From Thiorhodovibrio frisius (GTDB taxonomy: Bacteria > Pseudomonadota > Gammaproteobacteria > Chromatiales > Chromatiaceae), in NCBI RefSeq assembly GCF_033954835.1, contig NZ_CP121471.1, forward strand, positions 434,001-498,000: 64,000 nt of DNA. Direction: 5' to 3'. The notes beneath the pieces are model-generated. The model saw only the letters and a program-made list of their open reading frames with translations, did no database searches and had not been told where the DNA came from. This document shows, piece by piece, positions 1-64,000 of this stretch; the first letter of the stretch is position 1, and each line of letters starts with the position of its first letter. Both the position numbers and the translations under genes were made by a program.

Positions 1-62
1 GCTAGACTGGTGGATAGTCACCTGGCACCGTCTTCGGGACCAAAGCAGCGGAGGGACGCGGG

Positions 63-995
63 ATGAATCGCCGTCAATGGCTAAAAGCACTCGGGGCTGG
101 CCTGCTCTGGCCGATTGGTGGTGGTCCCGCACGGGCAGCGAGCAACAAGTTCCCAACCCCGTTGCGGCCGTTGGAGCCGCGCCCAACGGCGACTCCTTTC
201 GAAGCCAACAACCGCGTAAACCTGGCGGCCCTGCTGGAGCCTTCGCGATCCTGCTGTATCGGCCTTGGCACGGGTGCGAGACACTTTATCCAAACCCTGA
301 AGCGTCGCACCGATATCGACCAAGTCGAGCTGATGGCGCAGTCGGCACTGGAGCCTCGGGCTGTTACCGATTGGCTGCACGCCCAGGTCGCTCCGGGCGA
401 CTATGTCGTGGTGGTCATTGACGCCAGTGATCCGCGCGCCGTCGCTGACTTGGCCCGGCATGCCCCAGATTGGCGACCGCCGGAATGCGTCTACTGCGTC
501 GCGGTGGTGATCAATCAGCCAGCGCACCTCGCCTCAGTTCCCTGGAACGCAACGGAACAAGCCGCGTTGGACCGCGCCTTTGATGCCGTTATCGAACCGG
601 CGCCCGGCATGGCTGCCGCCCAGCGGCTGGCTATCCAACTGCTTATCGACGGCACGCTGCTGTTATCCCGCACCCCCATCGGTTACGACCCAGGCGACAT
701 TCGCGAGTGTCTGAAGCGCACGAAACAATTTCGCACCGCTGCCACAGTGTGGCATCGCCCCGATCAACGCGAGCGCGCGTTGCAGCGGTTGCGACAGCGC
801 GGACTGGCGCATCCCCCTGGAGACTTGCTCGCCTTCGTGCATGCCGGCAAGGGGCTGAGCATCCAGGAATTCTTCGACCTGATGGGTGAGCTGGAGATGC
901 GCTTGCCAGTGCGTGAGGAAGCCGTTCTGGTCGCGAGCGGCTTCTTGCATGAGGACTGGCCGCGCGACCGGCGGGTGCTGGGGGTGACGGGCTGA
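63..995 (+). CDS. FtsZ-like protein with twin-arginine-type leader
   Basis: The 310-residue product starts with an RR leader (MNRRQWLKALGAG, then a hydrophobic run and ARA). From about residue 45 the order of elements follows FtsZ: a GLGTGARHF glycine stretch, a DYVVVVIDAS strand, a VVINQPA segment where FtsZ has its VVTKPF strand, ITDL-like LLIDGTLLLSRT, a DIRECLK helix and a C-terminal half (LLAFVHAGKGLSIQEFFDLM, then VLGVTG) that parallels the FtsZ ITAG and VTVIATG segments. The tubulin signature GGGTGTG is absent, so GTP hydrolysis is doubtful. A GGAGGG ribosome site precedes the ATG. The next gene has a similar leader. The fold assignment is by eye, and the function is unknown. Confidence 0.6.
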   Translation: MNRRQWLKALGAGLLWPIGGGPARAASNKFPTPLRPLEPRPTATPFEANNRVNLAALLEPSRSCCIGLGTGARHFIQTLKRRTDIDQVELMAQSALEPRAVTDWLHAQVAPGDYVVVVIDASDPRAVADLARHAPDWRPPECVYCVAVVINQPAHLASVPWNATEQAALDRAFDAVIEPAPGMAAAQRLAIQLLIDGTLLLSRTPIGYDPGDIRECLKRTKQFRTAATVWHRPDQRERALQRLRQRGLAHPPGDLLAFVHAGKGLSIQEFFDLMGELEMRLPVREEAVLVASGFLHEDWPRDRRVLGVTG

Positions 996-1135
996 TCCTG
1001 CGAGGGGTTGCCGGTCAGGCGATGATGGACCGCCAAAGGACCATCGACTGGCGCGCGACATGCGACTGATTCTGTCGTGTTGGCGCGCTAGACTGGCTCT
1101 CATGCGTTGATCGTCGGTTGGGGAGATGACAGAAA

Positions 1136-2062
1136 ATGATGAACAGGCGCCATTGCTTGCAACGCTTGGGTACTGCTGGTCTCGGCAGCGCTTGGCCGGT
1201 AATTGCGGGCATGCCAGCGCCAGAGCGGCTCGCGACCTGGGTCGACGGCAAGGCTGCCGCGGAGCGCCACTCAGAGCGGGCTCATTCGTTAGCGCCGGAG
1301 GACGCTTTCCACCTGGCCAAGTTGATTCCCGAGTTCCGCTTCGAGACCTTTGTCCGAGGCCAGTCCAATGCCGCCGCCTGGGAGGCGTGCCAGCGCATCG
1401 CGGGTGATCCCGCATCTGCCCATGGCGCGCTCTACCTGCAAGGCGGGCAGGGACTCGGCAAATCGCATCTGATGAATGCCATTGGTTATCAAGTCCTTGC
1501 GCAAAATCCCCGCGCAAAGGTCCGTTTTGTCCACTCCGAGCGCTTCGCCTTTGAGCTCAGACAACTGCGCGAAGCTGGTCAGCCCGGGCAAATCGAAACC
1601 GGTCTGGATCAGTATCGGAACCTCGATTTGCTGTTGTTTGACGATCCAGGATTCCTGAGCAATAAGCCGAGCGCGCAATCTGTCTTTGCTCATGTCTTTC
1701 AAACGCTGCTTGAGCGCGGGAAGACCCTCGTCTTTTCCGACGAGCGATTCATGGCCATGGTTCCGGGGATCAATCACCGCTTGCGCGATCTGTTTTCCCA
1801 ATCAGTCGAGATTTCGGTGGCGGCACCCGATCTGGAAACCCGGCTGGCCATCCTCCGCCACCGAGCGGCTTGGTGGAAGATCGAGCTACCCGAGGGCGTG
1901 GCCATGGATCTGGCGACATCCTGCCCGACCAACGTCAGGGAGCTGGAAGGAGCCCTGCGACGCCTGATGGCGGAGTCGCGGTACGTTGGTATTCCGATTG
2001 ATCCTCGGATGGCGCGTCGTGTGCTGCGAGATTTCAGTCCGCTGGCCAACGCGGTCACTTGA
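1136..2062 (+). CDS. DnaA-type AAA+ ATPase with leader, no DNA-binding domain
   Basis: The product is 308 residues. After an N-terminal MNRR leader-like stretch and a linker, a DnaA domain III follows: Walker A GGQGLGKSH near residue 102, Walker B LLLFDDPGF near 165, a sensor 1 strand, arginine-finger region INHRLRDLF, PDLETRLAIL, and sensor 2 TNVRELEGALRR. The protein ends there, so the DnaA helix-turn-helix domain IV is missing. Hda has the same domain loss but no such leader. It lies 140 bases after the FtsZ-like gene on the same strand and probably forms a pair with it. Two ATGs (1136, 1139) are possible starts. ATPase fold is near certain; the role is unknown. Confidence 0.8.
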   Translation: MMNRRHCLQRLGTAGLGSAWPVIAGMPAPERLATWVDGKAAAERHSERAHSLAPEDAFHLAKLIPEFRFETFVRGQSNAAAWEACQRIAGDPASAHGALYLQGGQGLGKSHLMNAIGYQVLAQNPRAKVRFVHSERFAFELRQLREAGQPGQIETGLDQYRNLDLLLFDDPGFLSNKPSAQSVFAHVFQTLLERGKTLVFSDERFMAMVPGINHRLRDLFSQSVEISVAAPDLETRLAILRHRAAWWKIELPEGVAMDLATSCPTNVRELEGALRRLMAESRYVGIPIDPRMARRVLRDFSPLANAVT

Positions 2063-2138
2063 AAAATCAGCTGCCAACCAGTGAGACGGCTTACCCCGCG
2101 GAGTCGTCATCGCCGGCTCATCTTGAACTCGGAGACGG

Positions 2139-2913
2139 ATGTTCATGCAAACCGCGACTCATTGCCGCCTCATCGCCTCCCCGAACACCTGGATCGAAGG
2201 CGAGGCCCTGCGCCAACTGGACCACACCGCCGCATTGCCCGGCATGCGCGCCGCCGTTGGGCTGCCCGACCTCAAGGCGCACGATCAAGCCATCCACTGG
2301 GCCGAAGCCAATCGCCGCCTGATCGCCCGGCGCCCTCAACGCGGACGCCGAGCGGCGACTCGATGTCTGACACAACCTGGTCGTGGCCACCGACTGGGCC
2401 GGCGAGCCTCTCTGGCTCCATCGCAAAGGCGCCGCCCCAGCCGATCGCGGCCCCGTGGTCATCCCCGGCTCGCGCGGCACCCTGTCCTATCTGGTCAATC
2501 CCCTGATCCAGTCTGGGAACGAAACCAGCACCGCCATCGACACCAGCCTGCGTTCCCTGGCCCATGGCGCCGGGCGCAAATGGAAGCGCGGCGACGCCCG
2601 CCCGCGCCTCAGCGCCCGCCAGCGTCCCGAGGACCTGCGCACCACCGCGCTCGGCAGCCAGGTCATCTGCGACGACAAAGAACTGCTCTATGACGAAGCC
2701 CCGGAAGCCTACAAAGGCATCGACCAAGTGGTCGCCGACCTGGTCGACGCCGGACTCTGTCAGATCATCGCCACCCTGCGCCCGGTGCTGACCTACAAGC
2801 TGCGCCGCGCTGATCGCACCGGAGCGACTAAGGGACCAAGCACAGCGCGCGGCTCCGGTAAGTCCAGGCCAAATTCCAAGCTCAAGGCCAAATCCAAACA
2901 GGCCCAGCGATGA
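2139..2913 (+). pseudogene. RtcB-family RNA ligase remnant (rtcB2-like, prfH partner)
   Basis: The N-terminus (TWIEGEALRQLDHTAALPG, then AAVGLPDL) is typical of RtcB, but at about position 2275 it jumps straight to a segment from the middle of the protein (DQAIHWAEANRRLIA), so most of the metal-binding core is deleted. A frameshift follows near 2328, then an in-frame TGA at about 2368-2370 just before HNLVVATDWAGEPLWLHRKG. The C-terminal third (IPGSRGTLSYLV to LTYKLRRA) reads on to 2913, overlapping the prfH start by four bases. RtcB homologues paired with PrfH rejoin broken 16S rRNA in damaged ribosomes. This one cannot be active. Confidence 0.85.
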
Positions 2914-3545
2914 GCACCCCAACGCTCTGGCTACAACTCTCCGCCGGGCGCTGTCCCGCCGAATGCGAATGGGTCGTCGGCCAGCTCGCCCCGCGCCTGA
3001 CCGCCGAGCTGACCAACCGCGGCCTCGCCGTCGAGGAGATCGACCGCACCCCCGGCCAGCACGCCGGCGACGCGCGCTCAGTGCTGCTGCGCGTCAGCGG
3101 CCCCGAGGTCGAGACGCGCGTGACCGATTGGCTCGGCACCATCCAATGGACCGGCGCCAGCCCCTATCGCCCGCACCACAAGCGCAAGAACTGGTTCGTC
3201 AGCATCGCGGCATTCACGGAACCGACGGTCTATACTTGGAACGAGCACGACCTGCGCATCGAAACCCAGCGCGCCTCCGGCCCTGGCGGCCAGCATGTCA
3301 ATCGCACCGAGAGTGCCGTGCGCATCACCCATCAACCGACCGGACTCAGCGTGCTGGCCCAGGAAGAGCGCTCCCAGCACATGAACCGACGGCTGGCGCT
3401 GGCGCGGCTTGACGCGTTGTTGGCTGAAAGGGAAGCCGAAAGGCGGCGAGCGGCCGAGGACAAGCGCTGGCGGCAGCATACCCAGTTAGAGCGCGGCAAT
3501 GCCGTGCGGGTTTATCGGAGAGCGGATTTCCGGTGCGAAAGGTGA
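2910..3545 (+). CDS. prfH: Peptide chain release factor H (PrfH)
   Basis: The 211-residue protein carries the release-factor GGQ signature in [19 protein letters not shown] (about residues 127-145) and lacks the stop-codon recognition domains of RF1/RF2, as expected of PrfH. Its start overlaps the stop of the rtcB-like remnant (ATGA), the usual rtcB2-prfH operon arrangement. PrfH is known to act on ribosomes cleaved in the 16S decoding centre, releasing the peptide so that the partner RtcB can religate the rRNA. Here the partner is broken, so PrfH would need a ligase elsewhere or is itself without selection. The reading frame looks intact. Confidence 0.92.
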
Positions 3546-3626
3546 GATTTTTCTGTCAAGAACGTCAGCGCGTGCGCCAGGATGAACAGAAGGGACTCAT
3601 TTCGGGAATTTGGATGAGGAGGAATC

Positions 3627-5750
3627 ATGAGTATATTTGACAATGGCCATGAGGTGGAAACCCTAACGATTAAGGAGCTGATTGAGCATCGCTTGGGTAA
3701 AGTTAAGCCACGCCTTTGGCTACCCCCCATTCAGCGTTCCATGGTCTGGACCAATGCCCAGATCATCAACTACTGGGACAGCCTGCTGCGCGGTTATCCG
3801 CCGGGATTGATGATGGTGCATCGGGTGGACGGCAGTGCTGGTGAGGCAGCTAAGCATGGGGCGGATGCGGAGGGGAAAATCCAGGCCGGAGAAGTTTCCG
3901 CGAATGATTTGCAACTCTTCGACGGTCAACAACGAATGGCGACGATTTTGCTCGGGCTGGGATTGGGGCAGCTGCAGGGTACGCACAAACTCTGGGTGGA
4001 TCTGGGTCAAGAGCCGAAGCAGCATGCGGATACCCGCTTCCAATTGCGTATCTCTACGATTGGCCAACCTTTCGGCTATGCAAGGGATTATCCCAATAAT
4101 AAGTTCCGGCTGGATGAGCGCCGAGAGGCCTGGAAGAACGTCGCTGGAGACAACTACGCTGACAAACTCGCTGCGGACAATTTGTTTTTAAACGATGATC
4201 GTAAAGCTCCCTTGATCGAAGGGGTGTGTCCGGTTTTGCTTAAGAAAATATGGGAGTTGCATAAGGCTGACAGCAATACCGCTTTGGCTGAGAAGCTGGC
4301 GATACTGCCAGGTGCGGACAAAGGACGGGCTGAGGAGTTTGCGAAAGCCTTTGAAACAGCTGTTAAGAGCTCAGTTATCCTACAATTGGTAGGTCCGGAT
4401 GTCGTGGGTAACGAGTCTTCATACGTCCGTTTTTTCAGCCGACTAGGACAGGGCGGCACGCGCTTATCTGATGACGAGCTGAGCTACTCCATGATCAAGG
4501 CCCGTTACCCCGAAATTCGCGAGAAGATGAACGGAATCATGGTCAATCGGGTTGCAGGACGATTGGCAAGCGAGGTGGAACTGGTGCTTGCGATCCTGCG
4601 CGTAGCAAAATTGTTAAAGCCTTGGAAGGACGCCAGTGATTGGGAAAAGACCGGGCGGCCAAATCCAAACCTTGTTTCGAAGCTCGATAAGAATACGGAG
4701 GAGGAATTCAAGCGATTGCTGGGGTTGGCGTCCGATGATTTCGGCTTGCTAATGATATTGAAGAAATTGCGAACAGGGCTAATATATTCTAAAGAGAACT
4801 CAAAGGGCTTTCCGGCAATGCTCATCGCCCGATTGCCCCATCAACTACTGGATTTACTGATCCTGTTCGCTGCGCTTAATGCGGAGGGTGATTGGCCGGG
4901 TAATGGGGACGCACGGGATCATCTGATTGCCTTTTGCCTCTATTGGCTGCTATACGTTGGTTATCCAGACAAGGCGGCGGATCTTGTCTATAGAAAATTC
5001 CTCGAGAAGGAAGATCAGACTCTGGACCGCCGGTTTTTTAGTGGTTTGATCCATGATTTCGAGGATGCCGGAATCTGTTCCGTTGTCGCTACCCTGCCAG
5101 AGTTTGAGCGTATCAGGGAGAAAGCGAACGAGCCGCCCGACGGCATGTTGCTTCGCCCATGGGCCGAGCGTTTTGGTGGTGCGGCGGTTATGGATAAGGA
5201 TCACGAGCGGAAACCCGGCGAGGCCCTGCGAAACATTTCGACCAATCGCAAGCTGATTAGTCATGCCCTGATGTGGTTACAACGGGATTATCTGAGCAGA
5301 AAGTATCCAATGTTCGATCCGACCTCTGGACGGGACGAGGATCTGCCTGTGGACCTAGATCATTTAATTCCGCAGAAGCGGTTTCGTTTCCATTGGACTT
5401 CTTGGCAGTCATACATTAACGAAGAAGTTAAAGATAGCAACTACTGGAATCATCGGGATACAATTGGGCACTCGCTCGGGAATTTTCGCTGGCTGGATGC
5501 CTCCGAGAATCGAAGTCGACATTACGACGAGATAGAAGATGGGGCGAAAGATGATTTCCTGATAGAAGATATTGACGCATGGAATACTCTGATTCGGAAA
5601 CAGAACACGGAGAAGCGATGGGATAAGGCAGATATTCAGTATTTGCAAACCTTGATCGACATGCGCACCCTTTTTCTGTGTGAGAAAATTCTGGATGAAG
5701 GGGGAATATGGGCGATATCTGAAGGAGACGTCAAAGCCTTGTCAGAGTAG
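3627..5750 (+). CDS. DUF262/DUF1524-type HNH nuclease, probable defence protein
   Basis: The 707-residue protein begins with a DUF262 (ParB-like) domain: LWLPPIQRSMVW near residue 30 and the nucleotide-binding LFDGQQRMATIL near 97-108. A long helical middle follows. The C-terminus has an HNH-type module with VDLDHLIPQ near 573 and GNFRWLDASENRSR near 617, as in DUF1524 and GmrS/GmrD fusions. Such proteins restrict modified phage DNA (GmrSD, BrxU, SspE types). It stands alone behind prfH with a GAGGAGG ribosome site. Its lower GC and relaxed codon use compared with the preceding genes point to transfer. Target specificity cannot be read from the sequence. Confidence 0.8.
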   Translation: MSIFDNGHEVETLTIKELIEHRLGKVKPRLWLPPIQRSMVWTNAQIINYWDSLLRGYPPGLMMVHRVDGSAGEAAKHGADAEGKIQAGEVSANDLQLFDGQQRMATILLGLGLGQLQGTHKLWVDLGQEPKQHADTRFQLRISTIGQPFGYARDYPNNKFRLDERREAWKNVAGDNYADKLAADNLFLNDDRKAPLIEGVCPVLLKKIWELHKADSNTALAEKLAILPGADKGRAEEFAKAFETAVKSSVILQLVGPDVVGNESSYVRFFSRLGQGGTRLSDDELSYSMIKARYPEIREKMNGIMVNRVAGRLASEVELVLAILRVAKLLKPWKDASDWEKTGRPNPNLVSKLDKNTEEEFKRLLGLASDDFGLLMILKKLRTGLIYSKENSKGFPAMLIARLPHQLLDLLILFAALNAEGDWPGNGDARDHLIAFCLYWLLYVGYPDKAADLVYRKFLEKEDQTLDRRFFSGLIHDFEDAGICSVVATLPEFERIREKANEPPDGMLLRPWAERFGGAAVMDKDHERKPGEALRNISTNRKLISHALMWLQRDYLSRKYPMFDPTSGRDEDLPVDLDHLIPQKRFRFHWTSWQSYINEEVKDSNYWNHRDTIGHSLGNFRWLDASENRSRHYDEIEDGAKDDFLIEDIDAWNTLIRKQNTEKRWDKADIQYLQTLIDMRTLFLCEKILDEGGIWAISEGDVKALSE

Positions 5751-5775
5751 AGTCGAATGAAATTTATGGGGCTGC

Positions 5776-5856
5776 CGGCCTGGCAAGGCCGCGTGTTCTA
5801 GCGGGTGAGAGTCCTGACCGGGTAATCGTGAGCCGCGAGTTCGGTATCAAGCCTTG
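5776..5856 (+). repeat. 81-bp direct repeat, copy 1 (intron 5' end)
   Basis: CGGCCTGGCAAGGCCGCGTG opens an 81-base unit ending at TATCAAGCCTTG. It matches the unit at 6291 with only a few substitutions, mostly within the predicted paired arms (TCCTGACCGGG here, TCCCGCCCGGG there). Confidence 0.9.
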
Positions 5857-6290
5857 TTGTGTCAAATTAAATCCAGTTCATTGGAATCGGAAAGGAAGCC
5901 GTGGAATCGGATTGTGTTACCCAGTTGCTGAGGGCGACCTAATTTCTAAGAGAGGCGGCTAACAAACACGCTCTGTAGCGAACCTGCGTGCATATTTTCG
6001 CAAGGCTATGTATGAAGCCAGGTGTAGTGAGTGTGCAGGCCGCGTGAATGAGTCCCGCAACGGTAGTTGTTGTGGTCCATGAGGATAACCGCGCGCAAGC
6101 ACGGTAAAGCCGACGAATTCAAGGCACCGTAAGGCTGTGGTCTTTGGCGCGTTAAGGTAAGCGGCGAAGACACCACCGAGATCTCCGAGCGGGGCATGTA
6201 GACACAAGGGTAGCCTGGGAACTTGAGAGGGCCGTCATCTTCTTTGTGGTGGACACCGGTGAGGCAGGCCGGAGAAGAACAGGGCCAGTG

Positions 6291-6371
6291 CGGCCTGGCA
6301 AGGCCGCGTGTTCTAGCGGGTGAGAGTCCCGCCCGGGTAATCGTGAGCCGCGAGCCCGGTATCAAGCCTTG
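6291..6371 (+). repeat. 81-bp direct repeat, copy 2 (intron 5' end)
   Basis: Second copy of the unit at 5776. Here it is preceded by GTG, giving the GTGCG expected at a group II intron 5' splice site, and its paired segments are better conserved than in copy 1. Confidence 0.9.
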
Positions 6372-6714
6372 CGGCGTGAAGGGTAACTGACGCGTCGATG
6401 CGTAGGCATGAAAGCAGGCGAGGTGCAAAGGTAACGGGTGATGCCGACCCTGAAGGCGTAGAGCCCCGAAAATTTCGTTGGAGAGCGCCGACGGGTTTGG
6501 CCCCCCGGCAGGCAACACTGCATGTCGCGTCATGGTCAGCGGCATGGAGGCTCCCCGGGGTCCGAGGCCGTGTCGAGCCTGACATTGAGAGTGCGTGGTA
6601 ACCAGGGAGATCCGTGCATCGGTCTGCGGGAAGCGGGCACCGGCGAATGTCAAGTCCCGGCTTATTGTTTGCCCAGTCCACTGCCGTGGAATCTGCTTTG
6701 CGTGGGCAATCGAG

Positions 6715-7083
6715 CTAAGGCGGGTTTTCGCTAGCTGCGCTCGGCTCGCTTTCTTTCTGCAGCTCCCGGATCATCATGGCTGCAATCCGGTAGGCGTCCT
6801 GGATCATACGAAGCCGCCTCTTTTCGTGGGCTAATGCTGTCCAGTTTTTGTGGCTTGGCCGGTTTTGATAGAAGGCGAGCAGGAGTCCCTCGGCGACATG
6901 GACGGCGGTCTGGTTGACGCGTTCGTCGTCTGTCTTTTGTTCGTCAAGATCAAGCGCGAAGCGGGCCGCGCTGCGGACTAAACGGTCGGCGTTGAATTGT
7001 TTTCCGGTTAGGGTTTGTCTCAGGAAGAATACTGAAAGCAGGGTCTTCAAGATCCGTGCGGAAACCTCGTCTGCAATGTTCAT
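6715..7083 (-). CDS. Hypothetical helical protein
   Basis: The 122-residue product has a balanced, mostly helical composition (MNIADEVSARILKTLLSVFF at the start, LAHEKRRLRMIQDAYRIAAM near the end) and a clean ATG. No family is recognised. It has no same-strand partner, reads back towards the intron remnants, and is separated from the WYL gene by about 310 bases. It might be a remnant of the sequence the introns inserted into. The reading frame is more protein-like than the overlapping frames, but expression is unproven. Confidence 0.5.
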   Translation of the reverse strand: MNIADEVSARILKTLLSVFFLRQTLTGKQFNADRLVRSAARFALDLDEQKTDDERVNQTAVHVAEGLLLAFYQNRPSHKNWTALAHEKRRLRMIQDAYRIAAMMIRELQKESEPSAASENPP

Positions 7084-7395
7084 TTGGAATTCTCTGGTTG
7101 TGGGCCTGTTTTGGTTAGGCGGATCGAGCCTGTCATGGCTGGGAGCAGAGTTTTTTCCCTGCCTTGTAATCGAACAATAGTCGATCTGTGCGACACGCCA
7201 TGACGTGTAGAACCTTTCGGCCCCGCGTGCCGGCTATCGAGCGAGCCCGTGAGCACCCCGAAGTAGTGAAGAGCGGCTTCGACAATCGCTTCGGCATGGC
7301 GATTGGCGTTGGATTTTTGTCAACGGATAAACGCCACCTCGTAGCTCAAAGCACTCACGTCAAACTCTGTCCTATACTCATGCCATCATTTGGTC

Positions 7396-8427
7396 ATGAG
7401 AATTTCCGGCATGAGTGCGACCCACCAGGAGCGCATTGAGCGCTTGCAAGCCCTGTTCGCTCGAATCTCGCCACCCCAGACGGCGCCGGAGCGCTGCGTC
7501 GATGTTGGGCGGCTCGAGCGGCTGTTGGGGGATGAATACGGCACTGATGCCTCCGCGGCTGCGCGGCGGCGCCGGCTGCAGCGGGATCTGACCGAGCTGA
7601 TTCGCGACGAGCGCATCGTTGCGGTCAACCCCGGTGGCAAGCCGTTGCGTTATCGCCGGCGGGCCGAGGTGGGGGATGATGATCCGAACGTGATCGCCTA
7701 TACCCGCCAGTTGATTGACCAAACGGTGACCGACCTGGTGCCCAAGGGGCGGCTCGAGGCGCTGTGGCGCAAGCTGGTGGTGTCCGACCTGGTGCCGGCA
7801 CTGGATGATCAGCGCCTGCGGATTCTGTCCGCCGAGCAGCGGCTGATTCCGGCGAAGGTGCGCCCGGCGATTCTGAGCACCGTCATCAGCGGCGTGGCCG
7901 AGCAGCGCGTCCTGAAAGTGAAATATCGCAAAGCCTCAAGCGAGCTCAGCACCCCGCGCTTGCATCCGCAAGCCCTGGTGCAGCGCGGACCCGTGATCTA
8001 CCTGGTGGCGCTCAAGAATGACGAGCCCTCGCGTGTGCAGTTCTATGCCCTGCATCGCATGGTGAGCGTCGAGCTGACCGAGGACGCGGCCCGCGCGGCC
8101 GACGGGTTCGACCTGGACCGGGCGATTGTGGAGGGCCTGGTGGACTTCGGCCGTGGGGAGGCCATCGCCTTGGAACTGCGCGTGCGCGGCTACCTGACCG
8201 ACGTGTTGGAAGCCTGCCCATTGGCCGAAGAACAGCTTACCCTGCCCGAGCCGGATGACAGCGACTTCGATCTGCGGCTGCACGCGACTGTTCCCTCGAG
8301 CGGCGCGCTGTTGCGCTGGCTGCTGGCGGGCGGGGACAATCTGGAGGTGGTGGCGCCGGACGGGATGCGGCGCAATGTGGCCGCGCAGATCAACAAGGCA
8401 TCGGCGCTTTACGCGGATGTGCTTTAA
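7396..8427 (+). CDS. WYL-domain transcriptional regulator
   Basis: The product is about 343 residues. It opens with a winged-helix region (RIERLQALFARI, then ARRRRLQRDLTELIRDERI) and a WYL-type middle: VLKVKYRKAS, LHPQALVQRGPVIYLVAL, VQFYALHRMVSVEL. A WCX-like C-terminal part follows. WYL regulators sense nucleic-acid ligands and often control DNA repair or defence genes. The stop overlaps an ATG of the recC frame (TAATG), so the two were one operon. Starts at TTG 7390, ATG 7396 and ATG 7411 are possible. The preceding 310 bases (7084-7389) hold nothing recognisable. Confidence 0.85.
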   Translation: MRISGMSATHQERIERLQALFARISPPQTAPERCVDVGRLERLLGDEYGTDASAAARRRRLQRDLTELIRDERIVAVNPGGKPLRYRRRAEVGDDDPNVIAYTRQLIDQTVTDLVPKGRLEALWRKLVVSDLVPALDDQRLRILSAEQRLIPAKVRPAILSTVISGVAEQRVLKVKYRKASSELSTPRLHPQALVQRGPVIYLVALKNDEPSRVQFYALHRMVSVELTEDAARAADGFDLDRAIVEGLVDFGRGEAIALELRVRGYLTDVLEACPLAEEQLTLPEPDDSDFDLRLHATVPSSGALLRWLLAGGDNLEVVAPDGMRRNVAAQINKASALYADVL

Positions 8428-8516
8428 TGCCCGGTCATTCCAGGGCGCGCGGCGGCCAAGCCCCCGACGCCAACACGTCAGCCGACAGGTCCGTTGAGTC
8501 AGCGGAGGCCAAGCCC

Positions 8517-8970
8517 ATGCTTCGGGTCCATCATTCCAACCGGCTTGAGCAGCTGATTGATGTCCTGGCCACGCAGGAGGACGCTGCTGGCAAGGACCCT
8601 TTCGCGCGCGAGGTCATTGTCGTGCCCAACCAGGGCATGGCGCGCTGGGTGTCGCAGCAGCTGGCGATGCGCCGGGGCATCGCGGCCAACATCGACTACC
8701 CGCTGCCGGCGAGCTTCTTCTGGCGGATGCTCACGAGCTGGCTGCCAGAGGCCCCTGAACAAGACGCCTACGGGCAGGGTGCCCTGACTTGGCGGATTTT
8801 TCGGCTCTTGCCCGAGATGATCGCCGCACCGGCCTTTGCCGATCTGAAGCGCTACCTGGACGCGGACTCATCCGACCTGCGCCGCTTCGAGCTGGCCGCG
8901 CAATTGGCGAGCCTGTTCGACCAATACCTCATTTACCGCCATGATCTGTGTCTGGATTTCGAGCGCGGAT
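8517..8970 (+). pseudogene. recC: Exonuclease V gamma subunit, N-terminal fragment
   Basis: MLRVHHSNRLEQL matches the RecC start, and GIAANIDYPLPASFFWRML and LASLFDQYLIYR are RecC landmarks. RecC is about 1100 residues, and here only about 150 remain before the left end of IS91-like copy A. The ATG at 8517 has a GGAGG site. An upstream frame from 8427 stays open, but its extra 30 residues do not look like RecC. RecC is the Chi-recognising subunit of RecBCD. The remaining 85 percent is not found in this window, so recombination repair depends on another locus unless the join is an assembly error. Confidence 0.9.
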
Positions 8971-9040
8971 GAGGATAGGAAATCCAAACCACCCTGGGGA
9001 TCCAGTACGCGTGTCAGTGCGGATATTATCGGTCGATGAG
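8971..9040. repeat. IS91-like ori-end unit, single copy
   Basis: The unit runs from GAGGATAGGAAATCC to TCGGTCGATGAG. It occurs once here, about three times in copy B and twice in copy C. It includes the CTGGGGATCCAG dyad. Confidence 0.9.
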
Positions 9041-9187
9041 AACGAGGTCAACGGCGGAAACACGCCTGCTCGCCCGTTTTGAGGGGCGCAGGACGGACTT
9101 GGTTGCGTGTTTTGAGCGAAGTTGGGCGCGGGCGGGCGAACTGAAGACAAACGCCCTTGGCGCCTTGTCTGGTGGGAAAAGGCGTGG

Positions 9188-10612
9188 CTACCAAGCGACG
9201 CGTTGATCGAACTCGAACTCCGGCTCGGGTTGAGCAAAGTCATCCCAGTCCGGTGCTGGCTCGGGCGCATCATCCCAGGCGGGTGGTCCGCGCGCGGGAG
9301 CGATGGGCGGAGGACGAGGGGGTTCGCCGATATGGGTGAGAATCTGCCCAATGGGCGCGGCCTCGGTGATGAATGCGATCAGGCGCATGTCCGCGCCACA
9401 ATTGGGGCAAGTCAGCGGCAGCGACTCGAACAGACGGGCCAGTAGCATGACCCAGAGATAGCGTGCCGGTGAGCGAGGAGGCGCGGCTGGCTTGGTGGTG
9501 GCAACCTCGGGAGTCTCGTGCGGCTCATCACTGAGATCCCGCCCATACGCGGTCGCCTCGGCACGCCACGGCGAATTGGGGGCCAGCACCCCATGGTAGC
9601 GATGGCGATGACGCCGTGGAGGTGGAATCAGCGCCGCGAGATGGTCGATAAACTCAAGCGGCGTGAGCGTCAACACTGTCGTGCCATCGCGCAGCGGTTT
9701 GGGCAACCGATAGATCACCCGTTCGCCATCGATCAGCTCCAGACGTTCAAGGGCAAAGGGCGGGCGTGCACAATAACGCAACAAGCGCTCCAGTCCGGCA
9801 CGATCTTGGGCAGCGATGCGTACCTCGGCATCAAGGGAAAATCCGCTGTTGTCCCAAGCGAGCATCTCGCGCACATCGTTTGGCTCAATCAACCCGTGGC
9901 GGGCAAACCAGCGTAGCACCCGCACGCGTACCCGTTCCGAGATGATAGCGAGATCGTCGGCGGTCAGCTCCGCGGCGGGGTGAAAATGCAGGGATTGTGA
10001 GACATCACCCTCCTGCTCAACCGGCTCGAAGACACCGTCGATGACACAACAGTGGCAGTGGACATGACGATTGAGAGACGAGCCAAACCGGTGGATAAAG
10101 CTCACCGCGCCAAAGCGCGCCTGGGCATTCGCGGAACTGCTTCTGCGCAAATGCGCCTCAATGACGCGCATGAGAATTTTGAGCACGGCGCTGAGCGCTC
10201 GCGGCTCGCGCTCCAGGTACCAGCGTAAGCGCTTGGGTACTGAAAGAACCCACTGGCGCACCGGCAGTGGCGGTATGACATGATCGACCAGATGGGCAGC
10301 TGTTTCAGCCATGCGTCGCGCGTTGCACGAAGGACATACCCCGCGCCCCTTGCAGGAGAACGCCACGAGAAAGTCATGACCACAGTCAGGGCAGCGTGCA
10401 CGAGCAAAACCGAAGGCGAGAATGCCGCACTCCAGGTAGCGGCGAAACTCCCGCTCGACATAAGTCGGCACGCGCGGCGCGCCCCAATCCTCCTCTCTCG
10501 CGAGAGCGAGAAAAGACTCCAGATGCTGTTGCACGATCTGGTAGAGCGCGGTGTGCTCCGGACAGCGGCGACGATAGGCCACCATCGGGCGGTGTGATGC
10601 GGCGACGGCCAT
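9188..10612 (-). CDS. IS91-family transposase (copy A)
   Basis: A 474-residue HUH transposase. Zinc-binding cysteines lie in CPDCGHD and CKGRGVCPSC. The metal-binding HVHCH follows near residue 184 and a candidate nucleophile tyrosine in RYCARPPFALERL near 305. A second zinc knuckle (CPNCGADMRL) and an acidic, proline-rich tail end it. It nicks at the element origin and drives rolling-circle transposition. I start it at the ATG at 10612 because family members begin close to the YRRRCPEHTALY block, and because the palindromic operator lies just upstream. A start at 10702 would add 30 residues and place the operator inside the gene. It is identical to copy C. Confidence 0.92.
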   Translation of the reverse strand: MAVAASHRPMVAYRRRCPEHTALYQIVQQHLESFLALAREEDWGAPRVPTYVEREFRRYLECGILAFGFARARCPDCGHDFLVAFSCKGRGVCPSCNARRMAETAAHLVDHVIPPLPVRQWVLSVPKRLRWYLEREPRALSAVLKILMRVIEAHLRRSSSANAQARFGAVSFIHRFGSSLNRHVHCHCCVIDGVFEPVEQEGDVSQSLHFHPAAELTADDLAIISERVRVRVLRWFARHGLIEPNDVREMLAWDNSGFSLDAEVRIAAQDRAGLERLLRYCARPPFALERLELIDGERVIYRLPKPLRDGTTVLTLTPLEFIDHLAALIPPPRRHRHRYHGVLAPNSPWRAEATAYGRDLSDEPHETPEVATTKPAAPPRSPARYLWVMLLARLFESLPLTCPNCGADMRLIAFITEAAPIGQILTHIGEPPRPPPIAPARGPPAWDDAPEPAPDWDDFAQPEPEFEFDQRVAW

Positions 10613-10643
10613 GATGGAGTGCTGGTGGAGCCACAGCAATGAA

Positions 10644-10659
10644 CTGTATAAAAATACAG
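10644..10659. promoter_or_regulatory. LexA-type SOS box before the transposase (copy A)
   Basis: CTGTATAAAAATACAG is a perfect CTGT-N8-ACAG palindrome with an A/T-only centre, the gammaproteobacterial LexA consensus. It lies 32-47 bases upstream of the proposed transposase start, where it would cover the promoter. It recurs in all three copies. Confidence 0.6.
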
Positions 10660-10744
10660 TATAGTCGTCATGCGAGGGTATTGGCGGGTGGGCGAGAAAC
10701 ACCGTCAGCCCCGACCAAAGGGTGAGCAGGCTGGTGAGAACCTT

Positions 10745-11452
10745 CTCGCGCCGAGTCCGACGGCGCGCCCATGCTGAAAAGCGAGAACGCGCGCCTGAAC
10801 GGCTGGACCTTCGTCGACATCCGCGGCCGCGACCTCGGGCGCTGGATCGCGGAGGCCAAGCAGGTGGTGGCCGAGCAGGTCGCGCTGCCGCCCGGCTATT
10901 CGCTCACCTGGTCCGGCCAGTACGAGTAAATGCAACGCGCCCAGGAGCGCCTGACCATGGTGGTGCCGCTGACGCTGCTGATCATCTTCGTGCTGCTGTA
11001 TCTGACCTTTGGCCGCGTATCAGAGGCGCTGTTAGTGATGCTGTCGCTTCCCTTCGCGCTGGTCGGTGGCCTGTGGTTGATCCATCTGCTCGACTACAAC
11101 CTGTCGATTGCCGTCGCCGTCGGCTTCATCGCGCTCGCCGGCGTGGCGGTCGAGTTCGGCGTCATCATGCTGGTCTACCTCGACAACGCCCTGGCCGACG
11201 CCCGCCGCGCCGGAACTCTGGCGAGCGAGCAAGACCTGAAAGCCGCCATCGAGGAAGGCGCGGTGCTGCGCATTCGCCCCAAAGCCATGACGGTCGCGAC
11301 CATCTTTGCGGGCCTGCTCCCCATCATGCTGCAAGGCGGGGTTGGCTCCGAGGTCATGCGCCCCATCGCCGCCCCCATGGTCGGCGGCATGGTCACCGCG
11401 CCGCTGTTGAGTCTGTTCGTGCTGCCGGCGATTTATTTGCTGTGGCGGCGGA
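10745..11452 (+). pseudogene. CusA/CzcA-type metal efflux pump, C-terminal fragment (copy A)
   Basis: From DGAPMLKSENARLNGW to [12 protein letters not shown] this matches the last quarter of heavy-metal RND pumps (about 235 of about 1050 residues), including several transmembrane stretches. It has no N-terminal part and an in-frame TAA at 10927-10929 where copies B and C have TAC. It is passenger DNA lying beyond the presumed terminus of the IS91-like element and makes no working pump. Confidence 0.9.
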
Positions 11453-11456
11453 CTAG

Positions 11457-12032
11457 CACGAGGATGTGCGGGAGCGCACCGTCGCCACCCTATGCCGGCG
11501 CTTCGATGTCGACATGGAGCAGGCTCTGCGGGTCGAGCAAACCGCCTTGAAGCTCTACCAGCAGGTTGGCGACAAATGGAAGCTCAACCGACCGGAATAT
11601 TGCGAAATGCTCGGCTGGGCCGCGCATCTGCACGAGATAGGCCTGGTCGTCTCCCACAGTCAGTACCAAAAACACGGCGCCTACCTGCTGCGCAATGCCG
11701 ACCTGTCCGGCTTTACCCGTCAGGAGCAGACCGTGCTGGCCATGCTAGTGCTGGCCCATCGGCGCAAAGTCCCGCAGGAAGACTTTGCCAGCCTGCCCGA
11801 AAGCAAACAGGACTGCGCGCGCCGACTCTGCGTGCTGCTGCGCCTGGCAGTGCTCATCCACCGCGGCCGCTCAGCCACAACCAAACCCAACCCAGTGCTA
11901 AGCGCCGACAAGGCCGAACTGTCGCTCTGTTTCCCTGACGGCTGGCTAGGCGACCATCCGCTAACCCGCCTGGAGCTTGAGGAAGAATCCGAGCGCCTGA
12001 AACAAGTCGGCATTCACCTCCTGTTCTGCTGA
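11457..12032 (+). pseudogene. ppx: Exopolyphosphatase, C-terminal fragment
   Basis: The frame reads [46 protein letters not shown] and LAHRRKVP, the C-terminal helical (HD-like) domain of Ppx/GppA phosphatases. About 190 of 500 residues remain. The actin-like catalytic N-terminus is missing because copy A joins just before HED; the expected Gln codon reads TAG at the join. The tmRNA gene follows 100 bases downstream. A GTG at 11466 could start a short protein, but it would lack the active site. Confidence 0.9.
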
Positions 12033-12083
12033 TGGCGACGACACGCCGAACGGCCAACGCTGGACAATCGACAAACAAAATCC

Positions 12084-12113
12084 TTGCACTGGGAACCAAA
12101 CCAACCTTACCCT
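12084..12113 (+). promoter_or_regulatory. Probable tmRNA promoter
   Basis: TTGCAC at 12084-12089 and TACCCT at 12108-12113 are separated by 18 bases and lie about 20 bases before the mature 5' end. The -10 match is weak. Confidence 0.4.
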
Positions 12114-12131
12114 GTCTACCCAAGAACCAAC

Positions 12132-12491
12132 GGGGGCGACATGGCTTCGACGTGGGTCGCAAAACCGGAGGTGCATGCCGAGGTGCGGGAGACCTCGTAA
12201 AACTATCCGCAAATCTATAGTTGCCAACGACGACAACTACGCTCTCGCTGCTTAATCCCAGCGGGCCTCACACCATCTCTTGCCTGTGGGCGGTGGATTC
12301 GTGGGGTAACTTCACACAGGATCGCGGCGCAGGGAGCCTGGACCTGATCCGCTAAAACCCAATTCGGGATCGCCGACTGATCGCCCTGTCCTTCGGGCGG
12401 CAGAAGGTTAAAAACAATAGAGTGGACTAAGCATGTAGGACCAAAGGCAGAGGGCTTGCGGACGCGGGTTCAATTCCCGCCGCCTCCACCA
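12132..12491 (+). ncRNA. ssrA: Transfer-messenger RNA
   Basis: The 360-base RNA opens with GGGGGCGACATGGCTTCGAC and ends in CCGCCTCCACCA. The two ends pair as a tRNA-like acceptor stem, and GGTTCAATTCCC forms the T arm. The tag reading frame at 12223-12255 encodes ANDDNYALAA plus stop, entered at the resume GCC after ATAGTT. tmRNA rescues stalled ribosomes with SmpB and marks the nascent chain for ClpXP. The tag keeps the AND-NY segment bound by SspB (encoded at 55.8 kb) and the C-terminal LAA read by ClpX. Confidence 0.98.
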
Positions 12492-12525
12492 ATTCGATTC
12501 CTAACAATAGCCAGCACCATCATGA

Positions 12526-12552
12526 AGCCCGCATTCTAGCGGGCTTTTTTAT
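12526..12552 (+). terminator. Rho-independent terminator of ssrA
   Basis: AGCCCGC, loop ATTCTA and GCGGGCT form a perfect 7-bp stem, followed by a T-rich run. It lies 34 bases past the tmRNA end. Confidence 0.9.
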
Positions 12553-12573
12553 TTAACGTACTTTAACGCCACT

Positions 12574-14097
12574 TTACCTGCGCGGATAAAGCCAGATCGC
12601 ACTGCCATCACAATGGATAACCTGCTTGGGCGAGCCGAAACGTCGGGCTATAACCCCAGCATCCAGCCGATCCAGTATCACGAAATCAGGCTGCACCGGC
12701 GCACCGGTATCGGCACGTTCTGCAAACCAACGCCGATTGTAATTCATGTGAAACGGTTGACCGACAGCGTTAATTTGGATGATGTGTAGCCGCCGATCAC
12801 TCAGAAACAGCAAACGTTTGGCGTTCCAGTAATCGCCAAAACCGGTATCTCGTCCCTGTTCACGCAAACACTGTTCTAGCGCTATAGGCTGTTGCAGAGA
12901 CTGGATATGCTCCCAGGCCGAGCTGATTGATACTGTGCCCAGCCCGAGTGTAGTAATGATCGCTCCAGTGGTTAACCCATACTGCCACTGCGGGCTGAGC
13001 TTGAGGACGCAGTGCACCACCCAAATAATCACCAGTACCGGAATAACCAATAAATAGCGCCATAAGGTCAAATCCCAATAAACGCCCAGCGCTAGCGGAG
13101 CCAGCAGTGCTGCGCTGATACTCCCCGCTAGAAACAACTCCAGATAAGCCGCTGGCGTCAGGGTTTGGCGGCGTAGCAATCGCAATATCATAATAGCCGC
13201 TCGTAGCGCAATTACCATGATCGCTACCAGCATTAGCATAAACCCGACATCACCCGCACTGACTACCGCCTGTAAGTCACTGATAAAGACTTGCAGCGAT
13301 TTACTGGGCTCGATTCGATGCAGTTCCGGTTTGGTACTCCGCAGCAGATGCTCGACCAACATAGCGATGAGACCCGCACCGCTGATCCAAGCTATGGTGA
13401 TTAAAGGTGGTCCGCTGCGCTGCGCCCAAGCGTGTAATAGCAATACCACACACGCTGGAGCGACAAACCACACCATGAACAACGCATCGGAGAATGTGGT
13501 AATCGCCCCAATAAGGGCCATGATCGCCGTTCCCGTCGCACTCGGTCGCTGTAAACATCGCATTAACAATCCACCGGCAACCAACGTCAACACAAGTGCG
13601 CCCGTATGGATATACGCTGTGCTGCCGGTCAGAAACAACCATGTTGTCATCGGAGTGGTCAGATCATGATGCGTAACACAGGCGGACACAACACTGATGG
13701 TCACCAGCAGCCAAGTACCGCGCAGCAGGGACGTATTGAGGCTTTGACGGAGCAGCCAGCTTCCCGCAATACTGTAAGCTAACAGCAAAATAACCGAGTA
13801 CAACAACGGCAACACCCGATCACTACCAGGCACCCAAGCAACCAGTATCATAGCCAGCAGCCAATCGGGGAACACATACAAAGCCGGTGAGTGGTACCAA
13901 TCAAGAATGGCTGCAGGATTAGCGAGAATATCTCGGGCAAGCATATACGGTTGTATGAGATCACTATGGCCAAATAAAGCGCTGTTAGCTTCAGTCGCCA
14001 TATAGGTACTGAGTAACGCTATGGCCATCAGCACAGTGCTTAGCAGCCAGATGCTGAGTGTCCAGACAAAGTTGTCGTTTGCAGCCGATCGGTTCAT
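12574..14097 (-). CDS. Polytopic membrane protein, glycan-region
   Basis: A protein of about 507 residues with ten or more hydrophobic segments (for example WLLSTVLMAIALLSTYM, ALVLTLVAGGLLM, YLLVIPVLVIIWVVHCVL) and a soluble C-terminal tail (LFLSDRRLHIIQINAVGQPF, then CDGSAIWLYPRR). The shape resembles GT-C type glycosyltransferases or other surface-glycan membrane proteins, but no catalytic motif is recognised. The ATG at 14097 is chosen because an upstream start would lie inside the adjacent IS. Divergent GtrA and GtrB-like genes on the far side of that IS suggest a shared role in cell-surface sugar transfer. GC is lower than in the housekeeping genes. Confidence 0.75.
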   Translation of the reverse strand: MNRSAANDNFVWTLSIWLLSTVLMAIALLSTYMATEANSALFGHSDLIQPYMLARDILANPAAILDWYHSPALYVFPDWLLAMILVAWVPGSDRVLPLLYSVILLLAYSIAGSWLLRQSLNTSLLRGTWLLVTISVVSACVTHHDLTTPMTTWLFLTGSTAYIHTGALVLTLVAGGLLMRCLQRPSATGTAIMALIGAITTFSDALFMVWFVAPACVVLLLHAWAQRSGPPLITIAWISGAGLIAMLVEHLLRSTKPELHRIEPSKSLQVFISDLQAVVSAGDVGFMLMLVAIMVIALRAAIMILRLLRRQTLTPAAYLELFLAGSISAALLAPLALGVYWDLTLWRYLLVIPVLVIIWVVHCVLKLSPQWQYGLTTGAIITTLGLGTVSISSAWEHIQSLQQPIALEQCLREQGRDTGFGDYWNAKRLLFLSDRRLHIIQINAVGQPFHMNYNRRWFAERADTGAPVQPDFVILDRLDAGVIARRFGSPKQVIHCDGSAIWLYPRR

Positions 14098-14188
14098 AGC
14101 AAAAATTTGCTCCAAATTAATGTAAAATAGGGCCTTGATCATAAAGTGAGCCAAAACCGACTGAATTAGTCGGGCTTAAGCAGCAGAA

Positions 14189-14275
14189 GATTTGGCAGAA
14201 CCCTCAGTTTCTCATACCCTTGGAGCGGGAAACTAACCTTGGATCGAGAAACATGGTTGAGGGCTCTGCCAAATC
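14189..14275. repeat. Inverted repeat over the transposase start
   Basis: The arms 14189-14206 and 14258-14275 match in 17 of 18 bases (GATTTGGCAGAACCCTCA against the complement of the right arm). The candidate ATG at 14253 sits in the loop next to the right arm, so an RNA reading in from outside would hide the start in a hairpin. Confidence 0.85.
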
Positions 14276-15983
14276 TGACTGTAGTGCAAATCCCGCTTCT
14301 GCGCCAGGTGCGGGTCGGGAGCGCCGGCTGTATCGCGCCGAAGTGCTCGCGCAGGCGACGCGGCTGCGCGAGGAAGGACAGCCGCAGCGCCAGCGAGCGG
14401 ATACCCTTGGGGTGGCACGCGCGACCCTGCGGCGCTGGGAGGGCCAGGCGCCCGCGGATGCCGCCGCCGAGGCGGCCTTTTTCGCGAGCCCAGCGGGTAT
14501 GGTGTTCCTTCACCGGCTGGTCGTCTCCGCCCACTGGTGCATCACCCTGCGCGCGGCCGGAGGTGTGCGCGTGGTCTGCGAGTTTCTTGAGTTGTGCGGG
14601 CTTTCTGAGGTTGTCGGAAGCTCCTATGGGAGTCAGCAAGGGTTGAATGCCGCGATCGAGCAACACCTTGTCGAGACCGCCGCCGAGCAACGCCGGGCGC
14701 TGGCAGCGCGGACATCCGCGCCCCGATTGGTCAGTCTGTGCGAGGACGAAACCTTTCATCCGGCCATCTGCCTGGTGGCACTTGAGCCGGTATCGGGCTT
14801 CATTGTGCTGGAGCATTACGCCAGTGATCGCACGGCGGCGACCTGGACCCAGGCACTCACCGCCGCCACCGCCGAGCTGAACTTGGAGGTCATCCAATCC
14901 ACCAGTGACGAGGCTGCCGCCTTGCGCCGGCATGCCGAGGTCGATCTCAACGCCCAACATTCTCCGGACCTGTTTCATGTCCAGCATGAAGCGAGCAAAG
15001 CGACCGGCTTGGCACTGGCGCGCGCGGTGCGCGATGCCGATGCCCAGGTTAAGACCTGCGAACAAGCCCTGAGCGCGGCGCGCCAAGCCGAGCGCACCTA
15101 TCATCACCATCCCCATGGTCCCGGGCGGCCACCGGACTTTACCCAACGCATCAGAACAGCAAGCCAAGGCTTGGGACAGGCCATGGCGGATCGCGATGGG
15201 GCCGAAGCGCGTCAGCAGCAAGCCGGTGGCTGTCTGCGTGAACTCTCTACGCTCTACCATCCCTATGATCTCGAGCAGGGCCAGGCGCAAACGCCAGAGC
15301 GATTGGGCGAGCGGCTCGAGGGGGTCTTTCAACGCCTTGCCGTGATCGCCGAGGAGGCCAAGCTCTCCGCGCGTGCTTGTGCCCATCTGGACAAAGCCAA
15401 GCGGGTCACCACCCACATGGTCGCGACCCTGGTGTTTTTCTTCACCACACTCCAGCAGCGGGTGGAGGCCTTGAATCTTCCCCCTGCGCTCGAACAGCTG
15501 ATGCACGAGCAGCTCATCCCGGCGCGTTACCTTGAGCGGGTGGCCACCCGGCAATCCCGTGCCGAGGAACGCGATCGGCTCGAGGCCCTCAGTGAGCGCT
15601 TGCTCGCACCCCTGCGCGCGCCTGATCATCCATTCCAGCAGCTCGATGCGGCAACCCAGGCTACCCTAGAGCAGGTTGCCGGTGACTGTGCCGATGTGTT
15701 TCAACGCTCAAGCTCTGCAGTGGAGGGACGCAACGGCCAGCTCTCGCTGTTTCACCATGGGCGCCATCGCCTCAGCGAGCGCAAGCTCAGTGCTTTGACA
15801 GCGATTCACAATTTCCATATCCGCCGTTCGGACGAGACCACGGCGGCTGAACGGCTGTTTGGCTGCGCTCATCCCTCGCTGTTTGAAGAGGTGCTCAAGC
15901 GGACCCCGCTGCCACCGCCGGCGCGACGGCGACGTGCGAGGCGGTCAACGAAGGTCGCGCCGCTGGCGGCGCGGGCGGCTTGA
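14253..15983 (+). CDS. DUF6399-type putative transposase
   Basis: A 576-residue protein. It has an N-terminal helix-turn-helix (RADTLGVARATLRRWEG near residue 50), an RNase H-like middle with candidate acidic residues in CEDETFHPAI and in STSDEAAALRRHAE, then DLFHVQHEASKA, a coiled-coil insert, and a C-terminal SSSAVEGRNGQLSLFHHG with a glutamate that could complete a DDE triad. I recognise it as the family annotated as DUF6399. Its position inside an element with terminal repeats and a target duplication supports transposase function. TTG 14220 would add 11 residues. Catalytic assignments are inference. Confidence 0.82.
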   Translation: MVEGSAKSDCSANPASAPGAGRERRLYRAEVLAQATRLREEGQPQRQRADTLGVARATLRRWEGQAPADAAAEAAFFASPAGMVFLHRLVVSAHWCITLRAAGGVRVVCEFLELCGLSEVVGSSYGSQQGLNAAIEQHLVETAAEQRRALAARTSAPRLVSLCEDETFHPAICLVALEPVSGFIVLEHYASDRTAATWTQALTAATAELNLEVIQSTSDEAAALRRHAEVDLNAQHSPDLFHVQHEASKATGLALARAVRDADAQVKTCEQALSAARQAERTYHHHPHGPGRPPDFTQRIRTASQGLGQAMADRDGAEARQQQAGGCLRELSTLYHPYDLEQGQAQTPERLGERLEGVFQRLAVIAEEAKLSARACAHLDKAKRVTTHMVATLVFFFTTLQQRVEALNLPPALEQLMHEQLIPARYLERVATRQSRAEERDRLEALSERLLAPLRAPDHPFQQLDAATQATLEQVAGDCADVFQRSSSAVEGRNGQLSLFHHGRHRLSERKLSALTAIHNFHIRRSDETTAAERLFGCAHPSLFEEVLKRTPLPPPARRRRARRSTKVAPLAARAA

Positions 15984-16073
15984 CGGGGGTGGCTCAGGTT
16001 ATGATCAAGGCTTAAAATAGAATAGAAAAGTTGCAATGAATGACACAGCAATCGAAAATAAATGTGAATTTCA

Positions 16074-16496
16074 ATGTCCATCATAAACGATTATCCTGAG
16101 CATTCAGTGCTACTGAGGCGCAGTGTGTACCGCCAATTCATCTTGTTTGCCCTGGTCGGTGCTGTAGCGACCACTGTGCATTATCTATTCATGGGCGGCT
16201 TGATTATTTTATCGGCTGTGCATCCAGTATCTGCTACCGTCGCCGGCTTTATTGCTGGAGCGCTAACCGGTTACCTACTCAATCGCCGGTTCACCTTTCG
16301 CAGTCGCTGCGCGCATCGCCAAGCATTGCAGCGCTATCTGCTGGTGGCAGGCAGTGGATTGAGCATCAACACATTGATCGTCGCCTTGGGTATTGCTGCT
16401 GGTCTACATTATGCCTTGGCGCAGGTTGGGGCGACAGTATTGGTTCTGTTTTGGAATTTTTGGGCTAACCGCTATTGGACATTTGGCAATGGTTGA
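16074..16496 (+). CDS. GtrA-family flippase-like membrane protein
   Basis: A 140-residue protein with four hydrophobic helices (FILFALVGAVATTVHYLF, GFIAGALTGYLLNRRFTF, LSINTLIVALGIAAGL and a last one ending in FWNFWANRYWTF), the standard GtrA layout and signature. GtrA proteins are thought to flip polyprenyl-linked sugars made by a GtrB partner. The next gene overlaps it by eight bases and encodes that partner. The DUF6399 IS ends about 60 bases upstream and may have displaced the native promoter. Confidence 0.9.
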   Translation: MSIINDYPEHSVLLRRSVYRQFILFALVGAVATTVHYLFMGGLIILSAVHPVSATVAGFIAGALTGYLLNRRFTFRSRCAHRQALQRYLLVAGSGLSINTLIVALGIAAGLHYALAQVGATVLVLFWNFWANRYWTFGNG

Positions 16497-17559
16497 AACA
16501 ACTCAGCAACCCGCAATAGACACCAGTGCATTGACCTTGTCTGTGGTCGTACCGGTATACAACGAGTACGAGGTATTGCCAGAATTCCACCGCCGATTGC
16601 AAACGGTGCTGAGGGCATGCAGTGCCGACTACGAAATCCTCTACGTCAACGATGGCAGCAGCGACCCCTCGTTAGCCATTATCCAAGGTTTGCATAGCCA
16701 AGACCCCCATATAGCCTGGATTGATCTCAGCCGTAACTTTGGCAAGGAGATTGCCTTAACGGCTGGTTTGGATCATACGCATGGCGATGTGGTCATCGTG
16801 ATCGATGCCGATCTACAAGACCCGCCGGAGTTAATCCCAGAACTGCTGGCCGTATGGCAACAAGGCTATGATGTTGTTTATGCCAAACGCAGCGAGCGCC
16901 AAGGAGAAACGTGGTTGAAACGTGCCACAGCTCGGGGTTTTTATTACCTGATGGGCAAACTCACCCACACCCACATTCCCCAAAACACTGGGGACTATCG
17001 TTTACTCAGCCGCCGCGCCGTTGACGCACTCGGTAGATTGCGTGAACACCACCGTTTTATGAAAGGCTTGTTTGCTTGGATTGGATTTCCGCAAAAAGAG
17101 GTCGTGTATCAACGCCATCCACGCCACGCCGGAGCGACTAAGTGGAACTACTGGAAGCTGTGGAATTTTGCCCTCGATGGTTTGACCTCCTTTAGCACGC
17201 TACCACTTAAACTGGCGTCCTATTTGGGATTTATTCTAGCGCTTTGTGCTTTTTTATTTGGTGCTTGGATTATTGTCAAAACCTTATTCTTTGGCGAACC
17301 TGTGCCCGGTTATCCTTCCTTGATGGTTGTGATTTTATTTCTCGGTGGGGTACAGTTGCTGTTTATTGGCGTTTTAGGTGAATACTTGGGGCGCATGTTT
17401 GATGAAACCAAACAGCGCCCTTTGTATTTTATCAATGCGTATCAACGGCGATCGGTTAGCGGTTGTACGCCCATAAACACATCCTCCGCCATGAGCCGAT
17501 TACCCTCAGCGGTCGGATGCAACGGAACTAAAAACAGCGCCGCCGGCCCACCACCCTGA
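16489..17559 (+). CDS. GtrB/DPM1-like family 2 glycosyltransferase
   Basis: A 356-residue protein with a GT2 domain: SVVVPVYNEYEVLPEF at the start, ILYVNDGSSD, LSRNFGKEIALTAGLDH, the metal-binding VIDADLQDPPE, and acceptor-site NTGDYRLLSRRAVDAL. Two C-terminal transmembrane helices follow (LASYLGFILALCAFLFGAW and LMVVILFLGGVQLLFIGVLG). It probably charges polyprenyl phosphate with a sugar for the GtrA flippase. The ATG at 16489 is preferred over upstream starts inside gtrA. The last 40 residues overlap the convergent SGNH gene and look non-native, so the original stop has probably been lost. Confidence 0.9.
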   Translation: MVETTQQPAIDTSALTLSVVVPVYNEYEVLPEFHRRLQTVLRACSADYEILYVNDGSSDPSLAIIQGLHSQDPHIAWIDLSRNFGKEIALTAGLDHTHGDVVIVIDADLQDPPELIPELLAVWQQGYDVVYAKRSERQGETWLKRATARGFYYLMGKLTHTHIPQNTGDYRLLSRRAVDALGRLREHHRFMKGLFAWIGFPQKEVVYQRHPRHAGATKWNYWKLWNFALDGLTSFSTLPLKLASYLGFILALCAFLFGAWIIVKTLFFGEPVPGYPSLMVVILFLGGVQLLFIGVLGEYLGRMFDETKQRPLYFINAYQRRSVSGCTPINTSSAMSRLPSAVGCNGTKNSAAGPPP

Positions 17560-18033
17560 TTCAGCGATAAACGATGATCAAGCACCGGCACGTTATGGGT
17601 CGCCGCGACTTCCTGAAGTGCGGCGCGGTAACGATTAGCCGTTGCTAAGAAAAATGGCTTGGTATAACGCACATGGAACTCATTCAACCCCTCCGGTGGC
17701 ATTAACTCCGGGCTAAATGGTGGCTCGACAAAATGCACCGCCACCCCACGAGCTGCCGCCAGCTCCACCATCGCTTGCAGATTCTCCTGATAATGCGCCA
17801 GTGCTAAGGCGTTTAAACGATCCACCAAGTGCTCCTGATCGGGCGGGGCTTGTAAAATAATGGCGCGGACTAACGCCGAGTGTTGCATTAAGCGACTCAG
17901 CCACAGCGGCGGTTGCTGATACACCAACAGCGCCGGATACCAGTTCAGTACCGTGGAATACCACAGATCATTCCACAGAATATTAATCAGCACCGCATCC
18001 GGTGAGTGGTCGTCCAGGATCGCCTGTAGATAG
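17442..18033 (-). pseudogene. SGNH/GDSL-like hydrolase, C-terminal part, cut by IS66
   Basis: The frame reads SPDAVLINILWNDLWYSTVL, FVEPPFSPELMPPEG and ends with HPTAEGNRLMAEDV, which carries the C-terminal His block of SGNH esterases. Such enzymes often modify O-antigen or other glycans. The frame continues across the IS66 target duplication into 20698 and upstream to about 20790, where residues such as CKKIEFSVRHYLQAILDD are in phase. The N-terminal GDS block is missing, removed at the left end of IS91-like copy B. The gene is thus hit twice. Confidence 0.75.
18026..18033. repeat. IS66 target-site duplication, left
   Basis: GTAGATAG immediately before the element; the same 8 bases follow the right end at 20698-20705. 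Confidence 0.95.
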
Positions 18034-18169
18034 GTAAGCGATCAGCGAACTACATCTACCCTGCCCGACCGGGGCGGCGGACAATGGTGCAATGGAACGC
18101 AACCACGCACCAGCGCAATGCCCGCAACAGTCAACCCCCGGCGGTTACCCGCCGGTGGTCGTCGCGGCA

Positions 18170-19870
18170 TCATCGCTTGCCAGACACCGCTGGATCAGTG
18201 ATCGAGGCCAAACGCGCTGGCGCGGGCAGATCCTCGGGGCGGAGGTTAAACGGCAGCAGCGCCTCAATCGCCTGCGGCGTTTTCGCCAGGGGCAGTTGCT
18301 CGAAGAGGTGGTTGAGGTACGCCCGGGGCTCGAGTTTATTCGCCTTGGCCGTCTCAATGAGGCTATAAAGCAGCGCGCTGGTCTGTGCCCCTTCGGGACA
18401 ACCGGCAAACAGCCAGTTCTTCCTTCCGACCACAAAGGGACGAATGGCATTCTCCGCCTGGTTATTGTCGATCTCCACCTCGCCATGATCGAGGAAGACC
18501 AGCAGCGTCGGCCACTGATTCAAGGCATAGCCAATCGCCTTGCCCAGCAGACTCTTTGGCGCCACGCGCAGCACATGGCGATCCAGCCAGGCCTTGATCT
18601 GTTCGATGATCGGGAGGCTGAACGCCTGGCGCTCACGCACCCGGGTATCCGCATCCGCCCGCTCAAGACGCAAGCGCTTCTCAATGGCATACAACTCGCC
18701 AATCATTGCCACCATCGCCTGAGCGAGCGAGGCCTCGCGCCCGGCGCCCGCCTCGACGAACTTGCGTCGCACATGCGCCCAGCAACCGGCATGGTCGATG
18801 ATCTCCTCCACCTTGGCCAGTACGTGGTAAGCACTGTAGCCATCGGATTGCAGAATCAGCTCAATGGATGGATCGCTGCCGGGGGCATGCTCACCAAACA
18901 GCACCGCATGGGGGACAGAGGCCGCGCGCGAGGTCGCGTATTCAAACCAGCGCACCGCTCGCCCGGGCGGTCCCCCGCAAAACACCCAGATAAAAGACTC
19001 CTGGGTATTGTCCCGTCCGGGTTCGTTCAACACCTGCAAGCGGGTTTCATCGATGTTCAGCGTGGCGCCAAGCAGCAACTGCGCTTTGATCGCCTCCGCG
19101 ATGGGAGCCAGTGGCGCCTGCAACTGCATCAGCCACCCGGCCATGCTCTGGCGCGGGATGTCGATCCCCTCACGGGCAAAGATCTTCTCCTGGCGATACA
19201 GCGGCAGGGCATCGACAAACTTCCCCGTCACGATCGAGGCCAGCAGCGAGGCATGGGCGATGGCCTTGGGGATAATCTGAGGCGCGCGTGGGGCGATCTT
19301 GATCCCGGCCTCCTCGTCCTCAACGCTGTCATCGACCGGGGCATACTTGGCACGCTTGTATTCGATGACATAGAGCTGACGCGGCAGATCAGCGAGCTGC
19401 TCGGAGACGTCATAGCCGATGAAATGCCAGTTCTCCCCGAGCGCGGCTTTCTCCTGCTCGGATAGATCAAGGATGCGCTCCACCCGGGTCAAATGCGCTG
19501 GCAGCGGTTTGCGCTTGGGCTGGCCTTTGGGCGGGTTGGTCTTGGTGTTCTCGCCCTTGGGCGGCTTGGTCTTGGCGTCCGCCTCGGCCTCAAGCTGGCC
19601 GATCAGTGCTTCAAGCTCTGTCTCATCAAAGAGGTTGAGCTGTCCATCGGGCACCTTGTCCGTGCTGGGACCAAAGCGTTTGCGGCGCAATAACTCAATG
19701 TACTCGAGCAATTGGTCAATGCGTTTGGCGTCGCCCTCAATGCGCTCCTGTTGTTCGGTGAGCGTCTGCGTCAACGCGTCCAATTGCGCGCGCAATTGGT
19801 GAATGATCCCGTGCAATTGAACGGGTTCATTGGGCAGCATTTGAATGGCGACTTCCATGGCGCGAATCAT
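18170..19870 (-). CDS. tnpC: IS66 transposase TnpC
   Basis: A 566-residue IS66 DDE transposase. It has an N-terminal coiled coil (QLRAQLDALTQTLTEQQERI) and YIELLRRKRFGPSTDKV, then a long catalytic region with ATLNIDETRLQVL, YSAYHVLAKVEEIIDHAGCW and DNNQAENAIRPFVVGRKNWL carrying the likely acidic triad, and a short IS66 C-terminal domain (ALLYSLIETAKANKLEPRAYL). It catalyses excision and insertion together with TnpA and TnpB. The frame is complete. Confidence 0.97.
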   Translation of the reverse strand: MIRAMEVAIQMLPNEPVQLHGIIHQLRAQLDALTQTLTEQQERIEGDAKRIDQLLEYIELLRRKRFGPSTDKVPDGQLNLFDETELEALIGQLEAEADAKTKPPKGENTKTNPPKGQPKRKPLPAHLTRVERILDLSEQEKAALGENWHFIGYDVSEQLADLPRQLYVIEYKRAKYAPVDDSVEDEEAGIKIAPRAPQIIPKAIAHASLLASIVTGKFVDALPLYRQEKIFAREGIDIPRQSMAGWLMQLQAPLAPIAEAIKAQLLLGATLNIDETRLQVLNEPGRDNTQESFIWVFCGGPPGRAVRWFEYATSRAASVPHAVLFGEHAPGSDPSIELILQSDGYSAYHVLAKVEEIIDHAGCWAHVRRKFVEAGAGREASLAQAMVAMIGELYAIEKRLRLERADADTRVRERQAFSLPIIEQIKAWLDRHVLRVAPKSLLGKAIGYALNQWPTLLVFLDHGEVEIDNNQAENAIRPFVVGRKNWLFAGCPEGAQTSALLYSLIETAKANKLEPRAYLNHLFEQLPLAKTPQAIEALLPFNLRPEDLPAPARLASITDPAVSGKR

Positions 19871-19908
19871 ACCGATAAACCCTATCTGAATACAAGCTTT
19901 TTTGCATT

Positions 19909-20262
19909 TTAAATCAGATTAAAGCGCGCATGTTGATGTCCTTCGAGTTGCTTTGGATCGAGCCCTTCAAGCAGCCAATGCAATTCGCGCAATGAGAGGT
20001 TGACGGGATCTTTGCTGGTGGGTGATGGCCACCAGAAGCGCTGTTGTTCCAAGCGTCGGTACCATAACCAGAAGCCGTTGTTGTACCAATAGAGAATTTT
20101 GAGTTTGTCACGGGCGCGATTGCAGAAGACAAACAGGTGAGCGGAGAAAGGATCAGCGCCGAGGGTGTCGCTGACGATCCCCGCCAGGCCATCGATTTGC
20201 TTGCGCATGTCGGTAGCACCGGCGACCAGGTAGACGTGGGTATGGGTGCCGATGCCGATCAT
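19909..20262 (-). CDS. tnpB: IS66 accessory protein TnpB
   Basis: A 117-residue protein with the IS66 Orf2 hallmarks: HVYLVAGATDMRKQIDGLA near the start, FVFCNRARDKLKILYWYNNG in the middle and FWLWYRRLEQ near residue 62. It is required for IS66 transposition, but its biochemical role is unsettled. It overlaps tnpA by four bases (ATGA) and is followed by tnpC after 38 bases. Confidence 0.96.
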   Translation of the reverse strand: MIGIGTHTHVYLVAGATDMRKQIDGLAGIVSDTLGADPFSAHLFVFCNRARDKLKILYWYNNGFWLWYRRLEQQRFWWPSPTSKDPVNLSLRELHWLLEGLDPKQLEGHQHARFNLI

Positions 20263-20612
20263 GCGTCACGCCCTTTGAGGAGGGCGATGAGCCGATGCAG
20301 GGTGGTGGCATCAAAGCCGGCGCTGATGTCTAGGCGCAGTCCGTCAGGAAAGTGAAGACTGAGCGGTGAACCGCTGTGGGGTGTCGGTTCGCTGATCCAG
20401 TGCACCGGAACCAGGGTGCAAGCCGGTTCTTGCTCGCGCCCGGGGGTGGGCGTTGCGCGCTGGCCTTCGCGGCGAAACACCTCACGCCAGCGCGCGAAAC
20501 TCGACACGGAAATGCCGTGGCGTCGGCAGTACTCGCCTTGGGTCAGACCACTGTCCCACCATGCGTCGGTTAAGGTCCGCCATTGCTGGCAAGTGCGTCG
20601 CTTTTGTACCAT
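20259..20612 (-). CDS. tnpA: IS66 accessory protein TnpA (helix-turn-helix)
   Basis: A 117-residue protein. RTLTDAWWDSGLTQGEYCRR and HGISVSSFARWREVFRR form a helix-turn-helix resembling IS3 OrfA. The C-terminus (LSLHFPDGLRLDISAGFD, then LIALLKG) is typical of IS66 Orf1. It is first in the tnpABC operon, which reads from the right terminal repeat. Confidence 0.95.
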   Translation of the reverse strand: MVQKRRTCQQWRTLTDAWWDSGLTQGEYCRRHGISVSSFARWREVFRREGQRATPTPGREQEPACTLVPVHWISEPTPHSGSPLSLHFPDGLRLDISAGFDATTLHRLIALLKGRDA

Positions 20613-20697
20613 GCGGATGCTCCTGTCGTGGTTGATCAGGTCGGCATCTTGGCGGGGCGGCGCTGGCGGGGCTAGATGTAGTTCGCTGATCGCTTAC

Positions 20698-20790
20698 GTA
20701 GATAGTGCCTGACCGAAAACTCGATTTTTTTACAAACCTCTGGCGGACCCAGTAGCGAAAAGCACATTGTGTCTACCGCCTTTCTGCGCT
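20698..20790 (-). pseudogene. SGNH-like hydrolase, upstream piece beyond IS66
   Basis: On the minus strand the frame MCFSLLGPPEVCKKIEF then SVRHYLQ continues exactly into the fragment ending at 18033 once one GTAGATAG duplication is removed. About 30 bases further left begins IS91-like copy B, so the true start and catalytic serine block are absent. An in-frame stop precedes this segment. Confidence 0.65.
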
Positions 20791-20844
20791 GACAGGTGGG
20801 TTGACGCGATTAATGCGAATGGAGGATAGAGGATAGGAAATCCA

Positions 20845-21044
20845 GAGGATAGGAAATCCAAACCACCCTGGGGATCCAGTACGCGTGTCAGTGCGGATAT
20901 TATCGGTCGATGAGAGAGGATAGGAAATCCAAACCACCCTGGGGATCCAGTACGCGTGTCAGTGCGGATATTATGAGGATAGGAAATCCAAACCACCCTG
21001 GGGATCCAGTACGCGTGTCAGTGCGGATATTATCGGTCGATGAG
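20845..21044. repeat. Tandem ori-end units of IS91-like copy B
   Basis: Three consecutive units at 20845-20914, 20916-20974 (missing its last bases) and 20975-21044, each starting GAGGATAGGAAATCC. A shorter partial unit precedes them from 20820. Confidence 0.92.
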
Positions 21045-21191
21045 AACGAGGTCAACGGCGGAAACACGCCTGCTCGCCCGTTTTGAGGGGCGCAGGACGG
21101 ACTTGGTTGCGTGTTTTGAGCGAAGTTGGGCGCGGGCGGGCGAACTGAAGACAAACGCCCTTGGCGCCTTGTCTGGTGGGAAAAGGCGTGG

Positions 21192-22617
21192 CTACCAAGC
21201 GACGCGTTGATCGAACTCGAACTCCGGCTCGGGTTGAGCAAAGTCATCCCAGTCCGGTGCTGGCTCGGGCGCATCATCCCAGGCGGGTGGTCCGCGCGCG
21301 GGAGCGATGGGCGGAGGACGAGGGGGTTCGCCGATATGGGTGAGAATCTGCCCAATGGGCGCGGCCTCGGTGATGAATGCGATCAGGCGCATGTCCGCGC
21401 CACAATTGGGGCAAGTCAGCGGCAGCGACTCGAACAGACGGGCCAGTAGCATGACCCAGAGATAGCGTGCCGGTGAGCGAGGAGGCGCGGCTGGCTTGGT
21501 GGTGGCAACCTCGGGAGTCTCGTGCGGCTCATCACTGAGATCCCGCCCATACGCGGTCGCCTCGGCACGCCACGGCGAATTGGGGGGCCAGCACCCCATG
21601 GTAGCGATGGCGATGACGCCGTGGAGGTGGAATCAGCGCCGCGAGATGGTCGATAAACTCAAGCGGCGTGAGCGTCAACACTGTCGTGCCATCGCGCAGC
21701 GGTTTGGGCAACCGATAGATCACCCGTTCGCCATCGATCAGCTCCAGACGTTCAAGGGCAAAGGGCGGGCGTGCACAATAACGCAACAAGCGCTCCAGTC
21801 CGGCACGATCTTGGGCAGCGATGCGTACCTCGGCATCAAGGGAAAATCCGCTGTTGTCCCAAGCGAGCATCTCGCGCACATCGTTTGGCTCAATCAACCC
21901 GTGGCGGGCAAACCAGCGTAGCACCCGCACGCGTACCCGTTCCGAGATGATAGCGAGATCGTCGGCGGTCAGCTCCGCGGCGGGGTGAAAATGCAGGGAT
22001 TGTGAGACATCACCCTCCTGCTCAACCGGCTCGAAGACACCGTCGATGACACAACAGTGGCAGTGGACATGACGATTGAGAGACGAGCCAAACCGGTGGA
22101 TAAAGCTCACCGCGCCAAAGCGCGCCTGGGCATTCGCGGAACTGCTTCTGCGCAAATGCGCCTCAATGACGCGCATGAGAATTTTGAGCACGGCGCTGAG
22201 CGCTCGCGGCTCGCGCTCCAGGTACCAGCGTAAGCGCTTGGGTACTGAAAGAACCCACTGGCGCACCGGCAGTGGCGGTATGACATGATCGACCAGATGG
22301 GCAGCTGTTTCAGCCATGCGTCGCGCGTTGCACGAAGGACATACCCCGCGCCCCTTGCAGGAGAACGCCACGAGAAAGTCATGACCACAGTCAGGGCAGC
22401 GTGCACGAGCAAAACCGAAGGCGAGAATGCCGCACTCCAGGTAGCGGCGAAACTCCCGCTCGACATAAGTCGGCACGCGCGGCGCGCCCCAATCCTCCTC
22501 TCTCGCGAGAGCGAGAAAAGACTCCAGATGCTGTTGCACGATCTGGTAGAGCGCGGTGTGCTCCGGACAGCGGCGACGATAGGCCACCATCGGGCGGTGT
22601 GATGCGGCGACGGCCAT
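21192..22617 (-). pseudogene. IS91-family transposase, frameshifted (copy B)
   Basis: It is identical to copies A and C except for one extra G in a G run at 21582-21587 (six instead of five). The frame shifts after about 360 codons, and the C-terminal 135 residues, including the second zinc knuckle, are read in another frame. The HUH and tyrosine regions are upstream of the shift. It could be inactive or rescued by slippage in the G run. Confidence 0.9.
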
Positions 22618-22648
22618 GATGGAGTGCTGGTGGAGCCACAGCAATGAA

Positions 22649-22664
22649 CTGTATAAAAATACAG
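22649..22664. promoter_or_regulatory. LexA-type SOS box (copy B)
   Basis: CTGTATAAAAATACAG, the same palindrome as in copies A and C, at the same distance from the proposed transposase start. Confidence 0.6.
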
Positions 22665-22749
22665 TATAGTCGTCATGCGAGGGTATTGGCGGGTGGGCGA
22701 GAAACACCGTCAGCCCCGACCAAAGGGTGAGCAGGCTGGTGAGAACCTT

Positions 22750-23457
22750 CTCGCGCCGAGTCCGACGGCGCGCCCATGCTGAAAAGCGAGAACGCGCGCC
22801 TGAACGGCTGGACCTTCGTCGACATCCGCGGCCGCGACCTCGGGCGCTGGATCGCGGAGGCCAAGCAGGTGGTGGCCGAGCAGGTTGCGCTGCCGCCCGG
22901 TTATTCGCTCACCTGGTCAGGCCAGTACGAGTACATGCAACGCGCCCAGGAGCGCCTGACCATGGTGGTGCCGCTGACGCTGCTGATCATTTTCGTGCTG
23001 CTGTATCTGACCTTTGGCCGCGTATCAGAGGCGCTGTTAGTGATGCTGTCGCTTCCCTTCGCGCTGGTCGGTGGCCTGTGGTTGATCCATCTGCTCGACT
23101 ACAACCTGTCGATTGCCGTCGCCGTCGGCTTCATCGCGCTCGCCGGCGTGGCGGTCGAGTTCGGCGTCATCATGCTGGTCTACCTCGACAACGCCCTGGC
23201 CGACGCCCGCCGCGCCGGAACTCTGGCGAGCGAGCAAGACCTGAAAGCCGCCATCGAGGAAGGCGCGGTGCTGCGCATTCGCCCCAAAGCCATGACGGTC
23301 GCGACCATCTTTGCGGGCCTGCTCCCCATCATGCTGCAAGGCGGGGTTGGCTCCGAGGTCATGCGCCCCATTGCCGCCCCCATGGTCGGCGGCATGGTCA
23401 CCGCGCCGCTGTTGAGTCTGTTCGTGCTGCCGGCGATCTATTTGCTCTGGCGGCGGA
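22750..23457 (+). pseudogene. CusA/CzcA C-terminal fragment (copy B)
   Basis: Same fragment as in copy A but without its internal stop: DGAPMLKSENARLNGW to [10 protein letters not shown]. It then runs 20 codons into foreign sequence (NTGQLMSTDSVPHVIADLKI) before stopping at 23519. It has no N-terminal two-thirds, so no pump is made. Confidence 0.9.
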
Positions 23458-23699
23458 ATACAGGACAGCTTATGAGCACCGATAGTGTTCCACATGTCAT
23501 CGCCGACCTGAAAATCTAAGCCTCTAGCCGACGTGAACATGTCGCTAAGAGTTTCTTCTCTGATCGCCCGTGACGCGGAGGCTGAACGCCGCCGCAGGCT
23601 GTTAGCGGTGCCGAAGAAATATCGACACAAACGCGGGGGAAAACCGCGATAAAACGCTCGTATTCGAGTTGATCAAGTAACATAAGGGGCTTAAAACCG

Positions 23700-24749
23700 T
23701 CACGCCAGCGATTGCTCGGGCCTTGCTTCCAAGCGGGCAAGCTCGGCAAGGGTCATTTCCTCAATCAATTCCCCAAAGGCAACAGTCGGTTGCCAGCCAA
23801 GCGCCTCCCTGGCCTTGCGGTTGTCTCCAACCAGAAACATCGGCTCGCTTGGGCGGAGAAACTGCGGGTCTATGACCACATGCTCTTGCCACTTCAAACC
23901 CAGCGCGGAAAAGGCGTGCTCCAGAATGTCCTGCACGCTATGCAGCACGCCGGTTGCAAAAACGTAATCGTCCGGCTGGTCGTGCTGCAAGGCAAGCCAC
24001 ATGCCGCGCACGTAATCGCGTGCATGGCCCCAGTCCCGTCGGGCGTTGGTGTCGCCGAGCTTGAGGACTGATTCCTGGCCAGCCTTAATAGCCGCGGCGG
24101 TGCGGCAAATCTTCTTGGTCACAAAATTCTCGCCGCGCCGCGGCGACTCGTGGTTGTACAAAATGCCGTTCACGGCAAACAGCCCGTGGGCGTCCCGGTA
24201 GATGCGCACCATCTGCGTGGCGAAAGCCTTGGCACAGGCGTACGGACTAACTGGCGCCATCGGAGTCTTCTCGCTCTGTGGGCTTTCCTCCGGACGGCCA
24301 AAAATCTCGCTCGAGGCCGCGTGAAAGAACCGGGGTTGTCGCGGCAAATCGCGCAAAATCTCAAGCAGGCGCAAGGTTCCCATGGCCGTGAACTCACATG
24401 TGGTCTCGGGTATCTCAAAGCTCAGCCCGACATGACTTTGCCCGGCGAGATGATAGATTTCCCGTGGGGCCACCCGAGTCAGCACGCGGCGCAAGGTTGT
24501 GGGGTCGTCAAGATCGGCGTAATGCAAAAATAGCCGCTGGTTGTAGAGGTCTTTGTTCGCGTAGAGATGCGCAAGCCGACTGCGCTCCAAGCTGCTGGTG
24601 CGGCGCACCGCGCCATGCACCGCATAACCCTGCTCGAGCAGCAGTTCCGTCAGGTAGGAGCCATCCTGCCCAGTGATGCCAGTAATCAAGGCAACCGGCG
24701 GGTTGGAATCGACCGGGGCATTGCGCCCCACCTCGACAGACTCATTCAT
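23700..24749 (-). CDS. GDP-mannose 4,6-dehydratase-like SDR (second copy)
   Basis: A 349-residue extended short-chain dehydrogenase: NAD(P)-binding [30 protein letters not shown] with the catalytic Ser/Glu region, SPYACAKAF with the Tyr-x3-Lys pair, and [20 protein letters not shown], all GMD hallmarks. It is a divergent paralogue of the gene immediately upstream, which it overlaps by eight bases. It may make the same GDP-4-keto-6-deoxymannose or act on a related sugar; a role as the following reductase (Rmd) is possible but less likely, given the GQDG motif. ATG 24749 is chosen for that overlap. Confidence 0.85.
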
Positions 24750-25827
24750 GGCGATCCAGCACCGTGTATCCCTCACGCGAGCACAGTGCATCGCGTTCGG
24801 CTTCCTTCAAGTCCTCGCGCATCATTTCCTCCACCAGTTCTTCAAAACCGATACGCGGCGTCCAGCCAAGCTCCGTGCGCGCCTTGGTGGCATCCCCAAG
24901 CAGGGTTTCAACCTCGGCGGGGCGGAAGTAACGCGGATCAACCGCGACAATGCAGGCACCGCTGTTCGTGTCATAGCCCTTCTCTTCCACCCCGTGCCCT
25001 TGCCACCGGATGCCGATGCCGACCGAGCCCGCGGCGGTTTCGACAAACTCGCGCACGGAGTACTGCCTGCCGGTGGCAATCACATAGTCTTGCGGGCTTT
25101 CCTGCTGCAGCATCAGCCACTGCATTTCCACATAATCCCTGGCGTGGCCCCAGTCCCGCTTTGCGTCCAGGTTGCCCAGGTAAAGGCATTGCTGCTGGCC
25201 CAGCTTAATGCGTGCCAGCGCGCGGGTAATCTTGCGGGTCACGAAGGTCTCGCCACGCAGTGGACTTTCGTGATTAAACAAAATACCGTTACAGGCATAG
25301 AGCCCGTAGGCTTCTCGGTAGTTGACGGTAATCCAGTACGCGTAGAGCTTGGCCACCGCATAGGGCGAGCGGGGATGGAAAGGCGTGGCTTCCGTCTGCG
25401 GCACCTCCCGCACTTTCCCGTAGAGCTCCGACGTGGATGCCTGATAGAATCGGGTTTTTTGTTCCATCCCAAGAATCCGGATCGCCTCAAGCAGCCGCAA
25501 CGTCCCGATGGCGTCTGAGTTCGCCGTGTATTCCGGCTCCTCGAAGCTCACGGCCACGTGACTTTGGGCTGCCAAGTTATAGAGTTCGTCGGGCTGCACC
25601 TGCTGCATAATGCGGATTAGGCTGGAGGAATCCGTCAAGTCCCCATGATGCAGAATAAAGCGCCGCTCCGGCTCGTGCGGCCCTTGGTAAAGATGGTCAA
25701 TACGATCCGTGTTGAACAACGAGCTGCGGCGCTTAATGCCATGGACTTCGTAGCCTTTCGCGAGCAAAAGCTCGGCCAGGTAGGCGCCATCCTGGCCGGT
25801 GACGCCGGTTATCAGTGCTTTTTTCAT
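24742..25827 (-). CDS. gmd: GDP-mannose 4,6-dehydratase
   Basis: A 361-residue protein, the usual Gmd length: [20 protein letters not shown] at the N-terminus, [39 protein letters not shown] (Tyr-x3-Lys) and [18 protein letters not shown]. It converts GDP-mannose to GDP-4-keto-6-deoxymannose, the precursor of GDP-rhamnose, GDP-fucose and similar O-antigen sugars. It is divergent from wzm/wzt 236 bases away, and sugar supply plus ABC export fits an O-polysaccharide locus. The ATG at 25827 gives the family-like start. Confidence 0.95.
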
Positions 25828-26062
25828 CGTATCTAGCAAATTGTGTGTGAAAAAGGAGTCTGTGGCGCCGAAGCAATCGACCAACCGCAGACGCGTCTTG
25901 GTGGGAGAGCCTATCATAAAAATGTCGCGCGGGTGGGACACGGGGGGGCGCGAGTGATAAACTACCGCGTTAACGCTACGAACTGGCGAGAGGCCTGCCA
26001 GGCCCCGGTACCTCCGGTATGTCTGACAATAAAAAATTTAGCTGCAAGCTGTCCAAATCGTC

Positions 26063-26887
26063 GTGATCGCAAACACGAGAATAGCCACTCCAAGAGCGCT
26101 TCAATGGCATCCCTTGTGGCGTTATCGGGGCTTCATCCTCGGTAGCGTCAAGCGGGAGTTCCAGTCCAAGTATCGCAGCTCCATGCTCGGGGCGGCTTGG
26201 AGTGTGATTCAGCCGCTATCAATGATTTTTGTCTACACCGTGATCTTCTCCCAGATCATGCGGGCCAAGCTGCCAGGCGCCGACAGCACCTTCGGCTACA
26301 GCATCTATCTGTGCGCTGGCATCATCACCTGGGGCCTGTTCGCGGAAATCACCGGTCGGGCGCTGAACATCTTTATCGAAAACGCCAACTTGCTAAAGAA
26401 ACTCAGCTTTCCGCGGCTGTGCCTACCAACCGTCGTCGTCCTTGGCGCCGGACTTAACTTCGCCATCATTTTCGGCCTTTTCCTCGGATTTCTGTTCGTC
26501 ACCGGCAATTTCCCCGGCTGGGCCATCCTGGCCCTGTTGCCGCTCCTGCTACTGCAGATCGCCTTCGCGATAGGTCTGGGCATTACCCTGGGTGTGCTCA
26601 ACGTGTTTTTTCGGGATGTCGGCCAACTGTTCAATGTCGTGCTGCAGTTCTGGTTCTGGCTCACACCCATCGTCTATCCCGTCACCATCCTGCCGGAAAG
26701 CGTGCGCCCGTTCATGGCACTCAATCCCATGACCCCACTGATGGGCGCCTATCAAGGCGCTCTCGTAAGCGGCCAGTGGCCAGACTGGTATAGCCTCTGG
26801 CCGGTGAGCCTGCTGACCTTGCTGCTAATCGCCTTGGGTTACCGCCTCTTCCGCAAGCACGCCGGTGAGATGGTGGACGAACTCTAA
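26063..26887 (+). CDS. wzm: Polysaccharide ABC exporter permease Wzm
   Basis: A 274-residue ABC-2 permease. The cytoplasmic N-terminus RGFILGSVKREFQSKYRSS is typical of Wzm/KpsM. It is followed by six hydrophobic segments (for example SMIFVYTVIFSQIM, AIIFGLFLGFLFV, FWFWLTPIVYPVTILP). It forms the membrane channel that moves lipid-linked O-polysaccharide across the inner membrane. The stop overlaps the wzt start by one base (TAATG). The start codon appears to be GTG, and a later ATG at 26104 would remove the conserved N-terminal block only in part. Confidence 0.93.
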   Translation: MIANTRIATPRALQWHPLWRYRGFILGSVKREFQSKYRSSMLGAAWSVIQPLSMIFVYTVIFSQIMRAKLPGADSTFGYSIYLCAGIITWGLFAEITGRALNIFIENANLLKKLSFPRLCLPTVVVLGAGLNFAIIFGLFLGFLFVTGNFPGWAILALLPLLLLQIAFAIGLGITLGVLNVFFRDVGQLFNVVLQFWFWLTPIVYPVTILPESVRPFMALNPMTPLMGAYQGALVSGQWPDWYSLWPVSLLTLLLIALGYRLFRKHAGEMVDEL

Positions 26888-28110
26888 TGGGCGCGATCAC
26901 CGTTTCCAATCTTGGCAAGGCCTACAAGCAATACCCGACCCGTTGGGCGCGCCTGAAAGAATGGCTGGACCCGCGAAACAAACCCCGTCATCACCTGCAC
27001 TGGGTGCTGCAGGACATCAACTTCGCCGTCCAGCCCGGCGAGGCCGTTGGCATTATCGGCATCAACGGCGCCGGCAAGAGCACCCTGCTCAAGATGATTA
27101 CCGGTACGACCCAACCCACCACAGGAAGCGTACACATCGGCGGCCGGGTCGCCGCGCTACTGGAACTCGGTATGGGCTTCCATCCCGACTTCACCGGCCG
27201 GCAGAACGCCTATATGGCTGGACAATTGCTGGGTTATCGGGTCGAAGAGATTGCCGCTTTGATGCCCGAGATCGAGGCATTTGCGGAGATCGGCGACTAT
27301 ATCGACCAGCCGGTACGGGTCTACTCCAGTGGCATGCAGATGCGCCTTGCCTTCAGCGTGGCGACCGCCAACAGGCCCGATGTGCTGATCGTAGACGAGG
27401 CGCTCTCGGTCGGCGATGCCTATTTTCAGCACAAGAGCTTCGACCGCATCCGCGAATTCCGTAAGCAAGGCACAACGCTGCTTCTCGTCAGTCACGACAA
27501 ACAGGCCATTCAAAGCATCTGTGACCGCGCCATCCTGCTGAATGCCGGCAAGCTCGCCATGCAGGGTGAGCCAGAGGCCGTGATGGACTACTACAACGCC
27601 ATGTTGGCCGATCATCAGAATCAGAAGGTCACTCAAACGGCGCGTGAGGACGGAAAGATACAGACCGTTTCAGGGACTGGCGAGGCTACGGTTTCCGACA
27701 TCCTCCTGGTGGATGCCGAGAATAACGCCCTAGATGTCGTCGATGTGGGGCAAGCGGTGCATTTGCTGATCGAAGTCGCCATTCACGCTTCGCTCGAAAG
27801 ACTGGTGCTCGGTTACGCTATCAAAGACCGACTGGGGCAAATGGTTTACGGCACTAACACCTACCTCAAAGGAAAGCCCTTGCTTAATGTATCCGCGGGG
27901 GAGCGCTACCGTTTTGATATCAGATTTCCCGCCAACTTGGGGCCGGGCAGCTATTCCGTTGTTACCGCCCTAACCAGCACTGAGACCCACATTGAAAAAA
28001 ACTACGAATGGCGTGATTTCGCCCTTGTTTTTAACGTAGTAAATATCAACAAACCTCACTTCGCAGGCGTATCCTGGTTAGATCCCAAAATTTCGGTGGT
28101 TGAGGCATGA
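26887..28110 (+). CDS. wzt: Polysaccharide ABC exporter ATPase Wzt with C-terminal domain
   Basis: A 407-residue protein: Walker A GINGAGKSTLLK near residue 57, Q-loop region, signature YSSGMQMRLAFSV near 141, Walker B VLIVDEALSVGD near 163, switch His in LLVSHDKQA. From about residue 260 a beta-rich domain follows (ILLVDAENNALDVVDVG, GYAIKDRLGQMVYGTNTYL), the Wzt C-terminal domain that in some species binds the capped chain end before export. Its presence predicts a chain-terminating modification enzyme, and the start of such a gene follows directly. Confidence 0.95.
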   Translation: MGAITVSNLGKAYKQYPTRWARLKEWLDPRNKPRHHLHWVLQDINFAVQPGEAVGIIGINGAGKSTLLKMITGTTQPTTGSVHIGGRVAALLELGMGFHPDFTGRQNAYMAGQLLGYRVEEIAALMPEIEAFAEIGDYIDQPVRVYSSGMQMRLAFSVATANRPDVLIVDEALSVGDAYFQHKSFDRIREFRKQGTTLLLVSHDKQAIQSICDRAILLNAGKLAMQGEPEAVMDYYNAMLADHQNQKVTQTAREDGKIQTVSGTGEATVSDILLVDAENNALDVVDVGQAVHLLIEVAIHASLERLVLGYAIKDRLGQMVYGTNTYLKGKPLLNVSAGERYRFDIRFPANLGPGSYSVVTALTSTETHIEKNYEWRDFALVFNVVNINKPHFAGVSWLDPKISVVEA

Positions 28111-28304
28111 CGGACAATTTTTATCATGCCTTGGAAGAGCGATTCCGTGGCCCGCGTGAGACTGTCACGCATCGTCTGCGAATTTACTTACCCTTTCTCC
28201 AGCCATTTCAGCATTCAATTCCTGCCGCGAAAGCCACTGACTTGGGTTGTGGTCGCGGTGAGTGGTTGGAACTTCTCGCGGAAATTGGCTTCGATGGTCA
28301 GGGA
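28107..28304 (+). pseudogene. Chain-capping-type methyltransferase, N-terminal fragment
   Basis: The frame overlaps wzt by four bases (ATGA) and reads FYHALEERFRGPRETVTHRL, then TDLGCGRGEWLELLAEIGFD, the SAM-binding glycine motif of O-antigen methyltransferases such as the WbdD N-terminal domain. It stops after about 66 residues where IS91-like copy C begins. In Wzm/Wzt systems of this type, methylation (with or without phosphorylation) ends the chain. Its loss would be expected to affect chain length or export. Confidence 0.85.
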
Positions 28305-28308
28305 GGAT

Positions 28309-28489
28309 AGAGGGAGGATGGAGGATGAGGATGAGGATGAGGATGAGGATGAGGATAGGAAATCCAAACCACCCTGGGGATCCAGTACGCGTGTCAGTGC
28401 GGATATTATCGGTCGATGAGAGGATAGGAAATCCAAACCACCCTGGGGATCCAGTACGCGTGTCAGTGCGGATATTATCGGTCGATGAG
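28309..28489. repeat. GAGGAT array and two ori-end units of copy C
   Basis: About six GAGGAT hexamers lead into units at 28351-28420 and 28420-28489, which share a base at the join (TCGATGAG then GAGGAT). The hexamer equals the first six bases of the unit. Confidence 0.92.
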
Positions 28490-28636
28490 AACGAGGTCAA
28501 CGGCGGAAACACGCCTGCTCGCCCGTTTTGAGGGGCGCAGGACGGACTTGGTTGCGTGTTTTGAGCGAAGTTGGGCGCGGGCGGGCGAACTGAAGACAAA
28601 CGCCCTTGGCGCCTTGTCTGGTGGGAAAAGGCGTGG

Positions 28637-30061
28637 CTACCAAGCGACGCGTTGATCGAACTCGAACTCCGGCTCGGGTTGAGCAAAGTCATCCCAGTCC
28701 GGTGCTGGCTCGGGCGCATCATCCCAGGCGGGTGGTCCGCGCGCGGGAGCGATGGGCGGAGGACGAGGGGGTTCGCCGATATGGGTGAGAATCTGCCCAA
28801 TGGGCGCGGCCTCGGTGATGAATGCGATCAGGCGCATGTCCGCGCCACAATTGGGGCAAGTCAGCGGCAGCGACTCGAACAGACGGGCCAGTAGCATGAC
28901 CCAGAGATAGCGTGCCGGTGAGCGAGGAGGCGCGGCTGGCTTGGTGGTGGCAACCTCGGGAGTCTCGTGCGGCTCATCACTGAGATCCCGCCCATACGCG
29001 GTCGCCTCGGCACGCCACGGCGAATTGGGGGCCAGCACCCCATGGTAGCGATGGCGATGACGCCGTGGAGGTGGAATCAGCGCCGCGAGATGGTCGATAA
29101 ACTCAAGCGGCGTGAGCGTCAACACTGTCGTGCCATCGCGCAGCGGTTTGGGCAACCGATAGATCACCCGTTCGCCATCGATCAGCTCCAGACGTTCAAG
29201 GGCAAAGGGCGGGCGTGCACAATAACGCAACAAGCGCTCCAGTCCGGCACGATCTTGGGCAGCGATGCGTACCTCGGCATCAAGGGAAAATCCGCTGTTG
29301 TCCCAAGCGAGCATCTCGCGCACATCGTTTGGCTCAATCAACCCGTGGCGGGCAAACCAGCGTAGCACCCGCACGCGTACCCGTTCCGAGATGATAGCGA
29401 GATCGTCGGCGGTCAGCTCCGCGGCGGGGTGAAAATGCAGGGATTGTGAGACATCACCCTCCTGCTCAACCGGCTCGAAGACACCGTCGATGACACAACA
29501 GTGGCAGTGGACATGACGATTGAGAGACGAGCCAAACCGGTGGATAAAGCTCACCGCGCCAAAGCGCGCCTGGGCATTCGCGGAACTGCTTCTGCGCAAA
29601 TGCGCCTCAATGACGCGCATGAGAATTTTGAGCACGGCGCTGAGCGCTCGCGGCTCGCGCTCCAGGTACCAGCGTAAGCGCTTGGGTACTGAAAGAACCC
29701 ACTGGCGCACCGGCAGTGGCGGTATGACATGATCGACCAGATGGGCAGCTGTTTCAGCCATGCGTCGCGCGTTGCACGAAGGACATACCCCGCGCCCCTT
29801 GCAGGAGAACGCCACGAGAAAGTCATGACCACAGTCAGGGCAGCGTGCACGAGCAAAACCGAAGGCGAGAATGCCGCACTCCAGGTAGCGGCGAAACTCC
29901 CGCTCGACATAAGTCGGCACGCGCGGCGCGCCCCAATCCTCCTCTCTCGCGAGAGCGAGAAAAGACTCCAGATGCTGTTGCACGATCTGGTAGAGCGCGG
30001 TGTGCTCCGGACAGCGGCGACGATAGGCCACCATCGGGCGGTGTGATGCGGCGACGGCCAT
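28637..30061 (-). CDS. IS91-family transposase (copy C)
   Basis: An intact 474-residue copy with the same sequence as copy A: zinc cysteines, HVHCH metal site and RYCARPP tyrosine as described there. It and copy A are the two intact transposases, so this element could supply activity in trans to frameshifted copy B. The start at 30061 is chosen as in copy A; the longer alternative begins at 30151. Confidence 0.92.
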   Translation of the reverse strand: MAVAASHRPMVAYRRRCPEHTALYQIVQQHLESFLALAREEDWGAPRVPTYVEREFRRYLECGILAFGFARARCPDCGHDFLVAFSCKGRGVCPSCNARRMAETAAHLVDHVIPPLPVRQWVLSVPKRLRWYLEREPRALSAVLKILMRVIEAHLRRSSSANAQARFGAVSFIHRFGSSLNRHVHCHCCVIDGVFEPVEQEGDVSQSLHFHPAAELTADDLAIISERVRVRVLRWFARHGLIEPNDVREMLAWDNSGFSLDAEVRIAAQDRAGLERLLRYCARPPFALERLELIDGERVIYRLPKPLRDGTTVLTLTPLEFIDHLAALIPPPRRHRHRYHGVLAPNSPWRAEATAYGRDLSDEPHETPEVATTKPAAPPRSPARYLWVMLLARLFESLPLTCPNCGADMRLIAFITEAAPIGQILTHIGEPPRPPPIAPARGPPAWDDAPEPAPDWDDFAQPEPEFEFDQRVAW

Positions 30062-30092
30062 GATGGAGTGCTGGTGGAGCCACAGCAATGAA

Positions 30093-30108
30093 CTGTATAA
30101 AAATACAG
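30093..30108. promoter_or_regulatory. LexA-type SOS box (copy C)
   Basis: CTGTATAAAAATACAG at the same offset from the transposase start as in the other two copies. Confidence 0.6.
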
Positions 30109-30193
30109 TATAGTCGTCATGCGAGGGTATTGGCGGGTGGGCGAGAAACACCGTCAGCCCCGACCAAAGGGTGAGCAGGCTGGTGAGAACCTT

Positions 30194-30901
30194 CTCGCGC
30201 CGAGTCCGACGGCGCGCCCATGCTGAAAAGCGAGAACGCGCGCCTGAACGGCTGGACCTTCGTCGACATCCGCGGCCGCGACCTCGGGCGCTGGATCGCG
30301 GAGGCCAAGCAGGTGGTGGCCGAGCAGGTTGCGCTGCCGCCCGGTTATTCGCTCACCTGGTCAGGCCAGTACGAGTACATGCAACGCGCCCAGGAGCGCC
30401 TGACCATGGTGGTGCCGCTGACGCTGCTGATCATCTTCGTGCTGCTGTATCTGACCTTTGGCCGCGTATCAGAGGCGCTGTTAGTGATGCTGTCGCTTCC
30501 CTTCGCGCTGGTCGGTGGCCTGTGGTTGATCCATCTGCTCGACTACAACCTGTCGATTGCCGTCGCCGTCGGCTTCATCGCGCTCGCCGGCGTGGCGGTC
30601 GAGTTCGGCGTCATCATGCTGGTCTACCTCGACAACGCCCTGGCCGACGCCCGCCGCGCCGGAACTCTGGCGAGCGAGCAAGACCTGAAAGCCGCCATCG
30701 AGGAAGGCGCGGTGCTGCGCATTCGCCCCAAAGCCATGACGGTCGCGACCATCTTTGCGGGCCTGCTCCCCATCATGCTGCAAGGCGGGGTTGGCTCCGA
30801 GGTCATGCGCCCCATTGCCGCCCCCATGGTCGGCGGCATGGTCACCGCGCCGCTGTTGAGTCTGTTCGTGCTGCCGGCGATCTATTTGCTCTGGCGGCGG
30901 A
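30194..30901 (+). pseudogene. CusA/CzcA C-terminal fragment (copy C)
   Basis: Nearly identical to the copy B fragment (one C/T difference seen, ATCATC against ATCATT) and likewise lacking the stop found in copy A. It continues into the same foreign 20 codons and stops at 30963. Confidence 0.9.
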
Positions 30902-31062
30902 ATACAGGACAGCTTATGAGCACCGATAGTGTTCCACATGTCATCGCCGACCTGAAAATCTAAGCCTCTAGCCGACGTGAACATGTCGCTAAGAGTTTCT
31001 TCTCTGATCGCCCGTGACGCGGAGGCTGAACGCCGCCGCAGGCTGTTAGCGGTGCCGAAGAA

Positions 31063-31544
31063 CGCGCTTTCTAGAGCGCTCGCTCTTGGTTAAGATCTCG
31101 CCTCCGTTCCTAGCGGCTGCGATGTCGGCTTTGGGTCGGCAACCTTCCCCGAGACTTAGGTTGGACCGCTCGCGATGTTTCCGCATCTTTGGCGCCACCT
31201 TCTCGGGTCGCTTCCCGGCCAGAACCGAACATTGACCAGGGAGGGCACCGGTGCCAGGATTCGACCAGACGGCCGAGGCAGAGCAACCTTTGCGGCCGCC
31301 GTTTGTTGCCGAACCCATGCAAGGATCCAACTGATCCTTGTCGCTCGGCAGATACCTCGCGTTTCGCGGGATAACAGGCCTTGCGTGGTGTTATCCGGAA
31401 ACCATGCAATCACTGGTTAGGTTGCTTGCATGCCCCTCGATATGATGTATATATTATGGTTTTAAACGTGGTGGAAGAACAAGTCAAAATATGTTATTTT
31501 ACAAAAGCATAAATCCCCTCAACATATTTACTTAGTAAAAAAAG
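31063..31544. other. Intergenic, degenerate repeat then AT-rich leader
   Basis: No gene is seen. Around 31131-31270 lies a sequence (GGGTCGGCAACC, GTTGGACCGCTCGCGATG, CCGCATCTTTGGCGCCACC) that recurs in diverged form at 32290-32430. The last 100 bases before 31545 are strongly AT-rich (for example ATATGATGTATATATTATGG) and probably contain the promoter of the next gene. Confidence 0.6.
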
Positions 31545-32228
31545 ATGGCCAATACACTTCCAAAGCGACTTCGCAAAGAACCATTATTAGACGCACTTTT
31601 TGAGTGTCGTTTTAATGCGCATTTTCCCGTGTCGAATATACTTCCTGGAATTTTGTTTTCGGAATTTGAAGGGGAAAAACAATTAGAACGACTTCCGCAG
31701 TCCGAAATACCTGAAGTAATACGGAAAAGCGATCCAAATCTACAATATGTTCCCCTCGTCCGCATTCGCTTTCAGAATTATAGCTTTTTGGTCGGTGATC
31801 GCAGTGTGGCCGTTGCCTGCCATTTGCCATACAAAGGATGGGATGATTTCAAGGCAACAATCATTAAATTGATTGGGGTGTTAAAGAAAAGCGGATTAGT
31901 TGATAAGGTTCTACGTTATTCCACCAAATATGTTGATCTTATTCATTCTAATGATCCTGCCGATCAAGTCGGCTTGGCTAATTTATCGCTGAGAATTGGC
32001 AGCCATAACTTAACTAATGAGTCATACCAAGTTCGGATGGAAATTCCCGTTGAAGGGTTCATTAATGTCATCCAGATTATTTCTGGAACGAAAGTAGGTT
32101 TTTACCTATTTCTTTTTAAGTTATCAATACATTTTGGAGATTTCATGAGAACGTATTTAGGGATTATGAGCAGCTACAGACAACCTAACTCAACGCTCCA
32201 GCGGACTCCGCTAACGATTCGCCGCTGA
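31545..32228 (+). CDS. TIGR04255-family protein, altered C-terminus
   Basis: A 227-residue product. LPKRLRKEPLLDALFECRF at the N-terminus and LVDKVLRYSTKYVDLI in the middle match the sporadic TIGR04255 family, whose function is not established and whose genes often lie near defence or mobile loci. GC is far below that of the neighbours, a sign of transfer. The last 40 residues (from about GTKVGFYLFLF, ending NSTLQRTPLTIRR) do not fit the family. The final ones are encoded by the attC-like palindrome at 32183, so the protein is probably truncated or read into a recombination site. Confidence 0.7.
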   Translation: MANTLPKRLRKEPLLDALFECRFNAHFPVSNILPGILFSEFEGEKQLERLPQSEIPEVIRKSDPNLQYVPLVRIRFQNYSFLVGDRSVAVACHLPYKGWDDFKATIIKLIGVLKKSGLVDKVLRYSTKYVDLIHSNDPADQVGLANLSLRIGSHNLTNESYQVRMEIPVEGFINVIQIISGTKVGFYLFLFKLSIHFGDFMRTYLGIMSSYRQPNSTLQRTPLTIRR

Positions 32229-32242
32229 GCTCTGCGTTATAC
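32183..32242 (+). other. attC-like recombination site (possible integron cassette end)
   Basis: ACCTAAC fits the RYYYAAC box, and TAAC can pair with GTTA in GTTATAC at 32236-32242. The inner arms CTCCAGCGG and CCGCTGAG pair with one unpaired base, as attC hairpins do. GTTATAC departs from GTTRRRY at one position. No integrase gene or second site is seen. Confidence 0.4.
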
Positions 32243-32774
32243 GGTGCTCGTATTAAGTCCGATTTCGCACGTTATGTAAAGCTTTACATAAGGGTCGGAA
32301 GCCGCCCTAGGACTGAGGTCGAACCGCTTGCGAATTTTCCGCATTTTTGACACCACCTTCTTGCAGCACTGATCGGCCACCTTCAGTCACTGGACTCTCG
32401 GTTAGGAGCGTCTGCTCAATTCGACAAACCGGAAATGGAATCCTGATGAATCCAAGCGGGTGACGCATTTTCTCAATGGATACCGGTTGAGGGAGCGAAC
32501 GCTGGGCGCCGGGGCAACAGCCGGTGAGATGACCTAGGCGGCTGGCCTGGGATCTCGGAGGCAACTTGGCCGTTGTTCGTCAGGCGCAGGTGCGCTTCGG
32601 GCGGCAGCAACTCCTTACCTGTAACGAGAAGACTGCCAGCAGTCGGCCCATCGCCAGGGAAGAGCCGCCGCCAGTCCCGGTCTGGGCGGCCGATTGAGCC
32701 TGCTCGATCAGGTGCCTTTGCCTGGGCTGACTTTCCGCAATTGCCCGGGGGCACAAGTGATCAGGAGCACTTGC
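32243..32774. other. Intergenic, degenerate repeat sequence
   Basis: No convincing gene. 32290-32430 is a diverged copy of the sequence at 31131 (AGGGTCGGAAGCCGCCC, TTTTCCGCATTTTTGACACC). The rest is GC-rich with short stop-interrupted frames. Confidence 0.55.
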
Positions 32775-33347
32775 TCAGTGCGCCTTCGTAGCCGCGCGAT
32801 GCTTAAACAGCAGCAGACAGGCCACGATGAAGATGACCAGCGCCAAGGATGCAGGGTAGCGGCTCAAGTCGAGTCCGCCGGCGGCCACTGGCTTGTCGAG
32901 CAGGTCGCCGAGCACGGCTCCCAGCGGCCGGGTCAGGATGAAGGCCAACCAGAACAGCAAGGTCCGTGAGATTTTGGTCTTGTAATACGCCAGTGCTAAG
33001 AACGCCAGCATGGCGCCGAAGATGAGTGCGCCGCCTTCATAGCCGAGGCCGGCGGTGTCTGCGGTCCAATCACCCAGGGCCGTGCCCAAGGTCTGGGAAA
33101 ACATGATGGTCGTCCAATAGAGCCAGGGGTGAAATCTCTTGGCCTGTTGTTGGTCGGTGGTTGGCGCCGTTGCCGAAGCGCCCAGGTGCAGCCAGCGCTC
33201 GGGGATGCCACCGTAGGCCGTCAGAAAGATCCACTCGGCCGCGATTCCACGGCCACGGACCTTCTTAAGCAAGTCCAGCGCGTTGCCGTCCGGCAGGTTC
33301 ATGTCCGACAGCACCACCAGCGGCTCCAGGTTACCCTCCAGCAGCAA
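32775..33347 (-). pseudogene. Chimeric frame: response-regulator piece joined to COG4705 membrane protein
   Basis: The first 48 residues (LVVLSDMNLPDGNALDLLKK, then WIFLTAYGGIPE) are from a response-regulator receiver domain. From about residue 50 the sequence changes to the C-terminal half of a COG4705-type membrane protein, with three or four helices (LYWTTIMFSQTLGTALGDW, TLLFWLAFILTRPLGAVLGD, ASLALVIFIVACLLLF). Neither part is complete. The in-frame join near 33200 looks accidental, a product of deletion in this debris-rich stretch. A functional fusion is possible but unlikely, since the membrane part lacks its first half. Confidence 0.7.
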
Positions 33348-33506
33348 GCGCTCCGCCTCGCTCGAGAGGTCAGGTTTACCCGGATGCCATTTTCAGGGCG
33401 AAACTGAACCGCCCAGCTGTCTTTGTGCACTAGCGTGCAGATAGCGGCCTTGATGTATGAGCCGACGGCCGCGCCTATTGATGTCGCGCACCGCCACCTG
33501 GCAGTG

Positions 33507-33842
33507 TCAGTGCAATGCCGCGAGCGCTGCCTCGGGAGCTTTGTCCAGGACGGTAAGCAGGGATTTGGCCGCGCCCGTGGGGCAACGCTTGCCCTGCTCC
33601 CAGTTGCGGATGGTCTCCAGCGGAACGTCAATGCGTTCGGCAAAGGCCGCCTGGCTCAACCCCAGGCGCTTGCGCACCCGGCGCGCGAACTTGGCCGCAT
33701 CCAGCATGGCGTCTGCCTCATCGGCCTCGATGTGCTGGGCAATGTCGTCCTCAGTGGTGGCATCCACCCGCGCCGGATCGATGCGTCCCGGCAACATTGC
33801 CCCTGGGGCTGCGGGATCAAGTGTCATGCGTGCAGTGGTCAT
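33507..33842 (-). CDS. XRE-family antitoxin
   Basis: A 111-residue protein with a helix-turn-helix: VRKRLGLSQAAFAERIDVPL then ETIRNWEQGKRCPTG, and a charged N-terminus (TTEDDIAQHIEADEADAMLD) likely to contact the toxin. It overlaps the BrnT-like toxin gene by 26 bases and lies downstream of it, the order seen in BrnT/BrnA-type loci. It would neutralise the toxin and repress the operon. Most BrnT toxins pair with ribbon-helix-helix BrnA, so the XRE partner is a less common arrangement. Confidence 0.85.
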   Translation of the reverse strand: MTTARMTLDPAAPGAMLPGRIDPARVDATTEDDIAQHIEADEADAMLDAAKFARRVRKRLGLSQAAFAERIDVPLETIRNWEQGKRCPTGAAKSLLTVLDKAPEAALAALH

Positions 33843-34065
33843 AGTGCTGGTTCTCGCGTCGGTTAGCTTTGCGTGCCGAGATGATGCGGATGACGTCCTG
33901 TCTGGGAGTGTAGACCACCACGAACAGGCGGTGCTCGATTTGGCCCATCAACTGGTAGCGCGCTTCACCATAGCTGTGGCGGGTATCGGCCTGAATCAGG
34001 CGATCCGGGTCAAGGAAGGCTCTGGCTGCGTAGGCGAAGTCGAAACCGCGCTCGCGAAAGCTCAC
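33817..34065 (-). CDS. BrnT-like toxin
   Basis: FDFAYAARAFLDPDRLIQAD, RYQLMGQIEHRLFVVVYT and DVIRIISARKANRRENQHY are the conserved blocks of BrnT ribonuclease toxins (RelE-like fold). The product is 82 residues. The usual N-terminal FEWDxxK block is not seen, and the frame upstream of the GTG at 34065 (reading KFIANEVGDKD) has no standard start before a stop, so the toxin may be shortened. It forms an operon with the XRE antitoxin. Its target would be mRNA, by analogy. Confidence 0.75.
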   Translation of the reverse strand: MSFRERGFDFAYAARAFLDPDRLIQADTRHSYGEARYQLMGQIEHRLFVVVYTPRQDVIRIISARKANRRENQHYDHCTHDT

Positions 34066-34110
34066 GGAGTCTTTGTCACCAACCTCGTTGGCGATGAACT
34101 TCGCTATTGA

Positions 34111-34250
34111 CCTCTATGCTCAGAAATTCGCCACCATTCCAGGAAGACCGCCAGATCCAGATGGCCCTTGACCACCAGCTCGATCGCCAGTGCCAACAGC
34201 ACCAGCCCGATCACGTCATTGACCACGCAGGCGCCAAGGTCATGTCCTTG
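34111..34250 (-). pseudogene. Cation/proton antiporter fragment
   Basis: A 46-residue stretch without start codon reads HDLGACVVNDVIGLVLLALA then IELVVKGHLDLAVFLEWW, resembling a transmembrane helix pair of CPA-type antiporters, with Asn where the conserved Asp is usual. It ends at a TAG before the toxin gene. Too short to classify further. Confidence 0.4.
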
Positions 34251-34251
34251 G

Positions 34252-35175
34252 TTAGCCAGGCTTTATGCCAGAACGCCTGGCGCTCGGCTTCAACAGCAAC
34301 AGCAGTGGCGCCATGAGCAGGAAGCTGAGCGCGATCAGATCGAACACCTGGGTAAAGGCGAGCATCGAGGACTGGCGGCTGAGTTCATTGGTCAAGAGCG
34401 CCGCCGTCGCGGGGTCGTTCAGGGTGAGCCCCTGCACCTTGAGCCAATGCTCCAGCGCGGGATCAAACGGGTTGATGTAACCGCCCAGCCGGTTCCATTC
34501 CGCCTGGCCGAAGCGCGCATACCAGGTCGCGGCAACTGAGACGCCGATGGAGCTGCCGACACTGCGCGCCAGGTTGTAGAGACCGGCGCCGGCGTCGGTT
34601 GCCGAGGCCGGCAGCGTGGCATAGGCCTGCGTCGAGAGGGTGACGAAGATCAGCCCCATGCCGACGCCCTGCATGACCCTGGGCAAGATCAGCCAAATCG
34701 GACTGACATCCAGGTTGTACCAGGACATCATCCAGGTGGCGGTACCGGCAATGCACATTCCGGTGGCGATAATCCAGCGCGGGTCAACCCGGCCCGTGAG
34801 TTGGGCAATCAGCATCATGCCGAAGGCCGCACCGAAGCCGCGTGGCGCCATGACCAGGCCGGTGGTCTCCACCGGGTAGCCGAGCAACCGCTCCATAAAC
34901 AGCGGCTGGATGGCGATGGTGCCAAAGAGCGCCAGCCCGAACGCCAGCATCAGCAGCGAGGCCACCGCAAGGTTGCGATCGCGGAACAGGCGCAGATCCA
35001 CGATGGGCCGTTCTGCGACCAGCCCGCGCCAGATAAAAAGCGCCAGCCCCACCACCGCAATGATGCTCAGCACCAGGATGAAGTCCGAACTCCACCAACC
35101 TTCACCGTTACCACGGTCGAGCAGGGTTTGCAGGCTCTTGTCATTGTCAATCCCTGATGTGGAGCTTAGACTCAT
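34252..35175 (-). pseudogene. EmrB/QacA (DHA2) drug efflux, C-terminal half
   Basis: The frame contains LQTLLDRGNGEGWWSSDFI, EGLLGYPVETTGLVMAPRGF-like sequence and DAGAGLYNLARSVGSSIGVS, hallmarks of the second half of 14-helix DHA2 transporters. Seven or so helices remain of 14, and helices 1-7 are absent. Upstream residues of the longer frame are low-complexity and not family-like. The last residues (RRSGIKPG) are from the join to the antiporter debris. The pump cannot function. Confidence 0.8.
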
Positions 35176-35237
35176 GCCCCGAGGCGCAAGGCGACTCCTT
35201 GAACGCCCTGCCGCCCAGGCTCCACACCGCACAGGCC

Positions 35238-36035
35238 ATGAAGGCAATGAGCAGCCTGCTAGAAGACCCAATTGCAATCGTTCGTTATCCGATCTTTTTT
35301 CTCCCCGCCTCGTTCGTTGTGCTGTCGCTGGCAACTTGGATCGGCGCGTCGCACCTGCAAGGGCTGCGCGCGCAGATCGCCGAGATACGCGAGGACTACC
35401 GCGTCGTTGAGGGGGCGACGCTAACGCTCCTGGCACTGATCATCGGGTTCACCTTCTCCATGGCGTTGGACCGCTATGACCAGCGCAAGAACCTGGAGTC
35501 GGATGAGGCCAATGCCTTCGGGACGGAATACCTGCGAGCCGATCTACTTCCGGACGCGGATGGGGCGCGTGCGCGTGAGCTGATGGTGAAGTACCTCGAT
35601 CAACGCATCCTGCACTACCGCACGCGCGACGAGCAGTCCCTGGCGCAAATCAATTTCGAGACGAGCCGATTGCAGAGTGCACTTTGGGCTGTTGTGGTGA
35701 AACCCGCCGAGGCGCAGCCTACCCCGATCATGGCGTTGGCGGTCAACGGCATGAACGACCTGCTCAACACCCAGGGTTATACTCAGGCAGCATGGGTGAA
35801 CCGCATCCCACTTGCGGCCTGGGCACTGATGGCGTCGATCGCGATGTGCTCCGCACTCCTGGTCGGCCTTGGTTCCGGGGGCACCCGCTCGCCGTCGCAC
35901 GCCCACTTTATCCTGCCGCTCGTCATCTCCATCGCCTTCTTTCTCATCGCGGACATCGACAGCCCGCGCCGGGGAATGATCCAGGTCCAGCCCCAGAACC
36001 TAATGTCGCTCGCCGACTCACTGAAGATCCCCTGA
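35238..36035 (+). CDS. DUF4239/bestrophin-like membrane protein
   Basis: A 265-residue protein. It has a first helix (PIFFLPASFVVLSLATWIG), a second at GATLTLLALIIGFTFSMALD followed by the DUF4239 hallmark RYDQRKNLESDEANAFGTEY, a soluble region with LMVKYLDQRI, and two C-terminal helices (LAAWALMASIAMCSALLVGL; ILPLVISIAFFLIADID then SPRRGMI). The layout resembles bestrophin-type channels, but its function is not established. ATG 35238 is chosen; the frame upstream runs into the divergent efflux remnant. Confidence 0.8.
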   Translation: MKAMSSLLEDPIAIVRYPIFFLPASFVVLSLATWIGASHLQGLRAQIAEIREDYRVVEGATLTLLALIIGFTFSMALDRYDQRKNLESDEANAFGTEYLRADLLPDADGARARELMVKYLDQRILHYRTRDEQSLAQINFETSRLQSALWAVVVKPAEAQPTPIMALAVNGMNDLLNTQGYTQAAWVNRIPLAAWALMASIAMCSALLVGLGSGGTRSPSHAHFILPLVISIAFFLIADIDSPRRGMIQVQPQNLMSLADSLKIP

Positions 36036-36159
36036 CCACCGCCGGCGCGCCAACGTCAAAAAGACAGGCAGGAAGATCACAACGGGCTGCGAATGATTCG
36101 GGGACCAACGGGCAACCTGAGCTCATCTTGCGTTGTTCTAGACCGCCAATGAGGGGTTG

Positions 36160-37113
36160 ATGATGGATAGCACGCTAAAAGGCACGATTCACCGTCAACG
36201 CGAGGCAATCGCGAGGACGCTGCACGAGCCCATCGCGCAGACCGCAGCTGCTTGTGTTGCGGCCTGGAGTGATCGTGGGCAGCTCAACGACGTCTTAATG
36301 GATTGCTGCCGACACATCCCCTCCTGCGGTGCGCTGTTTGTCGTGGATCGTGCAGGCCGGCAGATTAGCGACACCATCAGCGCAGCTGGAGCCGAACCGG
36401 CGGACTTTGGGCGTGATCGCTCGACGCGTCCCTACATGCGTGAGGCCGTTCCGGCGTGGGGCTTCCTGCTCTCGGATGCCTATGTCGGGCTCGTCTCGCA
36501 TCGCCCATCGCTGACGGCCTTGCACGTCGTCCGCCGCGACTGGGAACTGCTGGGTTATGTTGGTGCGACCTTCAATCTCAAAGATTTGCCGGTGACGGCG
36601 AAGCTCTATGAGGACCTGCCCCACTGGCTCCAGATCAAAGGCGACCCATCGATTCGCAACACGGTGCTCTTGCAGACGCGTGTCGAAAGCCCGATAGATC
36701 AGAACCTCGATCAAGTCCTCAGCGTCATTGAGGAGCTGCTGGTCGATCGCGGGATGTTTCAGGGCGTGGTGCACTTTTCGAGCAGTCGGGCGACGGTGTG
36801 GACTGTGGATGATCCGTTTCGCTACCGCATCCTTGATCATGAGGCGCTCTCGGACCCGGACATTTGCCTGGTCTATCCCAGTCGAGCCTATTCGGCTGAG
36901 GCTGTGATTCCGCAGGCAAGCATCTCGCCCATCCTCAATGCGTTAAAGGAACTGCGATTGATGGACGATACCTTCTACCTGCGCTCCGCGTCGCTCAACC
37001 TGTTCAACGGCATGATTAGCCTGACCTTCTCCTGTGATGGCACGCACTACATGCGATACGACGAGTTCCTCGATAAGAACTTGACCTTCTGGGTAGGAAG
37101 CGCCACGGCCTAA
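36160..37113 (+). CDS. PDC/Cache-sensor-like soluble protein
   Basis: A 317-residue protein with no signal peptide or transmembrane segment. GALFVVDRAGRQISDTISA then FGRDRSTRPYMREAV and LSDAYVGLVSHRPSLTALHV match PDC (Cache-type) ligand-sensing folds. A second region follows (FLRS-like FYLRSASLNLFNGMISLTFS). No output domain is present, so it may be a stand-alone ligand-binding protein or act with a separate partner. It follows the DUF4239 gene by about 125 bases. Consecutive ATGs at 36160 and 36163 and a TTG at 36157 are possible starts. Confidence 0.7.
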   Translation: MMDSTLKGTIHRQREAIARTLHEPIAQTAAACVAAWSDRGQLNDVLMDCCRHIPSCGALFVVDRAGRQISDTISAAGAEPADFGRDRSTRPYMREAVPAWGFLLSDAYVGLVSHRPSLTALHVVRRDWELLGYVGATFNLKDLPVTAKLYEDLPHWLQIKGDPSIRNTVLLQTRVESPIDQNLDQVLSVIEELLVDRGMFQGVVHFSSSRATVWTVDDPFRYRILDHEALSDPDICLVYPSRAYSAEAVIPQASISPILNALKELRLMDDTFYLRSASLNLFNGMISLTFSCDGTHYMRYDEFLDKNLTFWVGSATA

Positions 37114-37488
37114 GCCATGAGGCAGGTGGCCTTAGTCCCTATCCCACCTTTTACCGCTGTAGTCCGTTTCTCGGGTCGCTTTCCGGCCACGCCCCGCCAA
37201 TCAGTTCAGACCGATCTGTGACCGAAAAGGGATCCGAAGCTGCCGGTCAGTGGTACACAATAAGGACTTGGCTCAGGCTCCTGTCGCTTTTGTCAAAAAT
37301 CCAATATCCCAAGTTCCGCCGGAGATTCGTCATCGCGAGCCGCGCGGCCACGGACTCCTCTTTCTCCAACAAGTTGGGTACACTATCGACCGAACTGCCG
37401 GTAAGCAGTTGGGCTCAGATTCCCCGGCCCTTTAACCCGGCTCTGGACCCTCGCGCAGCGTGAATCCACCAGGGAACCTCTTGCGGGC
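37114..37488. other. Intergenic, degenerate repeat
   Basis: No gene is seen. TTTCTCGGGTCGCTTTCCGG near 37165-37190 nearly repeats the segment at about 31200 (TTCTCGGGTCGCTTCCCGG), linking this spacer to the repeat family at 31.1 and 32.3 kb. The promoter of the restriction operon is probably near its right end. Confidence 0.5.
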
Positions 37489-39855
37489 ATGAACAAAAAG
37501 GCCCTGACCGAAGCAGACATTCGCACCAAGTTCATCACGCCGGCGCTGATCGGCGCGAATGGAGGCAAGTGGGATCTCATGACCCAGGTGCGCGAGGAGG
37601 TCTATTTCACCAAGGGGCGTGTCATCGTTCGCGGCAAGACGGTGAAGCGTGGCGTCGCCAGACGGGCCGACTACATCCTCGTCTACAAACCCAACATCCC
37701 GCTGGCACTGATCGAGGCGAAGGACAACAACCACGCCGTCGGTGACGGGATGCAGCAGGCGCTGGATTGCGCGGAAATGCTCGACATTCCCTTTGTCTAC
37801 AGCACCAACGGCGACGCCTTTCTGGAGCATGATCGCGCAACGACCACTGGAGCCGTCACCCGCGAAATCCCCTTGGACGCCTTTCCCAGCCCAGGCGAAC
37901 TCTGGGCGCGCTATTGCCATGCCAAGGGGTTGGCCGGGGCAGAGGCAGCCATCGCGACCCAGGATTATTTCGACGACGGCTCCGGCAGGACGCCCCGCTA
38001 CTACCAGCTCATCGCCATCAATCGCACCATCGAGGCCATTGCGCGCGGGGAGAACCGCATCCTGCTGGTCATGGCCACGGGGACGGGCAAGACCTACAGC
38101 GCCTTTCAGATCATCTGGCGGCTATGGCGATCCGGCGCCAAGAAACGCATCCTGTTCCTGGTCGACCGCAACATCCTTGCCGACCAAACCAAGACCAACG
38201 ACTTTAAGCCGTTCGGTCAGGCCATGACCAAGATTACCAACCGCACGGTGGACAAGGCATTCGAGATCTATCTCTGCCTCTACCAAGCGGTGACCGGCAC
38301 CGAAGAGGAGCAGAACATCTACACGCAGTTCTCCTCGGACTTCTTCGATCTGGTCTTCGTGGACGAGTGTCACCGTGGCAGCGCGGCGGACGACGCCGCC
38401 TGGCGCAAGGTGCTCGACTACTTCTCGACGGCGACCCAGATCGGGATGACCGCCACCCCAAAGGAGACCAAGGACGTCTCCAACATCGACTATTTCGGCG
38501 AGCCGATTTACACCTACTCCTTGCGCCAGGGCATCGCCGACGGCTTTCTCGCGCCCTACAAGGTCGTGCGCATCGGGCTTGACCGGGATTTGGACGGCTG
38601 GCGACCCGAGTCCGGGCAGACGGATAAGTTCGGTCATGCCATCGAGGATCGCGAATACAACGACAGCGACTACGACAAGAATCTGATCCTCGGGCGACGC
38701 ACGGCCTTGGTCGCCGCCAAGATCACTGAGTTCCTCAAGGCGACTGATCGCTTCACCAAGACCATCGTTTTCTGCCAGAACATCGATCACGCCGAGCGCA
38801 TGCGCCAAGCCCTGGTCAACGCCAATGCGGACCTGGCCGCCGCCAACAGCAAGTACGTCATGCGCATCACCGGCGACAACGACGAGGGCAAGGCCCAGCT
38901 CGACAACTTCATCGACCCCGAATCCACCTTCCCGGTCATCGCCGTGACCTCCCAGCTCATGTCCACCGGCGTGGATGCGCAAACCTGCGGCCTGATCGTG
39001 CTCGACAAGCGCATCGCTTCCATGACCGAGTTCAAGCAGATCATCGGCTGCGGCACCCGCATCAACGAGGATTACGGCAAGCTCTACTTCACCATCATGG
39101 ATTTCCGCCGGGCCACGGCGCTCTTTGCTGATCCGGACTTCGACGGCGATCCCGTGCAGATCTACGAGCCAGGCCCCGATCAGCCGCCGATCCCGCCCGA
39201 TGACGAACTCCCGCAAGAGGACGGCGAAGCCGGTGTCGAAGACGACAGCGATCCCTTCGGTGGCGACCAAGACCCGCCTGGCCCCGGCGTCACCCGCTAT
39301 TACGTAGACGACGTCGAGGTCTGCGTCGTCACCGAGCGCGTCCAATATCTCGATGCTGACGGCAAGCTGATCACCGAGTCTCTCCGGGACTATTCACGCA
39401 AGACCCTGCGTAATGCATACAGCTCGCTGGACGCCTTCCTCAACGCCTGGAACGACGCCGACCGCAAGCAGGCGATTTTGGATGAGTTGGCCGCCAAAGG
39501 CGTCTTCCTCGACGAGCTGGCCGAACAGGTCGGCCGCGACTACGACGCCTTCGATCTGGTCTGTCACGTCGCTTTCGACCAGCCGCCGCTGACCCGCCGC
39601 GAGCGCGCCGACCAGGTGCGTAAGCGCGATGTCTTCAGCACCTACGGCGAGCAGGCGCGCGCAGTCCTCGATGCGCTGCTCCAGAAATACGCCGACGCCG
39701 GCATCCGCAGCGTCGAGTCCCTGGACATCCTCAAGGTGGACCCGCTGCCCGCCTTGGGCACCCCGGTTGAAATCGTCAAACTCTTTGGCGACAAAGCCGC
39801 CTATCTCGCCGCCGTGCGCCAACTCGAAACCGCCTTGTATCAGGAAGCCGCCTAA
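37489..39855 (+). CDS. hsdR: Type I restriction enzyme R subunit
   Basis: A 788-residue protein. The N-terminal nuclease domain has the LALIEAKDNN motif (PD-ExK type Glu-x-Lys). The helicase part has Walker A MATGTGKTYSAF near residue 196, DEAD-type VFVDECHRGS near 290, MTATPKET, and later motif IIGCGTRINEDYGKLYF. It translocates and cuts unmodified DNA when bound to HsdM and HsdS. The length and order match EcoEI-like R subunits. It opens an operon with hsdM 3 bases downstream. No specificity subunit is present, so restriction would need HsdS in trans. Confidence 0.95.
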   Translation: MNKKALTEADIRTKFITPALIGANGGKWDLMTQVREEVYFTKGRVIVRGKTVKRGVARRADYILVYKPNIPLALIEAKDNNHAVGDGMQQALDCAEMLDIPFVYSTNGDAFLEHDRATTTGAVTREIPLDAFPSPGELWARYCHAKGLAGAEAAIATQDYFDDGSGRTPRYYQLIAINRTIEAIARGENRILLVMATGTGKTYSAFQIIWRLWRSGAKKRILFLVDRNILADQTKTNDFKPFGQAMTKITNRTVDKAFEIYLCLYQAVTGTEEEQNIYTQFSSDFFDLVFVDECHRGSAADDAAWRKVLDYFSTATQIGMTATPKETKDVSNIDYFGEPIYTYSLRQGIADGFLAPYKVVRIGLDRDLDGWRPESGQTDKFGHAIEDREYNDSDYDKNLILGRRTALVAAKITEFLKATDRFTKTIVFCQNIDHAERMRQALVNANADLAAANSKYVMRITGDNDEGKAQLDNFIDPESTFPVIAVTSQLMSTGVDAQTCGLIVLDKRIASMTEFKQIIGCGTRINEDYGKLYFTIMDFRRATALFADPDFDGDPVQIYEPGPDQPPIPPDDELPQEDGEAGVEDDSDPFGGDQDPPGPGVTRYYVDDVEVCVVTERVQYLDADGKLITESLRDYSRKTLRNAYSSLDAFLNAWNDADRKQAILDELAAKGVFLDELAEQVGRDYDAFDLVCHVAFDQPPLTRRERADQVRKRDVFSTYGEQARAVLDALLQKYADAGIRSVESLDILKVDPLPALGTPVEIVKLFGDKAAYLAAVRQLETALYQEAA

Positions 39856-39858
39856 CCC

Positions 39859-41316
39859 ATGCCCAACGTCTCCAACCTGGTCAAGACCATCCAGGACATC
39901 ATGCGCAAAGACGCCGGCACCTACGGCGACGCTCAGCGGCTCGAACAACTCGGCTGGATGTTTTTCCTCAAGATCTTCGATGACCGCGAGAAGGAGTTGG
40001 AGCTACTGCGCGACGACTACCGCTCGCCGCTCCCCGAACGGCTGCGCTGGTCCAATTGGGCGACGGACGACGAGGGCATCACCGGCGACGCCCTGCTCGA
40101 TTTCGTCAACAACGACCTGCTGCCCAGGCTCAAGGCCCTGACTAGCGTTGGCGACCGCCTCGCCGGGCTCATCCGCATGAGCTTTGAGGATGCCAACAAC
40201 TACATGAAAAACGGCACCCTGATGCGGCAGGTGATCAACAAGATCAACGGCATCGACTTCAACGCCTCCGACGACCGCCACATGTTTGGCGACATCTACG
40301 AAAAGCTGCTGAAGGACCTGCAATCCGCCGGCAATGCCGGCGAGTTCTACACCCCGCGCGCCGTCACCCAGTTCATCGTCGAGCAGGTCGATCCGCGTCT
40401 CGGCGAGACCATCCTCGACCCCGCCTGCGGCACCGGGGGCTTCCTCACCTGCGCCGTCGAGCACCTGCGCAAGCAGGCCAAGACCGAAGCCGACGAGCGC
40501 GGCATCCAGGACTGCTTCGCCGGCATTGAGAAGAAGCACCTGCCGCATGTGCTGTGCATGACCAACCTCCTCCTGCACGGCATCGACGTACCCTCCAATG
40601 TCCGCCACGACAACACGCTCGCCCGTCCATTGCGGGACTGGGGGCCGAAGGAGCGGGTGGACGTCATCGTCACCAATCCGCCCTTCGGCGGCATGGAGGA
40701 GGACGGCATCGAGGCCAACTTCCCCGCCGAATTCCGCACCCGCGAGACCGCCGATCTGTTCCTCGTGCTGCTGATGAAGATCCTCAAGCCCGGCGGCCGT
40801 GCGGGCCTGGTGCTGCCCGACGGCACCCTCTTCGGCGAGGGTGTGAAGACCCGCATCAAAGAAGCGCTGCTCACCGACTGCAACCTCCACACCATCGTTC
40901 GCCTGCCCAACGGCGTCTTCAATCCCTACACCGGCATCCGCACCAACCTGCTGTTCTTTACCAAGGGTGTTCCCACCACCCACGTCTGGTACTACGAGCA
41001 CCCCTATCCGCCCGGCGCCAAGAGCTACAACAAGGGCAAACCCATCCGCATCGAGGAGTTCCAGCCCGAGCGCGCCTGGTGGGGCGAGGAGAAGGACGGC
41101 TTTAAATCCCGCGTGGAAAACGAGCAAGCCTGGCGTGTCTCCGTCGACCAGATCAAGGCCGGCAACTTCAACCTCGACCTCAAGAACCCGCACAAGGCCG
41201 ACACCGGCCCCGGCAACCTGGACCAACTCCTGCCCGAATACGAACAGCTCCTCGACCAGATCGCCGAGACGCGCGCACAGTTAAAGGCACAGCTCATGGA
41301 AGCCCTGACGCGATGA
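39859..41316 (+). CDS. hsdM: Type I restriction enzyme M subunit
   Basis: A 485-residue N6-adenine methylase: helical N-terminal domain (LVKTIQDIMRKDAGTYGDAQ), SAM site ILDPACGTGGFLTCAVEHL near residue 182, catalytic VIVTNPPFGGMEEDGIEA near 270, and a C-terminal coiled tail. It modifies the host recognition site with two M and one S subunits. The stop overlaps the start of the next gene (ATGA), where hsdS would normally be. Confidence 0.95.
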   Translation: MPNVSNLVKTIQDIMRKDAGTYGDAQRLEQLGWMFFLKIFDDREKELELLRDDYRSPLPERLRWSNWATDDEGITGDALLDFVNNDLLPRLKALTSVGDRLAGLIRMSFEDANNYMKNGTLMRQVINKINGIDFNASDDRHMFGDIYEKLLKDLQSAGNAGEFYTPRAVTQFIVEQVDPRLGETILDPACGTGGFLTCAVEHLRKQAKTEADERGIQDCFAGIEKKHLPHVLCMTNLLLHGIDVPSNVRHDNTLARPLRDWGPKERVDVIVTNPPFGGMEEDGIEANFPAEFRTRETADLFLVLLMKILKPGGRAGLVLPDGTLFGEGVKTRIKEALLTDCNLHTIVRLPNGVFNPYTGIRTNLLFFTKGVPTTHVWYYEHPYPPGAKSYNKGKPIRIEEFQPERAWWGEEKDGFKSRVENEQAWRVSVDQIKAGNFNLDLKNPHKADTGPGNLDQLLPEYEQLLDQIAETRAQLKAQLMEALTR

Positions 41317-42080
41317 AGGCCCAGGAACTCACGCTCTACCGCGACCTGCTCGGGGACATCAAGGCCCGTGTTCGCCAGGCCCAGCACCGCGCGGCCCTGT
41401 CTGCCAATGCCGAAATGATCCGCCTCTATTGGGATATCGGCTGCCTGATCGCCGCGCGGCAGGAGCGGGAGGGCTGGGGCGCTGGGGTCATCCCGCGACT
41501 AGCGACTGATCTGAAGAACGAGTTGCCGGAACAGAAGGGATTCTCTGAAAGAAACCTGAAATACATGATCCGGTTTGCCCGGGAATACGGTGTTCCGCCA
41601 CTTGTGCCGCAGGCTGCGGCACCATTGGTGCAGCAACGCGCTGCACTTTCTCGATCCCCAAAAAATCCGACTATGACAATTGTGCAGCAGCCTGCTGCAC
41701 AATCGCTCTTCCCGCTCGACATCATCCTTGGCCTGCCCTGGTTTCATCATGTCGTGCTGTTTGAAAAGATCAAAGACCTTCCGACCCGCCTCTGGTACGC
41801 ACGGCAGACCCTGGACCAGGGCTGGAGCCGCGACACCCTCAGGGTGCAGATCAAGCAGCGGGCGCACGAGCGTCAGGGCGGAGCAGTCACCAACTTCGCC
41901 AGCACACTGCCGGAGGTTCACGCCAGCATCGCTCAGGGACTGCTGAAAGACCCCTACCTCTTCGCCAAAGTGGATCAACTGATGACCTTGATGGATGTGT
42001 TGGAAACGCAGCTCGCCGCCTCCCGCGCCACCGCCGCGAACCTACTCGACGCCCTCGTCGCGGAGCTCACCGCCGCCTGA
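41313..42080 (+). CDS. DUF1016 N-terminal domain fused to HsdS-like C-terminal tail
   Basis: Residues 1 to about 218 match the DUF1016 (YhcG-type) family: LYRDLLGDIKARVRQAQ, AEMIRLYWDIGCLIAARQER, FSERNLKYMIRFAREYG, LPWFHHVVLFEKI, and KDPYLF. At that point YhcG proteins continue into a PD-ExK nuclease domain. Instead the sequence reads KVDQLMTLMDVLETQLAASR and ATAANLLDALVAELTAA, the C-terminal helix of type I specificity subunits. The nuclease domain and both HsdS target-recognition domains are absent. It occupies the hsdS slot by ATGA overlap with hsdM. Whether it still contacts HsdM is open. Confidence 0.8.
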   Translation: MKAQELTLYRDLLGDIKARVRQAQHRAALSANAEMIRLYWDIGCLIAARQEREGWGAGVIPRLATDLKNELPEQKGFSERNLKYMIRFAREYGVPPLVPQAAAPLVQQRAALSRSPKNPTMTIVQQPAAQSLFPLDIILGLPWFHHVVLFEKIKDLPTRLWYARQTLDQGWSRDTLRVQIKQRAHERQGGAVTNFASTLPEVHASIAQGLLKDPYLFAKVDQLMTLMDVLETQLAASRATAANLLDALVAELTAA

Positions 42081-42086
42081 CCGCCC

Positions 42087-42463
42087 ATGCCGCAATTCGA
42101 ACGCTACTTCGGCATCGACTACTCGGGCGCGGAAACACCCGCCAAGAGCCTGAAGGGTCTGCGCCTCTACTCCGCAACGCGCACGGAGCCGCCCGCCAAT
42201 ATCCTACCGCCGCCGAGCCCGCGCAAGTATTGGACGCGACGCGGCCTCGCGCAGTACCTGGCAGAGCGGCTGGCGGAAGAGCGACCCACACTGGTCGGCA
42301 TCGATCACGCCTTCTCGTTTCCCTTGGCCTATTTCGAGGCTCACCACCTGCCGCTCGACTGGCCGGCTTTCCTCGCGGACTTCCAATTGCATTGGCCGAC
42401 CGATCAGGACATCTATGTCGACTTCGTCCGCTACGGAGACGTTGGCCGATGGGCGGAGCGTGT
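42087..42463 (+). pseudogene. RNase H-like (DUF429-type) protein, N-terminal fragment
   Basis: FERYFGIDYSGAETP, KYWTRRGLAQYLAERL, LVGIDHAFSFPLAYFEAHHL and FLADFQLHWPTDQDIYVDFV suggest a predicted nuclease fold often found beside restriction systems. Family likeness ends near residue 125; beyond 42463 the frame runs antisense through the NHLP precursor to a stop at 42659. The family is longer, so this is a truncation at a rearrangement point. It starts six bases after the previous stop and so belonged to the hsd operon. Confidence 0.65.
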
Positions 42464-42482
42464 TTTTACTCTTTACGTTGCA

Positions 42483-42761
42483 TCAAAACAACTTGCTTCC
42501 ATAACGACCTTCCCTAAAAATATCTTCCATCCCCCCAGCTACCTCCAACTCCTCATCCGAGAGCTCTTTAGGCCGGGCGGGAATCACCAGATTAAAGACC
42601 TGCGCGGTGTTCTCCACTGCCTGCACCCGAACACCCTCAGGCACCTCGATACCCTCTGACTTGAGCGTCTCAGCGGGGTTTGCCAAGAGCCGCTGCTTAA
42701 AGGCCTCGTCGGCCCAGCACTTATTGATGAGTTGCTGATACTGCTTGGATTGGTCGTTCAT
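42483..42761 (-). CDS. NHLP-leader (nitrile hydratase-like) RiPP precursor
   Basis: A 92-residue peptide. A nitrile-hydratase-alpha-like leader (YQQLINKCWADEAFKQRLLA, PAETLKSEGIEVPEGV, TAQVFNLVIPARP) is followed by LSDEELEVAGG, the double-glycine cleavage motif, and a short core MEDIFREGRYGSKLF. This is the NHLP family of natural-product precursors, processed by an ABC transporter with a peptidase domain. No maturase or transporter gene is present. The core lacks Cys, Ser-rich or Thr-rich positions typical of modified products. Its 3' end lies at the rearrangement that truncated the opposite gene, so the core may be altered. Confidence 0.85.
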   Translation of the reverse strand: MNDQSKQYQQLINKCWADEAFKQRLLANPAETLKSEGIEVPEGVRVQAVENTAQVFNLVIPARPKELSDEELEVAGGMEDIFREGRYGSKLF

Positions 42762-42927
42762 GGTGTTTCCTATACAAGACCCTAGGTTGATGTATGCGCC
42801 GCTCATGGGCATCTTGCCCTGAGTCGTGCGTGCAGTCCAGCAGCGGCACGCTTGCCGAGTCAGATTGCCAGCTTCGCGATAGGCGACCAATAAACCGAAT
42901 GGGTCCGGTGCACAAAAGCGGCTGCTA

Positions 42928-45032
<2,105 letters not shown>

Positions 45033-45035
45033 GGT

Positions 45036-45644
45036 TCAGACTTCCGTGATGATGGCGCCGAGGTCGGCGTTGAGCCGGGTTAGGCCGCTGGCGGTCTCGA
45101 TGTCGAGGCGGTCGTCGCGCAACGCCGACAGGACACGCACCCAGTCGGCGACATGGGCGTCAATCCGCCCTTCCTCCACCGCGGTGCGCGCGCCGAACAG
45201 AGCGAAGGGCGGCAGGTAGCGCATCCCGCACATCGACGCGGTCTGCTCCAGCGGTTGGAGCAGCTCGCGGATCGTGAAGTGGTTGAAGCCCTCGGTCTGG
45301 TAGGCCACCTCGCCGCCACCGGCGGTCAGGGCAGAGAGGAAGAGTTTACCCCGCAGGGCCGTGCCCTTGGAGCCGTAAGCGAAGCCATACTCCAGCACCA
45401 GATCCTGCCATTCCTTGAGGATCGCCGGCGTCGAGTACCAGTAGAGCGGGTGCATGAAGACGATCACGTCATGGGCCAGCAGTCGCCCCTGCTCGCGGTC
45501 GATGTCGATCTGGAAGTCCGGGTACTCGGCGTAGAGATCGACCAGATTCACCCCTTCGACGCAGGCGGTGGCCTGCATCAAGGGGCGGTTGACCTCCGAA
45601 CGGTCGAGGGAGGGGTGAGCGAACAGGACCAGGATGCGCCGCAT
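45036..45644 (-). CDS. Kef ancillary NAD(P)H oxidoreductase (KefF/KefG-like)
   Basis: A 202-residue flavodoxin-fold protein: RRILVLFAHPSLDRSEVNRP at the N-terminus, VIVFMHPLYWYSTPAILKEW, LVLEYGFAYGSKGTALRGK and the TAGGGEVAY flavin-binding segment are typical of MdaB/KefF/KefG quinone reductases. It is needed for full activity of the Kef channel and detoxifies quinones. It lies three bases upstream of the kef gene and is probably co-transcribed from a promoter facing the hxlR fragment. ATG 45644 fits the family; 45686 would add 14 residues. Confidence 0.9.
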   Translation of the reverse strand: MRRILVLFAHPSLDRSEVNRPLMQATACVEGVNLVDLYAEYPDFQIDIDREQGRLLAHDVIVFMHPLYWYSTPAILKEWQDLVLEYGFAYGSKGTALRGKLFLSALTAGGGEVAYQTEGFNHFTIRELLQPLEQTASMCGMRYLPPFALFGARTAVEEGRIDAHVADWVRVLSALRDDRLDIETASGLTRLNADLGAIITEV

Positions 45645-45756
45645 GGGTGAGGTGCCCTCTTGGATGCTGTCAGGTGGATTCGCCATTCAAAGTGAAAGGA
45701 TGGCGGCATCCTTCTACGCTCATTAACCAATATCAACCAGTATACTTTTGGTAACC

Positions 45757-45955
45757 ATGCAGACCGCAAAAGCTGTCGTTGAGCTACAACCCGATGGGCG
45801 CAAGAGCGTCTTCAACACCTGCTTCGAGCCCTGCCCGATCGAGCGGGGGATGCGCATCATAGGCGGCAAGTGGAAGGGCTCCATCCTCTGGCACCTGCAA
45901 GACGGCCCGGTGCGCTTCAACGATCTGGCGCGACAGCTCGGCGGCGCCAGCAAGA
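45757..45955 (+). pseudogene. HxlR-type transcriptional regulator, N-terminal fragment
   Basis: CPIERGMRIIGGKWKGSILW and HLQDGPVRFNDLARQLGG are the start of the HxlR winged helix, including the conserved Cys used in electrophile sensing. After about 65 residues family likeness ends; the frame then runs antisense through DUF3592-type sequence to 46059. The recognition helix and dimer helix are lost. It is divergent from the Kef pair, so it probably was the redox-responsive repressor of those genes, which may now be unregulated. Confidence 0.85.
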
Positions 45956-46100
45956 CCAGAACGGCGACAACGAAAATGCCGGGGTTCTTCTTCTCGAGAA
46001 CGGAAATCGACGGCTTCTCAGGGTTGAAATATAGGGTGACGCGATCACCGGGGTCATAGTGGAGCGACGTCACGCTTTCGATTGTGACGGTACCTTTGCT
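45956..46100 (-). pseudogene. DUF3592-type protein, C-terminal remnant
   Basis: The minus-strand frame reads LHYDPGDRVTLYFNPEKPSI then SVLEKKNPGIFVVAVLVLL, the tail of a DUF3592 membrane protein, and meets the hxlR fragment head-on. It lies in a different frame from the intact DUF3592 gene upstream, so two such genes may have been adjacent. Confidence 0.6.
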
Positions 46101-46627
46101 GATTTCCCAACCGCATAGAACAGCCACCCGGTGCCGCCCAGAAAGAGCCCCAGCAAGAGTGGAGTCAAGGTTCCCCAATTCCAGCCGGTTTTAAGGACAG
46201 CCTCGGCTGGGTTTTGCGGGTTGTAATGGACAGTGACGACGGTGCCTGTTGGAAAACGTGATGCCGCTTCTGCTTCTGCGTCACCGCGATCCCTGAAGCG
46301 CCGCCCCACGTTTTCGCCTTCTCCGAGTGAATACAGAGATGAGACGTAGGGCTGACCATTAACGTCATAGGTGTAGTCAATAGACACATAATACTCGATG
46401 GCAAAGTCAGACGTGGCTCCCGAGCCTTTTTGCAAGGAAGATGCAGTATTGATACTGGTCTTCACGACAGAACCATCGACAGAAGACCATGACAAGGTCT
46501 CATTCGCGATAAAGAGGAAATAGATTCCGAAAACACTCGACAACGCTCCTAAGGCACCGAGTCCTAGACCGAAACGGCGAAGTGTCTTGCTGGCCTTCTG
46601 GGCCTGAATCGTCTTGTCATCTGACAT
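46070..46627 (-). CDS. DUF3592 membrane protein
   Basis: A 185-residue protein: N-terminal helix (GLGALGALSSVFGIYFLFI), an extracytoplasmic beta-rich region (IDYTYDVNGQPYVSSLYSLG, TVVTVHYNPQNPAEAVLKTG) and a C-terminal helix (TPLLLGLFLGGTGWLFYAVG). This is the DUF3592 layout; its function is unknown. ATG 46627 follows a GAGG-type site, and a start five codons upstream is also possible. GC is lower than in neighbouring genes. The last residues overlap the remnant of the related gene. Confidence 0.8.
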   Translation of the reverse strand: MSDDKTIQAQKASKTLRRFGLGLGALGALSSVFGIYFLFIANETLSWSSVDGSVVKTSINTASSLQKGSGATSDFAIEYYVSIDYTYDVNGQPYVSSLYSLGEGENVGRRFRDRGDAEAEAASRFPTGTVVTVHYNPQNPAEAVLKTGWNWGTLTPLLLGLFLGGTGWLFYAVGKSAKVPSQSKA

Positions 46628-46747
46628 GGATAAATCCTCCACAATGCTGCTTACTGTGAATCACACGGATTCATTACCCTAGGTTCGCTGCGGCGGTAAT
46701 CGACTTTAATTTGCTGCACGGCGTTCACAAATCAAGCAATTCGGTCC

Positions 46748-48238
46748 TTACCGCCGGCGGCTGCCGCCAAAAAGCGAGCCCAGAGCGCCGCGCACCAGTT
46801 GGCGGCCGAGCTGGCTGCCGACTGAGCGCAGGGTGCTTTTCAGCATGGCTTCCATCGGTGTCTGGCGATTGCTGGAGCGGCTTTTGCTTGCGCGCCTGGT
46901 GGCCGCAGGCGGCGGTGATGGCAGGTCCTGGCGCTGCTCAGCTGCTCTTGCGGCCTGCTCGGCCATGGTCTTGAGGGTTTCATAGGCGGAGACGCGGTCG
47001 ATGGCCTGGTCGTAGACGCCACTGACCAGCGACTGGCGCATCAGTGCGGCGCGCTCATCAGCGCTGATGGGGCCAAGCTGGCTGCCGGGTGGAGCGATCA
47101 ACACGCGCTCGACTGGGGTGGGGATGCCGTCCTCATCAAGCACCGAGACCAGCGCCTCGCCAACGCCGAGCGCGGTGATGGCGCTTTCGGTGTCGATGGC
47201 CGGATTTTGGCGGAAGGTCTGGGCCGCCGCGCGCACGGCTTTTTGATCTCTGGGGGTGAAGGCGCGCAGCGCGTGCTGCACCCGGTTGCCGAGCTGGCCG
47301 AGCACTGTGTCAGGGATGTCCAGCGGGTTTTGGGTGACAAAATACACCCCGACGCCCTTGGAGCGGATCAGCCGCACCACTTGCTCGATGCGCTCGATCA
47401 GCACCTCGGGCGCGTCGTCGAAAAGCAGATGCGCTTCGTCGAAAAAGAGCACAAACTTCGGCTTGTCCGGATCGCCCACTTCCGGCAGTTGCTCGAACAA
47501 CTCCGAGAGCAGCCACAGCAGGAAGCTGGCATAGAGTGTGCGGTTCTGGATGAGGGATTCGGCGGCCAGGATGTTCACCACCCCGCGTCCGTCGATGTCG
47601 GTCTGCATCAGGTCGGACAGGTCCAGCGCTGGCTCGCCGAAGAGCGTCTCGCCGCCGGCCTGCTCGAACCGCAGCAGTCGCCGCAGAATGGCGCCGACCG
47701 ATGCCTGGGACACATGCCCGACCGTGGTGCGCAGCGCGTCGGCCTGCTCGGAGGCGAAGTTCAGGATGGCGCGCAGGTCTTTGAGGTCGAGCAGCAGCAG
47801 GCCATTCTCGTCGGCAATATGAAAGCAAATGTTCAGCACCCCTTCCTGGGTGTCGTTCAGCCCCAGCAGGCGCGCGAGCAACATGGGCCCCATTTCGCTG
47901 ACGGTGGTGCGGGCCGGATGGCCGAGCGCGCCGCCGATGTCCCAGAAACTGACCGGGTTCTTGTCGTAGCGAAAGCCCAGTGACTCGAGGTCTAATTCTT
48001 GAACCCGCTCGGCGACCTTGGCATTCTCGCCGCCGGGCTGGCTGATGCCGGCCAGGTCGCCCTTCACGTCGGCCATGAACACAGGCACGCCGATGCGGCT
48101 GAATTGTTCGGCGAGCAGTTGCAGGGTAACGGTCTTGCCGGTGCCGGTGGCCCCGGCAATCAAGCCATGGCGGTTGGCTTTGTCTGGGCGCAGCCAGATG
48201 ATGTGCTCGCCTTTGCCGATCAACAGGGGTTCGGTCAT
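46748..48238 (-). CDS. HerA-type ATPase (YjgR/DUF853)
   Basis: A 496-residue protein. Walker [19 protein letters not shown] near residue 29, [13 protein letters not shown], Walker [17 protein letters not shown] near 263, and arginine-containing [21 protein letters not shown] basic Ser/Arg-rich linker and a short C-terminal [11 protein letters not shown] match the YjgR family (DUF853). These are FtsK/HerA-like motors without a known partner in most bacteria. It is transcribed alone, convergent with nothing and divergent from the cyclophilin gene about 210 bases away. Length is usual for the family. Confidence 0.93.
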
Positions 48239-48451
48239 CGCAAAGAACTCCGTGGGTGTGCTGATGTCAGGAAATGATCGGTGGTTCAGTCGCGCGCGTC
48301 CAGCGCTATGGTCTGGTCGTCAAGAAATTGCCAAGCTGCGGCGGCTCCCTGACAATGGTTGCGTTGCGCGGGCGGCTTGGCAATTCTGATGCTGAGGCGC
48401 TATTTTGACTCAAATGACTTCTTTGGATGATATCAGCGAGGAAAAGACTAA

Positions 48452-49036
48452 ATGAAAACAATGGCAAAACGCGCATTGGCGCTCTTTTGTGGTGTTAGCC
48501 TCGCCACTGGTCTGGCCTGGGCCGAAGCCGAGGCGGCAGAAAATCCCAAGGTCGCCATGGATGTCAGTATCGGCGGCGAGCCAGCCGGTACCATCGAGTT
48601 CGAGCTGTTTGCCGATACGGTGCCCAAGACGGCAGAGAACTTCCGCGCGCTCTGCACCGGCGAGAAGGGCGATGATCTCAGCTACGCCGGTAGCCCCTTC
48701 CACCGCATTATTCCAGGCTTCATGATCCAGGGCGGGGACTTCACCCGCGGCAATGGCAGCGGCGGTAAGTCGATCTATGGCCGCAAGTTTGACGATGAGA
48801 ACTTCAAACTCAAGCACACCAAGCCCGGCTTGCTGTCCATGGCCAATTCTGGGCCCGACAGCAACGGCTCGCAGTTTTTCATCACTGTCGCGCCCACACC
48901 CTGGCTGGACGGCAAGCATGTGGTCTTCGGTGAGGTGACCGACGGCATGGATGTGGTCGATAAAATGGAAGCCACCGGTTCGCGCAGCGGTCGCACCAGT
49001 GCGCCCGTGGTGTTGGAAACCTGTCGGGAGCTGTGA
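48452..49036 (+). CDS. Cyclophilin-type peptidyl-prolyl isomerase, exported
   Basis: A 194-residue protein with a signal peptide ([20 protein letters not shown]) and a complete cyclophilin fold: [40 protein letters not shown] with the catalytic Arg, [39 protein letters not shown]. It speeds proline isomerisation during folding in the periplasm, the PpiA role; the sequence itself is closer to eukaryote-like cyclophilins. It stands alone and converges on the slp genes. Confidence 0.93.
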
Positions 49037-49043
49037 GCCGGGG

Positions 49044-49610
49044 TTAGAAGCTGATGCCGATGCCGCCGCCGCTCCAGCCGGAGCCGGCGCCGATACTGAT
49101 GCCGATGCGGGGACGGTAGACAGCATTCTGATCGACGCGAGCCGCGCTGGCGCGGGCAAGGCCATGCAGGGTGGCTTCTGTCACTACTGGAATCCTTTCG
49201 CCTGTGCTGCTGCGGGTTTCCATGGCGGCGAGGCGCCCGGAGACGCGCAGCGGCTGGCCCGGGATCAGATCTGCGGTTTCAAAATAGCCTGGGTAGCGCA
49301 CTCTGAAACGTCCGAGTGCCATCACATCGTTGCGTACTTGGCAGGCAGCGTCGAGCGGACGGGCGCTGATGTCGAGTTCGGTCGTGCTGGCGAGATGCCG
49401 GGCATCGATCAGGATGCCGCCCCAGGTGAGATGTTCCCCCAGCCGCACGTCTTCGGGAGGTAACCCCTGCATGGCTGCTGGCGATGGATAGGGGTTGGTA
49501 AGAGTTGACGGGCAATACCCGCCATCGCTGGCACAGCCGCCGAGCATGAGCAAGGCGCAGAAGGCCATCGCGGCCAGGCTTGCAAGATTCAATTGTCTAC
49601 CAGATGCCAT
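49044..49610 (-). CDS. Slp-family outer membrane lipoprotein (second)
   Basis: A 188-residue protein: signal peptide with lipobox (MAFCALLMLGGC), then Slp-type segments DVRLGEHLTWGGILIDARH, TTELDISARPLDAACQVRND, FRVRYPGYFETADLIPGQPL and VSGRL. The tail is Gly/Ser-rich. Slp proteins are starvation- or carbon-induced outer membrane lipoproteins of unclear function. The start at 49610 overlaps the end of the upstream slp by 14 bases, so the two form an operon. Confidence 0.88.
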   Translation of the reverse strand: MASGRQLNLASLAAMAFCALLMLGGCASDGGYCPSTLTNPYPSPAAMQGLPPEDVRLGEHLTWGGILIDARHLASTTELDISARPLDAACQVRNDVMALGRFRVRYPGYFETADLIPGQPLRVSGRLAAMETRSSTGERIPVVTEATLHGLARASAARVDQNAVYRPRIGISIGAGSGWSGGGIGISF

Positions 49611-50241
49611 AACCGAAACCTGGACCGTACCAGAAGGGGCTGCAACACCAGGGACCGTAACCAAAGGGCCCGAAGCCGGGTCCCCACCAGCCGTAGGGGG
49701 AGCCGAATACCACCGGTTCGGGCTCGGGCCAGAGATAAGCTGTTAGAGCAGCCACGATCGGGTAGGGATAGCGGTAGTTGCCGATGTCATGCGGCTCGAC
49801 CGCAAGGATGGGCCCGACCACGGTCAGCAGCCGGTCACTTGGGTAACGCGTGGGATCGATAAAGCCCTGGAATTCGGCGATAAAGCGCCCGGTTGAGGGA
49901 GTGTCGGTGGCGGGGCTGCCGTCTTGTGCAAGACGGCTCGCGAGGACCATGATGTGCGTGGTCTCGGCGTTGTTGGTGACCTCAAGAATGCGCCCGCCCC
50001 AGCGTACCGAGCGTCCGAGATAGGCCGCCGGTGTTTGTTGAACAGCCGTGAGCGCAATCTCGGGCTGCGCCGAGTCACGAATTGCAACCGGAACTGGGCT
50101 AGCGCAGCCGGTGAGGAGCGCGCAGCAGAGGGCAAGCCTGTGCAGTCCCAGCCTGTCGGTGAGCAGGTCGTGCCTGCGGGAGGGCTCGTGCGGGCTGGGA
50201 GAGAAGGGGCTGTTTGGGCGAAATGGCACGGACTTGATCAC
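49597..50241 (-). CDS. Slp-family outer membrane lipoprotein (first)
   Basis: A 214-residue product. LALCCALLTGC is the lipobox, which places the cleaved Cys near residue 46, so translation probably starts downstream of the first ATG (no better ATG is visible). The mature part has PAAYLGRSVRWGGRILEVTN, FIAEFQGFIDPTRYPSDRLL and TVVGPILAVEPHDIGNYRYP, the Slp hallmarks. The C-terminus is rich in Gly, Trp, Tyr and Phe (YGWWGPGFGPFGYGPWCC), common in this family. Tandem slp genes are usual. Confidence 0.88.
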   Translation of the reverse strand: MIKSVPFRPNSPFSPSPHEPSRRHDLLTDRLGLHRLALCCALLTGCASPVPVAIRDSAQPEIALTAVQQTPAAYLGRSVRWGGRILEVTNNAETTHIMVLASRLAQDGSPATDTPSTGRFIAEFQGFIDPTRYPSDRLLTVVGPILAVEPHDIGNYRYPYPIVAALTAYLWPEPEPVVFGSPYGWWGPGFGPFGYGPWCCSPFWYGPGFGYGIW

Positions 50242-50353
50242 GGGTGATTGGCTCTTGCTTCAGTATAGGCATTTACCAGCTGTGGTGCAGGGCTCTAGGT
50301 GGGAGATGTGCCGGGGCTGCGTGGGTTTGCGCGTGAATGACTGATGGGTGCGC

Positions 50354-50704
50354 ATGATAGACGCCTCGGTTGTTAGTGTTCGAAAACCCGATCCGCGCAC
50401 CGCCATGCGCCGACTACTCGCGCAGGCGCGCGAACTGCTCGGTCGCGCCGACCTTGCCAGTATTGAATGTGACGGCGATTGCAGTCACTGCGCCATCAAG
50501 CAGGTTGAAGGATTTGAGCAGATGTTGGCCGACTGGGATTTGCGTCTTGCGCAAGGCGTTCAGCCGACGCTGGGGGATCTCGACGTGCTGGCGCGCTGGG
50601 GCGGCATGTTGGCCGGAGCCCTGGTGCGCGCCGGTGCGCTCAATCCGTCGGATTTGCCCGCCAGAGCGAGTGCGGTCGCTAGCGGCGGCGCGGTCCCCGG
50701 CTGA
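50354..50704 (+). CDS. Hypothetical protein with Cys-rich motif
   Basis: A 116-residue protein, mostly helical, with one cluster CDGDCSHCAIKQ near residue 37 that could bind metal or form disulfides. LARWGGMLAGALVRAGAL is an amphipathic helix. No family is recognised. It lies 50 bases before nif3 on the same strand, and the two may be co-transcribed. GTG 50348 is an alternative start. Confidence 0.65.
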   Translation: MIDASVVSVRKPDPRTAMRRLLAQARELLGRADLASIECDGDCSHCAIKQVEGFEQMLADWDLRLAQGVQPTLGDLDVLARWGGMLAGALVRAGALNPSDLPARASAVASGGAVPG

Positions 50705-50754
50705 TCGGACGGGGTTTTTGCACCTGTGGCTCTGCGGCAAAAAGAGGTTGTGTG

Positions 50755-51507
50755 ATGATTGAGCTGAAAACACTGGTTGATTACTGTGCGGATTGTCTGT
50801 CAATCGCGGATTTTCAAGACTACTGCCCCAACGGACTCCAGGTGGAAGGGGCGAGTCGCGTCGCGCGCATCGTCACCGGGGTGACCGCCAGTCAGGCGCT
50901 GATTGACGCGGCAGCGGCGGATGGGGCAGACGCCCTGCTGGTGCATCACGGGTTTTTTTGGAAAGGCGAGGATCCTTGTCTGGTTGGCATCAAAGGCCGC
51001 CGCATCAAGGCGTTGCATGCGGCTGAGATGTCCCTGCTGGCCTACCACCTGCCGTTGGATGCGCACGCTGAGCTTGGCAACAATCGCTGCCTCGCCGGAC
51101 TGCTTGGTATCGAGCAGCCGGCGCCGGCCTCGGCGAGCGAGCCGCTCCTATGGTGCGGGTACCTGCCAAGCGCGCAGCCCGCGCAGCGTTTGTGCGAGCG
51201 CATCGCCGAGGCGCTTGGGAGGAGTCCACTGCATATTGCGGCATCCGAACGCCCGATTCACAGGTTGGCCTGGTGCACCGGGGGCGGTCAGCGCTACATC
51301 GAACAGGCCGCGACCTTGGGAGTCGATGCCTTTTTAAGCGGCGAGATTTCTGAGTCGACCACGCATCAGGCGCGCGAGTTCGGGGTGGACTATTTTGCCA
51401 TCGGCCATCATGCCTCCGAGCGCGGGGGTATTTGTGCCCTCGGCGAGCATTTGGGCAAGCGTTTTGGCCTTGAGCATCGGTTTATTGATATCAACAACCC
51501 GGCCTGA
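50755..51507 (+). CDS. Nif3-like dinuclear metal protein (YbgI)
   Basis: A 250-residue protein with the metal-site blocks of the Nif3 family: DYCPNGLQVEGASRVARIVT, LLVHHGFFWKGEDPCLVGIK, LLAYHLPLDAHAELGNN and the C-terminal YFAIGHHASERGGICALGEH. It is a conserved cytoplasmic protein annotated as GTP cyclohydrolase 1 type 2, though its activity in bacteria is unsettled. GTG 50752 and ATG 50755 are adjacent starts. The gene precedes petABC by about 490 bases. Confidence 0.93.
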   Translation: MIELKTLVDYCADCLSIADFQDYCPNGLQVEGASRVARIVTGVTASQALIDAAAADGADALLVHHGFFWKGEDPCLVGIKGRRIKALHAAEMSLLAYHLPLDAHAELGNNRCLAGLLGIEQPAPASASEPLLWCGYLPSAQPAQRLCERIAEALGRSPLHIAASERPIHRLAWCTGGGQRYIEQAATLGVDAFLSGEISESTTHQAREFGVDYFAIGHHASERGGICALGEHLGKRFGLEHRFIDINNPA

Positions 51508-51994
51508 GAGGCGGGCTCTCTCGGCCGAGTCGCCTTCATCAGGCGTGGCGGAATACGGGTGGCTGTCCTCTTTCTGTGAGACAGCTGCTTGCATGCTCGA
51601 GGTGGCCGGGACCATGAGCCTTATCGTGCCGAATGCGCAAGGGATAAATCCGATTGGATTCCGCGGGTATTTGCGGAATGTCGTGGCCGGGTTCTTGCCT
51701 TGATGCATTTAATGCTTGGGCAATCGGACCTCGCGGAGCCGACCAAAGCCCCCGGCAGTTGCTTCTAGGCGCTGTTCGGGCTGCTGTAACAGGCCGTGGC
51801 ATCGGGGTTTTAACCCAATGCATGCGTCTAAAGTCTTGTTTGTGTCTTGACCGCAGCGGGCAGGATCGGCCAGAATGCGCGATCTTTTGTGAAGTGCTTC
51901 GCGATATACTTATTTTCCATTTTCTTTTGAAACTGTGCGACCGCCTCCGGTCCGAGGCGTCGTCCGGACGAGCCTACGGGGGTCTTTTGAGCAA
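51508..51994. other. Intergenic before petA
   Basis: No gene is supported. It contains one copy of a 50-base motif (51572-51620) that recurs at 54681 and 58276. The petA promoter must lie in the right part, but no clear -35/-10 pair is visible. Confidence 0.5.
51572..51620 (+). repeat. 50-base intergenic motif, copy 1
   Basis: CTGTGAGACAGCTGCTTGC then GGTGGCCGGGACCATGAGC. The arrangement GTGA-ACAGC, spacer, GG-GCCGGG-C-ATGAGC is shared with the copies at 54681 and 58276. Confidence 0.55.
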
Positions 51995-52588
51995 ATGAGC
52001 GCACAAGGCGTTAATAAGACGCGGCGGCGGGTCCTCGTCGCCGCCACGAGCGTCGTCGGTGCCGTTGGCGCTGGCTTCGTCGCTGTACCCTTCATTGCGT
52101 CGATGAATCCGAGCGCCAAAGCGCGCGCGGCCGGCGCTCCAGTCAAGGCAGACATTACCAAGCTCGAGCCCGGCGCGCTGCTACGGGTCAAGTTCCGCGG
52201 CCAACCCATCTGGGTGGTGTCTCGCACGCCAGAGATGCTTGAGAATCTGCCTAAGAACGACTCTAAGTTGGTCGATCCGCAGTCGACCGTGCCCCAGCAG
52301 CCGGAGTACTGCCAGAATCCAACCCGGTCAATCAAGCCGCAGTATTTTGTCGCTATCGGCATTTGTACCCATCTCGGCTGCTCACCGACCTACCGGCCGG
52401 AGATGGCACCCGATGACCTGGGTGCGGAATGGAAGGGCGGATGGTTCTGTCCCTGCCATGGGTCGAAGTTCGACCTCGCCGGGCGCGTTTTCAAGGGTGT
52501 GCCGGCACCGACCAACTTGGTCATCCCAAAACATACCTATCTGACTGATACCACCATCCTGGTGGGTGAGGATGGAGGACAGGCTTAA
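51995..52588 (+). CDS. petA: Ubiquinol-cytochrome c reductase, Rieske subunit
   Basis: A 197-residue protein. Twin-arginine signal anchor (KTRRRVLVAATSVVGAVGAG), then the Rieske cluster boxes CTHLGC near residue 124 and CPCHGS near 152. It transfers electrons from quinol to cytochrome c1 in the bc1 complex and is anchored on the periplasmic side. ATG 51995 is chosen because it directly precedes the Tat signal. The stop overlaps the petB start by one base (TAATG), giving petABC. In phototrophic relatives the complex serves cyclic electron flow. Confidence 0.97.
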   Translation: MSAQGVNKTRRRVLVAATSVVGAVGAGFVAVPFIASMNPSAKARAAGAPVKADITKLEPGALLRVKFRGQPIWVVSRTPEMLENLPKNDSKLVDPQSTVPQQPEYCQNPTRSIKPQYFVAIGICTHLGCSPTYRPEMAPDDLGAEWKGGWFCPCHGSKFDLAGRVFKGVPAPTNLVIPKHTYLTDTTILVGEDGGQA

Positions 52589-53829
52589 TGAGTGCTGAAC
52601 ACGCGCAACCCACAGGTCTTCTTGGGTGGTTCGACAAGCGCTTCCCGATTCTTAACGTCTGGAACGACCACATGGCGCGCTATTACGCGCCAAAGAACCT
52701 AAACTTCTGGTCTTTTTTCGGTGTGCTGGCCATCACAGTGCTGGTGCTGCAGATCGTCACCGGCATTTGGCTGGCGATGAACTACAAGCCATCGGCCGAA
52801 AACGCCTTTGCGTCGGTCGAGTACATCATGCGTGATGTCGACTGGGGCTGGCTGATCCGCTACATGCACTCCACCGGTGCATCGGCCTTCTTTATCGTCA
52901 TCTACCTGCACATGTTCCGCGGGCTGATGTGGGGTTCCTACCGCAAACCGCGCGAACTGCTGTGGATCATCGGCGTGGTGATCTATCTGGCGATGATGGC
53001 AACCGCCTTCTTTGGCTATCTGCTGCCTTGGGGGCAGATGTCTTACTGGGGCGCGCAAGTCATCGTGAATCTGTTCGCGGCGGTGCCAGAGATCGGCCCC
53101 GATCTCTCCACTTGGGTGCGTGGTGACTTTGTTATCTCGGATGCCACGCTTAACCGTTTCTTTGCCTTCCATTTCCTGATTCCCTTCCTGCTGGTGGCGC
53201 TGGTGTTCATTCACGTTGTCGCGCTGCACCATGTCGGGTCAAACAACCCGGATGGAATCGAAATCAAGGAAAAGAAAGACGAAAACGGCATTCCCCTCGA
53301 CGGGATTCCCTTCCACCCGTATTACACTGTGAAGGATCTGGTCGGCGTGGTGGTGTTCCTGGCGATCTTCTCCACGGTGGTCTTCTTTGCGCCAGACTTT
53401 GGCGGCCTGTTCCTTGAGGCGCCCAACTTCCAGCCTGCGGACCCCTTTAAGACGCCTGCGCACATCGCCCCGGTTTGGTACTTCACCCCCTTCTACGCCA
53501 TGCTGCGCGCGATTCCGCCGATTGGGGGCTCGCAGTTCCCCGGCGTGTTGGTGATGTTCGGGGCAATCGCCATTCTGTTCCTGCTGCCCTGGCTCGATCG
53601 CAGTCCGGTTAAGTCGATCCGCTATAAGGGGCCGATCTCCCGCTTCATGCTCGGTGCCTTAGCGGTGTCTTTCGTGGTGCTGGCGTATCTAGGGCTGCAA
53701 CCTGCCAGTGATATTCATACGCTGATGGCGCAGATATTTACCGCAGTCTATTTCGCGTTCTTTATTCTGATGCCAATTTACAGCAAACTCGATAAGGTCA
53801 AGCCTGTTCCGGAAAGGGTAACCTCATGA
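52588..53829 (+). CDS. petB: Ubiquinol-cytochrome c reductase, cytochrome b
   Basis: A 413-residue membrane protein with eight or so helices. HSTGASAFFIVIYLHMFRGL and FLLVALVFIHVVALHHVGSN carry paired heme b histidines, and PEW-like quinol-site sequence lies in the HPYYTVKDLVG region (helix E junction). LPWGQMSYWGAQVI is the conserved Qo helix segment. It holds both hemes b and both quinone sites. It overlaps petA by one base and petC by four (ATGA). Length and motifs are normal. Confidence 0.97.
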   Translation: MSAEHAQPTGLLGWFDKRFPILNVWNDHMARYYAPKNLNFWSFFGVLAITVLVLQIVTGIWLAMNYKPSAENAFASVEYIMRDVDWGWLIRYMHSTGASAFFIVIYLHMFRGLMWGSYRKPRELLWIIGVVIYLAMMATAFFGYLLPWGQMSYWGAQVIVNLFAAVPEIGPDLSTWVRGDFVISDATLNRFFAFHFLIPFLLVALVFIHVVALHHVGSNNPDGIEIKEKKDENGIPLDGIPFHPYYTVKDLVGVVVFLAIFSTVVFFAPDFGGLFLEAPNFQPADPFKTPAHIAPVWYFTPFYAMLRAIPPIGGSQFPGVLVMFGAIAILFLLPWLDRSPVKSIRYKGPISRFMLGALAVSFVVLAYLGLQPASDIHTLMAQIFTAVYFAFFILMPIYSKLDKVKPVPERVTS

Positions 53830-54560
53830 GAAACAGTCTATTTGCACTCTTCCTTTTGGTCGCTCCCTTTGCCGCCTGGGCTTCCGGCGGGGAAGGGCCA
53901 GAGCTCGAGCACGCCGACATTGATCTAACAGATCAGGCGTCTCTGCAGCGTGGCGCGAAATACTTCGTCAACTACTGCATGGGCTGTCATACGCTCAAGT
54001 ATGCCCGTTATAACCGGGTGGCGGCGGATATCGGCATCACCGAGGCGCAACTTGAAGAGTTCCTGATATTCGGGGACGCGAGGTCTGGCGAATTAATGAC
54101 TAACTCGCTACGTCCTGAAGACGGAGAAAAGTGGTTCGGTACAGCAATTCCAGACCTTACGCTGGTGACACGCTGGCGCAGCCCGGATTGGCTCTTCACC
54201 TACCTCAAGTCCTACTATGTTGACGATTCCCGCCCCTACGGCGTGAATAATCTGGTGTTTCCCGATGTCGGCATGCCCCACGCGCTTGCTGACTTGCAGG
54301 GTGTGCAGGAGGCTGTTCATGCCGATGGTGGGCACGATGGCGGTGGCCACATCACAGGGCTGAAGCTGGTTGAGCCGGGCACACTCACGCCTGAAGAGTA
54401 CGACAACATGGCGCGGGATATCACCAATTTCCTGACCTATGTTGGCGAGCCGATCAAGCTTGAGCGCAGACGCCTTGGGGTTTATGTGCTCCTGTTCCTG
54501 GCCGTACTGGGCTACCTCAGCTACCTGCTGAAAAAAGAGTACTGGAAAGACGTGCATTGA
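53826..54560 (+). CDS. petC: Ubiquinol-cytochrome c reductase, cytochrome c1
   Basis: A 244-residue protein: signal peptide (LFALFLLVAPFAAWASG), heme c attachment CMGCH at residues 51-55, QRGAKYFVNY before it, DLTLVTRWRSPDWLFTYLKS, and a C-terminal anchor (LGVYVLLFLAVLGYLSYLL) ending in KKEYWKDVH. It receives electrons from the Rieske protein and passes them to soluble cytochrome c. The sixth heme ligand is presumably the Met in DVGMPHALADLQG. It is last in petABC. No terminator is evident after it. Confidence 0.97.
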   Translation: MRNSLFALFLLVAPFAAWASGGEGPELEHADIDLTDQASLQRGAKYFVNYCMGCHTLKYARYNRVAADIGITEAQLEEFLIFGDARSGELMTNSLRPEDGEKWFGTAIPDLTLVTRWRSPDWLFTYLKSYYVDDSRPYGVNNLVFPDVGMPHALADLQGVQEAVHADGGHDGGGHITGLKLVEPGTLTPEEYDNMARDITNFLTYVGEPIKLERRRLGVYVLLFLAVLGYLSYLLKKEYWKDVH

Positions 54561-54892
54561 GTGAGTGCCATGTCAGATCAAGGCTGGGGAGGATCTGCCT
54601 GAGTGCGGGTTGCAGGGTTTATTCGTGCAGACTGGTTCTCTAAACAGGTGGGATCACGCCAAATGTCTGGTCTGATCGATTAGCGTGAAACAGCCGCTCA
54701 ATTTTCCGGGTGGCCGGGGCCATGAGCGTTAATCCAGTCTTGGTCGCAATTGTGGTTTCTGTCTCGGCCGATGGCCGGGACAGAACCAAAGCGCAGTAAT
54801 CCAGGTCGGGTATTTTCGCCCGGCCTATCCGTCAGTTGTCCGCCGCAGTGGTCCCGCTAGACGGCGCGCGGCCTCGATGAGGAAATTCCGCG
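54561..54892. other. Intergenic between petC and sspA
   Basis: No gene is seen in these 332 bases. A copy of the 50-base motif lies at 54681-54730, followed by a possible hairpin around 54763-54787 (TGTCTCGGCCGATGGCCGGG and GACA). GAGG at 54879-54882 is the likely sspA ribosome site. Confidence 0.5.
54681..54730 (+). repeat. 50-base intergenic motif, copy 2
   Basis: TTAGCGTGAAACAGC then GGTGGCCGGGGCCATGAGCG. The first part matches copy 3 (TTAACGTGAAACAGC) almost exactly. Confidence 0.6.
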
Positions 54893-55522
54893 GTGGTCTC
54901 ACCTCGACGTTCGGTAATGACGCTGTTTTCAGCGAATACCTGCCCGTATTGCCATCGCGTGCGGATGGTGCTGGCTGAAAAAAAAATGACTGTCGACATT
55001 GTTGATGTCGACCTTTCCGCCCTCCCCGAAGAAGTCATCGACGCAAACCCTTATGCGGCGGTGCCGACGCTGGTTGATCGTGAACTGCGGCTTTACGAGT
55101 CGCGGATCATCATGGAATACCTCGACGAGCGTTTTCCGCATCCGCCGCTCATGCCCATCGATCCGGTGGCGCGGGCCAATACCCGCGTCTATATGTACCG
55201 GGTGGATCGGGACTGGTCGGCGCTGATGGATCGCATTATCAAAGGCTCCGAGGCTGAAGCCAAGGTAGCCCGCAAGCAATTGCGCGAAAGCCTGGTGACT
55301 ACTTCGCCGGTATTCGGCGCCCATCGATTCTTTATGAGCGACGAGCTTTCCCTGGTGGACTGCTGTATTGGGCCGCTGTTATGGCGGCTGCCGGTTGTGG
55401 GCGTTGAATTGCCTGCGGCTGCCTCTGCCGCCAAGGAATACGCGCGCCGTCTCTTTGACTGTCCTTCGTTTCAAGAGAGTCTGACCGAAGCCGAGCGCGA
55501 CATGGTTTCAGATATGTGTTGA
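54893..55522 (+). CDS. sspA: Stringent starvation protein A
   Basis: A 209-residue GST-fold protein: RRSVMTLFSANTCPYCHRVR, VDLSALPEEVIDANPYAAVP, LYESRIIMEYLDERFPHPPL and a helical C-terminal domain. SspA binds RNA polymerase and supports stress and acid survival gene expression. The GTG at 54893 is preferred because the E. coli protein also has residues before the RSVMTLFS block; the ATG at 54917 would remove them. The CPYC pair resembles a glutaredoxin site that E. coli SspA lacks. sspB follows. Confidence 0.95.
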   Translation: MVSPRRSVMTLFSANTCPYCHRVRMVLAEKKMTVDIVDVDLSALPEEVIDANPYAAVPTLVDRELRLYESRIIMEYLDERFPHPPLMPIDPVARANTRVYMYRVDRDWSALMDRIIKGSEAEAKVARKQLRESLVTTSPVFGAHRFFMSDELSLVDCCIGPLLWRLPVVGVELPAAASAAKEYARRLFDCPSFQESLTEAERDMVSDMC

Positions 55523-55838
55523 CAATTTTGTCTGTTTGGGGTATCGCTGGCGCAAATGCGTTGTCTGTTTCGGGCTGCTTCCCGATCCGAAACAAGCCGA
55601 AAGTCGATATGCGCTGTGTATAGATGCGCTTAGAGGGTGACGAATCGTTCCAAAATGCGCCAGCCTTCACTTTTCGGCAGAAGGTTTGCGCCAGAACTTG
55701 TGCGCCAGAAGTCCATAGATGGCCACGATTGTTTAACGTCCGCCGTGCCGAATAAAAATATTGTTCTGGTGATTCCAAAAGGCCAATTTTGGTTGCCTTG
55801 CTTGAGTGTTAGGGCCAGGGAGGCATCGGAGAAATAAC

Positions 55839-56252
55839 ATGATATCCAATCGACCCTACCTGATTCGGGCGCTGTTCGAGTGGATACTCGATAATCATAT
55901 GACGCCGCATCTTCTGGTGGATGCCTTGCACCCGGAGGCCGATGTTCCGCGCAAGTTTGTCGAAGAAGGGCGAATTGTGCTCAATATTGCCCCGACAGCG
56001 GTCAAAGATCTGGTGATTTCCAACGATATGATCACCTTTTCCGCCCGTTTTGGCGGTGTGCCTTCAGTGGTTGGATTGCCGCCGGTTGCCGTGCTTGGCA
56101 TTTACGCCCGCGAGAATGGTCATGGCATGATCTTTCCGCAGGAGGAGGGACTCGATAGTCAGGGTTCCGGAGGGCAGGATCAAGCTGAGGGGAGCGACAA
56201 GGCCAAAGATGAACGCAAAGCCAAGCGCCCAGCGTTGCGCGTTGTGAAATAG
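55839..56252 (+). CDS. sspB: ClpXP adaptor SspB
   Basis: A 137-residue protein. RPYLIRALFEWILDNHMTPH, FVEEGRIVLNIAPTAVKDLV and FSARFGGVPSVVGLPPVAVL form the SspB substrate-binding domain. A flexible acidic linker follows, ending in RPALRVVK, the C-terminal peptide that docks on ClpX. It delivers tmRNA-tagged proteins to ClpXP, and this window's ssrA tag contains the AND-NY segment it recognises. It sits 316 bases after sspA, so it may have its own promoter. ATG 55839 is chosen over upstream frames. Confidence 0.96.
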   Translation: MISNRPYLIRALFEWILDNHMTPHLLVDALHPEADVPRKFVEEGRIVLNIAPTAVKDLVISNDMITFSARFGGVPSVVGLPPVAVLGIYARENGHGMIFPQEEGLDSQGSGGQDQAEGSDKAKDERKAKRPALRVVK

Positions 56253-56352
56253 CCGATTGGTCGCCGTCCCTGGCGGCCGACACCCTTCTCACTGAACTCA
56301 AACTGGGTGGTTGCGCTCAGCCGTGGCCCTGCGGCTTGTCTTGCCGGGGCGG

Positions 56353-56769
56353 CTAGTCGGTTTTGAACTCAGGCAAGCCCGAGCTGAGCCACCAGTTGGA
56401 GGTCTCCTCGTCATAAATCCACTGCTGACGGTCAGCGATGGACTTCAATGCCTGGCGATCACTCAGCACATATTCGATGCGGACAATCTGCTCCGCCCTG
56501 CCGTCCGCGATAATGACGGGTGGGCGCACCACCTCGTAGCCAGTCACACGAATATTATCAAAGAGTTCCGATGGTTCTTCCGGACGCTTATCCGGTTCGA
56601 TGAATTGCAGCGCCGCATCATTGTAGCCCCAGCGGATGGCCTGTCGATAACCGTTGGTCGCGCTCTCGAGCAGCCGATGTTCGCGTTCTTCCTTGACCTG
56701 TTGGCAGCCATGCAGTGGCAACAGCAATGCTAGCCCGAGCAGTAGCAATGGGGATTGAGTCAAGCGCAT
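56353..56769 (-). CDS. Hypothetical lipoprotein
   Basis: A 138-residue protein. The signal peptide LLLLGLALLLPLHGC ends in a lipobox, followed by QQVKEEREHRLLESATNGYR, AIRWGYNDAALQFIEP, and a small mixed fold (EYVLSDRQALKSIADRQQWI, WWLSSGLPEF). It resembles small gammaproteobacterial lipoproteins of unknown function, and no name is recognised. It is transcribed alone, towards sspB. The ATG at 56769 gives a standard signal peptide; the frame upstream to 56928 is not needed. Confidence 0.82.
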   Translation of the reverse strand: MRLTQSPLLLLGLALLLPLHGCQQVKEEREHRLLESATNGYRQAIRWGYNDAALQFIEPDKRPEEPSELFDNIRVTGYEVVRPPVIIADGRAEQIVRIEYVLSDRQALKSIADRQQWIYDEETSNWWLSSGLPEFKTD

Positions 56770-56979
56770 AATAGGGGGTCCTTTTTCCGCAAAAGTCGCA
56801 TGATGGAGCGCCGTGGCTGATGATTCCGGGTTGGTCTGTGGCGGCCGGGTATACCAATCGGAAACGAGCTGAAATCTCAAAGGGTTTTGGTATAAGACGT
56901 ATGCATTATGGAACCGAAGCCCGAGCATCGGTCAAGTTGTCCGCATTATTCTACTTTTTTTTCGGTTTAGGGAGTTGCT

Positions 56980-58224
56980 TTGGAGTCGTCGCCTGAAATT
57001 GCTCGGACACAGGATAAGGCGTCAGCCCGTGATGCTCCCAGCGAGCCCCTGTTGAAGCTGTCGGTGGGGGATACGCGGGTGACCCTGCTTGGCACCGCGC
57101 ATGTCTCGCGCGCCAGCGTCGAAAAGGTTAGGGAGCTCCTGCGCGAGCCTGGAGTTTACTCAGCCGTGGCGGTTGAGCTCTGTCAGAGCCGGTACCAGGC
57201 GCTAATGGAGCCAGATGCGCTTGCGAAGCTTGACCTTTTTGCCGTCATTCGTGAGAAACGTGCGCACATGGTTGCCGCCAACCTGGCGCTGTCGGCCTAT
57301 CAGCAGCGGCTGGCGGAACAAATCGGCGTCGAGCCTGGGGCCGAGCAGCGCGAGGCAATCGATCAGGCACGGCGTCTGGGATTGCCGATCCTGCTGATTG
57401 ATCGCGAGATTGGGGTGACGCTCAGGCGCGCGGCGCGCAATATGGGCTGGTTCAAGCGGCTGAATTTGTTTGTGGGGTTGTTGGCCGGTCTGCTGTCGCG
57501 TGATCAGGTCACCGAAGATGACATTGAGGCGCTGAAGCAGGGGGATGTGCTCGAAACGGCGTTTAGCGAATTCGCCGAGAACCGTCAGGACTTGTTCGAG
57601 CCTCTGATTAACGAGCGGGACCGCTTTATGGCGGCGCGACTGCGCGAGGAAATTGGCCAACATGACTATGGCCAGGTACTGGCGGTTATCGGTGCCGGAC
57701 ATACAAAAGGTGTGGCGCGGGAGTTGACCGGGCAGGTGCGCTCGCCGGCTGAGTTAATTGCCGAGCTGTCGTTGGTGCCGCCGGTCGGCGCGCTCTGGCG
57801 TGCGCTGCCGTGGTTGGTGGTTGCGGTGATTCTTGGGCTTTTCGTCCGTGGTTTCACCCAGGGGGCCGATGTAGGCTGGGACGTGATTGTCGACTGGGTG
57901 CTGATTAACGGTGGCCTGTCCGCACTGGGTGCCGCGCTGGCAGGCGCGCATCCGCTCACGGTGATTGGCGCCTTTTGCGCCGCCCCCCTGACGTCGCTAA
58001 ATCCAACCATCGGTGCGGGAATGGTGGCTGCCGCTATCGAACTCTTTCTGCGCCGTCCGCGGGTTGCGGACTTCCGCCGTCTGCGCGATGAGGTTGCATG
58101 CTGGTCGGGCTGGTGGCGCAACCGCGTGGCCCGTATCCTGCTAGTGTTTGTTTTTAGCACCATCGGCTCGGCGTTGGGAACCTATATCGCCGGCTTCCAC
58201 CTGGCGGCGCGGTTGTTTGGCTAG
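56980..58224 (+). CDS. TraB/PrgY-family membrane protein
   Basis: A 414-residue protein. The soluble TraB domain has VTLLGTAHVSRASVEKVREL, AVAVELCQSRY, LIDREIGVTLRRA and VIGAGHTKGVARELTG, with conserved Glu and two GxH-type motifs like those of Tiki/GumN metalloproteases. Three or four C-terminal helices follow (WLVVAVILGLFVRGF, LTVIGAFCAAPLTSLNPTIG, ILLVFVFSTIGSALGTYI). In enterococci the family blocks pheromone signalling; its proteobacterial role is unknown. The start appears to be TTG at 56980 behind GGGAG. Confidence 0.9.
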   Translation: MESSPEIARTQDKASARDAPSEPLLKLSVGDTRVTLLGTAHVSRASVEKVRELLREPGVYSAVAVELCQSRYQALMEPDALAKLDLFAVIREKRAHMVAANLALSAYQQRLAEQIGVEPGAEQREAIDQARRLGLPILLIDREIGVTLRRAARNMGWFKRLNLFVGLLAGLLSRDQVTEDDIEALKQGDVLETAFSEFAENRQDLFEPLINERDRFMAARLREEIGQHDYGQVLAVIGAGHTKGVARELTGQVRSPAELIAELSLVPPVGALWRALPWLVVAVILGLFVRGFTQGADVGWDVIVDWVLINGGLSALGAALAGAHPLTVIGAFCAAPLTSLNPTIGAGMVAAAIELFLRRPRVADFRRLRDEVACWSGWWRNRVARILLVFVFSTIGSALGTYIAGFHLAARLFG

Positions 58225-58275
58225 CTAGCCTCGCTGCAAGAGTCCATGAGTGCAACGCAAGTGATGAAAGGATTA

Positions 58276-58325
58276 ACGTGAAACAGCAGTTTTCTTGTTC
58301 GGGGTCGCTGGGACTATGAGCGTCA
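58276..58325 (+). repeat. 50-base motif, copy 3, ending at the kdsD start
   Basis: TTAACGTGAAACAGC, a spacer, then GGGTCGCTGGGACTATGAGCG. Here the ATG of the motif is the kdsD start at 58316. Confidence 0.55.
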
Positions 58326-59332
58326 GCATAGAAAGCTCCGAGCAAATTGCGGGTATTCATGATGTGGACTGCGCGAGCGTGAAGGCGCCAGAGGGGTTGC
58401 CAGATTACGCCGCAATCGCGCGGGAAGTCTTTCGCATCGAGGCCGAAGCCGTGGCTGGGCTTGCGGCCCATGTCGATGGTGCATTCAGCTCCGCCGTAGC
58501 GGCCATTCTTGCCAGCTCCGGGCGCACCATCGTCTGCGGCATTGGTAAGTCCGGAATTATTGGCAAGAAAATCTCCGCCACCCTGGCTAGTACGGGCACG
58601 CCGTCATTTTTCATGCACCCGGCCGAGGCATGTCATGGCGACCTCGGCATGGTCGATGGCAACGATACCTTAATTGCCATCTCTCACTCCGGAGAGACCG
58701 AGGAGCTTTTGCGCCTGCTCCCCTTTCTGCGAGACAATGGCAATTGCACCATTGCGCTGACCGGTAATACCCGCTCGACTCTTGCGCGTCAGGTCGATCA
58801 TCATCTTTGGGTGCATGTGGCGCGCGAGGCCTGCCCCTTGCAGCTTGCCCCTACGGCTTCCACCACCGCAACCCTGGCGATGGGGGATGCGCTGGCCGTC
58901 GCCCTGATGCGGGCGCGTCGCTTTCAGGCGCATCACTTCGCGCGCTTTCATCCGGGCGGCAGTCTGGGGCGGCGCATGCTTGGCCTGGTGCGCGATGAAA
59001 TGTGCGCTGACAATCTGCCCTTTATCAAGCCGGATGCCCTGGCCGCCGAACTGGTGGCCACCATGAGTAGCGGCCGGCTCGGCTTGGCGATAGTGAGTCA
59101 GGATGGCACCACGGCCGAGGGCGTGATCACCGATGGCGATCTGCGCCGCGCACTCGAGACCAATCAGGAAGGTTTTTTCCGCTCGCGGGCGCGTGACATG
59201 ATGACCACTAATCCTGTGCTGATCGGCCCCGACAGCCGCATGAGCGCGGCGATGGAGCTGATGGCAGAGCGGCGCATCACCTCGCTGGTGGTCGTGGACG
59301 ACACCGGCATTCTTGGCGTGGTTCAGAAGTAA
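58316..59332 (+). CDS. kdsD: Arabinose 5-phosphate isomerase
   Basis: A 338-residue protein. The SIS domain has TIVCGIGKSGIIGKKISATL, AEACHGDLGMV, and AISHSGETEELLRLLPFL. A linker HHFARFHPGGSLGRR (with conserved His) follows, then two CBS domains (GLAIVSQDGTTAEGVITDGD; MSAAMELMAERRITSLVVVD). It interconverts ribulose 5-phosphate and arabinose 5-phosphate, the first step to Kdo in lipopolysaccharide. The last CBS motif ends early (GVVQK), a few residues shorter than in E. coli. ATG 58316 is chosen. Confidence 0.95.
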   Translation: MSVSIESSEQIAGIHDVDCASVKAPEGLPDYAAIAREVFRIEAEAVAGLAAHVDGAFSSAVAAILASSGRTIVCGIGKSGIIGKKISATLASTGTPSFFMHPAEACHGDLGMVDGNDTLIAISHSGETEELLRLLPFLRDNGNCTIALTGNTRSTLARQVDHHLWVHVAREACPLQLAPTASTTATLAMGDALAVALMRARRFQAHHFARFHPGGSLGRRMLGLVRDEMCADNLPFIKPDALAAELVATMSSGRLGLAIVSQDGTTAEGVITDGDLRRALETNQEGFFRSRARDMMTTNPVLIGPDSRMSAAMELMAERRITSLVVVDDTGILGVVQK

Positions 59333-59362
59333 CCCGAGTAATGATGCTGACTGGTGCGCCGG

Positions 59363-59899
59363 TTAACGCGGGGCGTGCAGGGTCAGCACATCGTCGCGCT
59401 GTAGCAAATCTACCCGGCGCAGAAACGTCATGCCGAGCAGTACTTCGTGTCCAGGCATGTTGGGCATGACCACCGCATGGATGTTCTGCGCGCTCAGGCC
59501 GCCGATGGTGAGGCGGTCGATGCGTGTGGTCCATGTGTCGACAATGCCGTTGGCGGTCTTGCTACGCCCGCCCGCTTTCAGTGGCAGCGCGAGTTGGCGT
59601 GCAAGCTCAAGCGGCAGGGCGACAGCGCTCGCGCCGGTATCGACCAGAAAGGTGACAGGCGTTCCGTTGATGGTGCCGGGCGCGACATAATGGCCCAAAC
59701 GGTTGGGTTTCAAGACCACTTGGGCGCGCCCATCGCTGCTGGTCGTGACTTGCAGATTCCGATTGGGGTTGTCCTCGCCGTCAAGATATTGCTGAAAAAA
59801 CAATCCCAGCAGTGCCAGCCCGACAATCCAGGCGGCAAAGAACATGATCTGGCCCAGACGCGCGGGCAGATCCTTGGAGCTCGGCAGCGGCTCTTGCAT
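59363..59899 (-). CDS. Membrane-anchored retropepsin-like aspartic protease
   Basis: A 178-residue protein: N-terminal helix (IMFFAAWIVGLALLGLFFQQ), then a single-lobe aspartic protease fold with VTFLVDTGASAVALPLELA carrying the catalytic Asp in the DTGAS motif, the flap region NGIVDTWTTRIDRLTIGGL and NMPGHEVLLGMTFLRRVDLL. This is the TIGR02281 family, which is thought to dimerise like retropepsin; substrates are unknown. It is convergent with kdsD, 30 bases apart. Confidence 0.92.
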   Translation of the reverse strand: MQEPLPSSKDLPARLGQIMFFAAWIVGLALLGLFFQQYLDGEDNPNRNLQVTTSSDGRAQVVLKPNRLGHYVAPGTINGTPVTFLVDTGASAVALPLELARQLALPLKAGGRSKTANGIVDTWTTRIDRLTIGGLSAQNIHAVVMPNMPGHEVLLGMTFLRRVDLLQRDDVLTLHAPR

Positions 59900-60111
59900 C
59901 GGTCGGTTATGCTCCCAATTGCAAACTGAGCGACTGTTTCAGTCGCAGGCATTTTCAGACGGTTTCGACTGTCTCAGCTATACTTAAAGGTTGCCAGTAT
60001 CAGGTATTTTGGCATCACTTCCCCGACCCATGCGCGGGGTGCCCATGCTCGGGGCGCTGGTGCTCTGAGCATGGGGCAAGTTGCACGGATCCAACCGGCT
60101 CGCTCTGATTC

Positions 60112-60444
60112 ATGCTGATCTCCGGCCATCTTAACCAGCTTAGTCTTTACCGCCAGTGGGATCAGCCCTCGCTTGCGGCGCGTCAGGCCGAGCAGCCGGC
60201 GGCGGCCACCCCCGCAGAAGATAGAACCAGCCAGGCGCCTTTCACCCCGCGCCCGGTGCTGGAGCCCGAGCAAGCCGAGCGCTTCAGTCGGCGTCAGACC
60301 CGCCCCTCGGCAACGGATAGGCCGGTGGAGGTGGAGGAACAGAACGCCATGGCTCTGCAGGCACTCGATATTTATCATGATGTCAGCACCAATCAGGAAC
60401 GCGAGTACGTGCGCGCTGTCTTTGGTGTGGATGTCTATGCCTGA
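60112..60444 (+). CDS. Hypothetical protein, conserved-looking small
   Basis: A 110-residue protein. The middle is low-complexity (Pro, Ala, Glu, Arg), while the end EEQNAMALQALDIYHDVSTN then QEREYVRAVFGVDVYA looks structured, and similar C-termini occur in small proteins of Chromatiales. No function is known. It lies 77 bases before the signalling operon on the same strand. The 213 bases before it (59900-60111) show nothing definite. Confidence 0.65.
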   Translation: MLISGHLNQLSLYRQWDQPSLAARQAEQPAAATPAEDRTSQAPFTPRPVLEPEQAERFSRRQTRPSATDRPVEVEEQNAMALQALDIYHDVSTNQEREYVRAVFGVDVYA

Positions 60445-60521
60445 TTCCCTGTCCTTGCGTTGCATCCTGTCCGGCTCTTCCCCTGCCTGCGGATTTCGCA
60501 GCCATTCGGTATAGTGCGGCC

Positions 60522-61748
60522 ATGAATCTGGCCAAAAAAATGGTATTGGTAGTCGATGATTTTCAGAACATGCGCAGCACGCTGCGGCAGATGCTGATGT
60601 CGATCGGCTTTGAACATATCACGCCGGTGGCCACCGGGGAGGATGCGCTAGCGGCGCTGCGCGCCAGGCGCTTCGACATTGTGTTGTGCGACTACAACCT
60701 GGGCGAGGGGATTGACGGACAGCAGTTGCTCGATCAGGCGCGCGCCGAGGGAGCGATCAATCTTGCCACCGTTTTTGTGATGGTCACGGCCGAAAACTCC
60801 AACGAGATGGTCATGGGTGCGCTCGAATTCACCCCAGACGCATATGTCTCCAAGCCCTTCACGAAAGATTTGCTGGGCGCGCGTCTTGGGCGCGCGCTGC
60901 GCCGGCGCGAACCCCTGATTCCGGTGGCGAGCGCGCTGAGCAAACAGGGCCCGGCCGTCGCCGTCGAGGCGCTTGATCTGCTCCTGAACCAAACCCAGCC
61001 CAACCGCCTGGAATTGCTGCGCATACGCGCCGAGCTGGCGTTTTCCATGGGCGATCTCGAGGGAGCCGAGGCCACTTGTGGCGAGGCCATGGCCGATAAG
61101 CCTCTGGCCTGGGCGCTGACCCGGCGCGGGCAGATTGCCGAGGCGCGAGGCGATGCCGCAGCTGCTGCGGCCTTGTATCGGGAGTCTATTGCGCTGACGG
61201 CGCACTACATGCCTGCGCATGATCAGCTGGCCGCGTTATGCGAGCGGCAGGGGCGCGCGCAAGAGGCGCTTGAGGTGTTGGTCGCCGCCTTGGAGCGCTC
61301 ACCAAAGTCCCTGCGACGCCAGCGCAGCCTGGCGCGGCTGGCGACCCGCCTGAAGCGCGATGAGCTGGCCGGGCCGGCATGGGAGCGCGCGATTCACTTC
61401 GCGCGGCAGATGGGCCTGCCGGATGCCGCCGATTATCTGGGCCTGATCCGGGTGCTGGTCGCGCGCGGCGACATGCGTGAGGCGCGGTTGCGCATTAAGA
61501 CCATGGCGCGGCGCTGCGCCGGGGACCTGCAACTCGGATACTGGGATCTGGCCGCCAGAATGCTCTGTCTGCCACTTAGCGACGGCGCTGGCCTGAATGC
61601 CCTGCTGGCAGAGCTTGACGCCTTGCTCGAGAAAGGGCCTGTGCCCAAGCGCGCTGGCGCTGCCTTGGCCGAGGCCGTGGCCAGCACCGGAGAGCTGGCG
61701 CGTTATCCTGCGCTAGCGACCCTGCGCGATCAGGAGATTGACCCATGA
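60522..61748 (+). CDS. Response regulator with TPR-type C-terminus
   Basis: A 408-residue protein. Receiver domain: MVLVVDDFQNMRSTLRQML with the acidic pair, phospho-Asp in FDIVLCDYNLGEGIDGQQLL (about residue 56), and YVSKPFTKDLL with the conserved Lys. From about residue 150 come helical repeats of TPR type (LRIRAELAFSMGDLEGAEAT, WALTRRGQIAEARGDAAAAA, DQLAALCERQGRAQEALEVL). No DNA-binding output is seen, so it likely works by protein contact. It overlaps the kinase gene by four bases. Confidence 0.92.
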   Translation: MNLAKKMVLVVDDFQNMRSTLRQMLMSIGFEHITPVATGEDALAALRARRFDIVLCDYNLGEGIDGQQLLDQARAEGAINLATVFVMVTAENSNEMVMGALEFTPDAYVSKPFTKDLLGARLGRALRRREPLIPVASALSKQGPAVAVEALDLLLNQTQPNRLELLRIRAELAFSMGDLEGAEATCGEAMADKPLAWALTRRGQIAEARGDAAAAAALYRESIALTAHYMPAHDQLAALCERQGRAQEALEVLVAALERSPKSLRRQRSLARLATRLKRDELAGPAWERAIHFARQMGLPDAADYLGLIRVLVARGDMREARLRIKTMARRCAGDLQLGYWDLAARMLCLPLSDGAGLNALLAELDALLEKGPVPKRAGAALAEAVASTGELARYPALATLRDQEIDP

Positions 61749-62440
61749 GCGGGCTCGACTTCAGTGCCGTGCTGGCCATTGGCATTCACGACATGAAAAA
61801 CTCCCTGAACCGGGTGCTGAGCGCGGTGGACGAGCTGTCAGGCTGCCAAAGTAGTGGGTGCACGGGTGCAACAGAATCGCTGATGCAACTCCAGTACGAA
61901 GCGCGGCGGATGAAAGACAATCTAACCAAATTGCTGACCATCTATCGCCATGATCATGACCTGTACCAACCCAACTTTTCTGAGATCAATTTGTTTGAGC
62001 TGCTCGAGGACGCTTGGCTCAACAATAAATCACTGATTGATCAGCGCAAGCTGCACTGTGATATCGACTGTGATCCGGACCTGAACTGGACTCTCGACGC
62101 CTATCTCGTGAGCTCCTTGATTGAAAATGTGCTGACTAACACTATGCGCTATACTCAAGCAGTGGTTTGCCTGAGCGCGCGTCGGGATGGTGACTGGCTC
62201 TATCTGAGTGTGGATGACGATGGGCCCGGTTTTCCTGCCGCCATGCTTGGGCGGCGCAACCTGCAAGATAGTGCCGCGCCCGACGCCAGACTCGGCAACA
62301 CCGGACTGGGCCTGCACTTCTGTGCCCTGGTCGCCGAGCGCCACTGCACGCCCGACGGCGCTCGCGGGCTCATAGAGCTCAGTAACGCCGGGCCGCTGGG
62401 TGGCGGGCATTTTGAGCTCAAGTTGCCCGCTATTGGGTAG
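61745..62440 (+). CDS. Histidine kinase without sensor domain
   Basis: A 231-residue cytoplasmic kinase: H box LAIGIHDMKNSLNRVLSAVD with His near residue 13, N box SSLIENVLTNTMRYTQAVV, G1 SVDDDGPGFPAAML and G2 LGNTGLGLHFCALVAERH. No transmembrane or sensing domain precedes the H box, so input must come from partner proteins. It lies between two receiver-domain proteins, its likely substrates. Confidence 0.92.
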   Translation: MSGLDFSAVLAIGIHDMKNSLNRVLSAVDELSGCQSSGCTGATESLMQLQYEARRMKDNLTKLLTIYRHDHDLYQPNFSEINLFELLEDAWLNNKSLIDQRKLHCDIDCDPDLNWTLDAYLVSSLIENVLTNTMRYTQAVVCLSARRDGDWLYLSVDDDGPGFPAAMLGRRNLQDSAAPDARLGNTGLGLHFCALVAERHCTPDGARGLIELSNAGPLGGGHFELKLPAIG

Positions 62441-62514
62441 GGCGTTTACTGGCCGGATTGGTACGCTAGGTGCTGGCAACAAGACGCCAGACAAGCTAGG
62501 ATTGACAGCGGCGG

Positions 62515-64000
62515 ATGGTCGATGGTGACTTTGTAATTTGCAGTGGAGCTGGCAGTAACAGCATTGTGAGCAGGCAGGATTACCGCATACTGATCGTCGA
62601 TGATGAACCGGCGAATATTTATCTGCTCTCGCGCATGCTGGGCGACAGCTACCGCATTGTCGAGGCACGCGGTGGCGAGGAGGCGTTGGCCATCGCCCGG
62701 GGCCCCGACAAGCCGGCCTTGATTCTGCTCGACGTGATGATGCCAGAGGTCGACGGCTTCGAGGTGTGTCGGCGGCTTAAGGCCGATGATGAGACCAAAG
62801 ATATTATCGTCATTTTCGTTACCGCCATTGGCGACAGCGCGGCGGAAGAAGTCGGGCTGAATCTGGGCGCAGCAGATTACATCACCAAACCTATCAGTCT
62901 GCCGATCGTGCGCGCGCGGGTGCGCAACCAGATTAACATGCGTCTGAAGGCGGACATGCTTGAGGCCATGTCCTACATCGACGGCCTGACACACGTCTAC
63001 AACAGGCGCAAGTTCGACACTCTATTGCATAAGGAGTGGCAGCGCGCGCGTCACAGTGGCAAGCCGCTGGGCCTGATCATGATCGACTTCGATCATTTCA
63101 AAGCGCTGAACGACCACTACGGCCATGGTGCCGGGGATATCTGTCTTCAACAGGGGGCTGCGGCACTCGGCGGCGCGCTCAAGCGCCAGAGCGACCTGCT
63201 CGCGCGCTATGGCGGCGAGGAATTTGTCGCTCTGCTCCCGGAGACCGATCTGGAAGGTGCCAGGTTGACGGCCGAGGCCATGCGCGCGGCGGTCAAGGCG
63301 CTTGGCCTGGAGCACAAATACTCCTCGGCGGCGGGGCATGTCACCGTCAGTTTGGGGGTGGCGGCCGTCAACGCCGATGGTGAGCATGCGGCGACCTATC
63401 TGCTGGAACTGGCCGACCGTGCTCTGAATCGCGCCAAGGCGAGCGGTCGTGATCGGGCGGTGCTGATGGATGAGGCCATGGATGCCGAACTCAACGCCGG
63501 GGACATCGCCGCGCCCCGGCGCTCGGACGATGCCCTGGCCAGGGCAGAGGCAAGGGCAGAAAGCGTCGGCGAGGCCCAGGACCTGGTGTCAACGGATGTC
63601 GGTGCCAGCGATTATGTCTCGGAGCGTCGTCGCTATGGTGCGACCTCGGGCGACCGCAAATTCCTGCCGCAAGCCGAAGCGGTGCTGCATGCGCTGAACG
63701 CCCTTTATCTGTTGCCGTTGAGCGCCGAGCTGCATGCGGAACTCGACAGCCTTCATTATGCGGCGAGCGATCTACTCAGTCGACTCGATGTTGAAGGCGT
63801 GGGCATGCAGGAGGAGCCGGAGATTCCGGCTGCGTTCGTGCCAGAAACGGCCGTTCCTCAAACACTCGAAGCCATCTCCCAGGGGCAGTTTCCGGGGCAG
63901 GCGGGAACTTTTGGCGATCTTCTGCCCACGCAGGCGCAAGCAGATAGCGCAAATGCGGAGTGCTTTGATGTCGCGGAGATGATGCGTCGCCTTGGGCAAG
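62515..64000 (+). CDS. Receiver-GGDEF diguanylate cyclase (runs off the window)
   Basis: At least 495 residues with no stop before the window ends. Receiver domain: YRILIVDDEPANIYLLSRML, phospho-Asp in ALILLDVMMPEVDGFEVCRR, DYITKPISLPIV. GGDEF domain: YIDGLTHVYNRRKFD, LGLIMIDFDHFKALNDHYGH, LLARYGGEEFVALLPETDLE with an active-type GGEEF motif and VTVSLGVAAV. A long acidic, low-complexity C-terminal region follows. It makes cyclic di-GMP on phosphorylation, as PleD does. Starts at ATG 62515 and GTG 62566 are both in frame. The kinase gene ends 74 bases upstream. Confidence 0.92.
   Translation, partial: MVDGDFVICSGAGSNSIVSRQDYRILIVDDEPANIYLLSRMLGDSYRIVEARGGEEALAIARGPDKPALILLDVMMPEVDGFEVCRRLKADDETKDIIVIFVTAIGDSAAEEVGLNLGAADYITKPISLPIVRARVRNQINMRLKADMLEAMSYIDGLTHVYNRRKFDTLLHKEWQRARHSGKPLGLIMIDFDHFKALNDHYGHGAGDICLQQGAAALGGALKRQSDLLARYGGEEFVALLPETDLEGARLTAEAMRAAVKALGLEHKYSSAAGHVTVSLGVAAVNADGEHAATYLLELADRALNRAKASGRDRAVLMDEAMDAELNAGDIAAPRRSDDALARAEARAESVGEAQDLVSTDVGASDYVSERRRYGATSGDRKFLPQAEAVLHALNALYLLPLSAELHAELDSLHYAASDLLSRLDVEGVGMQEEPEIPAAFVPETAVPQTLEAISQGQFPGQAGTFGDLLPTQAQADSANAECFDVAEMMRRLGQ

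What the first reader, a model, noticed from the sequence alone, without database searches (positions are those of the whole stretch)
63..2062. FtsZ-like and DnaA-like proteins paired behind twin-arginine-type leaders
Two adjacent genes each start with an MNRRxxLxxLG leader. The first follows the FtsZ order of elements but lacks GGGTGTG. The second is a DnaA AAA+ domain with all ATPase motifs and no DNA-binding domain. A cytoskeletal GTPase relative beside a replication-initiator relative, both with export- or membrane-type leaders, is not an arrangement I know. An ATPase in the periplasm would lack ATP, so the leaders may be anchors or relics. The pair could be an undescribed assembly or positioning module.
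Basis: partly seen in the sequence, partly recalled or inferred. Interest (0 to 1): 0.72.

Follow-up and report, generated by a model that had tools for sequence, protein, structure and literature searches.

The report
Broken-GTPase FtsZ cousin beside RNA repair
Purple sulfur bacteria carry a family of relatives of the cell-division protein FtsZ that lack the GTP-binding signature and mostly bear an export-type leader; several sit beside genes that repair cut ribosomes, and truncated DnaA- and DnaB-like proteins with similar leaders occur in the same kind of place, which hints at a link between RNA repair and cell-cycle control.

Summary
The sequence observation holds with one correction. P1 (63-995) belongs to an unnamed family of FtsZ homologues. 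The family profile finds the FtsZ C-terminal half (PDB best E 7e-11; FtsZ genes down to 7e-15). GGGTGTG is absent in 27 of 27 aligned members, but the FtsZ T7-loop acids stay (D209 26/27, D212 25/27). P2 (1136-2062) is a DnaA AAA+ domain without a DNA-binding domain; Walker A/B remain, but the box VII arginine is Leu (Arg in 29/29 DnaA), so "all ATPase motifs" is wrong. RR leaders occur in 21 of 27 family rows. The P1-P2 pair is not a conserved module: P2 was seen only in the window's genome among 204 order genomes. The recurring partner is the RtcB-PrfH ribosome-repair cassette: P1 lies in 9 of 22 PrfH loci. The neighbouring paralogous cassette carries, in P2's place, a leader-bearing truncated DnaB; two other genera have such DnaBs. 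Best guess: defective copies of cell-cycle NTPases recruited to RNA-repair/defence islands, perhaps to hold the cell cycle during repair. Family and linkage are well supported; mechanism and leader function are inference.

The parts
63..995 (+). P1: FtsZ homologue without the GGGTGTG signature, with twin-arginine-type leader
   Evidence: body dN/dS 0.18 against the sister species
63..152 (+). P1 leader, residues 1-30 (MNRRQWLKALGAGLLWPIGGGPARAASNKF)
   Evidence: direct reading; RR leader in 21 of 27 family rows; dN/dS 0.83 on 30 codons
642..971 (+). P1 residues 194-303: region homologous to the FtsZ C-terminal half
   Evidence: profile A1 hits FtsZ at about 194-303; A2 at 201-307
678..701 (+). 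T7-loop equivalent IGYDPGDI (FtsZ INVDFADV); D209 and D212 kept
   Evidence: D209 26/27, D212 25/27
1136..2062 (+). P2: DnaA AAA+ domain with twin-arginine-type leader, no DNA-binding domain
1139..1219 (+). P2 leader, residues 1-27 (MNRRHCLQRLGTAGLGSAWPVIAGMPA)
   Evidence: direct reading
1790..1792 (+). P2 codon 218: Leu where 29 of 29 DnaA have Arg (box VII arginine)
2139..2913 (+). broken rtcB: N- and C-terminal parts in different frames, middle missing
   Evidence: an unbroken rtcB lies in the neighbouring cassette (L013:6964-8196)
2910..3545 (+). prfH, peptide chain release factor H
   Evidence: TIGR03072 238 bits, cut-off 166.65
3627..5750 (+). neighbour: GmrSD_N (DUF262-type) protein
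   Evidence: PF03235 1.8e-14; PADLOC HEC-05 2e-16
7390..8427 (+). neighbour: WYL-WCX regulator; WYL genes lie within 8 kb of P1 in 9 of 38 loci

Best explanation
P1 and P2 are accessory genes in front of an RtcB-PrfH ribosome-repair cassette in a defence/repair island. P1 descends from FtsZ: it lacks the nucleotide-binding signature and keeps the C-terminal half with the T7 acids. P2 is a cut-down DnaA ATPase lacking the DNA-binding domain and the box VII arginine. It sits in a slot that in the neighbouring cassette holds a cut-down DnaB. I infer that these are defective copies of cell-cycle NTPases which join or cap the host's FtsZ, DnaA or DnaB assemblies and so slow division or replication while RtcB and PrfH repair and clear damaged ribosomes. 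The leaders probably place them at the membrane through the Tat route. Shown here: homology, residue losses, gene linkage, leader recurrence. Inferred: binding to host machines, cell-cycle hold, leader function.
For: FtsZ descent. Three relatives (L102, L016, L101) still end in a form of the FtsZ C-terminal peptide (DLDIPAFLRNQT, SDIPFFLR, RDIPFFLQ), and L102 has both leader and tail, which fits an origin on the cytoplasmic side. T7 acids kept without the signature loop. P2 lost Arg218 but kept Walker A/B. Leader-bearing DnaBs in three genera lack the N-domain; the H4 Arg is lost in 2 of 3, Walker A Lys and catalytic Glu in 1 of 3. One stands directly before an rtcB (G223), one between P1 and rtcB (L013), and a DnaB-like remnant, as I read the translation, is fused to rtcB in G001 (L015). 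P1 in 9 of 22 PrfH loci; 11 of 210 genomes carry both, against 26 with P1 and 17 with PrfH. P1 body dN/dS 0.18.
Against: A working Tat leader would take the proteins out of the cytoplasm, away from FtsZ, DnaA and DnaB. The curated Tat models do not score P1 or P2. P2 is one case in 204 genomes. 13 of 22 PrfH loci have no P1 in the stretch looked at, and 29 of 38 P1 loci show no PrfH within 8 kb, some of them cut by contig ends. The trimmed structure model found no FtsZ in its top 50 PDB matches. The window-type clade alone finds 0 of 16 FtsZ. Residues 31-60 of P1 show dN/dS 1.98 against the sister species. The Fisher test ignores relatedness. The DnaB leaders align loosely with DnaB's own linker and could be remodelled linker. 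One DnaB-like (window genome) keeps all catalytic residues checked. No interaction has been tested.
Confidence: 0.27

Rival explanations
1. P1 is a nucleotide-free scaffold or sensor subunit of the islands themselves: it assembles with the tandem AAA+ ATPase and the PP2C phosphatase and regulates effectors such as RtcB-PrfH or the SNF2-PLD set; host cell division is not involved.
For: AAA+ within 8 kb in 14 of 38 P1 loci, PP2C in 10, p141 in 9, WYL in 9; P1 and AAA+ on the same strand and near each other in L101, L102, L103, L106; tubulin and FtsZ-superfamily parts are described in other conflict systems (PMC7159879, passages).
Against: Does not explain why the T7 acids and, in three members, the FtsZ tail persist, nor the DnaA and DnaB companions; each single partner is missing from more than half of the 38 loci.
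Confidence: 0.28
2. The leaders are working Tat signals and P1/P2 are periplasmic or membrane-anchored proteins with a function of their own there.
For: Leaders look like two of the genome's own TIGR01409-positive leaders (MNRRDFVKTTGALAAV..., KD12 1.38; MQRRDFIKAAGAAAI..., 1.23; P1 1.28, P2 1.12; the other six of eight regions fetched gave no leader to my pattern); 21 of 27 family rows keep RR.
Against: 6 of 27 rows lack the RR pattern, which needs at least 3 state changes on the tree; charged residues interrupt the h-region in some (L099, L100, L117); TIGR01409 hits 1 of 27 at E<=1, best 0.15, PF10518 1 of 27, 0.053; RtcB and PrfH act in the cytoplasm (recalled).
Confidence: 0.18
3. P1 and P2 are decaying debris of mobile defence islands with no present function.
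For: Broken copies: G000:2252633-2253189, G000:419481-419926, L021, L113, L116, L194; the window's own rtcB is broken.
Against: P1 body dN/dS 0.18 between species and 0.29 against the paralogue; the 27 near-full-length rows span a deep split in the tree.
Confidence: 0.15
4. One reading: an FtsZ-like and DnaA-like positioning or assembly module.
For: Adjacency and shared leader style in the window.
Against: P2 seen in 1 of 204 order genomes; no P2 within 8 kb in 37 of 38 P1 loci.
Confidence: 0.04

Closest known systems
FtsZ (TIGR00065 / PF12327)
   Same: C-terminal half, T7 acids, order of secondary-structure elements in the predicted model as I read it, FtsZ-type tail in three relatives
   Different: no GGGTGTG, T7 Asn replaced, N-terminal leader, not the cell's own FtsZ (a normal ftsZ is at G000:4686207)
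DnaA ATPase domain (TIGR00362) and Hda
   Same: AAA+ domain of DnaA type, no DNA-binding domain (like Hda, recalled)
   Different: closer to DnaA (1e-63) than to Hda (2e-17); leader; box VII Arg lost
RtcB2-PrfH operon
   Same: rtcB (TIGR03073) and prfH (TIGR03072) in order behind P1
   Different: published accessory genes are TPR, Pol-beta, zinc-ribbon and charged proteins (PMC6514570, section 8 read; its supplementary list was not seen); no FtsZ-, DnaA- or DnaB-like gene is named in that section
Tubulin/FtsZ parts of GTPase- and MoxR-centred conflict systems (PMC7159879, passages)
   Same: FtsZ/tubulin homologues inside conflict islands with AAA+
   Different: 0 occurrences of rtcb, dnaa or twin-arginine in its main text

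Membership tests
FtsZ | homology of the C-terminal half | tested here: met
   family profile E 7e-11 in PDB, to 7e-15 in genomes (28 of 28 such loci looked at carry a GGGTGTG ORF); reversed control 0; the window clade alone finds none
FtsZ | tubulin/FtsZ signature GGGTGTG | tested here: not met
   0 of 27 members; the 16 comparison FtsZ were picked by having it
FtsZ | T7 loop NxDxxD | tested here: inconclusive
   both Asp kept (26/27, 25/27), Asn in 0 of 27
FtsZ | C-terminal conserved peptide | tested here: not met
   absent in P1; present in 3 of 43 family ORFs and fragments listed
FtsZ | FtsZ fold | tested here: inconclusive
   full-length model: the only 2 matches at E<=1e-3 are FtsZ (TM 0.50 and 0.48), pLDDT 54; trimmed model: no FtsZ in top 50
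FtsZ | GTP hydrolysis and polymerisation | not testable with these tools
   needs purified protein
DnaA | DnaA-type AAA+ domain | tested here: met
DnaA | box VII arginine | tested here: not met
   Leu218 against Arg in 29/29
DnaA | DNA-binding domain IV | tested here: not met
   TIGR00362 match stops at 339 of 437 and the protein ends 7 residues later
Tat substrate | RR motif with weakly hydrophobic uncharged stretch | tested here: met
   P1 and P2 by pattern
Tat substrate | curated Tat models (TIGR01409, PF10518) | tested here: not met
   no hit for P1 or P2 at E<=10; not among 17 TIGR01409 places of the genome; 1 of 27 family members at E<=1 for each model
Tat substrate | Tat-dependent export | not testable with these tools
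   needs a reporter assay
RtcB-PrfH cassette | same-strand linkage in more than one genome | tested here: met
   P1-rtcB-prfH same strand in the window, L013, L014 (P1 broken), L015, L017, L099, L104, and a P1 fragment in L194 outside the order; L100 has P1-prfH without a called rtcB; L019 is on the opposite strand

The most novel reading that the evidence does not exclude
An export-failure switch. Tat leaders remove faulty FtsZ, DnaA and DnaB copies from the cytoplasm while the membrane is energised. When an attack (phage or bacteriocin) stops Tat export, they stay inside, cap the host's division and replication machines, and hold the cell cycle until RtcB and PrfH have repaired the ribosomes.
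Probability: 0.06. Interest if true: 0.93.

Novelty: new variant of a known kind. Interest (0 to 1): 0.62.

Why it matters
This family (its one annotated member seen, WP_157818096.1, is a hypothetical protein) shows an FtsZ relative without the nucleotide signature placed beside ribosome repair, with DnaA and DnaB derivatives in the same position. If the proteins act on the host machines, RNA repair would be tied to a cell-cycle hold. If the leaders work, NTPase-type folds of the cytoplasm would be exported, which is unexplained. Either outcome can be tested directly.

Tried and rejected
P1 against Pfam, NCBIfam, PADLOC and PDB sequences singly: nothing usable. P1 family against PADLOC: 2 of 27 members to a SAVED-peptidase model, best 0.01, and 1 of 27 to cas_RFas, 0.061; not followed. 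P1 in viral contigs and phages: none; in plasmids one, pTs485 of Candidatus Thiodictyon syntrophicum. P2 in plasmids and phages: 51 and 38 records; the 15 rows shown of each are annotated as DnaA or carry no annotation, and none was examined further. First genome-contig scan with P1 alone: none; the second with A3 found two loci. Global profile alignment of P1 with FtsZ did not align the N-terminal half sensibly, so N-terminal homology rests on the weak structure model alone. The trimmed model did not support FtsZ by Foldseek. Rejected: P2 as Hda (lower); P2 as IstB (lower); a conserved P1-P2 pair.

Count notes: 26 of 210 is my reading's match list, fragments included (the list was cut at weak matches). 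The 27-row alignment leaves out fragments (L105, L113, L116 and others), L112, L123, L126 and L017. Three small fragment places (G193:C213, G194:C143, G039:C58) were not fetched. The 38 loci hold near-identical relatives and are not independent; two of them (L013, L104) hold two P1 copies; the Fisher value (9e-8) is not corrected for relatedness. The output was cut, so L186-L188 were seen in part only. In one search, 18 of the 27 loci L198-L224 gave a usable full-length DnaB. Match lists were cut at the weak end.

Full report
What is there. The window starts with two same-strand genes, P1 (63-995) and P2 (1136-2062), each opening with an RR leader, followed by a broken rtcB (2139-2913) and prfH (2910-3545). 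The window is G000:C1:434001-498000 of a 5.4 Mb single-contig genome.

P1 is an FtsZ homologue. Alone it matches no Pfam or NCBIfam model at E<=10. Relatives were gathered from 92 relatives and 210 order genomes. A 27-row alignment finds FtsZ in the PDB set with E 7e-11; 45 of 46 sequences at E<=1 are FtsZ, the other is GTPase Der at 0.074. In 369 class genomes its best match outside the P1 family is 7e-15; 28 of the 28 such loci that I checked carry a GGGTGTG ORF, that is, FtsZ. Singly, 4 of 27 members reach FtsZ_C (best 0.001) and 4 of 27 TIGR00065 (best 0.0026). Sub-clades were tested apart against 16 FtsZ: 15 found with the MKRR clade, 13 with the tail clade, 0 with the four window-type rows, and 0 reversed FtsZ. 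So the link to FtsZ runs through the family: the window clade alone is too narrow to show it. The match covers the T7 loop and the C-terminal domain; the N-terminal half is not supported by sequence.

Structure. The full-length model (4 sequences, pLDDT 54, pTM 0.56) shows, by my reading, the FtsZ order of strands and helices, and the only two PDB matches at E<=1e-3 are FtsZ, TM 0.50 and 0.48. The trimmed model (pLDDT 60, pTM 0.62) gave no FtsZ among its top 50. I treat the fold as likely but not shown.

Lost and kept residues. GGGTGTG is absent in 27 of 27; an invariant Asp (D120, 27/27) lies in a hhhIDAxDP stretch. D209 and D212, which align with the acids of the FtsZ T7 loop, are kept in 26 and 25 of 27, the window's P1 included; the paralogue in L013 has His for D212. 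That these acids serve GTP hydrolysis in the neighbouring FtsZ subunit is recalled knowledge. Three relatives end in the FtsZ tail form; L102 has leader and tail. That this tail binds FtsA and ZipA is recalled.

P2 is a DnaA AAA+ domain (1e-63 to TIGR00362) of 307-308 residues. Of 136 columns conserved in at least 93% of 29 chromosomal DnaA, 76 are kept. Walker A (Thr to Ser), Walker B DD and the sensor-2 Arg remain; the box VII Arg is Leu218. It was seen only in this genome.

The leader. 21 of 27 family rows have the RR pattern. Loss or gain needs at least three changes on the tree. The leaders resemble two TIGR01409-positive leaders of the same genome (two of eight regions gave a leader to my pattern), yet the curated Tat models miss P1 and P2. 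dN/dS against the sister species is 0.83 for the leader (30 codons), 1.98 for residues 31-60 and 0.18 for the body.

Neighbours. Within 8 kb, 38 P1 loci have AAA+ 14, PP2C 10, PrfH 9, p141 9, WYL 9, RtcB 8, SNF2-PLD-p431 2, P2 1, DnaB-like 1. PrfH is in 17 of 210 order genomes at 22 places; 9 of the 22 have P1 in the same cassette: G000 three times, G001, G019, G036, G114, G196, G199. A P1 fragment lies directly before rtcB-prfH in G277, outside the order (L194). P1-type genes were not found in 397 other genomes of the phylum sample at E<=1e-16, a cut that would miss fragments such as that of G277 (5.6e-16).

The slot behind P1. In the neighbouring cassette of the same genome (G000:428946-432828, in L013) a leader-bearing DnaB RecA domain stands where P2 stands in the window. 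All three match DnaB from about residue 36 on. The H4 Arg is lost in two; Walker A Lys and catalytic Glu in one; the copy in the window's genome keeps all six residues checked.

Reading. The RtcB2-PrfH module was shown to rescue ribosomes cut by colicin E3 and to re-ligate the 16S rRNA in vitro, and to protect an E. coli strain from colicin E3 (PMC9223846, abstract and passages). Accessory genes named for such operons do not include FtsZ, DnaA or DnaB (PMC6514570, section 8). Searches for RtcB with FtsZ-like, FtsZ-like with twin-arginine, and related terms found no account of this family in the held library; the phage papers were seen as listings only. My mechanism (defective copies acting on host machines during repair) fits the losses and the company they keep, but the leader argues against a simple cytoplasmic role, and the scaffold rival is about as likely.

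Noticed in passing
L129:4205-5296 (NZ_CP020372.1, pTs485): A second ftsZ with GGGTGTG and tail DIPAFLRRPTG on a Thiodictyon plasmid, about 7 kb from a P1 relative and next to a Sir2 gene.
   Followed up: partly
window 2139-2913: The window's rtcB is broken while the prfH frame behind it is open.
   Followed up: partly
L013:1844-4864; L102:9095-11769: Tandem AAA+ ATPase (746-1009 aa) with an uncharacterised 141 aa partner (no Pfam hit), recurring with P1 and also near rtcB-prfH without P1 (L183, L184, L191).
   Followed up: partly
L016:567-6480; L101; L226:659-6589: Recurring SNF2 helicase, PLD-like and about 431 aa protein set in the same islands; the best PADLOC model for the helicase is DrmD (2e-18).
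   Followed up: partly
L101:11831-13141: WYL-WCX protein fused to GGDEF near P1, hinting at cyclic-di-GMP control.
   Followed up: no
L015:4352-5761: rtcB of the sister species carries what reads as a DnaB-like remnant fused in front.
   Followed up: partly
L013:6076-6948 against DnaB L198: The DnaB-like leader aligns loosely with DnaB's own linker (RRVFQEARGGG), so it may be remodelled linker rather than an added signal.
   Followed up: partly
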